Source: Tepidanaerobacter syntrophicus
GTDB lineage: Bacteria; Bacillota; Thermosediminibacteria; Thermosediminibacterales; Tepidanaerobacteraceae
DNA: 64,000 nucleotides
Assembly: GCF_001485475.2 (NCBI RefSeq)
Contig: NZ_DF977001.1
Location: 434,001 to 498,000 of the forward strand
Reading direction: 5' to 3'
The position numbers and the translations under genes were made by a program. The notes below the pieces were generated by a model. It was not told where the DNA came from, did not search any database, and worked only from the letters and a program-made list of their open reading frames with translations. Numbering within the stretch: position 1 is the first letter of the stretch; the number at the start of each line of letters is the position of its first letter. Below, piece by piece: positions 1 to 64,000 of this stretch.

Positions 1-285
1 AAACTCCACTGCCTTTCCCAGAGGACCCACAAAATCAGCAAGAAAGTCTCCTTCTTTAAGAGTGCCAAGCTCCTTTGTTGTCTTGCCAACCTCTTGGAAC
101 ACAACTCTTACTGTGCCGGCTTTTGCATCATAATCCGCTATAGTCAGAGGAATTCTTTCTCCTCCCTCTTTGATTCTTAAAATGACAAATTGCCCCGGCT
201 TGGCTTTTTGCGCGATTAGCGGCGCATCTACAATAAATTGCTTAATAGATGGTGCAAGATCTTCTCTAGATAATATTTTGAACAT
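1..285 (-). CDS. nfnA: NfnA-like FAD/NAD-binding ferredoxin-NADP reductase subunit, N-terminal part
   Basis: The first 95 residues of a protein that runs off the window edge. The text resembles the N-terminal flavin-binding barrel of the sulfide dehydrogenase SudB/NfnA and dihydroorotate dehydrogenase electron-transfer family (a PGQFVILR motif followed by RIPLTIADYD). Members transfer electrons between ferredoxin and NAD(P)H in the cytoplasm, usually with a GltA-like partner (NfnB). The ATG at 285 follows a clear AAGGAGG. The partner would lie beyond the window, so electron bifurcation is inference; pyrK-type proteins share this fold. Confidence 0.75.
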   Translation of the reverse strand, partial: MFKILSREDLAPSIKQFIVDAPLIAQKAKPGQFVILRIKEGGERIPLTIADYDAKAGTVRVVFQEVGKTTKELGTLKEGDFLADFVGPLGKAVEF

Positions 286-296
286 AATAAGCCTCC

Positions 297-1142
297 TTAA
301 ATTTTTTGATTTATTTTTCTCGGATCTTGAGTAAAATAAAGGCGTTTAGCAATTACTTCAACGCTTAGAACGTTCAGACCTGTCATGTGTTCAATAATTT
401 CTCTTACTCTTTTTTGCACTTTACGGAGCACTTCTTGCATATCACTGCCATATTCAATAGACAGCTCAAGTTTTAGTTTTATTCCCTCGCTGTTGTTTTC
501 TATGAAAACCTTTCCTCCACTGCCAATACCACAAACCTGCTGAGCTGTATATAGTGCAATTTGACTTATTGTTGTATCGCCTATGGTATACTTTCCCATG
601 TAACTATAAGTAGGTCTAACGACAGATTTTTCCTCCAGCATTGCAGGCTTGGCCTTTCCCTTTTTTCTAAAAATGCGCAGAGGATCTAAAAGAAAACCGG
701 AAAAGTCTTTCTTAATTTCAAGGGTTGGCACTGGTATAATGTGTTTACCTGTAGTCTCACGTATTTTGAGAGCTGTGCTTATTTCGCGTTTCGATGAAAC
801 ATCTTCAATCTTGATGATTCGCTCAGGCAAAGGCAGGTCAAGATTTTTGCATATGACTTCAATCATTGAATAAGAAGTGCCTAATATAAGGATACTTTCA
901 GGATTTAATTCTGCAATTTTATTTTTTACTTCCTCTGCATGTTCCGGCTCTTGAAATATAGCACACCTGATAGCTCCGATTTTGGTACTCTCTCGCTTCG
1001 CTGAGCGGCCTGCAAGAACTTTGTTCCCTTTTATAAGGATTCCATCATCTATTATGAACTCTATGCCATTTTTTTGAGCGACCCACTGAGCTTTGTGGCT
1101 TTTCCCTGTGCCGCTTCTTCCTACCAAGGCTATGGTGCGCAT
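297..1142 (-). CDS. P-loop NTPase fused to an Asp23/Gls24-like domain
   Basis: 281 residues. The N-terminus carries a Walker A motif GRSGTGKS (residues 8-15), and the protein continues as a small nucleotide-binding domain to about residue 150. The C-terminal part (about 190-275) reads like the Asp23/Gls24 family: a YTIGDTTISQIALYTAQQVCG start and a strand-helix pattern ending in LNVLSVEVIAKRLYF. Asp23 proteins are linked to cell envelope stress, but the role of this combined form is not known to me. I chose the ATG at 1142 because GGAGG lies 7 bases upstream; the longer frame to 1172 has no ribosome site. It is followed 11 bases on by the NfnA-like gene, so the two are probably cotranscribed. 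Confidence 0.7.
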   Translation of the reverse strand: MRTIALVGRSGTGKSHKAQWVAQKNGIEFIIDDGILIKGNKVLAGRSAKRESTKIGAIRCAIFQEPEHAEEVKNKIAELNPESILILGTSYSMIEVICKNLDLPLPERIIKIEDVSSKREISTALKIRETTGKHIIPVPTLEIKKDFSGFLLDPLRIFRKKGKAKPAMLEEKSVVRPTYSYMGKYTIGDTTISQIALYTAQQVCGIGSGGKVFIENNSEGIKLKLELSIEYGSDMQEVLRKVQKRVREIIEHMTGLNVLSVEVIAKRLYFTQDPRKINQKI

Positions 1143-1242
1143 ATATCTACCTCCACACAATTTACTGTACATTATAACATTTTTTTAAGAAGATTTGTAT
1201 CCATGATAACGATTAAATTCACAAGCTTATCAGCTAAGATAT

Positions 1243-1277
1243 AAATTAAGACCCTAGTCACATAAGGGTCTTAATTT
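1243..1277 (-). terminator. Intrinsic terminator hairpin
   Basis: A perfect 13-bp stem (AAATTAAGACCCT and its complement) around a 9-base loop, just after the stop of the GH18 gene. The T-run is short. Confidence 0.6.
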
Positions 1278-1310
1278 GCTACACAATATACAGATAAAGA
1301 CAGATGTATA

Positions 1311-2744
1311 TTAATTCATTTTCACAGGTTTAAAATTGTCTGCTAAGGTATCCCAAAACGATGGGGTAGTATAGCCTAATCTCCATATGGCAATGCCTTT
1401 TAAGCCCTTTTGTAAAACCATTTTGGCCTTCGCATCTATTGAATAATCGCTTTCCATCCAAACTTCGTGTATCTGTCCATTCTCATCGGTATATTTTCCG
1501 TTAAGAAGTCCTGAAGTTTGATCAATGCTCATAGTTAAGTTATATTTTTCGGAAAGGTCATCTGCAAATTCAAGATAAGTTGTACCATTATTTTTTGCAA
1601 TAACAGAACTTCTCTTTCCATTTACCCAGTCGTATCCGTAGCAGCCAATACCAAGCACTATCTTTTCTGCAGGAATACGGGCTGTCGCGTAATTTACAAC
1701 TTCTTCTACCCAATCGATTCCCGATTGAGGACCTGGCACGCTTGGACTCTTATCATAGGCCATAAGCACTACAAAATCGGCATATTTGCCGAGAGTTGTA
1801 TAGTCGTATCCCGGCCTCCAGTCAACACTTTCTGTTTTTACAGGAAGCGAAAGACTCAATGATTTTCCCTGAGCTTTCAATTTTGCATAAAGACTTTTTA
1901 TAAATTCATTAAACTGATCTTTTCCTGAAGCTGTCACAGCTTCAAAATCAATATTTACACCATCAAAACCCTCGTCTGTTGCCATCTTGCTTATTTGATC
2001 TATTAGGGCCGTTCTAGATTCAGGAGTTGATAGTGCTTTATTTAGCCTGGTAGCATTATTTTCAAAAACCAGCATCTGGATTTCTACACCGTTTTCTTTG
2101 GCAGTTTTAATTACGCTGTCATAACCTTCCGGAACATTTATATACCGCAAGGTGTCTTTATTAATCAAGCTGCCGTTTTCATCCAAAGTATACCACTTAG
2201 CTGCCACAGCCGACATTTTGTCGACGTTTTTTAGAAAATCCTCATATGACTGTGAATAATAGTAGCCCATTATGTACTTTGAAGGCTTTTCTTCAGGCAA
2301 AGTACTTATTTTAACTGTTCTAAGACCGTTGTCCCAATTAACCGCAGCCCCAAAAGCTTCGCTGAGAAATCTTAAGGGAATGAGGGTTCTGTCGTTTTTT
2401 ATTATAGGTGCCGTATCTAATTTTGTCGGGGTTTGGTTTATATATGCAGTGTCTTCTCCAACTTTCAAAAGTATCGTTTTATTATCTTTAAACGCCGCAA
2501 CGGTTCTTGTTTCCTCATCCCATTCTACTTCAGCTCCAAGAGCTTCGCAGATTTTTCTAAAAGGCACCAGTGTCCTGCCATTTTCAATAATAGGAGGCAC
2601 GTCAAAGCTGAGACTTACGCCGTCTAATAAAACTTTAATATCGCTTGCGGCATCGCATGGCTTAAATGGAACAAACATCGATATCGTAAACATTAACGCA
2701 AGTAAACCGGCAATAATCCTGTTTGATATTGCGCGCTTAAACAT
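1311..2744 (-). CDS. Secreted glycoside hydrolase family 18 protein with copper-amine-oxidase-N-type domain
   Basis: 477 residues. An N-terminal signal peptide (about 1-32) is followed by two tandem copper amine oxidase N-terminal-like units (about 35-150, each with the RTLVPFR or RTLIPLR motif) and then a GH18 barrel (about 155-475). The GH18 active-site signature is present as GFDGVNIDFEAV, with the catalytic Glu at its end. GH18 proteins with this N-terminus are common in spore-forming Clostridia and act on cell-wall or spore-coat sugars. The Cu-oxidase-type domain is thought to bind peptidoglycan or proteins rather than copper. Exported and probably wall-bound. Chitinase against muramidase-like activity cannot be decided from sequence. 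Confidence 0.85.
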   Translation of the reverse strand: MFKRAISNRIIAGLLALMFTISMFVPFKPCDAASDIKVLLDGVSLSFDVPPIIENGRTLVPFRKICEALGAEVEWDEETRTVAAFKDNKTILLKVGEDTAYINQTPTKLDTAPIIKNDRTLIPLRFLSEAFGAAVNWDNGLRTVKISTLPEEKPSKYIMGYYYSQSYEDFLKNVDKMSAVAAKWYTLDENGSLINKDTLRYINVPEGYDSVIKTAKENGVEIQMLVFENNATRLNKALSTPESRTALIDQISKMATDEGFDGVNIDFEAVTASGKDQFNEFIKSLYAKLKAQGKSLSLSLPVKTESVDWRPGYDYTTLGKYADFVVLMAYDKSPSVPGPQSGIDWVEEVVNYATARIPAEKIVLGIGCYGYDWVNGKRSSVIAKNNGTTYLEFADDLSEKYNLTMSIDQTSGLLNGKYTDENGQIHEVWMESDYSIDAKAKMVLQKGLKGIAIWRLGYTTPSFWDTLADNFKPVKMN

Positions 2745-2791
2745 ATAGATCTTCCTTTCGAATAATTCAGATCCAACTTACAATAATTGCA

Positions 2792-2821
2792 TGCGGCATC
2801 TTTGTTACGTCAGATGCCGCA
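2792..2821 (-). terminator. Hairpin between two exported-protein genes
   Basis: A 10-bp stem TGCGGCATCT/AGATGCCGCA with a 10-base loop, 15 bases beyond the stop of the upstream SLH/DUF6612-type gene. It has no clear T-run, so it could be a processing or stability hairpin. Confidence 0.4.
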
Positions 2822-2836
2822 CTATATAACACAATT

Positions 2837-4204
2837 CTATTCTTGAGGCGCTTCCTCTGGAAGTTCTTCTAAATTTACTTCTTCGGCATTTTTAGCTTCA
2901 TCAGGAATTTCTATCTCAATATCGGCATTGTAGTCATGGTAATTGTAATTCATGGACATTTCTAGTGCTTTTACAGCTAAAGGACTGTCCTTCTGAGCAT
3001 CCTCATTAAATAAAGCCGTAGTACTTGCTTTTGCTTTGCTTGTTAATCCATCTTCAACGCTTACATAATTTATGCCCCTTACAGCGATAAACTTCACTAT
3101 ATTTTCTGCTTCTTCTAAACCTGGAATTTCTTCTTCGCTAAATCCGGGAATTGCGCTGAAAATCTTACTTAAGTCTTCAAGTCTTGAGTAAGTTGCTACT
3201 TTGTAATACTCTTTTCCGTCAATCGTCACTTTACCCAAAAGCTTATAGGAAGCTATGTCTTCTATATCTTTGGCCCAGTCCTGCTGCTGTGTTAAAAAAT
3301 CTTCATCAAAAAGCATTGGCATAAAGTTTTTCATCTTTGTCCATTCAGCTTCGCCTTCTCCTGTATCGGTTAAAGTGTAAATGTAGTCCTTGTCTATATA
3401 CTGTTCCAAATCTATGCTTTCCTCAAGACCTTTTATTGTCTGAGTCATCTTTTGATGATAAGCGTCTTTTGTATATTCTATGTTTAAAGTTGATGCTACT
3501 TCAAGTCCTTCCATAAGGGTATCCCCGGCTGACATATCCATTCTAATTTGCATGTCGCCATCAGCGCGGAATGATTTGATATCCTTACTTTTTTCATTTG
3601 CCATATCAATTATTGATTTTGCATCTTCGTCGATACCAAAAACATTAACCAATAATGATGCCGCATCACCGGCTTTAAGTTCATCAGTAGGATTAATATT
3701 TTTTTGTGTAAAGTTTTGGTCTATTATCCAGGAATATAACTCATAATCTACGCTTTCTTCATCAGAAGAGTTTCCCGACCCCTCGGATATTACATCTTCA
3801 GGAATTCCAAGCATTCTTGCTGTCAGCGCTAAAGCTTCCATGCCTGTAATAGGCCTTTCCGGATAAGCATTGCCGGCAAAACCATTAAGAATACTGCGAT
3901 CCCAAAGCGCCTTGACTGCGCCGGCATACCACGCGCCAGCATCTAAATCTGATGGAAGATTTTCGCTTTCATCGATTTCAGATGTGGGAATATCCGCAGC
4001 ATAAACCAGCATTGCAGCAAATGCTCCACGGCTAAGAGGCTCATCTTCGGGAGTTTTTGCTATATCTAATAAATTTTCCACAGTAATTAAGGGCTTTGTC
4101 GCCGATGCTGCTTCCTGGGCATTGTTATCCGCTGCCAAAGCAGGTACTGCAGATACAAATAACATAGTTACTGCTAAAAACAAAGTACAAACTTTCTTAA
4201 ACAT
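2837..4204 (-). CDS. Exported protein with SLH-like region and DUF6612-type C-terminal domain
   Basis: 455 residues. The signal peptide ends near residue 24 (PALAA). Residues about 45-190 look like degenerate S-layer homology repeats (LSRGAFAAMLVYAADI, AYPERPITGMEALALTARMLG). Residues about 205-440 contain a repeated beta pattern with YTKDAYHQKMTQ and DGKEYYKVATYS, typical of the DUF6612/LppX-like lipoprotein fold. SLH repeats attach proteins to secondary cell-wall polymers; the function of the C-terminal domain is unknown. The Asp/Glu-rich tail (EEVNLEELPEEAPQE) is acidic. Confidence 0.7.
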   Translation of the reverse strand: MFKKVCTLFLAVTMLFVSAVPALAADNNAQEAASATKPLITVENLLDIAKTPEDEPLSRGAFAAMLVYAADIPTSEIDESENLPSDLDAGAWYAGAVKALWDRSILNGFAGNAYPERPITGMEALALTARMLGIPEDVISEGSGNSSDEESVDYELYSWIIDQNFTQKNINPTDELKAGDAASLLVNVFGIDEDAKSIIDMANEKSKDIKSFRADGDMQIRMDMSAGDTLMEGLEVASTLNIEYTKDAYHQKMTQTIKGLEESIDLEQYIDKDYIYTLTDTGEGEAEWTKMKNFMPMLFDEDFLTQQQDWAKDIEDIASYKLLGKVTIDGKEYYKVATYSRLEDLSKIFSAIPGFSEEEIPGLEEAENIVKFIAVRGINYVSVEDGLTSKAKASTTALFNEDAQKDSPLAVKALEMSMNYNYHDYNADIEIEIPDEAKNAEEVNLEELPEEAPQE

Positions 4205-4353
4205 TATATTGTCCTCCTTGTTTTAATTACAAGCTTTGATATATCTAGGCTTGCAAAACCATAGTTTGTGAAATAAGGCGTAATTAATTATAACATATAT
4301 CCGAATACAAATCGTAAAAGGAGGGCAAATGTAACAGAAATGTAACATAAAAA

Positions 4354-4929
4354 CTATGAAAGCAGCACAAAACCTGTCCATGTTACCTTGTCAGGCGAAA
4401 ACTCCATGTTTATCCCCATATTGCTGCATGTCTTTAAGACATCAACACCCATAGCTTCCATTGAAGGTCTTGCTTTCTCTCGGTGCACACATATTGGATT
4501 TGGGCTGTTTATTCCCGGACATTCTTTGCACAACTTGCAAGAGCCGCCTATAAGTGCAGCCGCAAAAGGAAATCCAAGTCCAAATGCCTTATTTTCCAAT
4601 TGATATACGACATCATGCAGCTTTAGCGCCCATCTATCGCTTTCCGGTTCCCAATTAGCTTTATTTGTAATTTCTCCTTCAAGTTGAACAAGAAGCGCCA
4701 TATAGTATCTTGACAATACTTTTTTAAACTCATCTACGGAAAGAGTGTAAGGCGGACACATTAGCTTGCGTCCGTATTCTCTGCACCCTGAATATGCACA
4801 CTGGTATCTTACTCTCTCATCTACAATAATATCTCTTGTATGTATCAATTTAGCTAATTTTACATTATCGAAGGTTGAAGCTGCATTTACTAATTCCTTG
4901 GCTTTTTCCATCTCAGTCAGCAATTCCAT
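4354..4929 (-). CDS. DUF2284-type metal-binding protein
   Basis: 191 residues with many conserved cysteines: CAYSGCREYGRKLMCPP near residue 45, then CKLCKECPGINSPNPIC and the RPSMEAMGVDVLKT segment. This is the pattern of predicted metal-binding proteins of the DUF2284 family, found mostly in anaerobes; iron-sulfur or other metal binding is assumed, and no reaction is known. The ATG at 4929 was taken because AAGGGG lies about 7 bases upstream, whereas the upstream GTG at 4935 nearly touches the ribosome site. It appears to be a single-gene unit. Confidence 0.75.
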   Translation of the reverse strand: MELLTEMEKAKELVNAASTFDNVKLAKLIHTRDIIVDERVRYQCAYSGCREYGRKLMCPPYTLSVDEFKKVLSRYYMALLVQLEGEITNKANWEPESDRWALKLHDVVYQLENKAFGLGFPFAAALIGGSCKLCKECPGINSPNPICVHREKARPSMEAMGVDVLKTCSNMGINMEFSPDKVTWTGFVLLS

Positions 4930-4978
4930 AAACACATCCCCTTCTTTACATTATTTTCTGTCTTTTATTATATCTTTG

Positions 4979-5125
4979 TGAACTACTCACCACTTACTCA
5001 TTCATTCGTCGAAGTGGGAGCTTCTTGGTCAATAGCAGTAGCCTGCCAAGTTTACCCAAGCTCTAAGGGTAGTCCCTGCTCCAATAATAATTTTTAGCTA
5101 TGGTTTGGCTATCACCATAGCTATT
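4979..5125 (-). mobile_element. Relic of an IS200/IS605-type element (omega-RNA/right-end-like), tnpB lost
   Basis: On the minus strand, 5081-4998 reads EQGLPLELG-stop-TWQATAIDQEAPTSTNE-stop, which resembles the C-terminal tail of TnpB/OrfB proteins. It is followed by the GAAGCTCCCACTTC...AAGTGGTGAGTAGTTCAC end typical of IS605 right ends. At 5096-5124 there is a short palindrome (AGCTATGGT...ACCATAGCT), as expected for a left-end hairpin. Together this looks like an internally deleted, non-mobile element of about 150 bases next to a tRNA gene. The family call rests on pattern memory only. Confidence 0.5.
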
Positions 5126-5180
5126 AGCAATTCATTTTCCACTATAAAAGATGGGAGAATTCTTGATAAATATGATTAAA

Positions 5181-5258
5181 TGGTGCGCCTGAAGGGATTT
5201 GAACCCCCGCGAAACCCGGCTCCGGAGGCCGGTGCTCTATCCGCTGAGCTACAGGCGC
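5181..5258 (-). tRNA. tRNA-Arg (anticodon CCG), CCA encoded
   Basis: The minus strand folds as a full cloverleaf: acceptor GCGCCTG/CAGGCGC, D-arm GCTC...GAGC, anticodon stem CCGGC/GCCGG around CTCCGGA (anticodon CCG), T-loop TTCAAAT, and an encoded CCA end. Confidence 0.95.
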
Positions 5259-5307
5259 ACAAACTATTATCCATTTTCATGATACATTAATTTGCCCTTT
5301 AAGTCAA

Positions 5308-6069
5308 TTATTCCGACGCAGGCTTTTCAACGCTGTATTTATACATATAGTATACAATGCCCAGCACTAAAGGCGTAAACCACTGAGTAAGTGTAACTAC
5401 GCCGATTCCCCATTTTGGGTTTACATATTCTATTAAATATAATGGATTTTCTCTTACTGTTTCCTCTATAAGTGCTCTAAGCAGTTGATGATACCATATA
5501 AATGACCAAAATTGATATCCTTCAGGTAATTGCTTTTTTTGAAGATAAAAATAGCGTATAAGCAGTACTAGGCCTATGGAAGAACCTACTAATTGGGCCG
5601 GCCATCTGCCAAAGGAAAATTGTGTCATTCTTCCTAATACTTCTTGGTTAAAGATGTTGGCTATCCTAACTAGACAGTATCCAAAGGAAAGGCCCACTAC
5701 TGTCCAATCTGCTATCATGTTTGGGTTTACACCGTTTTTCTTACAATAATACCAGCCGGTTAAAAGTCCACCAAGAAGCGCGCCATGCCATGCAAGACCA
5801 CCTTCCCAAATCTTTATAACATTTAAAGGGGCTGTAACAAACCATTGAGGATAATTGCTTAAAACAAAAATTAGCCTTGCACCGATTATGCCTGATACAA
5901 TTACTATCATAGCAAGGTTTAGCAAAAAATCTTCGCTAAGCCCTTTCTTTTTCCCCATCTTTAAAAGATGAAATGAGCCTACTAAAAACGAAATCGCCAT
6001 AAAAAGGCCATACCAGCGAACGGCTATGGGGCCTATCTTAAAGGCATATGGACTTAAGTCAAGAAGCAT
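5308..6069 (-). CDS. lgt: Prolipoprotein diacylglyceryl transferase
   Basis: 253 residues with about seven membrane segments. Lgt moves a diacylglyceryl group from phosphatidylglycerol to the lipobox cysteine of prelipoproteins in the plasma membrane. Family features are AVRWYGL near residue 17, the WHGALLGGLL segment (HGGLLG-like) near 94, VRIANIFNQEVLGR (the GRxxNFxNxE signature in altered form) near 137, and an RALIEETVRENP segment. The signature is less strict than in E. coli, but length and order fit. The substrates would include the ABC binding lipoproteins and GerM lipoprotein in this window. Confidence 0.9.
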   Translation of the reverse strand: MLLDLSPYAFKIGPIAVRWYGLFMAISFLVGSFHLLKMGKKKGLSEDFLLNLAMIVIVSGIIGARLIFVLSNYPQWFVTAPLNVIKIWEGGLAWHGALLGGLLTGWYYCKKNGVNPNMIADWTVVGLSFGYCLVRIANIFNQEVLGRMTQFSFGRWPAQLVGSSIGLVLLIRYFYLQKKQLPEGYQFWSFIWYHQLLRALIEETVRENPLYLIEYVNPKWGIGVVTLTQWFTPLVLGIVYYMYKYSVEKPASE

Positions 6070-6105
6070 AGAGAAACCTCCTTCTAAAAATAGCTCAAAA
6101 TTTAA

Positions 6106-6528
6106 CTACTTTGAAGACATGTTTGGATTCTTTACAATATAAGTCCCCAGACTTTGTGCCACAAGTTTATCTTTGTAATATATCTCACCTTCGGCAAAAA
6201 TTAATGTCCTACCTTCTTTTACCACTTTCCCAACACCCACCAGTTTATTATCTGTTCCGGCAGGAGAGATGTAATTTATTTTCATCTCAACAGTTACCGG
6301 TATAATCCCCAGTGTCATTGCAGCGCCGCCCATGGCAGTATCGCACAAGCTTGCAGTTACTCCTCCGTGGATTATTCCAAGACCATTTGTAAATTCTTCT
6401 TTTGGTTCGACTTCTATGATTATTTTTCCCCTTTCAGCATCAGCTACTTTTACACCTAATAAATTACCGTCGAAAGGGGAGCTTAAGTTTTGCAAAAGTC
6501 GAGATTTTGTTTCTTCGCTTATATCCAT
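6106..6528 (-). CDS. PaaI-family hotdog thioesterase
   Basis: 140 residues, a single hotdog domain. GLGIIHGGVTASLCDTAMGGAA is the PaaI/YdiI-type active-site region, with the HGG motif and an acidic residue in the following helix (Asp). Such enzymes hydrolyse aryl- or acyl-CoA thioesters; the substrate cannot be told. It lies 36 bases before lgt in the same direction. Confidence 0.85.
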   Translation of the reverse strand: MDISEETKSRLLQNLSSPFDGNLLGVKVADAERGKIIIEVEPKEEFTNGLGIIHGGVTASLCDTAMGGAAMTLGIIPVTVEMKINYISPAGTDNKLVGVGKVVKEGRTLIFAEGEIYYKDKLVAQSLGTYIVKNPNMSSK

Positions 6529-6636
6529 AACTCAACCTCCATTATTTGATAGATACAGTAAGTCTATTTAATAATATTAACAGAAGTCACACACAAAAAC
6601 AAGAAAATATTCCCCGCAGTATCGATATCTAACATT

Positions 6637-6665
6637 AAAGCCGGCGCCTTTTGGCGTCGGCCTTT
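6637..6665 (-). terminator. GC-rich hairpin after the cobalamin-protein gene
   Basis: AAAGCCGGCGCC-TTTT-GGCGTCGGCCTTT forms a strong hairpin. It is about 165 bases past the stop of the gene at 6833 and could end that operon on the minus strand. The T-run is short. Confidence 0.5.
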
Positions 6666-6725
6666 GACAAAATTTAGCTTTAAATTATACTCTACTTACT
6701 TCTCGCGAGGCTCCTATCCCTGAAT

Positions 6726-6830
6726 TTACAGACTTTCAACATCACTGCTAGAATTTCCTGCTTCATTGACCTTGAAGCCTGCTACCTTTACAGGCGTTAA
6801 TTCGGATAGTCTTCGCCATCGATATTTGTT
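6726..6830 (-). other. Gene-free stretch with a short unexplained reading frame, possible decayed gene end
   Basis: The 304 bases between the thioesterase and cobalamin-protein genes hold only the hairpin at 6637 and this segment. One minus-strand frame runs open without a plausible start for about 38 codons (...SELTPVKVAGFKVNEAGNS... to a TAA at 6726). The style recalls transposase C-termini, but I cannot support a family. Confidence 0.25.
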
Positions 6831-6832
6831 CG

Positions 6833-8506
6833 CTATACCACTAACTCATGATTGAAGTCACAAATATTTGTTGTTGTATCAATCTTACTTAAAATCCTGT
6901 CAATACGTTCTTTTTCAGTAAGCACCCGTTTTTCCACAGGATCATAAGCATATAAAGCACCGTTTATCATTTGTGTAACTAACTGTCCTTTGGCAGCCGG
7001 ATTCCCTCTAAGATGCGGGGCATCCAGAATTCCTATCTCAACCGCCTTTGCAAGAGTTGAGGGGTCAGACAAGGGATCTTTCACGTTTGGACTTAATGAT
7101 TTTATAGCTTCAAGAGTAACACGCGCTTCTGCTATCAATTCATTTTTTCTTTCCTGAATAACCGGGTCCTTTGTGATATCGCTGGCTCCCAGCATCACAT
7201 TCCTTATAACGCCTCGGACAATCTTGCAGCTTTCAATAACATCATCAGCCGTAGCTGCATGGTGGGCTTCACAATAGCCTACTACATGATAAATATGTGG
7301 TTTTATTGCCATTGCAAGATATGCAGACGAAGCAAGCTGGCCCTTGGCCTGGGCGAGATCTGCCGGAAAACTGGCTATGCCTGCGCGGGCTTGACGGTAT
7401 ACATTGAAGTTTTCATCTTCTAAGCTCTCTATCAACTCAATTTTTGCAAGCATTTTTGCAATATCCATAGCCGGTGAAATGGAGGGTGGAACGTTGAACA
7501 TGTATTGAGCTACATAGTCCTTTACTCCCATCTTTTTTGCATTATATGCTGCAAGATAAGCAGTAACTACACCAATAGTATCATGGGCATCTCTTAGGCT
7601 CCAGTGATGTGACTCATTAACTTCTACCGGAATCGACCGCTGGCCATGCCACTTCATTACCTGCTGATTTTCTCTTATGGCTTCTTCCACCGGCCGCGGT
7701 CCTCTTTTATCCAGCACACTGTACCAGTAAAGAGGAACGGCACACCAGGCATTTTTTATTGTTTCATTTAGCATCTCTGCAAAGGGTATCAAATCCTTTG
7801 TTCCGCTGTAGCAGCGAAGAAGGGGATAGTTCCCTCTACGTGATGCTTCATATAGTGCTTTAAAATCTTCTTTTGAACGAAGCGGCACTCCCCCTGCTCC
7901 GTCTAATCTATGATCCATTTTATCCTGTTCAAAGAAATGCTCCTGAGCATTTTGATCCGGTGCTATAGAAATAACATCCAACACTTTGGCATCAGCTACT
8001 TTTTTAATAGCTTCAATCGTCTCTTCTAAAGACGGCAAGCCAATATGATGCCTGAGTATAGGATATGGATATTTTGATTTAATTCGCGAAACCAGATCTT
8101 GCGGATAATCATCGCTTTTTGCAAATGTAATGCCTTTTAAAAATCCGATAACTTCATCCGGATCCTCTGTTCCATTGAATATATGTGAAAATATGCCGCT
8201 TTTTTTGGCAACTTCTGCAGTAGGTTCAGTGCCGGCAAAAAGCCATTTTATACCTTTTATATTCTCTGCGGCAATTTTGCTCTTAAGCTCATCTAAAATT
8301 TTCTCCAGCGGTTCAGGGGTAAGCCTGTAGCTTACACCTACATAATCGGGTTTTTCTGTCTTGATGGCACAAATCAGCTCATCGATAGAAATTGCAGCTC
8401 CGCAAAATTCGGTTTCATAGCCTTCTCTTTCAGCCAAGGATAAAAAGTTCATTATCCCTGCCACGTGAACGCAGTTGCCTATCGAGGCCGCAATTATTTT
8501 TTTCAT
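6833..8506 (-). CDS. Cobalamin-dependent mutase-like protein (GlmS-GlmE-type fusion)
   Basis: 557 residues. The N-terminal 130 residues match a B12-binding Rossmann domain: MKKIIAASIGNCVHVAG aligns with the GSDCHAVG loop of glutamate mutase GlmS. The lower-ligand His (H14) and Gly (G17) are kept, but the Asp of DxHxxG is Cys12. From about 145 to 540 the protein resembles GlmE, the catalytic barrel: LPSLEETIEAIKK, PLLRCYSGT, NVPPSISPAMDIAKMLA, and a tail with AVEIGILDAPHLRGNPAAKG. Glutamate mutase normally has separate S and E subunits, so this is one chain. The substrate is unknown. It overlaps the opine dehydrogenase gene by 4 bases (ATGA coupling), and both lie behind the c-di-AMP riboswitch. 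Confidence 0.7.
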   Translation of the reverse strand: MKKIIAASIGNCVHVAGIMNFLSLAEREGYETEFCGAAISIDELICAIKTEKPDYVGVSYRLTPEPLEKILDELKSKIAAENIKGIKWLFAGTEPTAEVAKKSGIFSHIFNGTEDPDEVIGFLKGITFAKSDDYPQDLVSRIKSKYPYPILRHHIGLPSLEETIEAIKKVADAKVLDVISIAPDQNAQEHFFEQDKMDHRLDGAGGVPLRSKEDFKALYEASRRGNYPLLRCYSGTKDLIPFAEMLNETIKNAWCAVPLYWYSVLDKRGPRPVEEAIRENQQVMKWHGQRSIPVEVNESHHWSLRDAHDTIGVVTAYLAAYNAKKMGVKDYVAQYMFNVPPSISPAMDIAKMLAKIELIESLEDENFNVYRQARAGIASFPADLAQAKGQLASSAYLAMAIKPHIYHVVGYCEAHHAATADDVIESCKIVRGVIRNVMLGASDITKDPVIQERKNELIAEARVTLEAIKSLSPNVKDPLSDPSTLAKAVEIGILDAPHLRGNPAAKGQLVTQMINGALYAYDPVEKRVLTEKERIDRILSKIDTTTNICDFNHELVV

Positions 8507-9639
8507 AATGCCACCACCCCCACATTTCGATGTGTAGCAGCTACTAAATCGCCTGTTTGGGCAAACTCAATAATTTGAGATGCCGAAAGCCCTTTAAGGC
8601 CAAGTTTTTCAACTGTCCTGCCTTTTTCAATAAAATTCTCGCCTGTTATAATATTTGCAAGCCTTATAATGGTGTCAATTGCAGGAGTCTCTATGCCAAG
8701 CTCTTCGGCAATTGAAGCTATAGGCACTAGGCTGCACGGAACATCTTCATATATATAGCGGGTATTTAGCCCTTTTGGTGCTGTAAGTCCCTTATATGCC
8801 GAATTGTTTTGAATGGCTTCATACAGGGTATCGCCTTTTGCCCCATATGACTCTTCAAGCCATTTTCTTGCAGAAATAGTTTTAACGCCTAAAGCCATAG
8901 CAACATGCATTCTTTCCGAATCAAGTTTTTCCAGCATTTGGCCAATAGAAGGGGTAATACCTTCTATATAATATTCAAAAGTCTGACCCCGTTCAATATG
9001 TCCGCTGTTTAACAGCGTCGGCGCCGGATGAAAAATAGCTCCGAAATTGTTTAAGCTGGTTTCCATTACACTATTTGCGGGAGTGAATTGAGGATAAGCT
9101 TCCGACAGAAGCTCTATTACTTCCATTGTCCTTGTAGCCGGAATAGCCGCAAGAGCCACTTCATTTTTTACGCTAAATATTTTTGCGCTTTGGGGTCCGA
9201 TTGCTCTGCATGCATAAATAAAAGTTTGGGCTTCTGCAACAGTGATGTCCTTGGTGCATCCATTGCTTCTCAATGTTTCATAAACCTCAAGAGCTCCACC
9301 GGTGCGTCCTGGATTTAATACTATAACTTGGCCATCCTCTAAATAAGGTGCTATTAAGCAAGCCAATTCATAATGGCCGGTAGCCGGTGTGGTTATCATA
9401 ATCACATCTGTTCCCCTGATAGCTTCTTTAATATCGCTTGTTGCAAGATTGATCTTGCCGCTTCCCTCTATAGAACCGCTTAAATTAATATATGGGTTTT
9501 TTGCTAAGCCTTCTATCTTCGAATAGGTTCTATTATAAAGGTTCACCGAAAAACCTCGATATGCAAGATAGCCTGCCATTGCCAATCCGCCGTTACCTGC
9601 ACCTATTACTGCAAACTTCACATCCATCGGGCTTATCAT
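8503..9639 (-). CDS. Opine dehydrogenase-family NAD(P)-dependent oxidoreductase
   Basis: 378 residues. The Rossmann motif VIGAGNGGLAMAG lies at the N-terminus (about residues 11-23). The C-terminal helical domain contains FGAIFHPAPTLLNSGHIERG and SERMHVAMALGV, as in octopine/nopaline and N-(1-D-carboxyethyl)-norvaline dehydrogenases, where the His is catalytic. These enzymes reductively couple an amino acid to an alpha-keto acid, or run in reverse. The ATG at 9639 is preceded by AAGGAGG. It is the first gene of a two-gene operon, with the terminator of a c-di-AMP riboswitch 34 bases upstream. Its substrates are unknown and may be the product or substrate of the downstream cobalamin protein. 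Confidence 0.85.
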   Translation of the reverse strand: MISPMDVKFAVIGAGNGGLAMAGYLAYRGFSVNLYNRTYSKIEGLAKNPYINLSGSIEGSGKINLATSDIKEAIRGTDVIMITTPATGHYELACLIAPYLEDGQVIVLNPGRTGGALEVYETLRSNGCTKDITVAEAQTFIYACRAIGPQSAKIFSVKNEVALAAIPATRTMEVIELLSEAYPQFTPANSVMETSLNNFGAIFHPAPTLLNSGHIERGQTFEYYIEGITPSIGQMLEKLDSERMHVAMALGVKTISARKWLEESYGAKGDTLYEAIQNNSAYKGLTAPKGLNTRYIYEDVPCSLVPIASIAEELGIETPAIDTIIRLANIITGENFIEKGRTVEKLGLKGLSASQIIEFAQTGDLVAATHRNVGVVAL

Positions 9640-9672
9640 CCCAATACCTCCTTTTCCTCTATTTTTTGGACA

Positions 9673-9703
9673 AAATAAAAGCCATGGAGATCCATAGCTT
9701 TTG
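9673..9703 (-). terminator. Riboswitch-controlled intrinsic terminator
   Basis: AAAAGCTATGG-ATCT-CCATGGCTTTT followed by ATTTTG on the minus strand. It sits between the c-di-AMP aptamer and the opine dehydrogenase start, where an expression platform is expected. Confidence 0.8.
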
Positions 9704-9747
9704 AGTTGCTTTTTTGAGCACTCACTACTATCAACCTCCTCTTACAA

Positions 9748-9894
9748 CGCTGGCGAGGTTAGCTGTCGGATTCGGGTCGAAGAGTGTAACCCTACCCCTC
9801 TAATCAAGAACTTGCAATTTGATTTCTTGGTCAAAGGGGATTCACCCCAAAAGTGGTTCCCCCGCTTCTTTCTTTTCGAAAGAATTAAGCGCTC
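9748..9894 (-). promoter_or_regulatory. c-di-AMP riboswitch (ydaO-yuaA type)
   Basis: The minus strand matches the conserved blocks of the ydaO motif in order: CGCTTAATTCT, AGCGGGGGAACC, TTGGGGTGAATCC, GGGGTAGGG, GACCCGAATCCGACAGC, TAACCTCGCCAGCG. Known members switch genes off when c-di-AMP is bound, usually genes for cell-wall, potassium or osmolyte functions. Here the terminator at 9673-9703 fits an OFF switch for the opine dehydrogenase operon. The motif match is seen directly; ligand and direction come from the family. Confidence 0.93.
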
Positions 9895-9925
9895 AGATTG
9901 AGAGCTCATGTATTAAGTTTCTTTA

Positions 9926-9954
9926 ATTGTATCAAAAATCTTAATGTCTGTCAA
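9926..9954 (-). promoter_or_regulatory. Sigma-A-type promoter of the riboswitch operon
   Basis: TTGACA, 17 bases, TACAAT on the minus strand. Transcription would start near 9919, about 25 bases before the aptamer. Confidence 0.8.
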
Positions 9955-9974
9955 CTTTTTTGACTAAAGGCTTG

Positions 9975-10121
9975 TTAAGCGCCTTTTTTGAGCTCATCTA
10001 TCTGCTCTTCGATTTCCATAATGCGGACTAACAATTTTACGCGGTTACCTTCATTCTTTGTCCACTGGCTTAACAGTCTTTCTCTTTCTGATTTGAGCAT
10101 GGATATCTTGTCGTGGGTCAT
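9975..10121 (-). CDS. Small coiled-coil protein of unknown function
   Basis: 48 residues beginning MTHDKISMLKSERERLLSQW and ending in an EIEEQIDELKKGA helix. The start has an excellent GGAGGAGG 7 bases upstream. Nearly every residue favours helix, with heptad-like hydrophobics (I, L, L, V, L, I, I, I, L), suggesting a short coiled coil. It lies just upstream of the promoter at 9926 and is divergent from ddl, so it is its own transcription unit or reads into the riboswitch operon. I do not recognise the family. Confidence 0.65.
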   Translation of the reverse strand: MTHDKISMLKSERERLLSQWTKNEGNRVKLLVRIMEIEEQIDELKKGA

Positions 10122-10232
10122 TGCGCATCCTCCTCCTGTGTGATTTAGCATTGATAATGCAACTCAGTATCATTTACATAATATATAATATATCATAATT
10201 ATCGAAAAGTCAACTAATAAAGCATATTTTGT

Positions 10233-10261
10233 TTGTTCAAGAATGGTTTTTGTATTATAAT
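10233..10261 (+). promoter_or_regulatory. Promoter of ddl
   Basis: TTGTTC, 17 bases, TATAAT on the plus strand, 36 bases before the ddl start codon. Confidence 0.7.
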
Positions 10262-10296
10262 AAATTGAATATTGACAGTGAAAGGAGTATTTTGCT

Positions 10297-11388
10297 TTGC
10301 AAAAACTAAAGGTTGGAATTATATTCGGAGGCCAATCCAGTGAATATGAAGTATCGTTGATGTCTTGTGCATCAGTTATAAAGGTTATGGATAAATCAAA
10401 ATATGAAATTATGCCAATAGGAATTAATAAGCATGGAAATTGGAAGCTTTTTTTGGGCAGTATCGAAAAAATTGAAAATGATACTTGGCAAAGCGAAGCC
10501 ATTCCTGTACTTCTTGCCCCTGATCCAAAATATAATTGTGCAATTGAAATAAATAACGGAATTGAAAAGCGGCACTATTTCGACGTGGCGTTTCCGGTTC
10601 TCCATGGCCCCAGAGGGGAAGATGGGACAGTCCAGAGCATTTTTGAACTGATGAATGTGCCTTATGTAAGTTGCGGTGTGGCCTCTTCTGCTATTTGTAT
10701 GGACAAGGTTTTTTCTAAAAAAATTCTCGCTCAGAGTAACTTGCCTATAGTTGATTATAAGGTATTTTATAAAAATGAATTAAAAGGAAAAATCTCAGAT
10801 ATTATCTCAGAAATAGAAAACTCCATTGGCTATCCGTGTTTTGTAAAGCCTGCAAACCTCGGCTCTAGTGTTGGAATAAGTAAAGTTAGCAAAAGGGATG
10901 AGCTTAGCGATGCACTTTTTGCCGCTGCAAAGTATGACACAAAAATACTAGTAGAAAAATCAGTTGATGCTCGTGAAATCGAGTGTGCTGTTTTGGGAAA
11001 CAGCGACCCTAAGGCTTCGCTGCCCGGAGAAATTCTGCCAAGTCGTGATTTTTACGATTACAGTGCAAAATATCTTGACGGCGATAAATCGAAACTTCTT
11101 CTTCCTGCGCCTCTTTCCTCTGACCTTACCACTCAGGTTCAGGAACTTGCCATAAAGGCTTTCAAGGCTCTTGACTGCAGCGGAATGGCTCGGGTAGATT
11201 TTCTGATGGATAAAAAAACCGAAAAAATTTACATAAATGAGCTTAACACAATCCCCGGCTTTACAAAAATAAGTATGTATCCTAAAATGTGGGAAACATC
11301 TGGCTTGTCATATAAGAAGCTAATAGATGAGTTAATTTGCCTTGCTTTAGAGCGTCATAGAGAAAAAAATGAACTTACTTTAGCGTAG
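10297..11388 (+). CDS. ddl: D-alanine--D-alanine ligase
   Basis: 363 residues of the ATP-grasp family. It joins two D-alanines with ATP for the peptidoglycan stem peptide, in the cytoplasm. Visible motifs are IFGGQSSEYEVSLMS at the N-terminus, VLHGPRGEDGTVQ near residue 100, FVKPANLGSSVGISK near 185, and MARVDFLMD...IYINELNTIPGFT near 300-330. The Tyr in FYDYSAKY agrees with D-Ala-D-Ala rather than D-Ala-D-Lac specificity. The start is TTG at 10297, with AAAGGAG about 10 bases upstream and no nearby ATG. It is a single gene under its own promoter. Confidence 0.93.
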   Translation: MQKLKVGIIFGGQSSEYEVSLMSCASVIKVMDKSKYEIMPIGINKHGNWKLFLGSIEKIENDTWQSEAIPVLLAPDPKYNCAIEINNGIEKRHYFDVAFPVLHGPRGEDGTVQSIFELMNVPYVSCGVASSAICMDKVFSKKILAQSNLPIVDYKVFYKNELKGKISDIISEIENSIGYPCFVKPANLGSSVGISKVSKRDELSDALFAAAKYDTKILVEKSVDAREIECAVLGNSDPKASLPGEILPSRDFYDYSAKYLDGDKSKLLLPAPLSSDLTTQVQELAIKAFKALDCSGMARVDFLMDKKTEKIYINELNTIPGFTKISMYPKMWETSGLSYKKLIDELICLALERHREKNELTLA

Positions 11389-11404
11389 TTATCTTGATTC
11401 TCTA

Positions 11405-11434
11405 TTGACACATAATAGTAATTATTATTATAAT
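11405..11434 (+). promoter_or_regulatory. Promoter with possible PerR-like operator
   Basis: TTGACA, 18 bases, TATAAT. The spacer and -10 are an AT palindrome-like run (TAATAGTAATTATTA) that matches most positions of the PerR box TTATAATNATTATAA. PerR control would suit the downstream oxygen-defence genes, but in AT-rich DNA such matches also occur by chance. Confidence 0.55.
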
Positions 11435-11544
11435 AGTGATGTAGATTATTTGAAAGTTTTATAAAAGTAAAGTATAATTAAACCAGAAGTTATTAGTAGC
11501 TTAAAAAAATTTTAAAAAATTATTAAATTGAGGAGGTCTTTAAA

Positions 11545-11880
11545 ATGGCAAAATGGCAATGCGGTGTTTGCGGCTACATATTTGACGGTGATGAAGCACC
11601 TGCAAATTGTCCTAAATGCGGAGCTCCTAAAGAAAAGTTCCAACAGCTAGACGACGAAACTGCATCTAAGGTAGACAGATCTCGCTATACCAACGGCTTG
11701 CATATGGAACTCTTTGCTCTTCTTGAAAAGGCAAAAGAAATCAGTGAAAATGGCATTAAAGACGCACTTGATCCGGCATGTGTCCAGATATTTGAGACAA
11801 CAAAAGCCTGTGCCACAGATATCCAGCAGCGAATTAAGGCAGAATTAAAAACTCATATGACCAAAAACAAATGGGGTTAA
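11545..11880 (+). CDS. Rubredoxin-like-domain protein with helical tail
   Basis: 111 residues. An N-terminal rubredoxin-like iron site is formed by CGVC (about residues 6-9) and CPKC (about 26-29) within a 38-residue module like the one at the end of rubrerythrins. The rest (about 50-111) is helical with no visible diiron EExxH motifs, so it is not a full rubrerythrin. It is followed 29 bases later by a true rubredoxin and then a rubredoxin reductase, which points to electron transfer in oxygen or peroxide detoxification. The start has GAGGAGG 8 bases upstream. Confidence 0.8.
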   Translation: MAKWQCGVCGYIFDGDEAPANCPKCGAPKEKFQQLDDETASKVDRSRYTNGLHMELFALLEKAKEISENGIKDALDPACVQIFETTKACATDIQQRIKAELKTHMTKNKWG

Positions 11881-11909
11881 TATCATACTAATAGGCGAGG
11901 GGGATTTTT

Positions 11910-12068
11910 ATGCAGAAATGGGTTTGTAGCGTTTGCGGATATGTATACGACCCTGAGGTAGGAGATCCGGAAAATGGGATCGCGCCGGGCACAGCTTTTG
12001 AAGACATTCCCGAGGATTGGGTGTGTCCCGAATGCGGCGCGGGAAAAGATATGTTTGAAGAAGCTTAA
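11910..12068 (+). CDS. Rubredoxin
   Basis: 52 residues with the classic iron-binding pairs [10 protein letters not shown] (Cys6, Cys9) and CPECGAGKD (Cys39, Cys42), plus the conserved [18 protein letters not shown] core. It is a one-electron carrier; partners in this window are the NADH:rubredoxin reductase just downstream and the FprA flavoprotein at 39.5 kb. The start ATG has GGCGAGGGGG upstream. Confidence 0.95.
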
Positions 12069-12128
12069 TTGTTCTAAGGCCCGATTTATGGGCCTTATTG
12101 TTTATCAAATTATAGGGAGATGTGTAAA

Positions 12129-13340
12129 ATGACAGATCCTGTTGTGATAATCGGAAACGGAATAGCTGCTGTATCTGCTGCTGAAGCCTTTCGCGAAAAC
12201 GACAGAGGCACTCCTGTTATTATATTAAGCGGAGAACCCTATTATGCGTATTATCGAATGTGGCTGTCGAGTCTTCTGGGAGAACCTTTGGACCTTGATA
12301 AGCTTTACATTCATAAACCCGAATGGTACGCAGAGCTTAATATTGATGTGTGGCTTAACTGCAGAGCAGAGTCTCTTGATACAGAAAATTGCACAGTGTT
12401 ATCAGATAACGGTAAAACAATAAAATATTCAAAATTGCTTCTTGCAAACGGAAGTAGCCCGTTTATTCCGCCTGTTGCCGGCAACGACCTTACAGGAGTT
12501 TTTTCTATACGCTCCTTGGATGATGTAAAAAAAGTAAATGAGTATATAAGTGACAAAGAAAATGGTATCGTTGTAGGTGGTGGAGTCTTAGGATTAGAGG
12601 TAGCATGGTCTTTGGCCAACAAGGGCAAAAAGGTTTCGGTAATCGAAGGCTCGCCGTATATTCTCTCAAAACAAGTTGACGAAACAGCTTCCCATCTTCT
12701 TATGGCTCTTGGTGAAAAAGCGGGGATAAATTTCGTGACCAACGGTAAACTCACAGAAATTATAGGCGAAAACGGTAAGGTTACATCAATTCAGCTTGAA
12801 GGTAAAATAATGCCCGCAGAATTTGTGGTATTTTCTACTGGCGTTCGTTCTAATATTGGCCTTGTAAAGAATACTCCTATAAAAGTTGGTAGAGGTGTTC
12901 AAGTCAATGAATATATGCAGACTTCAGTAGAAAATGTATACGCTGCAGGCGATATTGCAGAATATAAAGGACAGGTATACGGTATTTGGCCTGTGGCTCG
13001 GGAGCAGGGAAAAACTGCAGGCTTAAATATGGCAGGCAAACAAGTACATTATAATGAAGTGGTGCCCTCTAACTACTTAAAAGTATTCGGTGTGGAATTA
13101 TATTCAGTTGGGGATTTGTGTAAAGACGGAAAGCCTTTTGATTCCATAAAGAAACTCGACAAAGAAAATAATAAATATAGTATTATTTTTATAAGAGATA
13201 GCAAACCTGTTGGCGCAGTACTTTTTGGTGACACCAAGCCTGCTATGAAAATTTCCAAAGCGATTAAATCTAATTTAGAAATCCCTGAGGAAATAATAAG
13301 AAACAATGATTTCGAAGGATTGCTAGCTATGCTGCAATAA
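12129..13340 (+). CDS. NAD(P)H:rubredoxin oxidoreductase (FAD-dependent)
   Basis: 403 residues. It has the FAD-binding VVIIGNGIAAVSAAE at the N-terminus, the NAD-binding GIVVGGGVLGLEVAWSL near residue 145, and the second FAD motif VYAAGDIAE near 275. Length and order match the NROR/nitrite-reductase-like flavoprotein family; some members carry a short C-terminal extension, as here (about 310-403). It would reduce the rubredoxin encoded immediately upstream with NADH. The ATG at 12129 was chosen over 12120 because of spacing from GGGAG. Confidence 0.85.
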   Translation: MTDPVVIIGNGIAAVSAAEAFRENDRGTPVIILSGEPYYAYYRMWLSSLLGEPLDLDKLYIHKPEWYAELNIDVWLNCRAESLDTENCTVLSDNGKTIKYSKLLLANGSSPFIPPVAGNDLTGVFSIRSLDDVKKVNEYISDKENGIVVGGGVLGLEVAWSLANKGKKVSVIEGSPYILSKQVDETASHLLMALGEKAGINFVTNGKLTEIIGENGKVTSIQLEGKIMPAEFVVFSTGVRSNIGLVKNTPIKVGRGVQVNEYMQTSVENVYAAGDIAEYKGQVYGIWPVAREQGKTAGLNMAGKQVHYNEVVPSNYLKVFGVELYSVGDLCKDGKPFDSIKKLDKENNKYSIIFIRDSKPVGAVLFGDTKPAMKISKAIKSNLEIPEEIIRNNDFEGLLAMLQ

Positions 13341-13348
13341 TTTTTAGA

Positions 13349-13392
13349 AAAAAAGAGACAACCGGGTACAGGCACTTCGGTTGTCTCTTTTT
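13349..13392. terminator. Bidirectional terminator between convergent genes
   Basis: AAAAAGAGACAACCG and its exact complement flank a 13-base loop. T-runs on both strands serve the rubredoxin reductase gene and the opposing FAH-family gene. Confidence 0.9.
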
Positions 13393-13394
13393 GT

Positions 13395-14150
13395 TTATTT
13401 AACTGTATTTTTTAGTCTGCCTATGTTTTCCAATTCAGCTTCAATAATATCCCCCGCTGCAAGATTCCCTTTTCCGGGAGGTGTTCCGGTGCTTATAATG
13501 TCTCCGGGATTTAATGTCATTATCGCAGATACAAATGCAATAATTTGCGAGACATTAAATATCATGTCTGATGTATTGCTGTCTTGGGTCACTTTACCAT
13601 TATGGTACATTTTAATGCCCAGATTATCCCCGTCAATTCCCTCGACAATGCAGGGTCCTATTGGCATAAATGTATCATAGCACTTGGCTTTTGTCCAAGG
13701 CTTACCCTTTATCATAAAATCTTTTGCAGTAATATCATTACCGCATGTATAGCCTAAAACATGATTTTTGGCATCTTCTACGCTTACATTCTTGATCTTA
13801 TCCTTTATGACTACAACAAGTTCTGCTTCATAATTTAGCTCTTTTACGCCTGGAGGACAGACTATAGCTTCATCAGGTCCTATAACAGATGTGCTAGGTT
13901 TTAAAAAGATTATCGGCTCCTCAGGCATAGGATCGCCTTTTTCATTTATTACCTCTTTATAATTTGTCCCCACACCTACAACCTTGGTGGGCTCGCAAGG
14001 AGCTAAAAGTTTGACTTTGTTTAAATCATAGACTTTTGATGTTTTTGACCATTTTCCAAAGATCGAGCCTTCCAATTCAGCTATCTTTTCACCTTCAAGT
14101 AATCCGTACTTTGGACCTTTGCCATCATCAAACCTTACATACTTATTCAT
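13395..14150 (-). CDS. Fumarylacetoacetate hydrolase-family protein
   Basis: 251 residues of the FAH/HpcE fold. Metal-site residues lie in the NYEAELVVVIKDK segment near residue 100, and the family signatures YTCGNDITAKD and GDIISTGTPPGKGNL are present. Members cleave or hydrate acylpyruvate-type and related keto acids with Mg2+; the exact substrate is unknown. It is the last gene of an IclR - iron alcohol dehydrogenase - FAH operon, so it probably works in a small catabolic route for a hydroxy or keto acid. The ATG at 14150 is preceded by GGAGG at 11 bases. Confidence 0.85.
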   Translation of the reverse strand: MNKYVRFDDGKGPKYGLLEGEKIAELEGSIFGKWSKTSKVYDLNKVKLLAPCEPTKVVGVGTNYKEVINEKGDPMPEEPIIFLKPSTSVIGPDEAIVCPPGVKELNYEAELVVVIKDKIKNVSVEDAKNHVLGYTCGNDITAKDFMIKGKPWTKAKCYDTFMPIGPCIVEGIDGDNLGIKMYHNGKVTQDSNTSDMIFNVSQIIAFVSAIMTLNPGDIISTGTPPGKGNLAAGDIIEAELENIGRLKNTVK

Positions 14151-14184
14151 TATTGCAGACACCTCCAAAATTTATGCAATTTTT

Positions 14185-15336
14185 TTAAAGGGAATCTCTA
14201 TATATCTTTTTTACATCCTCTAAACTCGGAAATTTCGGGCTGGATTTTAAATTACTGCTTGCATTTTCATAAGCATTTTGTGCCAGTTTATCTATATCTT
14301 CTTCTTTTACCCCTAGAGCGGATATCTTAGTCGGGATGCCAAGATCTTCTATAAACTCTTCCAAAGCCTTGATGGCTTTTTGCGCAGCTTCGTTTTCTGA
14401 AATATCTTTGGTATCTATGCCAAAAAGTTCTGCAACCTTTGCCAGCTTAGGAGAGGCATCCGGCAAAGAAAAACGAAGAAAGGCAAGGGAGACTGCGGCT
14501 AGTGTCTCACCATGGGCAATATTATAATAAGCGCTTATTGGATGACCTAATCCATGTATACCGCAAGTTCCGGAAAGGTTTATAGCCATACCTGCAATTG
14601 TGCTAGCCCAAGCCATAGGTTCTCGATACTCAATTTTATCTCCATGCTCATACGCACCTTTTAAATTATCCAAAACAAGCTTCATGGCTTCAAAGGCCAG
14701 TGGTTTACTTATAGGCTGAGATCTTTTGCTCAGATATGATTCTAGAGCATGAAAGAATACGTCGATTCCGGTAGATGCTGTAACTTTTTTTGGAACTGTG
14801 AGCGTAAGCTCTGGATCAATAATAGAAACTTTTGCAAAAGTGTCAGGAGAAGAAAAGGATTTTTTGGCACTGGTTTCGGGATTCGTCATAACTGAATAAT
14901 TATTAGCTTCGCTGCCGGTTCCGGCAGTAGTAGGTATTAGAATAATAGGTAGTACATCTCCTGCCGGCTGTGGTCCGAAATAGTTAGCAATCGAGCCTTC
15001 TCTTTTTACACCAAAAGCAATGGCCTTAGCTGAATCCATAGCGCTTCCACCGCCCAGCCCGATGATAACATCTACTTTGCTATTTCTTGCCAAAGTTATA
15101 CCTTTATCAATAGTGGTAGTAAGAGGATTCGGCTCCACTTCATCGAACAGTGTCCAATTTACACCTTCCTTTTCAAGGCTTTTTGCAACGGTGTCTAAAT
15201 GTCCGGTTTTCTTTGCGCTGGATTTACCCGTAACTATTAAAGCATTTTTTCCAAAAGATTTTGCATATACGCCGGTATCTTTAATTTTCCCTAATCCAAA
15301 TATAAGATGTGCCGGCATGAAAAATTCAAAATCCAT
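14185..15336 (-). CDS. Iron-containing alcohol dehydrogenase
   Basis: 383 residues of the group III alcohol dehydrogenase family. NAD(P) binding is shown by GLGGGSAMDSAKAIA near residue 95. Metal ligands fit the DVFFHALES segment near 190 and the HGLGHPISAYYNIAHGETLA segment near 260-275. It oxidises an alcohol or hydroxy acid to an aldehyde or ketone; the substrate is not deducible. It lies between the IclR regulator gene and the FAH-family gene. Confidence 0.9.
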   Translation of the reverse strand: MDFEFFMPAHLIFGLGKIKDTGVYAKSFGKNALIVTGKSSAKKTGHLDTVAKSLEKEGVNWTLFDEVEPNPLTTTIDKGITLARNSKVDVIIGLGGGSAMDSAKAIAFGVKREGSIANYFGPQPAGDVLPIILIPTTAGTGSEANNYSVMTNPETSAKKSFSSPDTFAKVSIIDPELTLTVPKKVTASTGIDVFFHALESYLSKRSQPISKPLAFEAMKLVLDNLKGAYEHGDKIEYREPMAWASTIAGMAINLSGTCGIHGLGHPISAYYNIAHGETLAAVSLAFLRFSLPDASPKLAKVAELFGIDTKDISENEAAQKAIKALEEFIEDLGIPTKISALGVKEEDIDKLAQNAYENASSNLKSSPKFPSLEDVKKIYRDSL

Positions 15337-15379
15337 AAAAACACCTCCAAAATTTTAAATATCATTTACTTAATGTTAA

Positions 15380-16150
15380 TTATCTATTTGGCTGCCATCC
15401 CATTCTTTGGGATATCTTATTTGCACAGTCAATTACATCTTTGCTTAATCTCTCAACTTTTTCATGTGTCATGCTGACAGTAGGCCCTGATATGCTTATT
15501 GCTCCAATCACTTTACCTGTGTAATCAAAAACAGGAGCTGCAATACATCTTATTCCTTCTTCATTTTCTTCATCATCAATTGCAAAACCTTGTTTTCTAA
15601 CTATTTCCAGATGCTTTAATAGTTCTTTTGGATTTGTTATAGTATTTTTTGTAAACTTTGTAAGTCCTTGCTTTATCGCTTCCTCTACAAACTCTTTATC
15701 TGCAAAAGCCAGAATTGCCTTCCCTACTGCAGATGCATGCAAAGGAACCGTCCTGCCTATTTGGGAAAACATGCGAATCGTTTTATTGCTGTCTAATTTA
15801 TCAATATATACAGCACGAAAACCGTCAGGCACTACCAAATGTACTGCTTCATTCGCTTTTGATGAAAGCTCTTCAAGAAGGTCATGAGCTTCTCTTCGTA
15901 TATCCATCCTGTCAAGAATAGCTTCTGCCAAAAACAAAATTTTCATCCCTAGCCGGTATTTTTCAGAGGATGTATTTTGTTCCACATATCCAAGGCTTAA
16001 AAGAGTTGTCAGCATGCGATGAACTGTGCTTTTATGCAGTCCTATTCGAGATGCAAGCTCAGTAACACCCAAACCTTCTTTTTCGGTTGCCAGTTCTTCA
16101 AGTATTTTAAATGCTCTCTCTACTGATTGTACTGTATTATCCTGCGGCAT
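15380..16150 (-). CDS. IclR-family transcriptional regulator
   Basis: 256 residues. The N-terminal winged helix has ELASRIGLHKSTVHRMLTTLLSLGYVEQN (about 25-60). The C-terminal effector domain has the family signature KVIGAISISGP near 215 and EEGIRCIAAPV. IclR proteins sense small acids and usually repress adjacent catabolic operons. A perfect 9-bp inverted repeat 43 bases upstream of its start is the likely operator, so the operon would be autoregulated. Confidence 0.92.
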   Translation of the reverse strand: MPQDNTVQSVERAFKILEELATEKEGLGVTELASRIGLHKSTVHRMLTTLLSLGYVEQNTSSEKYRLGMKILFLAEAILDRMDIRREAHDLLEELSSKANEAVHLVVPDGFRAVYIDKLDSNKTIRMFSQIGRTVPLHASAVGKAILAFADKEFVEEAIKQGLTKFTKNTITNPKELLKHLEIVRKQGFAIDDEENEEGIRCIAAPVFDYTGKVIGAISISGPTVSMTHEKVERLSKDVIDCANKISQRMGWQPNR

Positions 16151-16192
16151 ATCTTCACCTCTAATTATTTAATATCAATTCGGGTGTACCAC

Positions 16193-16215
16193 TTTATGAA
16201 ATTATGTTTCATAAA
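16193..16215. promoter_or_regulatory. Inverted repeat, probable IclR operator
   Basis: TTTATGAAA-TTATG-TTTCATAAA, a perfect 9-bp palindrome with a 5-base centre, close upstream of the IclR gene. Length and shape suit an IclR dimer site. Confidence 0.65.
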
Positions 16216-16271
16216 ACATTCATATCTAATATATTCTACATTAACTTGTAAAATCCTTTTTTAAATAGCAA

Positions 16272-16952
16272 TTATAGTTTTATTTTTATATGATTTTCTA
16301 TCATAATGGAATTCCTCGTTACCTTACAATCAAGAGCTGCCATATCGACGTTCTGTTTTTGGGCTGCTTTTAAGGCATCGCTAAAAGTTTTGTGCATAGC
16401 TTCATTTGGCATAAAATAGCTTACTTTTTGCATTTGAATTATGAAAATTATCCAAGCTGCATAACCATTTTGCCTGGCATCAATAAGCTCATTTAAGTGT
16501 TTTACGCCGCGTTCTGTTGGGGCATCAGGAAATAAGGCTACACCGTCTTTTTCTAATGTAACTCCCTTAACTTCAACAAACCCTCTGCTTTTTGCTGTTT
16601 CTATATAAAAATCAAAACGAGAGTTTTTATATTGAGCTTCTGGCTTTACAAACAAAATATCTTCTTTTATGTCAGAATCAGTGAGCCATTCGTAAAAGAC
16701 TTTATTTGGCGCGCTGCTGTCAATATTTACCAGCATATCGCCTTTATATACCGATATAAGATCATATTTTGTCTTACGCTTAAAGTTATCCGACTCCTGG
16801 ACAAAAACTTTTGCACCTGGTGTAAGCAGCTCCTTGCACCTGCCTGTGTTTTTTACATGGCACAGCTGGCTTTTCCCTTCGATTTCTATATTTGCAATAA
16901 ATCTATTAGGACGGTTTATAAATCTTGCTTCTTTAATATTTTTATAAATCAC
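16272..16952 (-). CDS. sfsA: SfsA family DNA/RNA-binding nuclease-like protein
   Basis: 226 residues, the usual SfsA length. Features: FINRPNRFIANIEI at the N-terminus, CHVKNTGRCKELLTPG near residue 35, NSRFDFYIE and FVEVKGVTLEKDGVALFPDAPTERGVKHL near 110-150. The Asp and Glu-x-Lys pattern is nuclease-like. First named as a sugar fermentation stimulation protein; its true role is unsettled. The start is probably the GTG at 16952, behind AGGAG at about 12 bases. Confidence 0.9.
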   Translation of the reverse strand: MIYKNIKEARFINRPNRFIANIEIEGKSQLCHVKNTGRCKELLTPGAKVFVQESDNFKRKTKYDLISVYKGDMLVNIDSSAPNKVFYEWLTDSDIKEDILFVKPEAQYKNSRFDFYIETAKSRGFVEVKGVTLEKDGVALFPDAPTERGVKHLNELIDARQNGYAAWIIFIIQMQKVSYFMPNEAMHKTFSDALKAAQKQNVDMAALDCKVTRNSIMIENHIKIKL

Positions 16953-17107
16953 TGTATCGCAGCACTCCTTTAAAACTATTATACATCAAATTTTATCAGT
17001 TAATTTTCAAAATAATTTTATAAAACCTGAAATTAAAGGATATAGTAATTTTTTGTAGAATGAAATATATATATAGAAGAACAAGTCGCCCATGCGGGAG
17101 GAATATT

Positions 17108-18184
17108 ATGCAAACTTCTAAAGGGCTTATTTTTTTGGTAATAACTATTTTCATTCTAAATGTTTTATATATCGAAACTCCTTTAGGCGCTCAAAACACT
17201 GTAAGCGAACAACAACTAATTGAAGATATTCTGTCTCTTGACGCAAAAGTTCTGGCGCTTAAAAATGAGGTCGAAAAACTTTCAAATAAAAACAGCGAGC
17301 TCGAAAGGGAACTTAAAGAAAAAAAGAACGAGCTTGCATTGCTCAATAGCAACTTTTCTACGCAACAGAAAAAATTGGCTAAGTGGGTTGTTTTTTCCTT
17401 TAAGGGCGGCACAGGAAACATGCTTGCAGTTTTGCTGGGAGCTGAAGACTTGGGAGAGTTTTTTAGAAGATATGATAATGTAATGTTCTTTATGGAATAT
17501 TATAAAGGTATAATAGATGAGACAAAAAATCTTATATCTTTACGAGAAAAAGAGGAAAATGATATTGAAAGAAAGCAGCAAGATATTAAAAATCTTGAAA
17601 AACAGTTAAAACTTACGCTAAATGACATTACTCGGACGCTAAAAGAAAAACAAAAGCAGCTTGCAGAGGCGCGTGCCGTTCTAAAGGATACAACATTTTT
17701 AGAAGATTTAAGCAAAAATTGGCAGGAGTCCTTGCCTTCTTTGGATTATCTGCTAAAAAACCTGTCAGCGCTACCTTGGTACAACCTAGACCCTGACAGT
17801 CTTAAAATCGATTATACTTCGTCAGCTGTAAGAGCCGATTTTTCGGATGTCTCAGTTACGAACAAGTTACTATCTCAAGATAAAAATCTCAAAAATATCT
17901 TTTTCAAATTTCATAAAGGGGGCGTTACAGTCAGCGAAAAGAATACTGACGGCTCTGCTCCCCTTTACTCAATTACATGTGATATTCAAATTACCGAAAA
18001 TCAAAAAATAAAGTTTATCCCTAAAGAATTAGAGTTTCGCGGCGTTACACTATCTGCAAAAGTCATAGATGAACTTGCGGCAGATTATGATTTAAGCTTT
18101 ACGCCTCCCCCTCTTCCATATAATTTAAAGATATATTCCGTAAATACCGAAGAGGGAAAACTTATACTGGAGTTTAAAAGATAG
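17108..18184 (+). CDS. Exported coiled-coil protein with DUF2993/LmeA-like C-terminal domain
   Basis: 358 residues. A single membrane or signal segment (about 6-25) is followed by a long coiled coil (about 35-110 and 140-205, rich in K, E and L heptads), as in the N-terminal part of PcsB/EnvC-like proteins, but no NlpC/P60 or M23 peptidase follows. The last 120 residues carry beta strands and an LPYNLKIYSVNTEEGKLIL ending that resembles the lipid-binding LmeA/DUF2993 fold. I infer a surface protein tied to cell envelope work. The ATG at 17108 follows GGGAGG; the longer frame starting at 17060 lacks a ribosome site. Confidence 0.6.
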   Translation: MQTSKGLIFLVITIFILNVLYIETPLGAQNTVSEQQLIEDILSLDAKVLALKNEVEKLSNKNSELERELKEKKNELALLNSNFSTQQKKLAKWVVFSFKGGTGNMLAVLLGAEDLGEFFRRYDNVMFFMEYYKGIIDETKNLISLREKEENDIERKQQDIKNLEKQLKLTLNDITRTLKEKQKQLAEARAVLKDTTFLEDLSKNWQESLPSLDYLLKNLSALPWYNLDPDSLKIDYTSSAVRADFSDVSVTNKLLSQDKNLKNIFFKFHKGGVTVSEKNTDGSAPLYSITCDIQITENQKIKFIPKELEFRGVTLSAKVIDELAADYDLSFTPPPLPYNLKIYSVNTEEGKLILEFKR

Positions 18185-18195
18185 CCGAAAAATTT

Positions 18196-19644
18196 TTATT
18201 CTTTATAGATAACTTTAACATCTCTAGCAGCTTTTACCTCGTCAACACGTTTTACAGGCATACTAAAAGGCGCCGATTTTAAAATGTCCGGATTTTCTTG
18301 CGCTTCCCTATAAATATTTTGCAGCGCATCGCAAAACGCATCTAATGTGTCTTTGCTTTCGGTTTCTGTAGGTTCGATCATAAGCGCCTCTTCAACTATT
18401 AAAGGAAAATAAATAGTAGGAGGATGAAACCCATAATCCAGTAAGCGTTTAGCTACATCTAATGCTCTTACTCCAAAATTCTCTTTCCAGTTTTTACAGC
18501 TTACAACAAACTCATGCTTACAAACATTCCCTTCAGGCACGATAAACATATCTTTGATCTTTTTAAGCAGATAGTTGGCATTTAACACGGCAACTTCGCT
18601 TGCTTCCTTTAATCCGGAGGCCCCCAAGCATTTTATATATCCATAGGCTTTAAGAACAACGCCTACATTACCATAGAACCCATGAATCTTGCCAATGCTA
18701 TAAGGTATATTATAGTCTAAGACATATTTATCATCCTTTTTGGCTACGATAGGTTTAGGAAGAAAGTCCTTTAAAAACGCTTTTACTCCAACCGGCCCGG
18801 AACCCGGCCCACCGCCGCCGTGTGGTGTAGAAAAAGTTTTGTGCAGGTTAAGATGAACTACGTCAAAGCCCATATCTGCCGGCCGGGCAATCCCCATTAC
18901 CGCATTAAGGTTTGCACCGTCATAATACAGTAAAGCTCCCTTTTCATGTAATATTTCGGCAATTTCATGTATGTTCTTTTCAAAAAGGCCTAATGTATTT
19001 GGATTTGTAAGCATCAGCGCTGCAACATTTTCATCGACCACTTCTCTAAGTGCTTTAGGGTCTACAAGTCCGTCGCTGCCCGATTTTAAGCTTATAACTT
19101 CAAAACCTGCTTGACTTGCAGAAGCTGGATTTGTGCCATGGGCCGAATCCGGCACAATAATTTTAGTCCGTTTCTGTCCGCTATGTTCAAAGTACTTCTT
19201 TATGATAAACATCCCGGTAAGTTCTCCGTGTGCACCTGCTGCAGGCTGGAGTGTAAAATAGTCCATGCCGGTAATTTCAGCAAGGAAATTTTGCATATGA
19301 TACATAACTTCCAATGTTCCTTGACAAAGTTCCTGAGGTGCGTATGGATGAAGCTGGGTAAATTCAGGCATTAAAGCAATTTCTTCATTGATTTTAGGAT
19401 TATATTTCATAGTGCAGGAGCCTAAAGGATAGAAACCGCTATCTACTCCAAAATTCATGGTGGAAAGCTTAGTATAGTGCCTTATAACATCTACTTCCGA
19501 TACTTCCGGCAGGTCTAGGTCGCATCTTATTAGATCCTCATCAAATACTTGAGATATTTCTACTTGAGGAACGTCAGGGGCAGTTAAAACAAATCCTTCT
19601 TTTCCTTTTCTTGATTTTTCAAAAATCAACGGCACATCGCTCAC
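18196..19644 (-). CDS. gcvPB: Glycine dehydrogenase (decarboxylating) subunit 2
   Basis: 482 residues. This is the PLP-bearing half of split P-protein: [20 protein letters not shown] contains the Schiff-base Lys, near residue 275. With GcvPA it decarboxylates glycine and passes aminomethyl to the GcvH lipoyl arm. It is the last gene of the gcvT-H-PA-PB operon, directly abutting gcvPA. Confidence 0.96.
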
Positions 19645-20976
19645 TTAATCCACCCCCAGTATTTTCAAGAGCTCATCAATTTCATGTTTCGTCCTTTTTT
19701 CTGTAAATGCTACCAAAAGCTTGCCTGCCTGTTCCGGGAAAAACTTATCTAATTTAAGACCGGGAAGAATCTTGGCATTTAAGGCTTTCTGGTATTTTTC
19801 TTCAAGATTGTCTACTTCTACCGCAACTTCATTGAACACTTTTGAATTTATAATCCTTATACCCTGATATTTTTTTGCTTCATTAATAAAATACTGTGTA
19901 TTTGCGATACAATTATATGCCACTGACTTTAGTCCTTCTTTTCCCAGATATGCAAGATATATAGTTGCTGCCAGGGCATTCAATGCTTCGTTTGAACAGA
20001 TATTAGATGTGGCTTTCTCTCTTCGTATATGCTGCTCTCGTGCTTGAAGGGTTAATACAAAAGCCCTGTTTCCTTCTTTATCAATGGTTTCTCCTACAAT
20101 CCTGCCGGGCATGCTGCGCAAATACTTTGCTTTCGCACTCATAAATCCAAGGTATGGTCCGCCAAAGTTTAAGGAATTCCCCAACGGCTGCCCTTCTCCC
20201 ACAACAATATCGGCTCCATATTCTGAAGGTGGCTTTAAAAACGCAAGAGCGATTGGATTCGCTGCTACTATCAGCATAATATCTTTCTTTTGAGTAATTT
20301 TTTGGGCCCTTCTTACATCTTCTATGACTCCGAAAAAGTTTGGTACGCTGACAACCAGTGCTGCCGTCTCACCGTCTATAAGGGTCTCGAGTTTGTCCCA
20401 GTCCGTTTCATATAAACAGTTGTATGGCGAGACTACAACTTTGATGCCGCTGCCAAAAGCATAGGTCTGCGCTGTTTCAATGTATTCCGGATGCAGGGTT
20501 TGAGAAATTACTACTTTATTTTTCTTTTTTATGCGGCAAGCCATTAATATAGCCTCTGCCAAGCTTGACGCTCCATCATAGACTGAAGCATTCGCAACAT
20601 CCATTCCGGTAAGTTTTGCTATCATGGTTTGATACTCAAAAATTGCAGCTAAAGTCCCCTGACTGCGCTCCGCCTGATAAGGTGTATATGCAGTATAGAA
20701 TTCAGAGCGGCTTAGCAAAGCTTTTACCGCTGCCGGCACATAGTGATCATACGCGCCGGCTCCTATGAAGTTTATGTAGTCCGCTGCTTTGTTCTTGCCG
20801 CTTAAAACCGCAAACTCTCTTTTAAGCTCAATTTCATTTAAAGGTAGTGGCAAGTCAAGATCTCTGTCTAATTTCACTTTATCGGGGACATCACTGAATA
20901 AAGCCGTTACGTCGGAAATTTCCAGCTCTTTGAGCATTTCATCGATTTGATACGGGGCATGGCTTATATACTTCAC
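19645..20976 (-). CDS. gcvPA: Glycine dehydrogenase (decarboxylating) subunit 1
   Basis: 443 residues, the N-terminal half of split P-protein. Features: FIGAGAYDHYVPAAVKALL near residue 70, TAYTPYQAERSQGTLAAIFEYQTMI near 95-120, and EGQPLGNSLNFGGPYLGF near 260. It forms the alpha2beta2 enzyme with GcvPB. It ends one base before gcvPB and starts just after gcvH, so all are translated from one message. Confidence 0.96.
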   Translation of the reverse strand: MKYISHAPYQIDEMLKELEISDVTALFSDVPDKVKLDRDLDLPLPLNEIELKREFAVLSGKNKAADYINFIGAGAYDHYVPAAVKALLSRSEFYTAYTPYQAERSQGTLAAIFEYQTMIAKLTGMDVANASVYDGASSLAEAILMACRIKKKNKVVISQTLHPEYIETAQTYAFGSGIKVVVSPYNCLYETDWDKLETLIDGETAALVVSVPNFFGVIEDVRRAQKITQKKDIMLIVAANPIALAFLKPPSEYGADIVVGEGQPLGNSLNFGGPYLGFMSAKAKYLRSMPGRIVGETIDKEGNRAFVLTLQAREQHIRREKATSNICSNEALNALAATIYLAYLGKEGLKSVAYNCIANTQYFINEAKKYQGIRIINSKVFNEVAVEVDNLEEKYQKALNAKILPGLKLDKFFPEQAGKLLVAFTEKRTKHEIDELLKILGVD

Positions 20977-20977
20977 A

Positions 20978-21364
20978 TTACTCGCCCTCCACTAAACTTT
21001 TATATTCTGCCGGTGTCAAAAGGTCGTCCAGCTCGCTTTCATCCTCCACCTCCACAACTATCATCCATCCGTCATCATAGGGGCTTTCGTTTACAAGTTC
21101 CGGGGAATCATCCAGGGATTCATTTACCTGAACCACTGTTCCTGACACAGGAGCCATAAGATCAGATGCAGCCTTGACAGATTCTACAGAACCAAAAGGC
21201 TCTCCTTTTATTATCTTGTCGCCAACCTCCGGAAGCTCTACATATACAATATCCCCCAGCTCCTCTTGAGCATGATCTGTTATACCGATTTTACCATGGT
21301 TCCCTTCAACTGCAATCCACTCATGATCCTGAGTATACTTTAAAGTTAACGGAATATTACTCAT
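20978..21364 (-). CDS. gcvH: Glycine cleavage system H protein
   Basis: 128 residues. The lipoylation site is the Lys in FGSVESVKAASDLMAPVSG (about residue 64). It shuttles the aminomethyl group between P and T proteins and is reoxidised by a lipoamide dehydrogenase that is not in this window. Confidence 0.97.
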   Translation of the reverse strand: MSNIPLTLKYTQDHEWIAVEGNHGKIGITDHAQEELGDIVYVELPEVGDKIIKGEPFGSVESVKAASDLMAPVSGTVVQVNESLDDSPELVNESPYDDGWMIVVEVEDESELDDLLTPAEYKSLVEGE

Positions 21365-21370
21365 TTAACG

Positions 21371-22444
21371 TCACCTCTTATAATTTTTTAAAAAATTTGT
21401 AGATGTTTTTTCTGCTTTATGTTTTTTCTTGTGAATTTCTATTTCAAATAAATCACCGGCTATATCTTTTGATGGAAGTTTTACAAGAGCCATAGCCAGA
21501 TACTCTTTCACATATGGCGCAAAACCGCCGGATGTTACTTTTCCCACTTCTTTTCCATCATAGTAGACTGCATAGCCATGCCTGGGCACTCCTTTTTCTA
21601 AAAGCCTAAGCCCTATAAGACGTCTCCTGTCTTCTTGCTCTTTTTGGGCAAGAAGGGCATCTTTACCTACAAAAGGCTTGTCAAAATCGATAAATTTAGA
21701 AAGTCCTGCTTCAACCGGGGTAATATCTGGCCCTAATTCATTGCCATACAGCGGCAGACCAGCCTCAAAGCGCAGCGTGTCTCTGGCCCCAAGTCCGCAG
21801 GGAAGCGCTCCAAAATCAATCGCCTCAAGGAACAGCTTTCTTATAGGTTCAGCCATTCCATATATTTCGTAACCGTCGCTGCCAGTATAACCCGTCCGGG
21901 ATAAAATCAGTCGTTCCCCTTCAAATTCAACAATTTGGAAATAAAATGGTTTAAGCTTTACTTCACCAAAAATATTTTCTATAAAATTGATGCTTTCAGG
22001 TCCCTGGATAGCAATTAGGCAACACTCATTACTTATATCTTCAATTTTTATATCAGCTGTTGCAAAATTTTTAATATATTCTACGTCCTTATCCTTATTT
22101 GCCGCATTTACTACAAGCAGATATTTTGCCGGCGTAAGCTTGTAGACCATCAAATCATCTACTGTTCCGCCGTTTTCATAAGTCAGCAATGTGTACTGCG
22201 CCTGACCTTCACTAATTTTATTTATGTTGTTCGTAAGTATACCGTTTAGGAACTCTGCCGCATTCTCGCCTGTAACAAGAACTTCCCCCATATGTGAAAT
22301 ATCAAAAATGCCCATCTTCGCCCTGACAGCCATATGTTCCTCAATAATTGAAGAGTATTGAATCGGCATTTCATAACCTGCAAAATCTACCATTTTTGCT
22401 CCAAGATTCAGATGCTGTTCATACAGTGGTGTTCTTTTAAGCAT
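21371..22444 (-). CDS. gcvT: Glycine cleavage system T protein (aminomethyltransferase)
   Basis: 357 residues. Features: MVDFAGYEMPIQYSSIIEEHMAVR at the N-terminus, GIFDISHMGEV, the folate region RTGYTGSDGYEIY near 190, and LPCGLGARDTLRFEAGLPLYGNEL near 220-245. It releases ammonia and makes methylene-THF. It is the first gene of the operon, downstream of the glycine riboswitch, with a GGGAGGG ribosome site. Confidence 0.97.
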   Translation of the reverse strand: MLKRTPLYEQHLNLGAKMVDFAGYEMPIQYSSIIEEHMAVRAKMGIFDISHMGEVLVTGENAAEFLNGILTNNINKISEGQAQYTLLTYENGGTVDDLMVYKLTPAKYLLVVNAANKDKDVEYIKNFATADIKIEDISNECCLIAIQGPESINFIENIFGEVKLKPFYFQIVEFEGERLILSRTGYTGSDGYEIYGMAEPIRKLFLEAIDFGALPCGLGARDTLRFEAGLPLYGNELGPDITPVEAGLSKFIDFDKPFVGKDALLAQKEQEDRRRLIGLRLLEKGVPRHGYAVYYDGKEVGKVTSGGFAPYVKEYLAMALVKLPSKDIAGDLFEIEIHKKKHKAEKTSTNFLKNYKR

Positions 22445-22496
22445 ACAATCCCTCCCTTTCCTTTAATCAATTTTGAATTTTTAGTTATTTTAAGCA

Positions 22497-22542
22497 CAAA
22501 AAAATGTTCTAAGTACAAACAAAAAACATTTATACTTAGAAC
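22497..22542 (-). terminator. Terminator of the glycine riboswitch
   Basis: GTTCTAAGTA...TACTTAGAAC followed by ATTTTTTT on the minus strand, directly after the second aptamer. This is the expression platform of an ON switch. Confidence 0.85.
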
Positions 22543-22690
22543 CTCTGTCCTTTTGCCTGAAAGATCTACCTCGTCGGCGCAAGAAGCTCTCCAGAGGGCG
22601 GTCCAAAGATGATCCTTTTGCCTGAGAGTTTCACCTGGCTCGGTTTACCCCTTCGGCGCCTTTTTAAAGGTCTCTCTCATCTTTTTCATA
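22542..22690 (-). promoter_or_regulatory. Tandem glycine riboswitch
   Basis: Two aptamers in a row on the minus strand. The first has GAGAGAGACC, GGCGCCGAAGGGG and CTCTCAGGCAAAAGGA; the second has CTGGAGAGCTTC, GCGCCGACGAGG and TTTCAGGCAAAAGGAC. This is the standard gcvT-motif pair that turns on glycine cleavage when glycine is high. Confidence 0.95.
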
Positions 22691-22712
22691 CCTGTTTTGC
22701 ATTGTTATCATC

Positions 22713-22741
22713 ATAATAGCAGGTTCTTGGAAAATTTACAA
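22713..22741 (-). promoter_or_regulatory. Promoter of the gcv operon
   Basis: TTGTAA, 17 bases, TATTAT on the minus strand, just upstream of the riboswitch. Confidence 0.65.
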
Positions 22742-22863
22742 GCCCTGGATAAAAGAAAAGTCTCCCCGGTGCCTTTTTTCTTTTTGTTCCTTGCTATAGA
22801 AAACTTTCCTTCAGTAGTTGATACTCTGCTACCATCGTAATGTTTTCTAAGTAATGTCTTTTA

Positions 22864-22941
22864 ATGACAGCAATATATTCTGAGTGCAAAGAAGAATCTT
22901 GCTTGTTCTTACAATGATCTTTCACTACGTCAGGATGACAG
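22864..22941. repeat. Dispersed inverted repeat (GTCATTCTGA-type) copy
   Basis: TGACAG...ATTCTGAGTGCAAAGAAGAATCTT on one side, and GATCTTTCAC..CAGGATGACAG in inverted orientation on the other. This is the style of a small non-coding repeat family scattered in clostridial genomes. The rest of the 542-base gap between gcvT and dppF holds the riboswitch and promoter; otherwise I see nothing. Confidence 0.5.
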
Positions 22942-22986
22942 GCTGCTCCAACCTCTAAAAACCATCTTATCTTAACCTACCTGAAA

Positions 22987-23967
22987 TTATCTCGAATATA
23001 GATGGCATGCAACCATATGCCCATTAAAATCCTTAAGCTCGGGTTCTTCTATGCTGCATTGTTTCATAGCGTTTGGACATCTTGTATGAAATCTACACCC
23101 TGCCGGTGGATTTACGGGACTTGGCACATCCCCTTGTAGAATAACTCTTTTGCTCTCCCTTAGCCTTGGATTGACTTTTGGAACAGCTGAGATTAAAAAT
23201 CTGGTATATGGATGAAGGGGTTCGTCATATATGTCTTTAGCGTTGCCCGCCTCTACTATTTTTCCTAAGAACATTACATATACTTTATCTGACACATATT
23301 TTACTATTCTAAGATCATGAGATATGAATATATAAGTCAATTGAAACTGCTGCTGAAGATCCTTTAAAAGATTTAGAACCTGAGCTTGAATAGAGACGTC
23401 TAAGGCAGAAACCGGCTCATCACATATAATGAGCTCAGGATTTAGGGCAAGCGCTCTGGCGATTCCTATACGTTGGCGCTGTCCGCCGCTGAACTGATGA
23501 GGGTATCGTTTCATATGATAAGATCTTAAACCTACTTCTCTCATAAGTTCATATACCATCTTTTCCTTTTCTTTTCCGAAAGCTACTTCATGAGTTTCAA
23601 GGGGTTCGCCGATTATTTCACTTACGGGCATGCGGGGATTTAGCGAGGCATAAGGGTCTTGAAAAATTATCTGCATCTTTTTACGCAGTTTTCTAAGTTC
23701 TTCGCCGTTCATATCATATATGTTTTGACCTTTAAAAAGCACTTTGCCGGAAGTAGGTTCCAAAAGGCGTAAAATCAAACGGCCTAATGTGCTTTTCCCA
23801 CAGCCGGATTCACCCACAAGGCCTAAGGTTTCTCCTTTTGCCACTTTCAAATTTATGCCGTCCACCGCATGTACCGCTTTCTTTTTCTTGCTAAACAAAC
23901 CTTCGCCGCCTACTATAAAATGCTTTTTTAGATCTACTGTTTCAACTAAGACTTCATTACTATTCAT
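22987..23967 (-). CDS. dppF: Dipeptide/oligopeptide ABC transporter ATP-binding protein (DppF/OppF)
   Basis: 326 residues. Walker [16 protein letters not shown] (about 53-67), signature [17 protein letters not shown] (about 160) and Walker [16 protein letters not shown] are intact. The C-terminal oligopeptide-transporter domain has [15 protein letters not shown], whose cysteines bind an Fe-S cluster in related proteins. It pairs with DppD at the cytoplasmic face. The ATG at 23967 follows GAGGTG; the gene overlaps dppD by 8 bases. Last gene of the sigma-54 operon. Confidence 0.93.
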
Positions 23968-24955
23968 CACTGCTCACCTCTTTGCAGTACTTCCAGCATT
24001 TAACCATATGGCCTTGCTTTGCTTCGCCTATCAAAGGGTCTTTTTTCTTGCAAATATCCATCGCATCAACGCAGCGAGGCCAGAAGCGGCAACCTTTTGG
24101 AAGCTTGGTCAGGTTCGGAACAACGCCTGGTATATTGAAAAGTTTTTGATTTTTTTCCTGTTCAAATTTTGGTATTGAATTGTAAAGACCGATAGTATAT
24201 GGGTGAAGGGGTTCTTCAAAAATCGAGTACACATCAGAATATTCCACTACTGTTCCTGCATACATAACACACACTTCGTCTGAGACTTCTGATATTACAC
24301 CTAAATCGTGTGTTATCATCAAAATCGACATATTATTTTGTTTTTGTATATTTTTCATCAGCTCCAAAATCTGAGCTTGAATAGTAACATCCAAGGCTGT
24401 CGTCGGCTCATCGGCAATTAAAAGCTTTGGGTTGCACGCAAGTGCCATTGCAATCATAACTCGCTGCCTTAAGCCGCCTGATAGTTGATGAGGATAGCTA
24501 GAAAGTCTTTCCTCCGGGTCAGGTATACCTACAAGGTTAAATAGTTCTACAGTCCTTTTTAAGGCCTCCTGTTGGTCTGCATGCTTATGAATCTTCAATA
24601 CCTCCATAACTTGGCTTCCCACTGTGTAAACCGGATTCAGCGATGTCATGGGCTCCTGAAAAATCATGGAAATTTCATTTCCGCGAATTTCGCACATCTC
24701 ATCATAGGTTTTTTTCGAAAGGTCTATGCCTTCAAAAAAGATTTGACCGCCGACAATTTTTCCCGGAGGTGACGGGATTAATTTTAATATAGAAAGAGCC
24801 GATACGCTTTTTCCACAGCCGGATTCGCCCACAAGACCCAGTGTCTTGCCTTTTTTTATTGAAAAGCTCACATCATCAACAGCCGGAATCACTCCTTCAT
24901 CGCTATAGAAATAGGTCTTAAGGCCTTGCACTTTCAGTATTTCATCATTATCCAA
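23960..24955 (-). CDS. dppD: Dipeptide/oligopeptide ABC transporter ATP-binding protein (DppD/OppD)
   Basis: 331 residues. Walker [16 protein letters not shown], signature [16 protein letters not shown] and Walker [15 protein letters not shown] are all present, with the peptide-subfamily tail [15 protein letters not shown] near residue 290. It is the partner of DppF. The start is probably the TTG at 24955, 8 bases from GGAGG; the GTG at 24964 overlaps the ribosome site. Confidence 0.92.
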
Positions 24956-24970
24956 ACTCCCCACCTCCGA

Positions 24971-25873
24971 TTATTGTTTCATATACGGATCCAGCGCATC
25001 TCGAAGGCCGTCTCCTAAAAAGTTGAAAGCTAAAACGACAATTAATATGGCAAAACCGGGAGATATTGCAACCCATGGCGCAGAAAATAAATATTCTTTG
25101 CCGTTAGAAATCATAAGGCCCCAGCTGGGCGTTGGAGGCTGTGCGCCAACACCTAGAAAGCTGAGACTTGCCTCAGACATGATAGCTTCAGGTATGCCCA
25201 TTGTAAGTAATACCAAAAGAGGCGCCATACAGTTTGGAAATATATGTCTTATCATTATAACGCTATTTTTTACTCCAATGGCCTTAGCTGCTTCTATAAA
25301 TTCCTTTTCCTTTATGGATAGTGTTTGGGCTCTTACCACTCTGGCAGTGCCTGCCCATCCGACGATACTCAGTGCTATAAATATATTGTAAATGCTTGCG
25401 CCTAATGTGTACATAACTACCATGGCAAGCAGGAGAGATGGAAATGCCATAACCATATCTGCAATTCTCATTATAACAGTGTCTATTTTGCCGCCATAAT
25501 ATCCTGATACGATTCCTAGAACAGATCCTATTGTCATGGATATCAATGTCGGAATAAGACCTATGATAAGAGAAATACGAGTACCGTAAATAATACGGCT
25601 TAGCATATCCCGACCATATATATCAGTCCCTAAAATATGCTGACTGCTTGGCGGCTGAAATTGTTTTAACAAATCTACTGCGTAAGGATCGTACGGAGAA
25701 ATCCATTTTGCAAAAATAGCTACAAAAACCATTATTATTACAGTCGCGGCGCCGATCATCGCCATTCTATTTTTTCTAAAACGATACCATACTTCTTTTA
25801 TAAAAGTGGTACCGTAAATTTCCATTTCTTCATCATACTCTTCTTTTACAAAATCATCTTTTTTATTTTCCAT
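24971..25873 (-). CDS. dppC: Dipeptide/oligopeptide ABC transporter permease (DppC)
   Basis: About 300 residues. An N-terminal OppC leader helix (AMIGAATVIIMVFVAIFAKWI) is followed by a BPD permease domain with about five more membrane helices and the EAA loop EFIEAAKAIGVKNSVIMIRHIFPN. SPYDPYAVDLLKQFQPPS...HILGTDIYGRDMLSR is typical of DppC/NikC. The start is the ATG at 25873 or the GTG at 25876. Confidence 0.92.
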   Translation of the reverse strand: MENKKDDFVKEEYDEEMEIYGTTFIKEVWYRFRKNRMAMIGAATVIIMVFVAIFAKWISPYDPYAVDLLKQFQPPSSQHILGTDIYGRDMLSRIIYGTRISLIIGLIPTLISMTIGSVLGIVSGYYGGKIDTVIMRIADMVMAFPSLLLAMVVMYTLGASIYNIFIALSIVGWAGTARVVRAQTLSIKEKEFIEAAKAIGVKNSVIMIRHIFPNCMAPLLVLLTMGIPEAIMSEASLSFLGVGAQPPTPSWGLMISNGKEYLFSAPWVAISPGFAILIVVLAFNFLGDGLRDALDPYMKQ

Positions 25874-25888
25874 CACGGCCGGCACCTC

Positions 25889-26809
25889 TCAATCATACCT
25901 TATTCTTGGATCAAGGTAAGAATATGCAATATCTGCTACCAGGTTCCCTATTATAACAAGGCCTACCGTAAATATTACGGAGCCTTGCAACAGAGGCATA
26001 TCTCTGTTTTGTATGGCATTGACACAAACCCTGCCAATGCCTGGGATTCCAAAGACGCTTTCTGTTATCACAGCACCTGAAAGCAAACCTGCGACTTGGA
26101 TTGCCATTACGGTCACAACCGGCAGCATTGCATTTTTAAGTGCATGATAGAACACGACTTGTCTTTCTTTTAGTCCTTTTGCTCGAGCTGTTCTTATATA
26201 ATCAGTTCTTATTACTTCCAGCAAACTTGACCTTGTCAGGCGTGCTATAGATGCCGCAGAGCTCCATCCTAATACGATTGCAGGCAAGATTACATATTGC
26301 GGTCCGCTAAAACCTGAAATCGGCAGCAAATTTAATTTAAGGCCAAAAATATATTGCATGATAAGTGCTGACCAAAATATTGGCATTGACACTCCTAATA
26401 GCGTAAAACCCATAAAAAAATTATCTATAAAAGAGTACTGTTTTATTGCAGAAATTATCCCGGCAGGTATACCGATTCCCCATGCAATTATTATAGCTGC
26501 AATGGAAAGAACAACGGTATTGGGAAATGCCTCTAAAAGTAGATCTGTTACGTTTCTATTTAGTTTATATGACCTGCCTAAATTTCCATGCAGCAAATCT
26601 CCCATAAATTTAAAATAGCGGATATAGACAGGATCATTTAAATGCATTTCATTTTTAACACGTTCCAACACATCCGGGCTTATGTGTTCTTTCATCATTA
26701 ATACCACAGGGTCGCCCGGAACTACATTCAATAGGTAGAATGTAATAATGGTTATACCGATAATTATCGGAATTGAAATCAATATTCTTTTAAATATGTA
26801 CTTGCCCAT
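25889..26809 (-). CDS. dppB: Dipeptide/oligopeptide ABC transporter permease (DppB)
   Basis: 306 residues. The N-terminus MGKYIFKRILISIPIIIGITIITF and YLLNVVPGDPVVLMM are typical of DppB. The EAA loop is DYIRTARAKGLKERQVVFYHALKNAMLPVVT, and the family end GIGRVCVNAIQNRDMPLLQG is present. It forms the membrane channel with DppC. Confidence 0.93.
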   Translation of the reverse strand: MGKYIFKRILISIPIIIGITIITFYLLNVVPGDPVVLMMKEHISPDVLERVKNEMHLNDPVYIRYFKFMGDLLHGNLGRSYKLNRNVTDLLLEAFPNTVVLSIAAIIIAWGIGIPAGIISAIKQYSFIDNFFMGFTLLGVSMPIFWSALIMQYIFGLKLNLLPISGFSGPQYVILPAIVLGWSSAASIARLTRSSLLEVIRTDYIRTARAKGLKERQVVFYHALKNAMLPVVTVMAIQVAGLLSGAVITESVFGIPGIGRVCVNAIQNRDMPLLQGSVIFTVGLVIIGNLVADIAYSYLDPRIRYD

Positions 26810-26894
26810 TTGATTACCTCCCGTGATATTTGATGTCTTACAGAAATGGGCTCAGAAGTATTGGTTAGAGGAGCCTTATCGGCCCCTCTATATT

Positions 26895-28514
26895 TTATTC
26901 TTCTACTTTTACTTCATAATAAGGCATATCGCTCCAGCCATTCCATGAAACCTTAAAATTCTTAACTCGGGGCTGCACAACGAATAAATGATCTAAATGG
27001 AATAATGGAATCCATGCAGCATCATCATAAACTATTATTTTTTCAAGTTCATTGTATAAAGCAATTCTTTCGTTCTGATCAGTCATTGCTCTTGCTTTTT
27101 CAAGCCCTTCCTGAACATACTCGTTGTTGTAATTGAAAGATCTTACTTTTGAGTTTTGCTTAGAAAAGAATGTATACATAAAGTTATCCGGATCATTGAA
27201 ATCTGCAGACCAGTCACTTGTGTACATTGGAAGTTTACCTTCTCGTCTGGTTCCAAACCATGCAGCTTCATCCATTTGCACTATCTCTGCTTTTACGCTT
27301 ATATCATTGAGCATGGCCTGGACAGCTTCATTTAGCTTTAAGGTATTTGGAGAATCAACAGTTTGCGAAATTTGCATTTGAAAACCATTCGGATAGCCTG
27401 CTTCTGTCAACAGCGACTTTGCCGCTTCTATATCATATGGTATGCCCGGCAGATTTGGATTATATCCTATAAGGCCCGGCGGCAGAATGCCTTTAGCAAC
27501 TGTGCCTGTGCCATTATAAAGCGTATCTAGAAGAAGCTGCTTGTTGATTGCCCGCTGCATAGCTTTTCTAACTTTGACATCATCAAAAGGTTCTATGGCC
27601 TGATTGATGTTATAGTAATAGACGCCCACCCTGGGGCCGCTGACTATCTGGTTTTTCCACTTTTCGCTGTTTTTAAAATAGGGAATCTGAGAACGTGCAT
27701 TGTCGCAGTCAAATACATCAATTTCACCTTTTTCAAACATCATTCTTTGTGTTTCTGCATCCGGAACTATTTTGGCTACAATTTTATCCAAGTCCGGTTT
27801 ACCTTTAAAATAATTTGGATTAGCTGCTAAAACAATTTGGTCATTATAAGACCAACTACTCAGCACAAAGGGTCCTGTTCCTACTGTAGCTTCGGCTTTT
27901 ACTCCAAAATCCTGTCCTGCGGCTTCAGTGGCTTTTCGATTATATATTGATCCTGCCGGAGTTGAAAGACAGGCTATAAATGGCGCAAAAGGCTGCGCAA
28001 GTGTAATTTGAATTGTATAATCGTCTATGACTTTAAGACCTCTTGTAGAATCAGCGGTGCCATCCATTCTTTCCTGAGCGCCATCTATCATATTAAGAAA
28101 ATCCGTATTTAATGCCTTTGTCTTAGGATCTAACATACGATCAAAAGTGTAGAGGACGTCATCTGCCTTGAGTTCTTCTCCATTGTGAAACTTTACACCC
28201 TTTCTTAAATGAAATGTGTAAACAAGGCCGTCTTCTGATACATCCCACTTTTCTGCAAGTCCCGGTTGAAGTTCGGATTTCCCCGGTTCTATCGTAACAG
28301 CTTCAACTAAGCGATCATAAATGTTCAAAGGTATGAAGTATTCTTCAGTAGTAAGTTGAACATCGGCTGTTCCGGGATCTGACGTTTTAGCTATAGTTAT
28401 AACTTTTTCTTTTTGCTGGGCAGGAGGAGCTGAGCTTGAGGAACATCCCGTAAGTTGAGATAATATCAATAATAATATTACAAAAGATACTAACCATTTT
28501 TTTCTTACTGGCAT
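26895..28514 (-). CDS. Peptide ABC transporter substrate-binding lipoprotein
   Basis: 539 residues of the SBP_bac_5 family. The signal ends in a lipobox LSQLTGC (Cys about 24), so Lgt would anchor it outside the membrane. Family marks are YTFHLRKGVKFHNGEELKADDVLYTFDR near 110 and VRKAMQRAINKQLLLDTLYNGTGTVAKGILPPG near 330-365. It delivers peptide to DppBCDF. The ligand is unknown, but it sits in an operon with a D-aminoacylase and a D-amino-acid dehydrogenase, so N-acylated or D-residue peptides are inferred. Confidence 0.9.
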   Translation of the reverse strand: MPVRKKWLVSFVILLLILSQLTGCSSSSAPPAQQKEKVITIAKTSDPGTADVQLTTEEYFIPLNIYDRLVEAVTIEPGKSELQPGLAEKWDVSEDGLVYTFHLRKGVKFHNGEELKADDVLYTFDRMLDPKTKALNTDFLNMIDGAQERMDGTADSTRGLKVIDDYTIQITLAQPFAPFIACLSTPAGSIYNRKATEAAGQDFGVKAEATVGTGPFVLSSWSYNDQIVLAANPNYFKGKPDLDKIVAKIVPDAETQRMMFEKGEIDVFDCDNARSQIPYFKNSEKWKNQIVSGPRVGVYYYNINQAIEPFDDVKVRKAMQRAINKQLLLDTLYNGTGTVAKGILPPGLIGYNPNLPGIPYDIEAAKSLLTEAGYPNGFQMQISQTVDSPNTLKLNEAVQAMLNDISVKAEIVQMDEAAWFGTRREGKLPMYTSDWSADFNDPDNFMYTFFSKQNSKVRSFNYNNEYVQEGLEKARAMTDQNERIALYNELEKIIVYDDAAWIPLFHLDHLFVVQPRVKNFKVSWNGWSDMPYYEVKVEE

Positions 28515-28614
28515 TAGAAAACCCCCTCATATTTTTTAATTTTTTAAACTAATAGCTCCATTTACACTTTACTTATAATTTTTGCTAAATCATCTCCTTC
28601 TTTTAAAAACTCTT

Positions 28615-29970
28615 CTACGCTCTAATAGCGCAGCCAAGGCGTCTGTTTATTATTTTGCCTTGGGCTAAAGCCATTCTGCCGCCTATAAGCACATAATCTA
28701 TGCCATCAGGTGGCAATGTCGGGTTTTCAAATGTGGCTGTGTCTCTGATTTTTTCAATATCAAAAACAGTAATATCTGCATCGGCGCCTATGGAAAGAGT
28801 GCCTTTATCTATGCCGAATCTTTCAGCGGGAATATAGGTCATCTTGGCTATTGCTTCATTTAAAGATACAAGTTTCTTGTTTATAACATATTCTCGTATA
28901 AATCTTGGAAAAGTTCCGGCGGCTCTTGGGTGTCCGTTGCCATTGTTTAGTATTCCGTCACTTGCAACAATGGTTTTTGGGTGAGATAAGGCTTTATCTA
29001 CTTCCGAATCCCTCATAACATGGGCTACAACCAAATAGTCCGGGTGATTTTCTCTTTCTTTTTTAAAACTGGCTTCATTTAGTCTTTGCCCTTTATATTC
29101 TCCTTGAGTTATCTCTAATGCCGAATAGTCTATGCCATATCTTTCTAGAAAACCATCATCGAAAGTAGTTGAGCCAATAGATGTGCAAAAAGCATTATAC
29201 GGGTAGCAGTCTATACCTATATTGATACCGGTGCCGCTATGGTAGTCTATAATCTGAAGAGCTTGCTCCATTTGGCCATAAGCCGCCATACTGCCTATGT
29301 GGGATACCTGCACTTTTATACCGGTATCTTTTGCAATATTGATAAGTTCCATAATAGATGGCGCAACTTTATCTGCATCGTCTCTTATATGTGCGGCCAC
29401 AATTCTGTCATATTTTTTAACTGTTTGGCTCAAAGCCGCCATCTCATCGCTGCTTACTCCCGGAATATAACGTATGCCAAAAGACAAACCTAGCGTTCCG
29501 GATTCCAGCTCGAATTCAAGTCTTTCGCTCATTTTATAAATAACATCTTTGCCTACGCCTTTATACTTGTCAAAATTTCCAAAATCACTTCTTAAATTTC
29601 CGTGAGCTGAAAGCAAGCCTATATTTATCGGATACCCGAGCCTATCAGCTTCATTTAAGTATCTTTCGGGATGCTTAGGGCCCGATCCGCAATTGCCTCC
29701 TACAGCACTTGTGACGCCCATTTTAAGCATGCAGTCGGCTATGTCAAAACTAAAATTTTTTTTCTTTTCATCATATGAATCTTCATGCATATGAATATCA
29801 ACAAAGCCCGGAGAAATAGTAAGGTCGGAACAATCAATGTTGTTTTCTCCTTCTATTTCGTCGATTGTCAATGCTGCTATTTTTCCGTCTTTTATTCCTA
29901 TATTTAATTTACTTGCAATTTTGTTTTTAGGATCAACCACATATCCGTTAAGAAGTGCATAATCAAACAT
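28615..29970 (-). CDS. N-acyl-D-amino-acid deacylase (D-aminoacylase)
   Basis: 451 residues of the amidohydrolase superfamily. Metal motif HxH is in GFVDIHMHEDSYDEK near residue 58. The metal-bridging Cys fits GVTSAVGGNCGSGPKHPERYL near 85-95. Other metal and catalytic segments are VAAHIRDDADKV (His), VQVSHIGSM (His) and IVASDGILNNGNGHPRA (Asp). This set is typical of zinc D-aminoacylases, which release D-amino acids from N-acyl forms. The ATG at 29970 starts a canonical MFDYALLNGYVVDPKNK; the longer frame reaches into the preceding gene. It follows a diaminopimelate-dehydrogenase-like gene by 26 bases. Confidence 0.82.
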   Translation of the reverse strand: MFDYALLNGYVVDPKNKIASKLNIGIKDGKIAALTIDEIEGENNIDCSDLTISPGFVDIHMHEDSYDEKKKNFSFDIADCMLKMGVTSAVGGNCGSGPKHPERYLNEADRLGYPINIGLLSAHGNLRSDFGNFDKYKGVGKDVIYKMSERLEFELESGTLGLSFGIRYIPGVSSDEMAALSQTVKKYDRIVAAHIRDDADKVAPSIMELINIAKDTGIKVQVSHIGSMAAYGQMEQALQIIDYHSGTGINIGIDCYPYNAFCTSIGSTTFDDGFLERYGIDYSALEITQGEYKGQRLNEASFKKERENHPDYLVVAHVMRDSEVDKALSHPKTIVASDGILNNGNGHPRAAGTFPRFIREYVINKKLVSLNEAIAKMTYIPAERFGIDKGTLSIGADADITVFDIEKIRDTATFENPTLPPDGIDYVLIGGRMALAQGKIINRRLGCAIRA

Positions 29971-29996
29971 AAGGTGTACCTTCTTTATATTAAATT

Positions 29997-30902
29997 TTAA
30001 ACAAATCGCTTGATAAGGGATATTCTTTCGCCGTAAATGCAATCTATTGGAGGAATTTCAATCAAGGTGTAGCAGCCCGGATTTTGTTTCAGACTTGCCC
30101 TTGCAGCAGAAACCATAACTTGAGCTGTAGCGGCAGGATTCGTAAGGGACATCGTAAAATCCATTTTCTGATTATGAGTATTGCCTGACACGCCTTTTCT
30201 TTCTATATGAACTCCGTGGCCCATATCTATGAGGTTTTTCACATTGTCCACGCAAAACACATATGTTTCGTCTTGGTTAAAATAGGAATCATCTTTTATC
30301 TCTTTTGAAACCTCGTTAAAATCATAGCCATCTTCAAGTTCAATATAAACTAACCTTTTGTGAAGCCCCATGCCCTTGGGCACCGTTATAGATATGGCAT
30401 CTTTTACTCCCGGTGTGGCTTTTACTGCTACTGTATGGCCCATGCTCATGCCCGGCCCGAAGTTCACTGTGGTGAGGCCTTTAGGTGCTATCATTTCCAG
30501 CACTGCTCTTATAATAGAGTCTGTGCCGGGATCCCATCCGGAGGCCATTATCGAGACTGTATTCTTTTCTTTTGAGATCTTGTCAAGACTTTCTTTCAAT
30601 TCTATCATAGAATCTCCATGAATGTCATAGGCATCCACTGTATTTATTCCCATATTGAGATATATGGGCGCAGTGCTTGGTACATGCCTGCTGTCTATGG
30701 CAAGTATTGCAACATCCACTTTCCCGAGTTTTTCAATATTGTCTACTACAGGAACGTTTGGAATATTGACTTTTAGTTTTTCTATAAGGTGGGCAAGCTC
30801 TACAATACCCGCCGTTTCCATGTCAGGACTTTCTTCTACGGCTTCATATACTTTTTTACCCACATTTCCAAATCCTACTATGGCAATTTTTATCTTTTCC
30901 AA
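29997..30902 (-). CDS. ddh: Diaminopimelate dehydrogenase-like D-amino acid dehydrogenase, paralogue 1
   Basis: 301 residues of the meso-diaminopimelate D-dehydrogenase family. Rossmann motif IVGFGNVGKKV; GWDPGTDSIIRAVLEMIAP near residue 125 and FGPGMSMGHTVAV near 150; DMGHGVHIERKGVSG near 230. The family reversibly deaminates the D-centre of meso-DAP. Where family members have an NADP-binding Arg after strand 2 (Ser-Arg-Arg in C. glutamicum, LRN in the paralogue at 33101), this protein has IVELAHL, which lacks the Arg and has an acidic residue, suggesting NAD use. It is the first gene of the sigma-54 operon with D-aminoacylase and peptide importer, which suggests catabolism. The start lacks an ATG (TTG at 30902) but has GGGAGG upstream. 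Confidence 0.82.
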   Translation of the reverse strand: MEKIKIAIVGFGNVGKKVYEAVEESPDMETAGIVELAHLIEKLKVNIPNVPVVDNIEKLGKVDVAILAIDSRHVPSTAPIYLNMGINTVDAYDIHGDSMIELKESLDKISKEKNTVSIMASGWDPGTDSIIRAVLEMIAPKGLTTVNFGPGMSMGHTVAVKATPGVKDAISITVPKGMGLHKRLVYIELEDGYDFNEVSKEIKDDSYFNQDETYVFCVDNVKNLIDMGHGVHIERKGVSGNTHNQKMDFTMSLTNPAATAQVMVSAARASLKQNPGCYTLIEIPPIDCIYGERISLIKRFV

Positions 30903-30999
30903 TTTTGCTACCTCCCATTATCAGCCGGTTCCTATACGATAAATATTTAAAAATAGATAATTTTTTATCGTATCGGACAGTCTTATATATTCAAAGTTG

Positions 31000-31016
31000 A
31001 GCAATAATCGTGCCAA
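31000..31016 (-). promoter_or_regulatory. Sigma-54 (RpoN) promoter
   Basis: Minus strand TTGGCACGATTATTGCT: a full match to the -24/-12 consensus (TGGCAC, 5 bases, TTGC with the usual W). It lies about 98 bases before the first gene of the ddh - D-aminoacylase - dpp operon. An enhancer-binding activator would be needed; none is visible in the window. Confidence 0.88.
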
Positions 31017-31078
31017 TTATTCTATTGCCGCAATGCCTTAAAACAAAAGACTCCTGGGCATTTTATAAAATTAAAAAA

Positions 31079-31163
31079 TCCAGTTTCCCGGAAAATTTTT
31101 ATCAGTTAATATCAATTCGCACAGCTTAATATATGTATTTGCTGGCATTTCCGAAAAACTGGA
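31079..31163. repeat. Long inverted repeat upstream of the sigma-54 promoter
   Basis: Arms CCAGTTTCCCGGAAA (31080-31094) and TTTCCGAAAAACTGG (31148-31162) are inverted copies with two or three mismatches and a 53-base spacer. They lie about 65-150 bases upstream of the sigma-54 promoter, so they could be activator sites. On the minus strand the right arm is followed by TTTTTT, so a long-loop terminator is the rival reading. Confidence 0.5.
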
Positions 31164-31270
31164 CTTAAGTTCTGATATATGAACTTATTTGATTAAAGCA
31201 GTATGTTAAATCTATTTATAATTATATTATTTTATAAATGGTTACTCAATGACTTTTATTAAAAAATTTT

Positions 31271-31310
31271 TAAGGTATAAAGGGCTCTAGAAGAGCTCCT
31301 CTATACCTTT
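31271..31310 (-). terminator. Terminator of the MATE gene, overlapping its stop codon
   Basis: AAGGTATA-GAGGAGCTC...GAGCCCTTTATACCTT, with TTTTTT a few bases on. The stem contains the TAG stop. Confidence 0.75.
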
Positions 31311-32731
31311 ATATGTTTCCACTTTCCCAAGTTGTATCTAATGTATATAAAAACCGAACGGAATATCTGGTCAAGGGCCTGTGCTGTCCATGCGCCAAAA
31401 AGGCCAAAACCCATATTAATAAATATCTTTGCAAATAAAACTCGAATTCCCCATATGCCTACAACTGTTGCAAAAAGAGGTCCTCTGGTATCACCAGCTC
31501 CTCTCAGCGCCCCTGCCAAAATAAATTGCGTAGATTGCATTGGCTGCATAAGGGCTATTATTTTAAAGCATCCTGCCGCAAGGGCAATTACTTGGGCATC
31601 TCTGTTATAAATAGATGCTATTGGCTTACCGAAAAAGAAAAATGTAGAAGCTATTGCAACGGCGACGTACATGCCTATGCGCCGTGTTTCAAGACCGTAT
31701 TTTTCAGCAAGGTCCGGTCTTCCTGCCCCAAGGCTTTGACCCACCAGAGTAGTTGCCGCCATTCCAAAAGCTTGGCTTGGAGAAAAGGAGAGTCCGAAGA
31801 CATTAAGCGCTATCTGGTGAGCTGCAAATACTGTAGTGCCGAGCCCTGCAACAGTCCTTGCAAATTCTACCTGGCCAAGTCGAAGGACAAACTGTTCTAT
31901 TCCTGAAGGTATTCCAATCTTTAGTATTCGTTCTATTACGTTAAAATCAAAGTAAATTCCCTTTTTCTCTGAAAGTGTAAGTATAGAATTAGGATGGTAT
32001 ATAGCCATAAGAGCCATAATCATCCCTACAAGGCGCGAAAGCGTCGTAGCTATAGCTGCACCTGCAACACCCATTGCCGGAAAACCTAGTTTTCCATAGA
32101 TTAACACATAATTCATACCAACATTTAAAAGATTTGAAATCAGATTATATCTCATGGGCGTCATGGTATCTCCCGCGCCTCTTAATGCCGCACCTATTCC
32201 CATACTGATAGAAATAAATATGCCACCTAGTGCAATAATTTGTAAATATGTTACTGCAAGAGGGTACACATCGGGTTCTGCCCCCATAAAGTTTATAACA
32301 CTTCCGGCAAAAACGTATCCAAGTATGCTCACTAAGGTTCCGATAATAAACGTCAAAATAAGCGTTTGTTTTACAACAGAACTTGCAGATTCGGTATCAT
32401 CTGTGCCAACATAACGCGCTATAAGAGCAGTGCTGCCTACATTAAGAGCTTGAAATACTGAAAGCGCAAGCATTGTAGGTTGATTTGTGATGCCTACGGC
32501 TGCAAGCGATTCCTTGTTTACTTGTCCCACCATGACCATATCAACCATACCGAACAATGTACCAAGGAGTAATTCTATAAGGGAAGGCATTGCGAGCTGC
32601 ATTATGCGCTTGCGAAGTATGCCTCTGTCACTGGCTTCATCAATAATTTCTTCCTCTTGAATTTCTTCGTAAAAATTAGGTTCTTCATTACTTGCCTGAT
32701 TTTGTTTAATATTTTTTTGTTCATGTTCCAT
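31301..32731 (-). CDS. MATE family multidrug/toxin efflux transporter
   Basis: 476 residues with about 12 membrane helices in two MatE repeats. Marks are LAMPSLIELLLGTLFGMVDMVMVGQVN near residue 47, ALRGAGDTMTPMR near 190, and the repeat-like ALRGAGDTRGPLF in the second half. It expels cationic compounds with sodium or protons. The unusual N-terminal cytoplasmic 40 residues are acidic (EEIQEEEIIDEASD). A short frame just upstream overlaps its start and may couple its translation. The RBS is GAGGTGG. Confidence 0.92.
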   Translation of the reverse strand: MEHEQKNIKQNQASNEEPNFYEEIQEEEIIDEASDRGILRKRIMQLAMPSLIELLLGTLFGMVDMVMVGQVNKESLAAVGITNQPTMLALSVFQALNVGSTALIARYVGTDDTESASSVVKQTLILTFIIGTLVSILGYVFAGSVINFMGAEPDVYPLAVTYLQIIALGGIFISISMGIGAALRGAGDTMTPMRYNLISNLLNVGMNYVLIYGKLGFPAMGVAGAAIATTLSRLVGMIMALMAIYHPNSILTLSEKKGIYFDFNVIERILKIGIPSGIEQFVLRLGQVEFARTVAGLGTTVFAAHQIALNVFGLSFSPSQAFGMAATTLVGQSLGAGRPDLAEKYGLETRRIGMYVAVAIASTFFFFGKPIASIYNRDAQVIALAAGCFKIIALMQPMQSTQFILAGALRGAGDTRGPLFATVVGIWGIRVLFAKIFINMGFGLFGAWTAQALDQIFRSVFIYIRYNLGKWKHIKV

Positions 32732-32777
32732 TTATATTTACCACCTCATTAACCTGTTTTATCACAGCCGAAGTCAT
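32721..32777 (-). CDS. Possible leader peptide overlapping the MATE start
   Basis: 18 codons (MTSAVIKQVNEVVNINGT, then TGA) with a very strong GGAGGTGA ribosome site, stronger than that of the MATE gene. The stop lies within the first codons of MATE. Such an arrangement suggests translational coupling. No evidence that it is made; it may just be chance. Confidence 0.4.
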   Translation of the reverse strand: MTSAVIKQVNEVVNINGT

Positions 32778-32807
32778 AAATCACCTCCACTTGTTACGGC
32801 CAAAATA

Positions 32808-32836
32808 GTTATAATAGTTGTATTAATACCTTGCAA
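32808..32836 (-). promoter_or_regulatory. Possible promoter of the MATE unit
   Basis: TTGCAA, 17 bases, TATAAC on the minus strand. The 369-base gap here also holds the terminator at 32931 and the leader frame; otherwise nothing is seen. Confidence 0.4.
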
Positions 32837-32930
32837 ACAAATAATAATATTCCTTGATATAAATATTATATCATTTTTTGCAAGCTGTAAGATATTAGCG
32901 AACTTCTTAGGTATCGCCAATACTTTTACT

Positions 32931-32957
32931 AAAAAAAGACCCCTGCTTTCAGGGTCA
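32931..32957 (-). terminator. Terminator downstream of the second ddh gene
   Basis: GACCCTGAAAGCAGGGGTC followed by TTTTTTT on the minus strand. Confidence 0.8.
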
Positions 32958-33100
32958 ACCGTGAAAGAAAGGGGGCATAAAAAATAAGGGTAAATCATTT
33001 AAGTAAGAAATAGGGTCTGTATAAATTATAACATTATACAGTCTAATTTACCATACTTAAATTAAGCTAAATTTCCAATTTTTTATAAGTAATTCAAAAC

Positions 33101-34027
33101 TTATATTAAGCGATGCAAAAGTGATTCCTTATCTCCATAAAGAAAATCAATAATAGGAATTTCAAGAGTGCTGTAGCATCCCGGTTTCTGTTTAAGACTT
33201 GCGCGTGCAGCTGCCGCCATAATTTGGCCTGTTGCCGCCGGATTGCATATAGACATACTAAATTCTATTCTTTGATTGCTGGTTACCCCCGAAACTCCCT
33301 TCCTTTCCATATGGACTCCGTGCCCCTTGTCGATAAGGCTCTTTACGTCATCTACCTTATAAACATGAGTCTCATCATGAATGAAATAAGGATCGTTTTT
33401 AATTGCTTGAGAGATTTTTTCAAAATCATAACCATCTTTTATTTTTACATATACCATTCTTCTATGAATACCTGTGCCTTCAGGTATAGTCATTGATAGA
33501 GCATCTTCTACCCCTTCAATCGATTTTGCTACCACTGTATGACCCATGCTCATGCCCGGTCCAAAGTCAGTATATGTTATTCCCCTGGGTGCAATTACCT
33601 CCATCAAAGTTCTTACAATTGAATCTGAGCCCGGGTCCCAACCGCACGAAATAATTGAGACTGCATTATTTGCTTTTGCAAGACTATCAAGATTTCTTCT
33701 AAGCTCGATTATAGAATCTCCGTGAATATCAAAGCTGTCTATCGTATTAATTCCCTGCTTTAAATACATAGGCGCAACCTCAGGAACCGAACGGCTGGGT
33801 ATACTCAGTATAGCTGCGTCTACCTTCCCTAATTCAGCAACATCAGTTACAACCGGCACTTCTCCTACAAGCTTTTTTACTGAATCAACTTTTTTAGGAT
33901 TTCTCAAAACTATGCCCGCTACTTCCATATCCGGGCTTTCCTCTACAGCAGGCAAAACCTCTCTTCCTACATTACCAAAACCTACTATTGCAACTCTTAT
34001 CTTCTTTGCGCTTACATCTGTTGTCAT
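33101..34027 (-). CDS. ddh: meso-Diaminopimelate D-dehydrogenase, paralogue 2
   Basis: 308 residues, about half identical by eye to the enzyme at 29997. Rossmann motif IVGFGNVGREV; GWDPGSDSIVRTLMEVIAP near residue 130; FGPGMSMGHTVVAKS; KGHGVHMERKGVSGVTSNQ. The NADP-type Arg is kept (GIVLRNP, Arg42). The enzyme makes meso-DAP in one step from tetrahydrodipicolinate, ammonia and NADPH. A lysine riboswitch upstream supports a biosynthetic role. The correct start is the ATG at 34027 with GAGGGAGGAAG before it; an open frame continues to 34267, but that is untranslated riboswitch sequence. Confidence 0.92.
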   Translation of the reverse strand: MTTDVSAKKIRVAIVGFGNVGREVLPAVEESPDMEVAGIVLRNPKKVDSVKKLVGEVPVVTDVAELGKVDAAILSIPSRSVPEVAPMYLKQGINTIDSFDIHGDSIIELRRNLDSLAKANNAVSIISCGWDPGSDSIVRTLMEVIAPRGITYTDFGPGMSMGHTVVAKSIEGVEDALSMTIPEGTGIHRRMVYVKIKDGYDFEKISQAIKNDPYFIHDETHVYKVDDVKSLIDKGHGVHMERKGVSGVTSNQRIEFSMSICNPAATGQIMAAAARASLKQKPGCYSTLEIPIIDFLYGDKESLLHRLI

Positions 34028-34069
34028 TTTACTTCCTCCCTCTTGATTTAAAATTAAGAGGTCTTGCAA

Positions 34070-34106
34070 AAAACAAAAACAACCGGGTATACTTGCCGGT
34101 TGTTTC
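34070..34106 (-). terminator. Terminator of the lysine riboswitch
   Basis: AACAACCGG-CAAGTATAC-CCGGTTGTT followed by TTTGTTTTTTG on the minus strand, between the aptamer and the ddh start. Confidence 0.88.
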
Positions 34107-34125
34107 ACTCTTGGCAAATACCTCT

Positions 34126-34300
34126 CTCCTGAAGTAGCTCTCCACCGAATTGCTCCGGTGACAGTCCTATACTTATTCAGCATAGGCCCAGCATGGTCTT
34201 TGGGAAAAACCACACTTCGGCAGTGTTCCCTTTCGGCTTGCTTAATCAGCTTCCCTCGCCTCTGCAAGCTTACTCTTGATACACCGCGCCTCTACCTCAA
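34126..34300 (-). promoter_or_regulatory. Lysine riboswitch (L box)
   Basis: The minus strand has the L-box blocks in order: GAGGTAGAGGCGCG, AAGAGTAAGC, GCCGAAAGGGAACACTGCCG, a CATGCTGGGCCTATGCTG segment, GGACTGTCACCGG and GGAGAGCTACTTC, which pairs back with GAGGTAG as P1. Lysine binding would favour the terminator at 34070. This gives feedback control of the second ddh. Confidence 0.95.
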
Positions 34301-34335
34301 CTCTTAGCGAGATGAGGCATATTCAATTTTTTATA

Positions 34336-34364
34336 ACTATATCACAATTTGTTCGTTCTGTCAA
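34336..34364 (-). promoter_or_regulatory. Promoter of the lysine riboswitch transcript
   Basis: TTGACA, 17 bases, TATAGT on the minus strand. Confidence 0.8.
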
Positions 34365-34389
34365 TTTTTCTCAAAATCGACAGAACGAA
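34352..34389. repeat. Perfect 11-bp inverted repeat overlapping the -35 element
   Basis: TTCGTTCTGTC and GACAGAACGAA separated by 16 bases. One arm covers the -35 of the ddh promoter, as in an operator for a repressor. The regulator is unknown. Confidence 0.6.
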
Positions 34390-34429
34390 AATTTCCTTTA
34401 TTATTGCTGAGACAGCGCCGGGGGAAAAT

Positions 34430-34470
34430 AAAAAACAACTACTTTATTTTGCACAAAGTAGTTGTTTTTT
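34430..34470 (-). terminator. Terminator after the PK_C-domain gene
   Basis: AAAAAACAACTACTTT and its complement around a short loop, with a T-run on the minus strand. It ends the ybaK-like - deoC - PK_C unit. Confidence 0.9.
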
Positions 34471-34482
34471 ACTAAAACTAGG

Positions 34483-35046
34483 TTAAACACCTTTTTCTTT
34501 ACTTGCGGGTTTGCATAAAATCTGCGAAATCCAAGTGTCAAAAATCGCAGAGGCGTGTGCCGGTCTTATGATAATTGCGGTATCGGCTCCTTCGGAAGTG
34601 CCGCCTACAGCTATTATGTCTTCCCCGTAAGGGATAAGTCCTGCGTCAAGAGCCATAACAGCCGTTTCCACACAAACTTTGGTACCCTGTCCTAACATCC
34701 GCAAAGTTTGAGCTATGATTTCAACAGGATATGCACCGCCAAATTTGCGGCTAATTCCTCTTTCAGCGCCTGAAAGCACATGAGTAGTTGTAAGGACTTT
34801 CACTCCGGCATCTGTAAGCTCTTTTCTTACATTTTCGCTCATTTCCTGCTGGCCAGGTTTTTCAAAACCTGTTACATGTGTTACGCAAACAAGATTTACT
34901 CCAAGATTTGCATCTTTAAAAAGTTTTGCTGTATAGCCTTTGCATGATGCTATTACAACATGTTTTACATCATATTTTTTTATAGCATCCCTTACAACTT
35001 CAAGGGTCTTTTCAGTATTTTGTTTCCCAGCTTTTTCAAAATACAT
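34483..35046 (-). CDS. Stand-alone pyruvate kinase C-terminal-like (PK_C) domain protein
   Basis: About 187 residues resembling the alpha/beta C-terminal domain of pyruvate kinase, without the catalytic barrel: KYDVKHVVIASCKGYTAKLFK, NLVCVTHVTGFEKPGQQEM, and IIAVGGTSEGADTAIIIRPAHA. In pyruvate kinases this domain binds regulators. As a separate protein its role is unknown; it may bind a phosphometabolite. It follows deoC by 24 bases. The ATG at 35046 has GGAGG 8 bases upstream. Confidence 0.75.
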   Translation of the reverse strand: MYFEKAGKQNTEKTLEVVRDAIKKYDVKHVVIASCKGYTAKLFKDANLGVNLVCVTHVTGFEKPGQQEMSENVRKELTDAGVKVLTTTHVLSGAERGISRKFGGAYPVEIIAQTLRMLGQGTKVCVETAVMALDAGLIPYGEDIIAVGGTSEGADTAIIIRPAHASAIFDTWISQILCKPASKEKGV

Positions 35047-35070
35047 TTTCCTTACCTCCAACTTATTTTG

Positions 35071-35754
35071 CTAACTAATTTGCTGTTCATAATCTTGAAT
35101 AATGGTGATTCCCGAGCTTGTTCCTATTCGTGTAGCTCCTGCCTCAATCATGGCAAGTGCTGTTTTGGCATCCCTTATACCGCCGGAAGCTTTCACTTCC
35201 ATTGCATTTCCTACTATTTTTTTCATTAGCTTTACATCATCCACAGTAGCCCCTCCTGCTCCAAAACCTGTAGATGTTTTTACAAAATCCGCTTGGGCTG
35301 CTTTAGCCAACTGGCAGGCAGACACCTTTTCATTTTCATCAAGGTATCCTGTCTCCAGAATTACTTTTACTTTTGCTTGTGGATTAATTGATTTTGCCGC
35401 TTTTACCACTTCAGCGATGTCTTCTTGAACACCGTAAAAATCGCCGCTTTTTAGCAGTCCCACATTCATCACCATATCTATTTCTGCGGCTCCTGCTTTA
35501 ACAGCTTCTGCTGCTTCAAAGGCTTTCGAGGCAGTCAGCATTGCTCCCAGTGGAAAACCTACGGTAGAACCTACTTTAACATCAGAATCCTTTAAAATGC
35601 TTGCTGCATGTTTTACATAACATGAATTTACGCATACAGCATAAAACCCGTATTCTTTTGCTTCCAAACACAATAATTCAATATCGGCAAATGTAGCCGT
35701 AGGTTTGAGCAGTGTGTGATCTATGTACTTAGCAAGCTCGTTTTTTGTAAGCAT
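35071..35754 (-). CDS. deoC: Deoxyribose-phosphate aldolase
   Basis: About 227 residues. LAKYIDHTLLKPTAT at the N-terminus, VCVNSCYV, EIDMVMNVGLLKSGD, VKVILETGYLDE, and the Schiff-base Lys in DFVKTSTGFGAGGAT (near residue 155), then VKASGGIRDAKTALAMIEAGATRIGTSSG. It splits deoxyribose 5-phosphate to glyceraldehyde 3-phosphate and acetaldehyde. The ATG at 35754 is preceded by AGGTGA. Confidence 0.96.
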   Translation of the reverse strand: MLTKNELAKYIDHTLLKPTATFADIELLCLEAKEYGFYAVCVNSCYVKHAASILKDSDVKVGSTVGFPLGAMLTASKAFEAAEAVKAGAAEIDMVMNVGLLKSGDFYGVQEDIAEVVKAAKSINPQAKVKVILETGYLDENEKVSACQLAKAAQADFVKTSTGFGAGGATVDDVKLMKKIVGNAMEVKASGGIRDAKTALAMIEAGATRIGTSSGITIIQDYEQQIS

Positions 35755-35794
35755 AAAAATCACCTAACCTTCTATTTTATTTTAAATAAAAACA

Positions 35795-36250
35795 TTACTG
35801 GCTAATATCAATCCACTTTCCCAAGGTTAACTCTTCCAGCTCCTGCACGGACAATTTTACAGCCGCATTAAATTCCCCTGCCGCAGGATATACAGTACCA
35901 TATTCTTTTAGAGAAATATCAAGATAAATATCAATGGGATTTCTCAGGGCAAAGGGGCAGACCCCGCCTACCGGGTGACCTGTTATCTCCATCACTTCCT
36001 CCGGCTCCGGCATTTTAGGTTTGCAAGCAAAAATATTTTTAAATTTACGGTTGCTGATTCGCTTATCCCCTGCCATCAAAACCATTATGTATTTCTCCTT
36101 TACTTTTAAAAGCAAAGACTTTACTATTTCTCCTTCTGTAACATTTAATGCTTTAGCAGCTTTTTCCACTGTGCTGGTATCTTCGAAAACTTTTATGTTT
36201 GCATCGATATTTTTTTCTTTAAAGTAATTCTTTACAGCCTCTACCGACAA
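35795..36250 (-). CDS. YbaK/EbsC-family aminoacyl-tRNA deacylase-like protein
   Basis: 151 residues. The YbaK fold shows in EGEIVKSLLLKVKEKYIMVLMAGDKRISNRKFKNIF and GHPVGGVCPFALRNPIDIYLDISLKEYGTVYPAAGEFNAAVKLSVQELEEL. Relatives clear mischarged Cys-tRNA(Pro) or Ala-tRNA(Pro). It heads the unit that includes deoC and the PK_C protein. Confidence 0.88.
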   Translation of the reverse strand: MSVEAVKNYFKEKNIDANIKVFEDTSTVEKAAKALNVTEGEIVKSLLLKVKEKYIMVLMAGDKRISNRKFKNIFACKPKMPEPEEVMEITGHPVGGVCPFALRNPIDIYLDISLKEYGTVYPAAGEFNAAVKLSVQELEELTLGKWIDISQ

Positions 36251-36347
36251 CGACTTCCACCTCGCGAATACATAATGACATAATCTGTCTCAATTATACA
36301 TGGCGCACTTTAAATGTGCAACTTTGCCAAGATAAAGAATGAAAATG

Positions 36348-36379
36348 CAAAAAGCGCCGAAACTAAATGCTTCGGCGCA
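36348..36379 (-). terminator. Terminator after the metal-exporting ATPase gene
   Basis: GCGCCGAA-GCATTTAGT-TTCGGCGC followed by TTTTTG on the minus strand. Confidence 0.85.
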
Positions 36380-36389
36380 CCATAAGATC

Positions 36390-38498
36390 TTACTTTACGC
36401 GTAAAGTCCTGATTGAGTTCATTACAGCAAGAAGAGCCACACCAACATCTGCAAAAACCGCTTCCCACATATTAGCAATGCCCAATGCTCCCATAGCTAG
36501 GAAAATGAGTTTTACGCCTAGCGCTCCTGTAATATTTTGCATAATTATCTTTTTGGTATATCTTGCCATTTTTACAGCTTGGGGAATTTTAGAGAGGGCA
36601 TCTTCCATAATAACTATATCAGCAGCTTCAATAGCAGCATCAGAGCCTAAGCCTCCCATTGCAATTCCCACATCTGCGCAAGCAAGTACCGGCGCATCGT
36701 TTATTCCGTCTCCAATAAAAGCCGTATTATTTCTTGAGCCATTGTAGTATTTAAGTTCTTCTAATTTCTCTACTTTTTCTTCAGGCAAAAGCTCTGCATA
36801 ATATTCATCAATTCCAAGCTCTTTTGCTACATTTTCAGCTGTTTCTTTTGCATCGCCTGTAAGCATTACGACTTTCTTTATTCCCAAATTTTTAAGCTCT
36901 TTAATTGTTTTTGCTGCATCTTGCCGGATTTTATCAGCAATTAGGATATATCCCGCATATCTATCGTCAATTGCTATATGAACTACTGTTCCAACTATAC
37001 CTTTATTATCTAAATTTGCTTCTATTTCCTCGCTTTTTAAAAGCTTTTCATTGCCGGCAAGTATTTGTTTATCCTTAACTTTTGCCATTACACCCCGCCC
37101 TGCTATTTCTTTATATCCCTTTATCTCGGAATCATTTATGGGTTTACCATAAGCCTCTATTATGGATCTTGATATGGGGTGGTTGGAATAAGCTTCGGCA
37201 TATGCTGCAAATCGCAGCAGCTCTTCTTGTGTAAATCCGTTTACAGGCACTATCCGGCTCACTTTAAAAACACCTTCTGTAAGTGTGCCCGTCTTGTCAA
37301 ATACCGCTATATCAAGATCGGCTAAAATATCTATGAAGTTTGCGCCTTTAACAAGAATTCCCTTTCGTGAAGCTCCTCCGATTCCTCCGAAATATCCAAG
37401 GGGCACCGAAATCACCAGGGCGCAGGGGCAAGAAATTACCAACATCGTCAATGCTCTATATATCCACTTGCTAAAGCTCTCTCCCGGTATAATCACAGGG
37501 GGGATAAGAGCAATTGCTGCTGCTGCCAGCACCACTAAAGGCGTATAGTATCTTGCAAATTTTGTAATTATCTGTTCTGTTTTTGCTTTGCGAGAAGATG
37601 CATTCTGGACTAACTCAAGTATTTTCGAAACAGAAGAGTCTTCAAAGGTTTTCTCTACTTTTACCTTTAATGTCCCTTCCATATTAATCATTCCGGCCAT
37701 TATTTTATCTCCGGTTTCCACACTGCGGGGGACTGATTCTCCTGTAAGGGTTGAAGTGTCAAGATATGAAGCACCTTCCACGACTTCGCCATCAAGGGGG
37801 ATCTTTTCTCCCGGTCGAATAAATATCGTGTCACCTATGTTGATAGTTTCAGGCAAAACTCTGATTATGCCTTTGTCTGTCACTAGATTTGCATAATCAG
37901 GCCTAATATCCATAAGATCTCCGATAGACTTGCGGCTTCTGTTTACAGCAAGGGACTGGAGGTACTCGCCTATACAGTAAAATAGCATTACGCTTGCAGC
38001 TTCAGGCAGCTGGTGTATCGCAAATGCTCCTAAGGTAGCAATAGTCATTAAAAAGTTTTCATCAAATATTTGTCCGCGAAATATATTGGAAAATGCAGAC
38101 TTTAGAACATTCTTTCCGGCTAGTATATAGGATATAACAAATAGACTGTATTCTATAATCTCAAATCTTCCATGAAGCTTAGGGGATAATATTATTCCGG
38201 CTATTAAGAAAAGAAATGAAAAAATTATGCGAAAAAGTTTCGTGCGAAATGTATCCCTTTCTTCGTCTTCATCATTAGTATGATGACTAAATGAGGAAGA
38301 TTTCTTTGAAATTAATTTGATATTGGGATCTACTTTTTTAATAGCTTCCTCAGCTTTTTCTTCAAGGTCTTCATTTATTCGGACGGTCTTACTGGCAAAG
38401 TTTACTGTCGCATCAGACAAGCCGTCGATTTTCTTTAATTCGTCTTCGATTTTCGCCGCGCAATGGGGACAATCTAGGTTTTTTAGTTCATATATCAT
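36390..38498 (-). CDS. cadA: Cadmium/zinc-type P1B ATPase (metal efflux)
   Basis: 702 residues. The N-terminal heavy-metal domain has LDCPHCAAKIEDEL (CxxC, residues 9-12 area). Transport motif SCPCALVISVP (CPC, near 350), phosphorylation site VFDKTGTLTEG (near 395), HPISRSI (HP motif) and GDGINDAPVLACADVGIAMG are all intact. It exports Zn, Cd, Pb or Co at the cost of ATP. A ZupT-type importer lies just upstream in the same direction, so they may form one zinc-balance unit. Confidence 0.93.
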   Translation of the reverse strand: MIYELKNLDCPHCAAKIEDELKKIDGLSDATVNFASKTVRINEDLEEKAEEAIKKVDPNIKLISKKSSSFSHHTNDEDEERDTFRTKLFRIIFSFLFLIAGIILSPKLHGRFEIIEYSLFVISYILAGKNVLKSAFSNIFRGQIFDENFLMTIATLGAFAIHQLPEAASVMLFYCIGEYLQSLAVNRSRKSIGDLMDIRPDYANLVTDKGIIRVLPETINIGDTIFIRPGEKIPLDGEVVEGASYLDTSTLTGESVPRSVETGDKIMAGMINMEGTLKVKVEKTFEDSSVSKILELVQNASSRKAKTEQIITKFARYYTPLVVLAAAAIALIPPVIIPGESFSKWIYRALTMLVISCPCALVISVPLGYFGGIGGASRKGILVKGANFIDILADLDIAVFDKTGTLTEGVFKVSRIVPVNGFTQEELLRFAAYAEAYSNHPISRSIIEAYGKPINDSEIKGYKEIAGRGVMAKVKDKQILAGNEKLLKSEEIEANLDNKGIVGTVVHIAIDDRYAGYILIADKIRQDAAKTIKELKNLGIKKVVMLTGDAKETAENVAKELGIDEYYAELLPEEKVEKLEELKYYNGSRNNTAFIGDGINDAPVLACADVGIAMGGLGSDAAIEAADIVIMEDALSKIPQAVKMARYTKKIIMQNITGALGVKLIFLAMGALGIANMWEAVFADVGVALLAVMNSIRTLRVK

Positions 38499-38615
38499 TT
38501 TAAGGCCCCCCTATATCATTTTTATACTTGAACAATCATTCAATTGTTTCCTAAAATTATTCTAACACAAGGGAGCTAAAAATACAATATTTAAGATAGT
38601 TGAAGGTATAATAAA

Positions 38616-39395
38616 TCACATAAATATAACTCCGGTTAATGGCATCAGGCAAATGCCGGCAAAAGATGACAAAAGCGCCAGCCTGCTGTAGCCATACTGT
38701 CTTGAAGTGGGAATAAGCTCCTCAAAGCTTATATAAATCATAATACCTGCTACTACTGCAAAGGTTGCTCCCAGTAAAAAATCATTAATGAACGGTCTTA
38801 ATGCAAGAAATGTTAAAATTGCGCCAATAGGTTCGGCAATGCCTGATAAAAAAGTATATTTTAAAGCAGTGGCTTTGCTTTGTGTCGCAAAATAAATGGG
38901 CATAGCCACTGAGATACCTTCAGGTATATTGTGAAAAGCAATCGCAATACCTATTGATGCTCCAAGAACCGGATCATTATAGCCAGCCATAAAGGTTGCG
39001 ACCCCCTCCGGAAAATTATGTAATGTAATAGCAAGCATCGAAACAAAGCCTACTCGGTATAGGTTTTTATGTGGCTTATCATTTTTTTCTGTATCAAATT
39101 CTTCATGGGGAACGAAGTAATCAATTGATAAAGCAGCCAGCAGACCCAATGCCATAAATATCACCGAAAAAACTACCGCCCGGCTTTCTCCGGTATAGAT
39201 TCCTATAGCTCGTTGAGCTTGCGGCAGTAAATCGGAAAACGATACCGAAATCATTACTCCTGCTGCAAATCCCAATGAGCACGAAACTATTTTTTCACTT
39301 TTTGATTTTGCAAAAAATATTAAAACAGAGCCCAGCATTGTTGACATGCCGGCTAAGACAGAAATTGCCAATGCCGTTAAAGCTCGTTGATCCAA
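38616..39395 (-). CDS. zupT: ZIP family zinc/metal importer (ZupT type)
   Basis: About 259 residues and eight membrane helices. The metal-binding helices are clear: AITLHNFPEGVATFMAGY (near residue 150) and IAFHNIPEGISVAMPIYF (near 175). A TTG start at 39395 is preceded by GGAGG at about 8 bases; no ATG fits. Transports Zn and possibly Fe or Mn into the cell. Confidence 0.92.
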   Translation of the reverse strand: MDQRALTALAISVLAGMSTMLGSVLIFFAKSKSEKIVSCSLGFAAGVMISVSFSDLLPQAQRAIGIYTGESRAVVFSVIFMALGLLAALSIDYFVPHEEFDTEKNDKPHKNLYRVGFVSMLAITLHNFPEGVATFMAGYNDPVLGASIGIAIAFHNIPEGISVAMPIYFATQSKATALKYTFLSGIAEPIGAILTFLALRPFINDFLLGATFAVVAGIMIYISFEELIPTSRQYGYSRLALLSSFAGICLMPLTGVIFM

Positions 39396-39440
39396 GCATC
39401 CCACCTCCAATATTCAAAACTGTAAGAAAATAATTATTGT

Positions 39441-39476
39441 AAAAAACCCGGAAGAGGCAATTACAGCCCTTCCGGA
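39441..39476 (-). terminator. Terminator after fprA
   Basis: TTCCGGAAGGG...CTCTTCCGG followed by GTTTTTT on the minus strand. Confidence 0.85.
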
Positions 39477-39501
39477 ATCATTTGCTCGTTTTTTGACCTG
39501 A

Positions 39502-40698
39502 TTAGTTATTGTTTAATATTTCTCCAATTTCCCGACCGAATTCTATACATTTCTGTTTGCCTTCCTTGTCAGGGTTCCACATTAGCTTAATTCCATCATT
39601 TATTATTTCAAAACCGGCTTTTTGGAGTTCTTCTGTAATTATTTTGACTCCTTCTCCGCTCCAACCGTAAGTTCCAAAAGCCGCAGCTTTTTTATTTTTA
39701 AGCCCCAGACCTTTCAATACTCCAAGTAAGCCTCCCGTCGAGTGGAGCACAAAGCGGTTTACAGTAGGAGAACCTACTAAAATAGCTTTTGATTTAAAGA
39801 TTTCGGTAATGATGTCGTTATTGTCAGATCGGGCACTGTTGAACAGTTTTATTGTAATGCCTTGATTTGTCTGTCTTATCCCCTCTGCTATGGCCTCTGC
39901 CATTCTTCTTGTCTCATTCCACATAGTATCATAAATTATTGTTATCTGGTTTTCTTGGTAGGCATTGGCCCATTCCTGGTATATCTTTACAATCTGTAAG
40001 GGATCTTTTCTCCATATCACACCGTGGCTTGGGCATATCATATCTATTTTAAGATTTAGATTTAAAACTTCGGTAATTTTTTTATCCACAAGTTTGCTAA
40101 AAGGGGCTAATATGTTTGCATAATATTTTAAGGCTTCTCCATAAAGTTCGCTTTGGTCTACAAGGTCATTATACATATGCTCTGATGCATAATGCTGGCC
40201 AAAAGCGTCATTGCTGAATAAAATATTGTCTTCTGTAAGGTAAGAAAACATGGTGTCCGGCCAGTGAAGCATCGGAGCTTCTATAAAGATAATTTCCTTC
40301 TTTCCTAGACTTAATCGATCGCCGGTTTTTACCGGAATAAAATTCCAATCTTCATGGTATTGTCCCTTTAAAGATTTTATACCATTGTTAGTGCAATATA
40401 TAGGTGTTCCTGGAATTTCCCTCATCAGTGCCGGCAGCGCGCCGCTATGGTCAATTTCGCCATGGTTTGCAATTATATAATCGATTTTTTTCAAATCGAC
40501 CTCTTTTTTTAGCTGCTCGATAAATTCATCTGCAAAGGGTTCCCATACTGTATCAATAAGCACCGTCTTTTCATCTTGCACAAGGTAAGAATTGTAGCTG
40601 GAACCGCGGTGTGTCGACAAATCTTCTCCATGAAACTTCCTAAGTTCCCAATCAATCTTTCCTACCCATTTGACATTATCGTTAATTTTAAAACTCAT
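39502..40698 (-). CDS. fprA: A-type flavoprotein (flavodiiron oxygen/NO reductase)
   Basis: 398 residues. The beta-lactamase-like diiron domain has NHGEIDHSGALP (HxExDH, near 79-84), MLHWPDTMFSYL, NDAFGQHYASE and CPSHGVIWR. The C-terminal flavodoxin domain starts at TIIYDTMWNETRRMAEAI, near residue 255. With reduced rubredoxin it turns O2 to water (or NO to N2O). The rubredoxin and its reductase at 11.9-13.3 kb are probable partners. Confidence 0.95.
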   Translation of the reverse strand: MSFKINDNVKWVGKIDWELRKFHGEDLSTHRGSSYNSYLVQDEKTVLIDTVWEPFADEFIEQLKKEVDLKKIDYIIANHGEIDHSGALPALMREIPGTPIYCTNNGIKSLKGQYHEDWNFIPVKTGDRLSLGKKEIIFIEAPMLHWPDTMFSYLTEDNILFSNDAFGQHYASEHMYNDLVDQSELYGEALKYYANILAPFSKLVDKKITEVLNLNLKIDMICPSHGVIWRKDPLQIVKIYQEWANAYQENQITIIYDTMWNETRRMAEAIAEGIRQTNQGITIKLFNSARSDNNDIITEIFKSKAILVGSPTVNRFVLHSTGGLLGVLKGLGLKNKKAAAFGTYGWSGEGVKIITEELQKAGFEIINDGIKLMWNPDKEGKQKCIEFGREIGEILNNN

Positions 40699-40729
40699 TT
40701 TTATCCCTCCATTCTATTACGTCTACTTA

Positions 40730-40759
40730 TATTTAACAGATTTATATGGTCTTTGTCAA
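40730..40759 (-). promoter_or_regulatory. Promoter of fprA
   Basis: TTGACA, 18 bases, TAAATA on the minus strand. Confidence 0.5.
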
Positions 40760-40855
40760 ACAACCGCGAGCTCTTTTGTAACAAGTTTGTATTTTTCTTA
40801 TTAGAAAATATCTGATATAATGTTGTTAAATCAAAAGGATTAGAGGTGGCAGTAA

Positions 40856-41770
40856 ATGAAAAAATTTTTAGCAATACTCATCGCGCTAAGTCTTTTGGTA
40901 ATAACGCCCGCCTGCTCGATAAACCAGAAAACGGCATCAATTAATTTGTATTATACAAATAATGACAACAGCCAAGTTTTAACCGAAACCAGAGAAATCA
41001 AATATACCAAAGATGAAGAAATTCCAAAACTTGCCTTGGAAGAACTTTTAAAAGGACCCAAGACTCAAGGTTTAAAATCCACCATTCCGGAAGGAACAAA
41101 GCTTTTAGATATTAATGTAAAAGATAAAATTGCTACCGTAAATTTGTCAAAGGATTTTACGGGATTTCCGGGCATGATGGCTGAAAGTTTGGCGCTAATT
41201 TCTATCGTAAATACATTAACAGATATAGACGGTATCGAAAAAGTTGAAATACTTGTCGATGGTAAAGAGTTTATAGGACCAAGCGGCAACCCTTACGGTC
41301 TTTTGACTCGCTATGACATTGATCAAATCAATAATGATTTAAGTGGAAAAAAGGAAACTGTTACGCTTTATTTCCCTGATGAGCAAGCAATGTATGTTGT
41401 TCCCGAAAAGCGTGAAATTACAGTAAAGGACGATAAGCCTATAGCACAAATTGTGATTGAAGAATTGATGAAGGGTCCAACTGTGTCCGGCCTTACAGCA
41501 ACTTCTATTCCAAAAGACGCAAAACTGCTTTCAGTAGAAGTAAAGGATGGCATTGCATATGTAAACTTTTCCAAAGAGCTTATTGAAAACCATGTAGGTG
41601 GTTCTACAGGCGAAATGATGACCATCGTCCCTATAGTAAATTCCCTTACGGAACTTCCCGGAATAAATAAAGTTCAGTTTCTTGTAGAAGGTAAAAAAGA
41701 ACAGACCTTAGCGGGTCATGTTATCTTCGATGAACCTTTTGAAAGAATGGAAGAGTGGATAAAAAAATAG
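40856..41770 (+). CDS. Lipoprotein with two GerM domains
   Basis: 304 residues. The signal ends in ITPAC (lipobox, Cys about 21). Two GerM domains follow (about 30-155 and 165-285), each with LYYTNNDN or LYFPDEQA, LALEELLKGPKTQGL / IVIEELMKGPTVSGL, AKLLSVEVKDGIAYVNFSKE and EIMTIVPIVNSLTELPGINKVQFLVEGK. GerM is linked to spore germination and sporulation and to cell-wall work in other species. Single gene. Confidence 0.9.
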   Translation: MKKFLAILIALSLLVITPACSINQKTASINLYYTNNDNSQVLTETREIKYTKDEEIPKLALEELLKGPKTQGLKSTIPEGTKLLDINVKDKIATVNLSKDFTGFPGMMAESLALISIVNTLTDIDGIEKVEILVDGKEFIGPSGNPYGLLTRYDIDQINNDLSGKKETVTLYFPDEQAMYVVPEKREITVKDDKPIAQIVIEELMKGPTVSGLTATSIPKDAKLLSVEVKDGIAYVNFSKELIENHVGGSTGEMMTIVPIVNSLTELPGINKVQFLVEGKKEQTLAGHVIFDEPFERMEEWIKK

Positions 41771-41828
41771 AATACTTACTGTTTGATATAGGTTTTTCAA
41801 AAGTGATTATCTAAAGTTCTTTAAAAGT

Positions 41829-41854
41829 GGGGCGGCTTCTGACCGCCCTTTTTT
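41829..41854 (+). terminator. Terminator of the GerM gene
   Basis: GGGCGG-cttctga-CCGCCC followed by TTTTTT. Confidence 0.93.
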
Positions 41855-41903
41855 GCGTTCAATAAGCAATGCAGCTGTTAGAGGTTATGCGCAGATAACA
41901 TTT

Positions 41904-43592
41904 TCAGCTATTTTTGCTTATTAACTTCCTGGCATATTCACTTTTAGGATTATCAAATACTTTCCGGGCCGGACCTGTTTCCACTATTTCACCCTTATGC
42001 ATTATATACAGTTTGTCGGCGATTTTTCTTGCAATATCCAAGTCGTGGGTAATATAAATCATGGAAAATCCTAATGCGTTCTGAAGACCCTTTAAAAGCC
42101 GCAAGATATTAGCTTGGGTGGAAGGATCCAGCATAGAGCTAATCTCATCGGCGATGAGAAGTCGCGGCTTTAAAACAAGGCTGCGAGCGATAGCAACCCG
42201 CTGCCGTTGCCCACCGCTTAACGTAAAGCATCTCCTGTTTAAAAAAGTATTATCACATGCAAGTTCCACATCTGCGAGAGCTTGTTTTACCATTGCTGTT
42301 CGTTCATCTGTATTATAGAGCTTTAATATGTCCAGAGGTTCCTTTACAGCTTGCAGTACTGTAAATTGCTTGTTTATGGATGAAAATGGGTCTTGAAACA
42401 CCATTTGGATACCTCTTAGCTGGCTGGTAAATTCATGCTGTTTTATTGTTTGACCTAAGAATTCAATATTCCCGCTTTCAGGTTCCAAATAACCTGAAAG
42501 AATACTTGCCAGAGTAGTTTTACCTGATCCGGATTGTCCTATCAATGCTATAATCTCGCCTGCGCGAATACTCATATGACAATCTTTGCATGCGCAAATC
42601 TTGTTGCCTTTAAAAGAGTAGGTTTTATTTATTCCCCGGGCTTTTAAAAGTGTTATAATCCCACCTTGATTGCAGGCAACTTTGCGCTCAAGGGATGCAT
42701 ATTTCAGTTTAGGTTTTTGACTTTTGCATATATCTTCTTTTTGATTGCACCGAGGATAAAAGGAGCAGCCCTCCTCGGTTGCCGCCTCACTTGCCCGGGG
42801 AATTCCCCATAGATCCTGATATGGATTTAAAGAAGGCGATGAATTTATGAGCCCGCGCGTATAAGGATGCAATGGGTTTTCAAGTATATCTCTTGTCAGT
42901 CCTTCTTCTAAGATATGCCCCCGGTACATCACACACATTTTATCGGTAAGTCGCGTAATTACAGAAAAATCATGGGATATTACAATCATAGCAAACCGCT
43001 TTTGGTGTTGAAGGTAAGCTAAAAGCTCGATAATTTCTTCTTTGGATACGGCGTCTAAAGAAGATGTCGGCTCATCAACTATAAGCACTTTAGGATCACA
43101 TGCCAATGCCATAGCAATAAGCACCTTCTGCCGCATACCTCCCGATAGCTGATGAGGTAAGCTATCTGCTACAGAGGTATCCAATCCCACTTGTCCAAGG
43201 AGTTCTTTTACTCGAGAATCCGCGTCATGACTTTTTATTTTCGTATGACGTATAATACACTCTTTTATCTGCTCATTTACGGTCATAAGCGGATTTAATA
43301 TGTCAAGACCGTTTTGAAATACCATAGCAATGTGTTTCCATCGATACATATCCAGCTGCCTTTGCGAAAGCTCTCTTAAATTGATTTTATTATATTCTAT
43401 TGTCCCCGTAATCTTTGCAGTCGGTCTAAGTATACCCATTATAGCTAAGCCCAGTGTGGTTTTACCGCTTCCTGATTCTCCGATGATTCCCATGGATTGA
43501 CCCTGTTCTAGGATAAAAGATACCTCGCTTACGGCATGGGTTTCTTGACCGTCCCCGCTATAGGTTATTGATAGATTTTCAACTTTTAACAT
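41904..43592 (-). CDS. Fused two-ATPase ABC protein (OppD-OppF type)
   Basis: 562 residues with two complete ATPase domains. Domain 1: GIIGESGSGKTTLGLAIMG, LSGGMRQKVLIAMALA, VLIVDEPTSSLDAVS (about 1-260), with the GCSFYPRCNQKEDIC cysteine tail. Domain 2: ALIGQSGSGKTTLASILSG, LSGGQRQRVAIARSLV, LLIADEISSMLDPS (about 315-562). It powers the permeases encoded just upstream. Substrate class is peptide, nickel or metal-chelate; see the FmdE and ECF neighbours. Confidence 0.92.
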   Translation of the reverse strand: MLKVENLSITYSGDGQETHAVSEVSFILEQGQSMGIIGESGSGKTTLGLAIMGILRPTAKITGTIEYNKINLRELSQRQLDMYRWKHIAMVFQNGLDILNPLMTVNEQIKECIIRHTKIKSHDADSRVKELLGQVGLDTSVADSLPHQLSGGMRQKVLIAMALACDPKVLIVDEPTSSLDAVSKEEIIELLAYLQHQKRFAMIVISHDFSVITRLTDKMCVMYRGHILEEGLTRDILENPLHPYTRGLINSSPSLNPYQDLWGIPRASEAATEEGCSFYPRCNQKEDICKSQKPKLKYASLERKVACNQGGIITLLKARGINKTYSFKGNKICACKDCHMSIRAGEIIALIGQSGSGKTTLASILSGYLEPESGNIEFLGQTIKQHEFTSQLRGIQMVFQDPFSSINKQFTVLQAVKEPLDILKLYNTDERTAMVKQALADVELACDNTFLNRRCFTLSGGQRQRVAIARSLVLKPRLLIADEISSMLDPSTQANILRLLKGLQNALGFSMIYITHDLDIARKIADKLYIMHKGEIVETGPARKVFDNPKSEYARKLISKNS

Positions 43593-43635
43593 GGCAATAC
43601 CTCTGTTTAAAACATCCGATTTTGGTTTCTAAAAT

Positions 43636-44478
43636 CTAATCAATTTTGGCATCTAATATTTTTTCAAACTCTCTGCCAACAGTGGCTGTAGCAAGAACCA
43701 ACAATATTATACAAAGCAGCGGATATATAATCCACCATTTCCAATAATCGGTAAAATATATGCCGGGAAAATTTAATGCATAATTTAGTATAAGCCCCCA
43801 ACTTTTACTTGTGGGGTCCCCTAGGCCTAAAAATGAAAGACTTGCCTCGGATACTATGGCCCTGCTTATAAGTTTTATAAAACTTATAAGCGAAATTGGA
43901 AAAATCTGCGGCAGAAAATGTCTGTAAGTTATGTAAAAAAATCCTGCTCCATAGCCCTCGGCTACTTTTATGTAAGTTTCCTGTTTGGCCGAAATAATCT
44001 TTGAGCGTATAATCCGCGCGGGCACAGCCCAAGATAAAATAGATAATATTAATATAATGTTTTTTATGCTCGGGCCGAAAAAAGCCCCTGTCACAACCAT
44101 TATGGGCAAACTTGGTATAGATGTAAGTATATCTATTAGAGCTGTAATTACAAGGTCAGCTACCCCTTGATAATATCCGGATACAACGCCCAGTAGTGTG
44201 CCAAGAAAACATGCAATTACTGCTGTGCCTATTCCCACTACAATGCTGTTTCGCGCCCCGTGGCATATTTGAGCCCACAAATCTATGCCCAGATCATCAG
44301 TGCCTAGTATATGGGCTTTGCCGGGGGGCTCCAAAGAAGCGCCCGTCGGCTGATTCCAGGGGTATTTTGTAAGCATCGGGGCAAAAATGGCGATAAAACA
44401 TACTAAGACTATGAAAACTAAGGAAAATTTACCTGCTATTGAAAACTGTTTCACGATTTTAGGCATTTTTATCACCAT
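43636..44478 (-). CDS. OppC/NikC-type ABC permease
   Basis: 280 residues. KAHILGTDDLGIDLWAQICHGARNSIVVGI is the DppC/NikC-type entry, followed by the EAA loop ETYIKVAEGYGAGFFYITYRHFLPQIFP. The start overlaps the stop of the preceding permease (TAATG), indicating coupled translation. Confidence 0.9.
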   Translation of the reverse strand: MVIKMPKIVKQFSIAGKFSLVFIVLVCFIAIFAPMLTKYPWNQPTGASLEPPGKAHILGTDDLGIDLWAQICHGARNSIVVGIGTAVIACFLGTLLGVVSGYYQGVADLVITALIDILTSIPSLPIMVVTGAFFGPSIKNIILILSILSWAVPARIIRSKIISAKQETYIKVAEGYGAGFFYITYRHFLPQIFPISLISFIKLISRAIVSEASLSFLGLGDPTSKSWGLILNYALNFPGIYFTDYWKWWIIYPLLCIILLVLATATVGREFEKILDAKID

Positions 44479-45446
44479 TAAGTTATTCTCGGGTCAAGCC
44501 TTTTATATAAAATATCAACTGCCGCATTCATGATAATTACAAAAAGCGTTACGGTTAGAAAAATGCCCTGTATCAGAGGATAATCCCTGACCATTACGGC
44601 TTGTCGCATTAATGAACCGAGGCCCGGATATTTAAATACATTTTCTACCAATAATGTCCCTCCCACTGCTTGTCCCAAACTGTAAAAGGCTTGGGTTGCA
44701 ATAGGCAAGGCAGCATTAGATAAGGCGTGGCGAAAGAGTATACGCCTTGTGCCAAGTCCCTTAGCTTTAGCTGTGATTATATAATCTTTCGACATTATTG
44801 TAATCATGCTGTTTCTGGCTATAAGGTAAAATCCGCTCATCTGCACAACAGAGAGTGTCAGGGTAGGTAAAAAACCGTGACGTGCTATATCTAAAAGCAC
44901 ATCAATCCAAGAGGCATAGTCCGCAAAGGGTTTTGCGCCACCTGAAAGAGGAAAAATTCCCTGCCGAGCCGCCAAATAAAACAGGAAAAATATGCCTATT
45001 AAAAACGCTGGAATCTCAGAAATTACCACCATGATACTATAGAGGAACTTATCCGAAGCATTTCCTCTGTACCATGCGGACAAGCAGCCCAACAGCGTGC
45101 CAACGCCACCCCCGATTATTACTGATAGCAGTACTAAGGAAACAGACCAAGGAATACGGTTCTTAATAATTGTCTTAACATCACTGCCGAAATATATGCT
45201 GTACCCCAAATCCCCTTTGATAATACCCTTCAGATAGCTGCCATATTGGGCAAGCATAGACTTATCCAGACCGTAGTATGCTTTAAACCGATCAATTTCT
45301 TCTTGAGAATAAGTTACAGCAACCTCTCCCTGTTCGCTTGATAAAAAATAGAAGGGGTCACCCGGCATAATTCGGGGCAAAAAGAAGTTCAATGTGATTA
45401 TACAGAAAAACGTTGCAAAATATTTCAGGGCTTTTTGATGTCTCAT
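44478..45446 (-). CDS. OppB/NikB-type ABC permease
   Basis: 322 residues, about six membrane helices. FFLPRIMPGDPFYFL near the N-terminus and the EAA loop DYIITAKAKGLGTRRILFRHALSNAALPIATQAF near residue 215 are typical. It overlaps the binding-protein gene by 4 bases. Confidence 0.9.
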   Translation of the reverse strand: MRHQKALKYFATFFCIITLNFFLPRIMPGDPFYFLSSEQGEVAVTYSQEEIDRFKAYYGLDKSMLAQYGSYLKGIIKGDLGYSIYFGSDVKTIIKNRIPWSVSLVLLSVIIGGGVGTLLGCLSAWYRGNASDKFLYSIMVVISEIPAFLIGIFFLFYLAARQGIFPLSGGAKPFADYASWIDVLLDIARHGFLPTLTLSVVQMSGFYLIARNSMITIMSKDYIITAKAKGLGTRRILFRHALSNAALPIATQAFYSLGQAVGGTLLVENVFKYPGLGSLMRQAVMVRDYPLIQGIFLTVTLFVIIMNAAVDILYKRLDPRIT

Positions 45447-47029
45447 TTATCTTGTTCCAAGTATGATAATTTGTTATGAGTTACTGCGTGATGGTCAAAA
45501 ACATGAACCCATCCGTCGTACTTTTCCGGTTTAAAGACTGTATAATCAATTGTATTGTAGATGGGCAGTATTGGTATCTCGTCTGATATAAGCTTTTGAA
45601 GCTCCATTATCATCGATTTTCTTTTTTGTTCATCAAGTTCAGCAAGCTGCTCTTTGCAAAGTCGGTTTATATCGGGATTGCTGTAACCGCAAATTACATT
45701 GGATGTGGGACCGGCATCGCAAGCTGCGGTTGCCGCATAAACTTCCCTGAGACAATCGGCATCCGCCCCCCAGCCGCCATGTCCGATTATGGCAAGTTCA
45801 TAATCACAGTTTTTAACACAGCTGTCGCGGGTTTTCATGTCTACCGAACGAACATCGATATTGATTCCGGCTTTTGCGAAATTGATTTTAAGAAGTTCTG
45901 CGATTCTGGCTTCTTGTTGGCTGTCCGATATTAGCAGCGCCAGGTTTAATGATTTATTATTTAAAAGTTCTTTAGCTTTTTCTATATCAAAATCATATCG
46001 CGTAACATCGGGATTATACCATATATGATCAATCGGTAAATATCCGGGGCTTGCGGGAACCGCCGCGCCTCGTGCTACTTTTTCGATAAGTTCGTCAACA
46101 TTTACTGCATGGGCAATTGCTTTTCTTACGTTTATATCCGCTAATTCCGGTTTTTTCTCCATATTAAATAAAAGTTTATAACCCCAGAAGGCCGGACTTT
46201 TAAGGATTTTAAATTCCTTATTGTTTCTATATCGATCAATTAAATCCGGCGGAACATCCAAAACATCGATTTCTCCGTTTTCGAAAGCCAGCACCGGATC
46301 ACTTACCGGGATAAATTCAATAACATCTACCCCAGGCTTCCGTCCCCAGTAATCTTTAAATGCTTGGAATCGGTATTTGCCCTGTTCTTGACTATAATCC
46401 GTAAGTATGTACGGTCCGCATCCTACTAATTTATCCAAATCCATTATTTTTTTGGGATCATCTATGTCCTTCCAGATATGCTCCGGAATTATCCTGACAA
46501 TCCCCACTCTATCCAGTACTGTAGCGTTAGGATCTTTTACCACTATTTTTACCCGGTCTTCATCAATAACCTCTATTTTTTCTATAAATGGTTTGCTATC
46601 AATTAATAAGCTGTTTGACACCGGAGGATGTTTTTCGAAATACTCGAAAGAAAACTTCACATCTTGGGCGGTAAGCATCTTTCCGTCATGCCATTTGACC
46701 TTAGAGTTTAAAAGAAAGGTATACTCCCTGCCGTCCGATGAGATAGTCCATTCCTTCGCCAGCCATGGAATAAGACCGTCTTCTCCTTTTTCCAGAAGGC
46801 TGTCATAGATAAGACGCATTTTCGATGCTCCAGGTCCCCGAGAATAGTGAGCAAATGGGGAAGGAAACCCCCAATCCCCGCCTTCCAGGCGTATTACCAA
46901 TGAGCCGCTTTGACTTCCGGTGCTGCCTGTACTTTTTTCTGTGGTTTTTGCGCCGCAGCCTGCCATATTTAAAATCGCAATTATGAGTATCATTGCAGCA
47001 AGCAGTTTGGTTATTTTTGATTTTTTCAC
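45443..47029 (-). CDS. Peptide/nickel-type ABC transporter substrate-binding lipoprotein
   Basis: 528 residues, SBP_bac_5 family. Lipobox ILNMAGCG (Cys about 25). YTFLLNSKVKWHDGKMLTAQDVKFSFEYF and DINVRKAIAHAVNVDELIEKVARG are family marks. The C-terminus has an unusual histidine patch, HVFDHHAVTHNKLSYL, which could help bind metal or a metal chelate. It is the first gene of the ABC unit and follows an FmdE-type gene. Confidence 0.85.
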   Translation of the reverse strand: MKKSKITKLLAAMILIIAILNMAGCGAKTTEKSTGSTGSQSGSLVIRLEGGDWGFPSPFAHYSRGPGASKMRLIYDSLLEKGEDGLIPWLAKEWTISSDGREYTFLLNSKVKWHDGKMLTAQDVKFSFEYFEKHPPVSNSLLIDSKPFIEKIEVIDEDRVKIVVKDPNATVLDRVGIVRIIPEHIWKDIDDPKKIMDLDKLVGCGPYILTDYSQEQGKYRFQAFKDYWGRKPGVDVIEFIPVSDPVLAFENGEIDVLDVPPDLIDRYRNNKEFKILKSPAFWGYKLLFNMEKKPELADINVRKAIAHAVNVDELIEKVARGAAVPASPGYLPIDHIWYNPDVTRYDFDIEKAKELLNNKSLNLALLISDSQQEARIAELLKINFAKAGINIDVRSVDMKTRDSCVKNCDYELAIIGHGGWGADADCLREVYAATAACDAGPTSNVICGYSNPDINRLCKEQLAELDEQKRKSMIMELQKLISDEIPILPIYNTIDYTVFKPEKYDGWVHVFDHHAVTHNKLSYLEQDK

Positions 47030-47089
47030 ATCAAATCCCCTATCTGAATGTTTTGTTTTTTTGTCAGGGTTGGCTAATTACTTTAAGGC

Positions 47090-47620
47090 TTACCAACCTC
47101 TAGAATAATCATCAAAACAGTCTAGGCACACGGGATTATTATTTACCATACGTATTTTATGCTCAGGAGCGCCTTCGCCGCATTTTGTACATTTTATTGT
47201 ATTAAATATCCGAGCCTTTTTCGGCAAATCAAAACCGGGATTCTTAAATTCAAACAGTTCTTCAACGGGGCTTTCCAGGATAGCTTTCTTGCGCTCATCC
47301 TTTGAAAGTTTATCATTATCATCCCTGGGTTTTAATACTATACGCAATTTTTGTCCTGTGTCTCGTCGGAAGAAAGTAAAAGCCTGTTTGCCTGTACCTC
47401 GGTATATTAAGTTTCCTTTACCTAGCGTACATCCCGTAACAACCTGGACTGCGTCAACGCCGCACGCATCATTTTCTGTAACGCAAACTATTTCTTCATC
47501 TTTAGAAAAATTTACACCGAGTTTTTCCCGCGCCGCTTCGCATACTTTAAATCCGATAGCAAGACCCGGGCACTCATGACCGTGAAATTCCACACATTTT
47601 TGCCAAAGCTGCTCATCCAT
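47090..47620 (-). CDS. FmdE family zinc-ribbon protein
   Basis: About 176 residues. The FmdE domain shows HGHECPGLAIGFKVCEAAREKLG near residue 12, VTENDACGVDAVQVVTGCTLGKGN near 50-75, and FTFFRRDTG. A C-terminal zinc ribbon CTKCGEGAPEHKIRMVNNNPVCLDCF holds two CxxC pairs. Relatives lie beside formylmethanofuran dehydrogenase, or with metal transport genes in organisms lacking methanogenesis, as here. Metal or pterin handling is likely, but no function is proven. The ATG at 47620 has AAGGAG upstream. Confidence 0.85.
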   Translation of the reverse strand: MDEQLWQKCVEFHGHECPGLAIGFKVCEAAREKLGVNFSKDEEIVCVTENDACGVDAVQVVTGCTLGKGNLIYRGTGKQAFTFFRRDTGQKLRIVLKPRDDNDKLSKDERKKAILESPVEELFEFKNPGFDLPKKARIFNTIKCTKCGEGAPEHKIRMVNNNPVCLDCFDDYSRGW

Positions 47621-47661
47621 AAAAAATCTCTCCTTGTGATTTAGTATAAAGCGATACAAAT

Positions 47662-47703
47662 AATGAGCCAAGACTCATAAATTTTAAGACTTCATGGCTC
47701 ATT
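47662..47703 (-). terminator. Hairpin between methyltransferase and FmdE genes
   Basis: AATGAGCCA...TGGCTCATT, a 9-bp stem. The sequence right after the stem arm contains GCCATGAAG, which recalls the ATGAA loops of the leader at 48927. No strong T-run; it could slow or end transcription. Confidence 0.4.
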
Positions 47704-47725
47704 ACAGTCTCTGCGACCTAATTAC

Positions 47726-48313
47726 TTATTTTTTACCGATAACTATAAACATCTCTTCGCTGTCTATAGTAAAGAAAGGTTCAAGCCCTGCCTCTTTCAT
47801 AAATCCCTCTATAACATCTGCTTCAGGCAGGTCATCGTTATTTACCGCATCAGAGCTTTTTGTATGGAGCTCATTTATAGCTTTTCTGCTCTGGGAGTGA
47901 GCTATTACAAGCCTACCGCCGGGCTTAAGAAGCCCTGCCATACGAGATATCACTTTTGGTTTATCTTGAAAGTGAGGGAAAACTGAGTAGCACATTATAA
48001 CATCAAAATGGTTTTTAGGAAGATGCACATCGTAAATATCTCCCAGAACAAAACGAACATTGTTAAAAGGGTGCTTCTGCTTTGCAACCTCAAGCATCTT
48101 TTCCGCAAGATCAATGGCTGTAATTTCTCCCTCATCACCTATCATTTCATGTATATAGGGAATCATAACACCTGTTCCTGTGCCTACATCTAAAACGCAA
48201 TCACCTTGTGATATCCCTGCCGCTCTAGCTATATATCTAAGTTTTGCTTCATCATGGTTGCACATCTGGTCCCATTTATCCGCTACTTCATTAAAAAATT
48301 CTCTATGGTTCAA
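47726..48313 (-). CDS. SAM-dependent methyltransferase, class I
   Basis: 195 residues. Motif I is VLDVGTGTGVMIPYI near residue 40 and the acidic end of strand 2 is ITAIDLAEKML; motif II is DVIMCYSVFPHF near 107. The substrate is unknown; position between the ECF and FmdE genes suggests a cofactor or metal chelate. It overlaps the ECF gene by 11 bases. Confidence 0.88.
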   Translation of the reverse strand: MNHREFFNEVADKWDQMCNHDEAKLRYIARAAGISQGDCVLDVGTGTGVMIPYIHEMIGDEGEITAIDLAEKMLEVAKQKHPFNNVRFVLGDIYDVHLPKNHFDVIMCYSVFPHFQDKPKVISRMAGLLKPGGRLVIAHSQSRKAINELHTKSSDAVNNDDLPEADVIEGFMKEAGLEPFFTIDSEEMFIVIGKK

Positions 48314-48845
48314 GGGTATCCCTCCCTCTTGCCCTTATTTGATATTTCTTAAGCAGCAAAACTACTGCAGGAATAAATATTAATTGAATTGCTATTCCTG
48401 GCAGCCCTTTTGTAATACTTGCAGCAATAAAGGCGAAGGGTGTGGGGAATTTGGCACCGAAAAATGTCGTGAGCATCCATACGGCAACACCGGATACAAT
48501 GCGGCCTAAAATCATGCTGCAAACTAAGGATATATAAACATTTTTGTGAAGCTTTCTATACATAAAACTTGTCACATAACCATAAGCGGCAAGTTCAAAA
48601 ACCATGTAAGGCATTACCGGAAAAGCAGGAGGCATGCCGGTAAAAATAGAACTTAAAATTGGTGTCAAGGCTCCTACCGCCGCTGCAGCAGGCGCATCCA
48701 AGAAAAATCCCGAAAGCAAAACCGGTATGTGCATCGGCAAAAAGGTTGAACCAAGTCCTAGCACATGAAACATCATCGGCAGGACAATTCCGAAAGCGGT
48801 AAAAACACCTGCAAGAGCTATCTGGTATAAATTATCATTTCTCAA
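48303..48845 (-). CDS. ECF transporter S component
   Basis: About 180 residues and five or six membrane helices. GLGSTFLPMHIPVLLSGFFLD is the conserved membrane segment of one S-component family; MILGRIVSGVAVWML and KGLPGIAIQLIFIPAVVLLLKKY follow. S components bind vitamins or metals and use a shared EcfT-EcfA module that is elsewhere. The start is probably TTG at 48845 with GGGGTG upstream; the longer frame to 48911 overlaps the leader terminator. Confidence 0.82.
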   Translation of the reverse strand: MRNDNLYQIALAGVFTAFGIVLPMMFHVLGLGSTFLPMHIPVLLSGFFLDAPAAAAVGALTPILSSIFTGMPPAFPVMPYMVFELAAYGYVTSFMYRKLHKNVYISLVCSMILGRIVSGVAVWMLTTFFGAKFPTPFAFIAASITKGLPGIAIQLIFIPAVVLLLKKYQIRARGRDTLEP

Positions 48846-48881
48846 ATTTGGCACCCCTATCTGATTATTATTTAAGAGAAA

Positions 48882-48940
48882 ATAAAAAAACCATGAATAA
48901 AGCCGTTTCATTCAGCTAAACAGCTTAACCTTCATGGTTT
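48882..48940 (-). terminator. Leader terminator before the ECF gene
   Basis: AAACCATGAA...TTCATGGTTT, then TTTTTATTTTC, on the minus strand. Its 5' arm is also used by the second small hairpin, so the two structures exclude each other. Confidence 0.85.
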
Positions 48941-48966
48941 GTCTACTTTATGGCCTTCATGACCAT
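48927..48966 (-). promoter_or_regulatory. Tandem-hairpin leader RNA of unknown ligand
   Basis: Two short hairpins with the same loop: ATGGTC-ATGAA-GGCCAT (48950-48966) and AACC-ATGAA-GGTT (48927-48939), joined by AAAGTAGACA. It starts right at the predicted transcript start and runs into the terminator at 48882. I do not recognise it; the loop lacks the ACGR of guanidine-II RNA. Confidence 0.55.
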
Positions 48967-48974
48967 TTGATAAA

Positions 48975-49003
48975 ATTTTAACATTTGCTTCTCTTTTTGT
49001 CAA
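48975..49003 (-). promoter_or_regulatory. Promoter of the ECF-methyltransferase-FmdE-ABC cluster
   Basis: TTGACA, 17 bases, TAAAAT on the minus strand; predicted start near 48968. The 310-base gap 48846-49155 holds this, the leader and its terminator; I see nothing further. Confidence 0.75.
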
Positions 49004-49155
49004 CACAAAGTTTGTCGCGAGCAGATAAAACTAAATACAAAAAGGTGGGTTTCTTGAGCTGATCCTTGTCAAGTAGATAATCTAATTTTAATTAATTAGA
49101 CTGTCCACTTTGAAAGTATCATACATATCTTTCTCCTACCTTTAATATATTGGAT

Positions 49156-49923
49156 CTACTTAAAATATATAGCAATAAAGCCCAATACAACTGTTACTAT
49201 TAACCCGAAAGCCCACTTTTGCAGTCCGCTAATTTCTTTATGGATATCATTGAATTTTTCATCTACTCTATCAAACCTTGCATCAGTTTCTTTTCTTATG
49301 GACTCAAGCCTAATATCTACTCTATCAAATCCAGAATCGGTTTTATCGGATAGGTCTTTGATCTCCTTATGAACTGTGTCAAACCTAGCATCGGTCTTAT
49401 CTGACAGGTCTTTGATTTCCTTATGAATCGCCTCAAACTTAGTATCAGTTTTATCTGATAGGTCTTTAACTTCCTTACGAACTGCTTCAAACTTGCTCTC
49501 GGTCTTATCTGATAAGTCTTTAATTTCCTTATGAACCGCATCAAACCTGGCATCGGTTTTATCTGACAGGTCTTTGATCTCTTTATGAACTGTGTCAAAC
49601 CTAGCATCGGTCTTATCTGATAGATCTTTGATTCCCTTATGAACTGCTTCAAACTTACTATCGGTCTTATCTGATAGATCTTTAATTTCCTTACGAATCG
49701 CCTCAAACTTAGTATCAGTTTTATCGGATAGGTCTTTGATCTCCTTATGAACTGTGTCAAACCTAGCATCGACCCTGTCAAATTTTGCATCCATGCGATC
49801 TCTTACATCGTTTATTTGTTGTGATAGATAAAAATATCCTGATTCATAAATCTTGGGTTCATGAGTTTCGTTTTGCCGTTGTTCACCATTACCGCCGGCA
49901 ATTTCTTTTTCTGCCACGCTCAT
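49156..49923 (-). CDS. Tandem-repeat coiled-coil protein with C-terminal membrane anchor
   Basis: 255 residues. Eight near-identical 18-residue repeats (consensus FDTVHKEIKDLSDKTDAR, residues about 55-198) form a predicted coiled coil, followed by a more varied unit. The C-terminus is one membrane segment (KWAFGLIVTVVLGFIAIYF), so it is a tail-anchored protein with the rest in the cytoplasm. There is no signal peptide. Role unknown. The start ATG at 49923 follows GGAGGAAGGGG. Confidence 0.7.
   Translation of the reverse strand: MSVAEKEIAGGNGEQRQNETHEPKIYESGYFYLSQQINDVRDRMDAKFDRVDARFDTVHKEIKDLSDKTDTKFEAIRKEIKDLSDKTDSKFEAVHKGIKDLSDKTDARFDTVHKEIKDLSDKTDARFDAVHKEIKDLSDKTESKFEAVRKEVKDLSDKTDTKFEAIHKEIKDLSDKTDARFDTVHKEIKDLSDKTDSGFDRVDIRLESIRKETDARFDRVDEKFNDIHKEISGLQKWAFGLIVTVVLGFIAIYFK
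49330..49761. repeat. 54-bp tandem repeat array inside a coding gene
   Basis: Eight units of 54 bp with high nucleotide identity encode the 18-residue repeats. The period keeps an extra same-strand frame (49317-49790) open by accident; it is not counted as a gene. Confidence 0.85.
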
Positions 49924-50098
49924 CACCCCTTCCTCCGCTTAAAACCATTATATCATTAATTACCGTAAGTTTCCATAAAGCCTTCCATTTCTCTGTTCTT
50001 TCAAACAGGCTTAAAGCTTATGTAAAAAAATCCGGCATAGCATATCAAAAGGCACCGGGAGTGATAAGGTAATGTTAGAGCTTTCAAATGTGAATGAA

Positions 50099-50137
50099 TT
50101 AAAAAGGCGAATAATTCAGGTTCCTAATTATTCGCCA
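50099..50137. terminator. Terminator downstream of glmM
   Basis: GGCGAATAATT...AATTATTCGCC with T-run TTTTTAATT on the minus strand. Confidence 0.85.
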
Positions 50138-50149
50138 ACTCTTTTTTAT

Positions 50150-51499
50150 TTATCTCAGTTCTTCTTCTATCACTTGGGCAACAGATTTTGCTACTTTTTC
50201 GATTAAATCTTGCTGTTCACCTTCTACCATTACACGAATAAGGGGTTCTGTGCCTGAGGGGCGAACTAAAATTCTACCTCTGTCCCCTAACAAAGCTTCA
50301 TTTTCTTTTATGACTTTTTGTATATGCTCATTTGTGTCATAGCCTGTCTTGTCTGCTACTCTTACATTTATCAGAACTTGGGGGTACACCTTCATTACTT
50401 GCCTTAGCTCGGAAAGCTTTTTGCCTTCATCTACCATTACATTGAGAAGATTTACGCCGCTTATCATTCCATCTCCTGTAGTATGATAGTTTAAGAAGAT
50501 TACATGGCCTGATTGCTCTCCACCCAAAGTGTATCCGCTCTTTAGCATCTCTTCTAGAACATAGCGATCGCCGACTTTAGTGCGGACTAAATTTATACCT
50601 GCCTTCTTCAGTGCCACTTCAAGACCCATGTTGCTCATTACTGTAGCTACTACAGTATCTTTTTTTAAGAGTCCTTTATTTTTAAGATATATGCCACATA
50701 TAGCTAAAACATGATCACCGTCGACTATCTCTCCCTTTTCGTCAACTGCAATCAGTCTATCCGCGTCTCCATCAAATGACAGCCCAACATCTGCTCCAAT
50801 TTTTTTAACATACTCGCAAAGGCTTTCCGGATGGGTGGAACCGCAATTAACATTTATATTAGTGCCATCTGGCTCATTATTTATTATGTAGACATCCGCC
50901 CCCAGTTCTTGTAAAATCATGGGTGCTACTTGGTAAGATGCTCCATTGGCACAGTCAACTGCTACTTTTAAACCTTTAAATCTGGTGTTGTCTCCTATTA
51001 CAGATTTCACAAAGTCTATGTAGTGCCTTGCCGCATCATCTTTTGTATAGATTCTGCCAACGTTCGGACCAATCGGTGTGTTAATAGTGCCACTTTCATC
51101 ATCCAGCAATGCTTCGATCTCATCTTCTAAAGCATCGGGCAGCTTATATCCGTCTTTATTGAAAAATTTTATGCCATTGTATTCTACGGGATTATGAGAA
51201 GCCGATATTACAGCTCCTGCATCAGCATTAAAGTAACGTGTAAGATAGGCTATTGCAGGTGTTGGCATTACCCCGACTTTTAAAACGTCAGCACCTTGTG
51301 AGCATATGCCGGCCGCCAGTGCAGCCTCTAACATATCTCCGGATATTCGCGTATCTTTGCCAACTACAATAATTGGCTTCTCATGAAGTTTTGACAAAAC
51401 ATGTGCTCCGGCGCGGCCCAATTTGAAAGCTAAAAGTGGCGAGAGATCTTTGTTAGCTACTCCTCTGACTCCATCTGTTCCAAAAAGCCTAGGTTTCAT
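50150..51499 (-). CDS. glmM: Phosphoglucosamine mutase
   Basis: 449 residues. Active-site serine region AVISASHNPVEYNGIKFF near residue 95-105, metal loop GLSFDGDADRLIAVD near 240, and phosphate-binding RPSGTEPLIRVMVEG near 410. It converts glucosamine 6-phosphate to the 1-phosphate for peptidoglycan precursors. Last gene of cdaA-cdaR-glmM; GlmM can inhibit CdaA in other Firmicutes. Confidence 0.97.
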   Translation of the reverse strand: MKPRLFGTDGVRGVANKDLSPLLAFKLGRAGAHVLSKLHEKPIIVVGKDTRISGDMLEAALAAGICSQGADVLKVGVMPTPAIAYLTRYFNADAGAVISASHNPVEYNGIKFFNKDGYKLPDALEDEIEALLDDESGTINTPIGPNVGRIYTKDDAARHYIDFVKSVIGDNTRFKGLKVAVDCANGASYQVAPMILQELGADVYIINNEPDGTNINVNCGSTHPESLCEYVKKIGADVGLSFDGDADRLIAVDEKGEIVDGDHVLAICGIYLKNKGLLKKDTVVATVMSNMGLEVALKKAGINLVRTKVGDRYVLEEMLKSGYTLGGEQSGHVIFLNYHTTGDGMISGVNLLNVMVDEGKKLSELRQVMKVYPQVLINVRVADKTGYDTNEHIQKVIKENEALLGDRGRILVRPSGTEPLIRVMVEGEQQDLIEKVAKSVAQVIEEELR

Positions 51500-51516
51500 T
51501 TAATTTCCTCCTTCAT

Positions 51517-52731
51517 TTATTGCGAAATTTCGCTAATGACAACATGAATATCGCTCGGCTCTATTTTAATAATTCTGTAAGGCCTAGAGATATCTCCTTG
51601 AACTTTGACTGTATGTTCTCCTGCCGTAAGTCCTGTAAGATCGATTTTGAGCTTTACCATGTTCTCATTTACTTTATCAATGATACTATTGGGACCGCTG
51701 ACTGTCAATATTAATTGAGTCTGTTCTACACTTGCGCTCAAACCGGAAGCAATACCTTCTATAGTAACATTATCGCTATTTAAATTTAATGTTGTTTCAC
51801 TGAGTTTTTCAATTTCCACAGTAACTTTAGCTGTCCTTACATCCTCGTCAAAGCTTGTAATACCATTAGGAAAAATCAGATCTACATCAAATGTTGTCGT
51901 AGAAGTTCTGTCTTGGATATTTATAGGCTCAGTTGTAATTGATTGGACATTAGCAAGCTCCTCTTCACTGCCGGTTACGATAATCGACGGTGGGTCTATC
52001 CTGACATCTCTGATGATATATCCCTCCGGTGGATTGCCTTTTATATTCGGGATAATCTGTGTATTTGCCACAGGCACTATTGGAACTGTAACTTCTACTG
52101 TTTGAGGAGTAAATGTAATTCTCTTTTGTTCTTTTCCGTTTTTATCTAAAACTTTAAATGGGAAATTGCCTATTATCGGCTTATCTTTGCCTGATACATC
52201 TATATATACAACGACCTTATTTACTGCCTCGACAGCACTGCGCGGGCCCTTAACTGTGACATATTGAGGACTAACTTGTGCTGGCCTTGCGGCAAAGCCT
52301 TGAGCAGTGGTGCCTGTAACTTCTACTGTAACAGGCCGCTCTTCTTCGATAACAGCTTCTAGTGTTACCAATATTTCTCTCGGGTAAACATCTATTAGTT
52401 CTATATTTGGCGGCACGACCACATCAACGCGAATGAGGTTTTCTCCCTCAATCCGTCCTTTCATGTTCATTTCGGCACTGATATCGTCTGATTTCAGATC
52501 GGAAACCAGGCTTCTGCGCCCTCTAACTTTAACATTCACCTTAAATTCTGCTGATTCATCCTTTAGGACCAGCTTTTCTTCATCAAGGTTTACTAGCTTA
52601 ACGGGAACATCTTTTATAATATAAGTTACTTGAGGATTTTGTTCATTCATCACATATAGCCACATTAAAACTGCCAAAATTATCGAGAGGATTTTAATTG
52701 CTGTATCATCATCAAATAGTCTTCTATGCAT
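51517..52731 (-). CDS. cdaR: CdaA regulatory protein with YbbR domains
   Basis: 404 residues. N-terminal membrane helix (IKILSIILAVLMWLYVMNEQNP) and then four extracellular YbbR repeats, each beginning with VKLVNLDEE-, VTVEVTG-, TVEVTVPIVPVA- or ETTLNLNSDN-type strands. It regulates the CdaA diadenylate cyclase. Overlaps cdaA by 8 bases. Confidence 0.93.
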   Translation of the reverse strand: MHRRLFDDDTAIKILSIILAVLMWLYVMNEQNPQVTYIIKDVPVKLVNLDEEKLVLKDESAEFKVNVKVRGRRSLVSDLKSDDISAEMNMKGRIEGENLIRVDVVVPPNIELIDVYPREILVTLEAVIEEERPVTVEVTGTTAQGFAARPAQVSPQYVTVKGPRSAVEAVNKVVVYIDVSGKDKPIIGNFPFKVLDKNGKEQKRITFTPQTVEVTVPIVPVANTQIIPNIKGNPPEGYIIRDVRIDPPSIIVTGSEEELANVQSITTEPINIQDRTSTTTFDVDLIFPNGITSFDEDVRTAKVTVEIEKLSETTLNLNSDNVTIEGIASGLSASVEQTQLILTVSGPNSIIDKVNENMVKLKIDLTGLTAGEHTVKVQGDISRPYRIIKIEPSDIHVVISEISQ

Positions 52732-53548
52732 TATTCTTCCTCCACGACGACCATATGGATGGTCTTTTCTCTTTTATTTCGTAAATATCCCTTAGCATGT
52801 TTTTAAGTGTTTCTGCATCTAAATAGCGGGTAAGCTTTCCATCTTTTGCCACTGAAATTACTCCTGTTTCTTCTGAGACAACAACTGCTACCGCATCAGT
52901 TTCTTCTGTAATGCCTAAAGCGGCTCTATGCCTTGTTCCAAGTTCCTTGCTTAAATTAGGATTTGCCGTAAGCGGAAGATAGCAACTCGCCGCCATTATC
53001 CTGTCATTTCTTATTATTACCGCTCCATCATGCAATGGTGTATTGGGAATAAAAATATTTATAAGAAGTTCTGCAGAAACCCGACCTTCTATTTTAACCC
53101 CTGTCTCAATGTATTCGTTTAATCCAGTCTGTTTTTCAAGGACAACAAGGGCTCCTATTTGCTCTTTTGAAAGTTCTTCTGCAGCTTCTGCTATACAGTC
53201 AAAAAGTTGATTCATTTCATCTTCGGCCAATCCAAATAAGGGTGTTGAAAAAAGTTTACCCCTGCCTAATTGTTCAAGAGCTCTTCTAAGCTCAGGCTGA
53301 AATACCACAATAAGCGCTATTACTCCTACTGTCATTGCATTGCGCAAAATCCAATTTATTGTGTAAAGTCCCAGCCATTCGCTAAGTTTTGTAGAAACAA
53401 CAAGAACCACCAAACCTTTTAAGAGTTGCACGGCCCGAGTGCCTCGAATCAGCTGTATAGCTTCATAAGAGACAAAAGCTACTATAGCTATATCCAGTAA
53501 ATCTCTTAAACGAAAACCTTTGAAAAGCTCAAGAATCTGTAAAGACAT
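52724..53548 (-). CDS. cdaA: Diadenylate cyclase CdaA
   Basis: 274 residues. Three N-terminal membrane helices (about 10-90) are followed by a DAC domain with the LHDGAVIIRND (DGA motif, near 175) and GTRHRAALGITEETDA (RHR motif, near 205) active-site pieces. It makes c-di-AMP from two ATP at the membrane. The c-di-AMP riboswitch at 9748-9894 is a predicted target in this same window. Confidence 0.97.
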   Translation of the reverse strand: MSLQILELFKGFRLRDLLDIAIVAFVSYEAIQLIRGTRAVQLLKGLVVLVVSTKLSEWLGLYTINWILRNAMTVGVIALIVVFQPELRRALEQLGRGKLFSTPLFGLAEDEMNQLFDCIAEAAEELSKEQIGALVVLEKQTGLNEYIETGVKIEGRVSAELLINIFIPNTPLHDGAVIIRNDRIMAASCYLPLTANPNLSKELGTRHRAALGITEETDAVAVVVSEETGVISVAKDGKLTRYLDAETLKNMLRDIYEIKEKRPSIWSSWRKNNA

Positions 53549-53719
53549 GTTTTCACCCCATTGGCACTCTTTTTATTCCTATGAAAATATTATAGCATTT
53601 AATTTTGATTTAGTATATTATAGAAGTCTTCTGCTGGCCCTTTTACGTTTATTGTTTAAATGATATAATACTTTATAGTTATTAAAAATCAATGTTAAAA
53701 GGAAAAAGGAGGAGATTTT

Positions 53720-54157
53720 TTGCAGGATACAAAGAGGAATACTCCTTTTGACATATTAAAGCGCGGGCTATTGTCAGGTCTTGGTGTTACATGGGAACTT
53801 TCCAAAATCTTGGTTCCTATTTATTTTATAGTAACGTTCCTTAAGCATACTCCTATTATTAATTGGTTTTCAGATATGTTTGCACCTGTGATGGGTTTTT
53901 TCGGCTTGCCCGGGGAGGCGGCAATAGTCCTGGTTATGGGCAATGCCGTAAATATGTACGCAGCTGTGGGTGCCATGGCATCACTTAGTCTTTCTCTTAA
54001 AGAAATATCGATTTTAGCTATCATGCTGTCATTTTGCCACAGTCTACCCACCGAAACCGCCCTGGCAAAAAAAATAGGCCTTTCGGGCATAAATGTAATA
54101 TCAGTCCGGGTGATTCTGGCAGTAATTTCGGGTATTATTTTTAATGTATTGCTGTAA
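53720..54157 (+). CDS. Nucleoside recognition (Gate) domain membrane protein
   Basis: 145 residues, four or so membrane helices with the Gate-type pattern WELSKILVPIYFIVTFLKHTP...FGLPGEAAIVLVMGNAVNMYAAVGA. It forms a pair with the next gene (25 bases on), like SpmA/SpmB halves. A TTG at 53720 follows GGAGGAG. Transport role is unknown. Confidence 0.75.
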   Translation: MQDTKRNTPFDILKRGLLSGLGVTWELSKILVPIYFIVTFLKHTPIINWFSDMFAPVMGFFGLPGEAAIVLVMGNAVNMYAAVGAMASLSLSLKEISILAIMLSFCHSLPTETALAKKIGLSGINVISVRVILAVISGIIFNVLL

Positions 54158-54181
54158 AAAGTATGGAAAGGCGAGTGTATT

Positions 54182-54625
54182 ATGCTCAACATATTAACCG
54201 AAGCTATTTTAGGCAGTATAAATTCAGTTAAACAAATAGCCCTTATTGTAATTCCGCTTATGGTAGTAATGGAAATTTTAAAGAGTACAGGTATATTTGA
54301 TAAAATTGCCGAGGCATTTTCTCCTTTAGTCAATATATATGGAATGAAAAAAGAAGCCGGATTTCCTTTAATTATTGGGATAATAATCGGGCTTTCTTAT
54401 GGAGCCGGTATCATATTTAGATCGGCAAAGGAAGATCATCTGACAAAACGTGATCTTTACTTGCTCACATATTTCTTGGTCGCCGCTCATGCCGTTTTTG
54501 AAGACACTGCAATCTTTATGGCCTTTGGAGTAAATGGCCTTCTTCTTTTTACTACGCGGCTTATTGTAGCTGCACTATTTACATTTTTGGCATCAAAATT
54601 TATAAAACCAGATATAGAATTATAA
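54182..54625 (+). CDS. Nucleoside recognition (Gate) domain membrane protein, second
   Basis: 147 residues. QIALIVIPLMVVMEILKSTGIFDKIAEAFSPL and GFPLIIGIIIGLSYGAGIIFRSAKE match Gate-domain membrane segments. Likely complex partner of the preceding protein. Confidence 0.75.
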   Translation: MLNILTEAILGSINSVKQIALIVIPLMVVMEILKSTGIFDKIAEAFSPLVNIYGMKKEAGFPLIIGIIIGLSYGAGIIFRSAKEDHLTKRDLYLLTYFLVAAHAVFEDTAIFMAFGVNGLLLFTTRLIVAALFTFLASKFIKPDIEL

Positions 54626-54667
54626 TACTTAAAGAATAATACTTAAAGATCGAGGTGTTTTTTGTTT

Positions 54668-54985
54668 ATGGAAAATAATAACTATAAGGTAATTAGTTTG
54701 CCTAAACTTAACGGGCTTACTCCCACTTTAGAATCAACTGCTTTAAAGCTGATGGAGGAGGCAGGGGAGCTTGCCCAGGCTATAGGAAAGTTCCGCGGAA
54801 AAAGTGGTGAAACCGTCTGGATGGATGAAGAAAAAATCGTTGATAAAATGGCTCAAGAACTTTTAGACGTGGCTCAGGTCGCTGTTTCGATGATGTTTGT
54901 TTTAGAGGAAAGTTATGATATAGATCTTGATGAAAAAATAAAAGAACACATTGAAAAACTCAAGTCAAAAGGTTATATAAAATAA
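54668..54985 (+). CDS. MazG-like nucleotide pyrophosphohydrolase-domain protein
   Basis: About 105 residues. An all-alpha MazG-type domain: KLMEEAGELAQAIGKFRGK (ExxE helix) and KMAQELLDVAQVAVSMMFVLEE (ExxD helix), which give the four acidic metal ligands. Members hydrolyse noncanonical NTPs; the substrate is unknown. Start could be TTG at 54662 or ATG at 54668. Confidence 0.82.
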   Translation: MENNNYKVISLPKLNGLTPTLESTALKLMEEAGELAQAIGKFRGKSGETVWMDEEKIVDKMAQELLDVAQVAVSMMFVLEESYDIDLDEKIKEHIEKLKSKGYIK

Positions 54986-54994
54986 AATTAATTC

Positions 54995-56263
54995 TTATGA
55001 CTTTCCGTTTTGCAATTCATTAACCAGTGTTGCTAAATTTTCGTAGAATTCTCGATTAGTTTTTGTTTTTCTCAAGCCGTTTATTACTATAGACGCAGCT
55101 TCAACATTGTCAACTGAGGCAAGAGCTCTCCTTAAAAGCCATACTGCTTCAAGTTCTTCTTTAGATAGCAATAATTCCTCGCGTCTTGTGCCAGACTTCT
55201 TTATATCAATAGCAGGATATATTCTACGTTCTGCCAATTTTCTATCAAGGTGTATCTCCATATTTCCTGTCCCTTTAAATTCTTCATATATTACATCATC
55301 CATTCTACTGCCGGTTTCGACTAAAGCCGTAGCTATTATGGTTAAGCTGCCGCCCTCTTCGATATTTCTGGCTGCACCAAAAAACCGCTTAGGCTTGTGG
55401 AGCGCGCTTGGGTCAAGACCTCCGGACAAAGTACGGCCCGTTGGTGGCACTACAAGGTTGTTGGCTCTTGCCAGTCGGGTGATGCTATCCATTAAAATTA
55501 CTACATCCTTGCCACTTTCTACTAAACGCTGTGCTCTCTCTAAAACCATATCTGCAACTCTTAAGTGATTTTCCGGCAGTTCATCAAATGTGGAGCTTAC
55601 TACTTCTCCATCCACTGACCGTCTTATATCAGTTACTTCTTCAGGTCTTTCGTCAATCAATAGCACTATAAGTTGAATTTCAGGGTAGTTTTTTGCTATG
55701 CTTTTTGCTATATTTTTAAGCATCATGGTCTTTCCTGCTTTTGGAGGGGATACTATTAGAGCTCTTTGGCCCTTTCCTATTGGAGCAATCATGTCGATAA
55801 TTCTTGTAGAAAGTTCCTGAGGATCGTGTTCCAACACAATGCGCGAGTTGGGAAAAATCGGTGTAAGAGAATCGAAATGATAACGGCAGACGGCGTGCTC
55901 CGGGTCTAAGCCGTTTACTGCTGAAATTTGCAGAACAGCTCGATATTTTTCCCCCTCTTTGGGAGGTCTTACGTTTCCTGAAATCATATCACCGGTTCTT
56001 AGATGAAAGCGGCGGATTTGAGATGGAGACAGATAGATATCCTCATCTGAAGGCAGATAATTCTCAATCCTTAAAAAACCATATCCGTCAGGTAGGATTT
56101 CTAAAACCCCTTCAGCCATAGCATTGCCATGCTCATCGGCAGCTTCCATTATTTTAATTATAAGCTCGTGCTTCCGATATTTATAGTAACCGGGAATTTT
56201 CTTTTCCTTTGCAATTTCATGTAATTGAGCTATTGTCTTTTTTTCAAGTTCTGTAATAATCAA
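54995..56263 (-). CDS. rho: Transcription termination factor Rho
   Basis: 422 residues. N-terminal Rho-N helices, a cold-shock-like RNA-binding domain ([35 protein letters not shown], about 53-90), Walker [13 protein letters not shown] near 170 and the [14 protein letters not shown] region. Closely spaced but convergent with the MazG-like gene (9 bases). Confidence 0.97.
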
Positions 56264-56476
56264 AACTTCACTCCTTAAAATTTAGTAAAAATGCAACAAA
56301 AATTTCAATGTTCAGCCTATATAAAATCGGGCTAAAGAGATAAATATAAGTTAAAGTCAATTTTTAATAAGCAAGGATCATTTTTGATATTTGAACTAAA
56401 ACAGGAAAATAAATGATGAGTGATAAAGCGCTAGGTTGGAAAGAAATTCCAAATGAAAATTAATTATACATAAGTT

Positions 56477-56507
56477 AAAAAAGAGCCCTCCATGGGGCTC
56501 TTTTTTA
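56477..56507. terminator. Strong bidirectional terminator
   Basis: AAAAAAGAGCCC-TCCAT-GGGGCTCTTTTTT; ends the unit from the gene at 56781. Confidence 0.9.
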
Positions 56508-56780
56508 AGATACACCGAGGAGGATTTGCCTTTGCTTTAATTATAGCATCTTAGGCAAACTACGTCAACATTGGACGTGTCTCGTTTCTTTCTTGATCTG
56601 ATAAGTCTGTTACTATCCACAAGTTCAACTTCTACTATATACCTTTATATAGGGTATCGGTATTTTGACCTAGCCATAGGTCATTCTGAAGGCAGTGAAA
56701 GATATCACTTATATGCGCAAAAGTCAACAATGTATTCAGGATGAAAATCGCTGTCAGTTTGAACTAAATAACAGCAGATT
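56508..56780. other. Gene-free stretch with a relic of the GTCATTCTGA-type repeat
   Basis: The 517-base gap 56264-56780 holds the rho leader, the terminator at 56477 and this segment. It has no convincing frame. GGTCATTCTGAAGGCAGTGAA at about 56690 recalls one half of the repeat at 22864. Confidence 0.35.
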
Positions 56781-57380
56781 CTATCTGTTTATGCCAGTTG
56801 CTTTTTTACCACTAAGTTTTGACTTTATAATTATCATCGGTCTTTCTTTTGCAATATCTAAATCTTTTTGACTTGCTGCCTTTATTATGTGTTTGCCTCC
56901 GCAATTTTTGCATATAAGTTCTATTTTGTCAGTTCCAATATTCGCAGTTACAGCATAACTGCCACATTGGCACTGAATTTTTTTGTTTTCTGCCATATCA
57001 TGAACATGATTTATCATTTCATACATTATGAATGGATTCGTAAAATAATCGTCAAAACCCATCTCGCGCATTAATGCTTCTACATCCCGACGATGCTTTT
57101 CGGCAATTGCCTCTATGTCTTCCCTCGGGCCAACATATCCCAGTTCATTACCGCAACCGGCACAACAGACTCTATACCCTCCGGGCTTATTAAGAGAGGC
57201 AAGAGTAAAATTAAATTTACTATATTCTTTGCACTGGTCACAATACATCTTCACAATGATTTCTTTCTTATTCCGATATACAATTAATGATTTTTGTTCA
57301 TAACCTTGAAACAGGCTTACGGGAACGACATTTATATTGCTGCCTTTGAACAAAGCTATGAAAAATCGTGCATCTATCAT
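56781..57380 (-). CDS. Zinc-ribbon protein of unknown function
   Basis: About 199 residues with three CxxC-type sites: YCDQCKEYSKF near residue 48, VCCAGCGNELGYVG near 72, and a C-terminal ribbon QCQCGSYAV...ELICKNCGGKHII. Between them is a helical stretch (REDIEAIAEKHRRDVEALMREMGFDDYF). Domain identity is not recognised; several zinc ribbons suggest nucleic acid or protein binding. Start ATG at 57380 follows GGTGGTG. Confidence 0.65.
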   Translation of the reverse strand: MIDARFFIALFKGSNINVVPVSLFQGYEQKSLIVYRNKKEIIVKMYCDQCKEYSKFNFTLASLNKPGGYRVCCAGCGNELGYVGPREDIEAIAEKHRRDVEALMREMGFDDYFTNPFIMYEMINHVHDMAENKKIQCQCGSYAVTANIGTDKIELICKNCGGKHIIKAASQKDLDIAKERPMIIIKSKLSGKKATGINR

Positions 57381-57497
57381 TTGCACCACCAAATCAGTAA
57401 GATTTATTTACACATTATGATGATTTATCCCTTCTACTTAGTTTTATTCTACATGAAATTAAGAACTCCTTCTTTTGTAAGCAGAGTTTTTTAATTT

Positions 57498-60464
57498 CTA
57501 GCTATTTATTCTTACTATAAGCGGTGCATATTTTTCATCATAAATCTCAACGGTTTCTATAATAACGCTCTGGTGAATCAAGGCTTTTCCATCTACCACA
57601 AGATATTTTACACCATTTACTAAAATATCAGTATTTACCGGTCTGTTGGTGTCTTTCTCTTTTACATATAAACTCCCATCTTGAGTAATTTCTATTTTAA
57701 GCATTTTCTTTCCTACAACGAATCTCAAAGGAATTCGTGAAATGCATGTAGGATTTGAGTTTTCAACGACTATATAGCCTCTAAAATCGGAACCTTCCTG
57801 GGGTATGTTCACAAATAAACGGGGTTTCCATTCATACCCTGCAGGCAGATTTCCGTTAATATCTTGTATATAAACGTTCATTTTATCTGTAAGAATTTGA
57901 GTTTTGATTTTAATATTTGCCGATTTATCAGGTATGGAAAAGCCATCTACATACACTACATACTCTCCCGCTTGAGGAGTTTTGATATGTATGCTTTCCT
58001 CCATAGAATCGGCTTTTCCGGAAAATGCAATTTCCTTATACAACTCATCAGTATCTTTTTTATACAGATATATATCTATATCGCCCTTTGCTGCGTTTTC
58101 GGCGGCTGAATTTATGTACAGATCCATGGTATTTTCAGGCACCTTAAATGCAGGTCCTCTGACAAGTTTACCATCTTCAACTTTTATCGTCTCCGAGATA
58201 ATTCCTTCGTTTTTCTCAGCAAGGCCTGCCCCTTCAAGTCTTCCTTTGAAAACGCCGCTGCCATTTTTCAGTAATATTTCTTTTGAAAGATAATTTTCCC
58301 CTTTTCCCACTGCAAAGGAAAGCTCTTTTACATCCGAAAAAATCCCAAAAGCCTCAGACGACAGCTGATAGGCTGTTTTTACAGCTCCGAAATCTGATAA
58401 ATTATAATCAGAAACTACAACGGCTTCCCAAATTCCCGGTTTTGGCTCGGTTGCTTTGAATACCGTACTTTGTTTTGGTGAAATATAGTCTGATCCTGCT
58501 GTATCTTCATAAACCTTTTGCCCGTTAGGATCATAAACATATAGCATAGCTCTGCCCATATGGGGTAGCGTGTTGTCAATTTTTAAAGTGATATCAAGTT
58601 CTGACATTCCGGATGCTGTTTTAAAGAAATAACGCGTCCAATGGCAAGGCGAAAGCTCACCTTTTAATAAAATCTCGCTGGTTTTTCCAAGGTCATGTGG
58701 TACAACTGCCGTTGTTGTAAAGCTTGCAACGGATTTTCCGCTTAATTTATCGTAACCCGTTATTTTGGTATTATAAAGCCCCGGGTTCTTCGGAAAATCA
58801 TAAGAAAACATAACTTCTGCTTTATTTGTTGGTGCAAGCGTTACTTCATTTTTATCTGTGCTTGCCCACTGTTGGTCTGATTCTAGTTTTATTGTTTGTA
58901 AACTATCAGATAAATTTGCAATTAAAACTTTCAATTGAGCCTGCAGTTCATCGCGGAACATGATACCTTCTATATACTCTTGCGAATCTTTCAAACTCAT
59001 GGCTGCCTTTGATGTATTAAGTAAATTCCCCTCATTTACTAACATATTCCAACTTTTTACAACATCGATAAGCCCACTGCCCTGCTCTATTTCGAGATAA
59101 CCATCGATTTTCCTTGCGCCGGCCTCCAGTGCTTTTATGACCGATCCTGAAGAAGTGTCCAGCCCGGCGGCTTTTGCCTTTTCAAGTATAAGCGCACAGC
59201 TGCCGGAAGCAAAAGGCGCTGCCATACTTGTGCCGTCCATCAAAAAATAACCGCCGCTGTCCCAAATATTTGCAGTTGATATAACGCTGGAGGGAGCAAC
59301 TACTGTGGGTCTTGATGTGCCATGGCCTACGCCGGTATAATACCATAGTGTTTCAGTGGGCACGTTAGCATTGTAGTTAATTTTCCAAAGGTTAGGGGAC
59401 ATATATGCGCCTACCGTAATTACATTGTCAATTCCACTCATGTCGTAAGCTGTCGCGAGACCGGGGCCGCCATTTCCTGCCGCTATAACGATAATGGCAT
59501 CGCTTTTGGCAGATAAATCTTTCAAAACTTTGGCTTGAGCATCATGGCTTGCTGTAGAAGATATTAGGTTTCCGATACTGACATTTATAATATCTGCTCC
59601 TTGGCTTGAGGCGTATTCAATCGCCTTAAAGATGTTGTCCCAATTTCCATCTCCGGAAGATTCAACAGCTTTTAACACCATTATTTCGGCACCCGGAGCC
59701 GTTCCTTTAAGGTTTCCGTTTGCTCCTAGAATACCTGCTACATGGGTTCCGTGACCATTGCCGTCAAAACCAAGTTTTATAAAATTACCATTGCTTTCGA
59801 TATCGGCAACTACAAAGGAGGATTTTTCAATATATTCAGTTAAGGGATTGTCAGTGCCAAAAAAACCAACATCGTGGTTTTTTGCATATATTTTTAAAGG
59901 CTCTTCATCAGAAAAATTGAAATTTTGATTAGTGTCTACATAAACTGTGTCATATATGCCGGAAAGCTCTTCGTCTGCTACTAAAATTCCAAAAACACCG
60001 TTGCTTTTTCCGTCTCTGTTTACATCCTGGCATATAGGACTGTTTTCGCTAATTTGGCTTTCTTTAAATGTTCCAAGATGTAAAATGCCTGATTTAGTTT
60101 GAACTTCGCCAATAGCGTATTGATTTTTATCAATGCTAATTTGATATCCGTCAGGAGCAGCTGCAACTTTTGTTTCGACTAAGCCTTCCTTTGTAAAATC
60201 AATATAATCAATTATTTTTGAATTCCCATCAGGAGTTTTTTGAAGATCGGGGTGGCTGGCATCCACACCTGTGTCGACTATTGCCACCTTGATTCCTCTT
60301 CCAATTGCTCCGAATTGTGCTTTAAATTCATCTGCTTTAATGGTCCGTAAAGCCTCATGCATTCCTATACTTACATCGAAGGTAGGCTCTTGGCCACTGG
60401 CAGGCGCGGCAAAGCACAACGTCCCAACTAATATCAGAGCAAGTATTGAAATGTACTTTTTCAT
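57498..60464 (-). CDS. Large secreted subtilisin-like serine protease
   Basis: 988 residues. Signal peptide 1-24. Catalytic triad of the S8 family: Asp64 (AIVDTGVDASHPDL), His238 (GNGHGTHVAGI) and Ser413 (GTSMAAPFASG), with the oxyanion Asn in AAGNGGPG. An unusual 170-residue insert sits between Asp and His and carries DVNRDGKSNG and VDTNQNFNFSDE, which look like calcium-binding loops. The C-terminal 500 residues form several beta domains. Exported, perhaps cell-surface. The start ATG at 60464 was chosen over 60485 by AGGA spacing and the signal peptide. Confidence 0.88.
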   Translation of the reverse strand: MKKYISILALILVGTLCFAAPASGQEPTFDVSIGMHEALRTIKADEFKAQFGAIGRGIKVAIVDTGVDASHPDLQKTPDGNSKIIDYIDFTKEGLVETKVAAAPDGYQISIDKNQYAIGEVQTKSGILHLGTFKESQISENSPICQDVNRDGKSNGVFGILVADEELSGIYDTVYVDTNQNFNFSDEEPLKIYAKNHDVGFFGTDNPLTEYIEKSSFVVADIESNGNFIKLGFDGNGHGTHVAGILGANGNLKGTAPGAEIMVLKAVESSGDGNWDNIFKAIEYASSQGADIINVSIGNLISSTASHDAQAKVLKDLSAKSDAIIVIAAGNGGPGLATAYDMSGIDNVITVGAYMSPNLWKINYNANVPTETLWYYTGVGHGTSRPTVVAPSSVISTANIWDSGGYFLMDGTSMAAPFASGSCALILEKAKAAGLDTSSGSVIKALEAGARKIDGYLEIEQGSGLIDVVKSWNMLVNEGNLLNTSKAAMSLKDSQEYIEGIMFRDELQAQLKVLIANLSDSLQTIKLESDQQWASTDKNEVTLAPTNKAEVMFSYDFPKNPGLYNTKITGYDKLSGKSVASFTTTAVVPHDLGKTSEILLKGELSPCHWTRYFFKTASGMSELDITLKIDNTLPHMGRAMLYVYDPNGQKVYEDTAGSDYISPKQSTVFKATEPKPGIWEAVVVSDYNLSDFGAVKTAYQLSSEAFGIFSDVKELSFAVGKGENYLSKEILLKNGSGVFKGRLEGAGLAEKNEGIISETIKVEDGKLVRGPAFKVPENTMDLYINSAAENAAKGDIDIYLYKKDTDELYKEIAFSGKADSMEESIHIKTPQAGEYVVYVDGFSIPDKSANIKIKTQILTDKMNVYIQDINGNLPAGYEWKPRLFVNIPQEGSDFRGYIVVENSNPTCISRIPLRFVVGKKMLKIEITQDGSLYVKEKDTNRPVNTDILVNGVKYLVVDGKALIHQSVIIETVEIYDEKYAPLIVRINS

Positions 60465-60492
60465 AGCAATCATTCCTAAATTCATTTAATGT

Positions 60493-62370
60493 TTAATCAG
60501 AGATAGTAAGATCATGTATGGTATCTGCGAAAAACAAGCCATTGTCATAATCGCCTATGCAAATAACTTCATCTCCGACTAAAATTTTACTAATTCTTAC
60601 TTCCCTGTTGTCTTTGTAGAAAATAGTGTCACTAGTATAATACACATGCTGGTTGCTCTTTGTCCCATCACTGTTTTTTACGCTTACAACAATAACTTTT
60701 ACATCTTCATTGACGTTAACAACTGTTCCGGTTAAAGTTTCTTTTACATTTTTAACCGTTACATCAATCCTCACTGCCTCGTTATTTTCCACTTCCACAT
60801 CAACGTAGTAGTTTGGTCGAATTTCCGTAGCATCTATTCGCTCTCTATCTTTAATTATTTCTGTATCCCTGGTTATGGTAATTACATGCTCTTTTCCATC
60901 CTCATCCACTACCGTAATGGTATCCTTGCTGTCTGTAAATGTTACTGCTTTTACTGTGCCGCTGACATCCTGTTCTGTACTTTCGGCTACTATTTTTACA
61001 ACAACATCATATTCTAAAGTCAATTCTACTTCGTCGTCTGTTTTAAGATCACTAATATCAGCGCTTTTGCTATTTTTGCGTATAACCGCATCCTCATCTA
61101 CTTCATAATCATGTTTCCTGCCATTATCATCTTCAATGGTTATTGTAGGATTTTTGGTGGAAAAATCGATATCAACTATAGTCCCTGTCACTTCTTTTGT
61201 AGCAGACTCAGCATTAATTTTTGTTACTTTGCCATCGGTAATCGTTACAGTTGCCGTATCGCCGATTACCAGTTTATATATATCGGTGGTTTCTCCATCG
61301 CGAATTATCTTAGCATCTGATGCTATTGGGTAGCTTTCATATTTTTCGGTATCATCATTTTCTATTGTCAAGACCTTAGTAGAAGTATTTATCCCTCTTA
61401 TAATCCCTTCAATGGTCGCAGTTCCGGTTGTAGTACCAGAGGTAGAGCCTGGCTCTTCATCGCTGTAAGCTATTTCAATATATGAGGCTGTATTTCCATT
61501 TGCTATTATGCTTACTGTATTTCCTTCTTTTATATCAGCCAGCGACGCCTTGCTAAGCGCACCGTCTTCATCTTCTTTATATATCACAGTGCTGTAAGTA
61601 TTTATAGTATATGTTTTAGTTGCTCCTGTGCTCAATTTTACTTCAACAGAGGGCAGTAATGTTGTATCTACTTCCTCAACCGTTCCTTTAACGATACTGC
61701 TTGTGATATTTCCGGCTTTTATCATATTGTTTAGGACTGCAGCTACTTGAGCTCGAGTAACTTTGTCATTTGGCTTAAAGCTTTTATCGGGGTATCCCTG
61801 CATTATGCCCTTTTCAACCGCAATCTCAATATAAGGTTTTACCTCAGGCTCTATAAGGTAACCATCTGTAAACGACAAAGAAACAGTTAGGTTAGTACGG
61901 TTTTTAGCTTCTGATTCAAGGCCTAGAGCTCTTACCGCAAAAACCGCAATTTCCGATCTTGTTGCAGCATCAGCAGGCCTAAAGTCTTTAAGGTCATCTC
62001 CGGAAATAATACCCTTTTCTACAGCTACTGCTACATATCCTCTTGCCCAAGGTGCAACAGAGCTTGCTTTAGCAAAAGTCGACGGAATGCTCTTGCCTGC
62101 CGCCTCGCTCTCCCACCCCATTAATCTTACTAACATAGTAATTAGTTGTTCTCTCGTAACAGAATTATCCGGGCCATAACTAGTATCGCTCATCCCTTTT
62201 ACAATACCTAAAAGATTCATTTTTTCTATGTAGGGACGGGCCCAATCATATTTTGCCGCAGTTATGTCTGTAAATGTGGCAGCCGCGGCCGGTGTTAAGC
62301 TTAATGATGAAATAAGTAAGGCAATTGCCAATAAGGCAATAGATATCTTTTTTGTTCTACTTATCTTCAT
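60493..62370 (-). CDS. S-layer homology protein with tandem beta modules
   Basis: 625 residues. Signal peptide about 1-30, three SLH repeats (about 32-215, e.g. NSVTREQLITMLVRLMG, RPADAATRSEIAVFAVRALG and KPNDKVTRAQVAAVLNNMI), then five tandem modules of about 70 residues (GTVEEVDT.., GIIRGIN.., GTIVDIDF.., GTVKAVTF.., GTVVNVNE..), each with an exposed D-x-x-I-x-K segment. SLH repeats anchor it to the wall. The function of the modules is unknown. It adjoins the subtilase gene, so a surface cluster is likely. Confidence 0.85.
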   Translation of the reverse strand: MKISRTKKISIALLAIALLISSLSLTPAAAATFTDITAAKYDWARPYIEKMNLLGIVKGMSDTSYGPDNSVTREQLITMLVRLMGWESEAAGKSIPSTFAKASSVAPWARGYVAVAVEKGIISGDDLKDFRPADAATRSEIAVFAVRALGLESEAKNRTNLTVSLSFTDGYLIEPEVKPYIEIAVEKGIMQGYPDKSFKPNDKVTRAQVAAVLNNMIKAGNITSSIVKGTVEEVDTTLLPSVEVKLSTGATKTYTINTYSTVIYKEDEDGALSKASLADIKEGNTVSIIANGNTASYIEIAYSDEEPGSTSGTTTGTATIEGIIRGINTSTKVLTIENDDTEKYESYPIASDAKIIRDGETTDIYKLVIGDTATVTITDGKVTKINAESATKEVTGTIVDIDFSTKNPTITIEDDNGRKHDYEVDEDAVIRKNSKSADISDLKTDDEVELTLEYDVVVKIVAESTEQDVSGTVKAVTFTDSKDTITVVDEDGKEHVITITRDTEIIKDRERIDATEIRPNYYVDVEVENNEAVRIDVTVKNVKETLTGTVVNVNEDVKVIVVSVKNSDGTKSNQHVYYTSDTIFYKDNREVRISKILVGDEVICIGDYDNGLFFADTIHDLTISD

Positions 62371-62459
62371 AAAAAATTCTCCTCCATAAAAATATTATCT
62401 TAAGATATTCTACAACTGTTGATATTTATCCTCTTTTTTTGAAGTTTTTGTTCTCTAAT

Positions 62460-62524
62460 AAAAAGTATGCTCCCTGATGTAAAAGAATTTTATTGTTTTA
62501 AATATCTCTTACAAGGGAGCATAC
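62460..62524 (-). terminator. Terminator after the second SLH gene
   Basis: GTATGCTCCCT...AGGGAGCATAC then TTTTTATT on the minus strand; the inner loop also pairs. Confidence 0.7.
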
Positions 62525-62561
62525 ACATTACCGGCCTTTCAGGACAAAACCTTTATTTAAA

Positions 62562-63944
62562 TTACTTATACTTCAGCTCTTCACTTGTTTCCACTTCGAT
62601 TTCTATCGCCACATCATCTTTTGCTTTTATTTCAGCGTAATCTCCTTCTGTAATACCTGACAACTTTTCATCTTCACCATCAATGATAACTTTAGTGTCA
62701 TTGTTAATATAAAATGTTTCAATATCTTCAGCTTCTAATAAAGCAAAATCAGTTACTTCAATCATCGGGCCTCTCATATAGATGGAAGCTTCATCTATCA
62801 TTTTACCAAAAACGACAATTTTTTCGTCTACATAGTCTTCAAGTTCATCAATTTCTCCAATAAGCACGTAATGGCCTCGCTGAGTTTCGAGTTCATAGTG
62901 GCGACCTTCTATATCATTTACCCTTAGCACTCCTACAAACCCTTCTTTGTACTGGTCATGCACAAACAAGCTAATAGACTTTTTAGCCTTATTAACATCT
63001 ACGACTAAACCTTTAACGGTTGTAGTAGCTTCATCAGCTCTTTCTGTCACTTGGATAAATATTACATTTTCATTTTTATCGAGAATAACTTTAACTGTAT
63101 CTCCGATATTTAAATCCTTTAAGCTGTAATATTTTCCATCAATATAAACAGTGGCATGTTTTAACACATTATAAGTTACGGTTTCGGAATCATTTTCTAA
63201 TGTTATTGTGAGTTCATCAAGATCAATATCTTCTATGGTGCCTGCAAACATATTCTCCGGAGCAAAAAACACGTCTAATCTGTCCATTAATACAGCCATC
63301 TCAGCCCTTGTAATAGGTTCATTCGGTTTAAATGTGCCATTTGTATCGCCTTCCATCAGACCCAGCTTTACGGCAACATATACATACCCAATCGCATTTT
63401 CGGGTATTGCCTTGGCATCTTTAAATGGAAGTTCCTCATCCATATGTTCTGTGGCTTCGCTTTCCATGTCTAATGCCCTGACTATATACCGCGCTACTTC
63501 ATAACGTTTTGCAGGAGCGTTTAGATTAAAGCCTTTTAGTTCTTCGGGTTTTATAATATTCTTTTCTACAGCCAAAGCTACATAATAATAGGCATCATCC
63601 CATGGAAGTTTAATTTTCTTAATGTCATCATTGATTGTTACATCTTCTAGTTCTTCTTCGCATCCCATTACCCTTAAAGCCATTATGATGGCTTCTAAAT
63701 GGGTAACGTTATTTCCCGGCCTAAATACACCTCCGGGATATCCCAAAATAACACCTTGATTGCACATTCTCTCTATGGCATCTTTTGCCCATTTAAAGTT
63801 TTCATCTACATCGTTAAATTTTGCCGCTTTTTTTAACTGACCGGGTGAAAGGTTGCCAGCTTCCGCCCCAAAAACCGGTAATGTGAAAACAATAAGCAAT
63901 GCTGCCGCAAGGAACAGAACACCTACTTTTCTGCAAGTCTTCAT
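62562..63944 (-). CDS. S-layer homology protein
   Basis: 460 residues. Signal peptide 1-26, three SLH repeats (about 40-230: FRPGNNVTHLEAIIMALRVMG, NAPAKRYEVARYIVRALDM, KPNEPITRAEMAVLMDRLDVF) and then beta modules like those in its neighbour (GTIEDIDLDELTI, GLVVDVNKAKKSI). RBS AAGGAGG at 8 bases. Probably cell-wall bound. Confidence 0.85.
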   Translation of the reverse strand: MKTCRKVGVLFLAAALLIVFTLPVFGAEAGNLSPGQLKKAAKFNDVDENFKWAKDAIERMCNQGVILGYPGGVFRPGNNVTHLEAIIMALRVMGCEEELEDVTINDDIKKIKLPWDDAYYYVALAVEKNIIKPEELKGFNLNAPAKRYEVARYIVRALDMESEATEHMDEELPFKDAKAIPENAIGYVYVAVKLGLMEGDTNGTFKPNEPITRAEMAVLMDRLDVFFAPENMFAGTIEDIDLDELTITLENDSETVTYNVLKHATVYIDGKYYSLKDLNIGDTVKVILDKNENVIFIQVTERADEATTTVKGLVVDVNKAKKSISLFVHDQYKEGFVGVLRVNDIEGRHYELETQRGHYVLIGEIDELEDYVDEKIVVFGKMIDEASIYMRGPMIEVTDFALLEAEDIETFYINNDTKVIIDGEDEKLSGITEGDYAEIKAKDDVAIEIEVETSEELKYK

Positions 63945-64000
63945 TATTAATATCCTCCTTTTCCAAAAATTTTCTCACTTTTGTAAGTTGAGATATCGTA

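Follow-up and report, generated by a model that had tools for sequence, protein, structure and literature searches.

A terminator/anti-terminator leader with AYGRA hairpins before an ECF transporter gene of Tepidanaerobacter syntrophicus and its association with nickel genes

The leader and the genes behind it

What kind of RNA leads the ECF transporter transcript of T. syntrophicus, and to what might it respond? For the window (the whole stretch of DNA analysed, 64,000 nucleotides), a sequence-only reading had proposed a promoter, a first hairpin at the transcription start, a second with the same loop and a terminator excluding the second, and all of these elements are confirmed on the minus strand. 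The promoter (48975-49003) comprises TTGACA (49003-48998), a 17-nt spacer and TAAAAT (48980-48975) with TG before the -10 box; it scored 11/12 in a consensus scan and is retained in the relatives L003-L006 despite differing DNA upstream of it. Hairpin P1 (ATGGTC-ATGAA-GGCCAT, 48950-48966) occupies the expected transcription start and is followed by P2, the anti-terminator (AACC-ATGAA-GGTT, 48927-48939). The intrinsic terminator, assigned from its fold, helix covariation and minimum-energy state, spans 48884-48940: the 5' arm AAACCATGAA (48940-48931) pairs with the 3' arm TTCATGGTTT (48897-48888), followed by seven T, the U-tract being 48890-48884. The 5' arm and loop of P2 serve also as the 5' arm of the terminator, and the two structures are mutually exclusive. 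To these elements we add a third hairpin, P3 (AAGCTGTTT-AGCTGAATG-AAACGGCTT, 48900-48926), placed by folding within the terminator loop. The 87-nt leader folds at -30.2 kcal/mol, compared with -14.3 +/- 2.9 in dinucleotide shuffles (z -5.5, 0/200).

The genes behind the leader, all on the minus strand, had been taken for an ECF cluster, which is true of the first: it encodes an ECF transporter S-component (PF12822, Pfam E 3e-16; 48303-48845), with a likely TTG start at 48845 after AGGGGTG, but no EcfA or EcfT genes follow. Next in the cluster come a class I SAM methyltransferase gene of the same operon (47726-48313, Pfam), an FmdE-domain protein with a C-terminal zinc finger (47090-47671; PF02663 E 1.7e-37, PF01258) and a Nik/Dpp-type ABC transporter (41904-47029; Pfam and NCBIfam) made up of a substrate-binding protein, two permeases and a fused double ATPase. 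NikA is the best NCBIfam match of the binding protein, below the cut-off, and pairs of methyltransferase and FmdE genes under the RNA recur elsewhere. Just upstream of the leader (49156-49926, minus strand) lies a gene for a 256-aa protein that consists of near-identical repeats (KEIKDLSDKTDARFDTVH...), seems to have a membrane helix at its C-terminus and gave only low-specificity coiled-coil matches. The window also holds lysine (34127-34302), c-di-AMP (9734-9901) and glycine (22600-22689) riboswitches, all on the minus strand and above Rfam gathering scores. No further real copy of the leader was found in the window's own genome, where the next match had E 0.7.

Conservation, folding and distribution

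The S-component is present in 45/121 related genomes, and many of its orthologues are preceded by the same leader in otherwise differing DNA: the hairpin NNCC-AYGAA-GGNN, another one after it, and a terminator arm able to pair with the 5' arm and loop of the first. This retention in diverged surroundings, together with the covariation described below, argues that the leader is not a product of chance. Strong matches of a covariance model built on 18 leaders (R1, alignment A1) also fell in genomes that lack the S-component. Built on 49 sequences, a further model (R2) found the leader in 102/398 genomes of the phylum at E<=1e-4, the richest of which had 12 copies. When named genomes were scanned with a pattern, there were matches, most of them backed by R2, in Sporomusa, Acetobacterium, Carboxydocella, Desulfosporosinus, Romboutsia, Desulfospira, Desulfotignum, Nitrospirae and Tepidanaerobacteraceae contigs; the leader thus reaches contigs of Desulfobacterota and Nitrospirota. 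Upstream of the ECF S-component in L027, L032, L038 and L039, divergent leaders carry the loops ACGAA, ATGAA, AGGAA and GAGAA, and in L027 and L038 the terminator seems to pair with the hairpin 3' arm instead. Since the models miss these or score them low, the counts given understate the size of the family.

The sequence-only reading had staked its proposal on covariation and loop conservation among relatives, and both are found in alignment A4 (134 copies). The P2 loop is ATGAA in 68 copies, ACGAA in 49, ACGGA in 10 and ATGGA in 5, i.e. AYGRA in 132/134, with an invariant loop G and closing C-G pair. The P2 stem is paired in 93.5% of cells and its covariation score is 0.368 against at most 0.11 for slid partners, figures that lean towards P2, to which A4 was fitted, a bias limited by the slid controls and by a stem that is anchored on the loop and almost free of gaps; one of its pairs occurs as GC, AU, UA and GU. 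In the same alignment the terminator helix is 95.8% paired and covaries, and the loop Y covaries with the terminator 3' arm (UA 61, CG 57, UG 11). As both helices covary, two exclusive structures with a common arm have both been kept, which is the hallmark of a terminator/anti-terminator leader. Upstream hairpins of the P1 type (ANGRA loop) accompany 40 of 122 non-redundant copies versus 3.1 in shuffles, and a permuted-loop control gave 3 versus 2.3; P1 is detectable at about one third of copies only, and its distance from P2 ranges from about 4 to 106 nt. The P3 loops contain GRA in 84/115 cases against 30.4 expected.

Folding predicts the terminator as the default state. It is the minimum-energy fold in 120/121 sequences, by a median of 13 kcal/mol over the state with P2 and P3, and before the 3' arm emerges P2 lies within the minimum-energy fold in 112/121 transcripts. 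With the terminator as lowest-energy state, the operon is predicted to be off by default, and an outside factor would be needed to keep P2.

The same data bear on the plainest alternative, an ordinary terminator whose inverted repeats would make the hairpins look alike as a side effect. Part of the sequence can be imitated by generic terminators, as exact-pattern matches in Bacillus/Peribacillus (L114, L124, L130, L153) have no R2 support. However, a terminator would not require the 3' half of P2, which nonetheless covaries with its 5' counterpart; neither the G of the loop nor the closing C-G varies, and the gene association is specific. Covariation and regulon content therefore refute this reading, to which we assign a negligible probability.

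Complete leader units also occur two to three times in tandem or close succession, resembling tandem riboswitches (L107 5206-5639 and 19349-19782, a similar block at two sites; L102 13963-14088; L098 395-1165; L099 8517-8937); they precede genes for CobN-like, Peripla_BP_2, SBP_bac_5, DUF3842, FmdE and methyltransferase proteins. In L094, L095 and L090 (G094, G053), several near-identical copies (GGGACCACGAAGGTCTTGT...) stand before an oligopeptide/nickel-type ABC transporter and other genes, a recent expansion within one family (f33).

Downstream genes and the link to nickel

The nickel connection comes from comparative data. Downstream genes were taken at 179 loci without reference to function, with Pfam/NCBIfam labels on representatives. 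The first genes were CbiM/NikM (20), SBP_bac_5 (19), FmdE and DUF3842 (12 each), methyltransferases (8), oligopeptide/nickel-type ATPases (7), TrmO, permeases and TonB receptors (6 each), Peripla_BP_2 and DUF4198 (5 each), CobN (4), ExbB and FecCD (3 each), and ECF-S (23), a count that is not independent since the loci were partly found through this gene. Single cases include LarC, LarE, a NiFe(Se) hydrogenase small subunit, a CsoR/RcnR-type repressor and ZnuA; at TrmO loci a CooC-like ATPase came next wherever the following gene was read. NiCoT, CooC, LarB, CooS, NikQO and the hydrogenase large subunit were identified by sequence motifs. Judged by these labels and motifs, the genes under the leader are overwhelmingly nickel-linked. 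Nickel is indicated by the operons LarC-NikM-PDGLE-NikQO (L267), LarE-LarB-LarC (L176) and NikM-PDGLE followed by a CODH-like gene (L179), and by the NiFe(Se) hydrogenase operon of L162; cobalt may still be the metal in place of nickel, given the cobalamin riboswitch of L105 described below. In L162, a Desulfosporosinus contig (565-3263, minus strand), a weaker leader (27 bits) precedes the small and large hydrogenase subunits, and its target is thus a nickel enzyme, not a transporter. The presence of NiFe hydrogenase and LarEBC under the leader fits genes switched on when nickel is present better than genes switched on when it is scarce. In L105 (16651-17281, minus strand) a cobalamin riboswitch lies ~390 nt upstream of a nickel-type leader, both before CbiM/NikM, and dual B12/metal control is possible there.

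At some loci the protein NikR stands where the RNA is missing. In G015, G017, G018, G019 and G020, of a neighbouring family, nikR lies directly upstream of the orthologous ECF S-component without the RNA, and these loci carry GTGTTAC half-sites resembling delta-proteobacterial NikR sites (PMC545781). The repressor appears to control the same S-component orthologue in related genomes, as a DNA-binding protein and not as an RNA. Their family also includes G014, which carries the RNA but lacks NikR, and in the NikR genomes G017, G018 and G020 the RNA sits before NikM/CbiM. Among 121 genomes, NikR and the RNA occur together in 1 at E<=1e-4 (5.6 expected, p = 0.009) and in 4 at E<=1e-3 (p = 0.27). 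As the exclusion weakens at the looser threshold, a genome-wide rule is only suggestive, and we take the pattern as a local swap rather than a law.

Acetogens and sulfate reducers depend on nickel for CODH/ACS and NiFe hydrogenases, and carriers of the leader include both. The leader seems to be a means of nickel-supply control that has not been described before. Being widespread and nickel-linked, it would fill a regulatory gap, NikR being missing from most of the RNA-positive genomes checked. It would also offer a tag by which to search for nickel genes without a known role, namely those for the ECF S-component, FmdE, DUF3842, the methyltransferase and CobN-like proteins.

Mechanism and candidate factors

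We infer the regulation itself, its direction, its nickel signal and the nature of the factor as follows. Transcription would begin at P1, and P2 would fold on emerging; left unheld, it would be invaded by the terminator arm, and transcription would stop before the ECF gene. A factor active when nickel is needed would bind P2 at its AYGRA loop, with help from the similar loops in P1 and/or P3, block the terminator and allow the nickel-uptake operon to be transcribed. That the leader is such a transcription attenuator of a nickel regulon, with the factor holding P2 somewhat likelier a protein than a ligand, seems to us slightly better than an even bet. The choice posed is whether a minimal riboswitch of a new class or a novel RNA-binding regulator is at work.

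No family of Rfam 15 matched the leader at gathering, in agreement with the suspicion that its loops fit neither guanidine-II nor any other known class. The best weak match, TEG147 (E 0.11, 20 bits versus a cut-off of 56), covers the terminator part only, and the S. aureus paper on this RNA gives no nickel link. Nor did a literature search, with preprints and most subscription journals outside its scope, return a description of the motif. Guanidine-II RNAs (mini-ykkC) are defined by two hairpins with ACGR tetraloops. The leader likewise has two small hairpins with near-identical short loops, and its A-Y-G-R-A resembles A-C-G-R, but the loop is one base longer, Y2 is not fixed as C, the genes are nickel-linked and P3 is an extra, terminator hairpin. 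AYGRA pentaloops closed by C-G are found in 132/134 copies, and the guanidine-II model matched neither the window leader at E<=10 nor other members at gathering. The TwoAYGGAY RNA model likewise missed the window leader at E<=10. The NiCo (czcD) riboswitch shares the nickel/cobalt theme and the control of metal transporters, but it switches on exporters at high metal (PMC7266159), whereas the leader precedes uptake and nickel-enzyme genes; its model matched neither the window leader nor other members. The idea that a leader peptide begins at the AUG of the loop was rejected, as ACG replaces AUG in many copies.

The sequence-only reading had called the architecture riboswitch-like, which stands for the conserved terminator versus anti-terminator leader; a riboswitch proper is the slightly less likely reading of an element so tiny, repeated and variably spaced. 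A true riboswitch would have its AYGRA hairpins (P1/P2, or P2/P3 in tandem like guanidine-II) bind Ni2+/Co2+ or a nickel-related metabolite, hold P2 and turn the operon on. The highly conserved loop with its invariant G and purines, the tandem hairpins with matching loops and the tandem complete units of L102, L107, L098 and L099 are consistent with it, as are the wide spread, including Desulfobacterota and Nitrospirota, without dependence on ANTAR or CsrA proteins and the guanidine-II precedent, in which two small hairpins can suffice (PMC7266159). However, a metal-activated switch before uptake genes would amount to positive feedback, two thirds of the copies lack a detectable P1, the P1-P2 spacing is loose and the energy gap favours the terminator state; we regard a riboswitch as a serious possibility, yet a doubtful one. 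Control of uptake genes that are off by default is no less compatible with a trans-acting factor than with a metal ligand. Given a minimal element repeated at variable spacing, uptake genes in a default-off state and the co-occurrence of DUF3842, we think a trans-acting protein slightly likelier than a small ligand.

ANTAR-target RNAs have dual hairpins whose six-nucleotide loops carry A in position 1 and G in position 4, the second hairpin overlapping a terminator (PMC3369931). The leaders of eut, nasF and amiE thus resemble ours in their tandem small hairpins with conserved loops, the second excluding an intrinsic terminator, and in being off by default, and the window genome encodes one EutV-like ANTAR protein, beside eutA (by sequence). 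Anti-termination by such a protein is nevertheless largely refuted and, in our estimate, extremely improbable: the leader loops are AYGRA pentaloops, the genes are nickel genes, and ANTAR proteins are absent from 16/45 RNA-positive genomes, including the complete or near-complete G002, G005, G007, G011 and G022. CsrA is absent from 8/45 of these genomes, and FmdE from 15/45; neither is a required partner. The loop ends in GAA in 118/134 copies and in the GGA of CsrA-type loops in 15/134.

DUF3842 (PF12953) is present in 97/102 RNA-positive versus 84/296 RNA-negative genomes (odds ratio 49, phylogeny ignored) and in 42/45 RNA-positive genomes of the closer set, where the nickel-linked FmdE reaches 30/45. 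It often adjoins the RNA, NikM or the ECF gene, and some RNA-negative carriers have variant leaders that the models missed (L027, L032, L038, L039). This Rossmann-fold protein could sense nickel status or a nickel-related nucleotide and bind the AYGRA loops as an anti-terminator, a reading that we treat as a lead, not a result, and consider unlikely. Five RNA-positive genomes lack it (G027, G056, G099, G201, G244; from five families, three of which have other RNA-positive genomes with DUF3842). It also lies beside genes reading as CODH/ACS and hyp, and the co-occurrence may therefore only mark nickel use. Structure prediction (pLDDT 87.5) gave a generic Rossmann fold, as in many dehydrogenases, in which no RNA- or metal-binding site is evident and from which no function can be read, and no solved relative was found by sequence. 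In six genomes examined, no leader copy was found near DUF3842.

Iron-responsive elements, bound by IRPs, are small hairpins that share a conserved loop and recur throughout a metal regulon, acting in eukaryotes on translation or stability. The leader is like them in logic; loop, eukaryotic host and level of control differ, and the comparison is an analogy only. A dedicated bacterial system in which DUF3842 reads nickel status and acts as the RNA-binding anti-terminator of AYGRA-hairpin leaders is speculative, and we would be surprised to see it borne out; if true, leader and protein would govern uptake and assembly for nickel enzymes in anaerobes, as a bacterial counterpart, in logic, of the iron-responsive element. 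The DUF3842 gene of the window genome (L282 4593-5006, minus strand, C7) lies ~270 kb from the window cluster, among genes that read as acetyl-CoA-synthase and corrinoid-activation genes.
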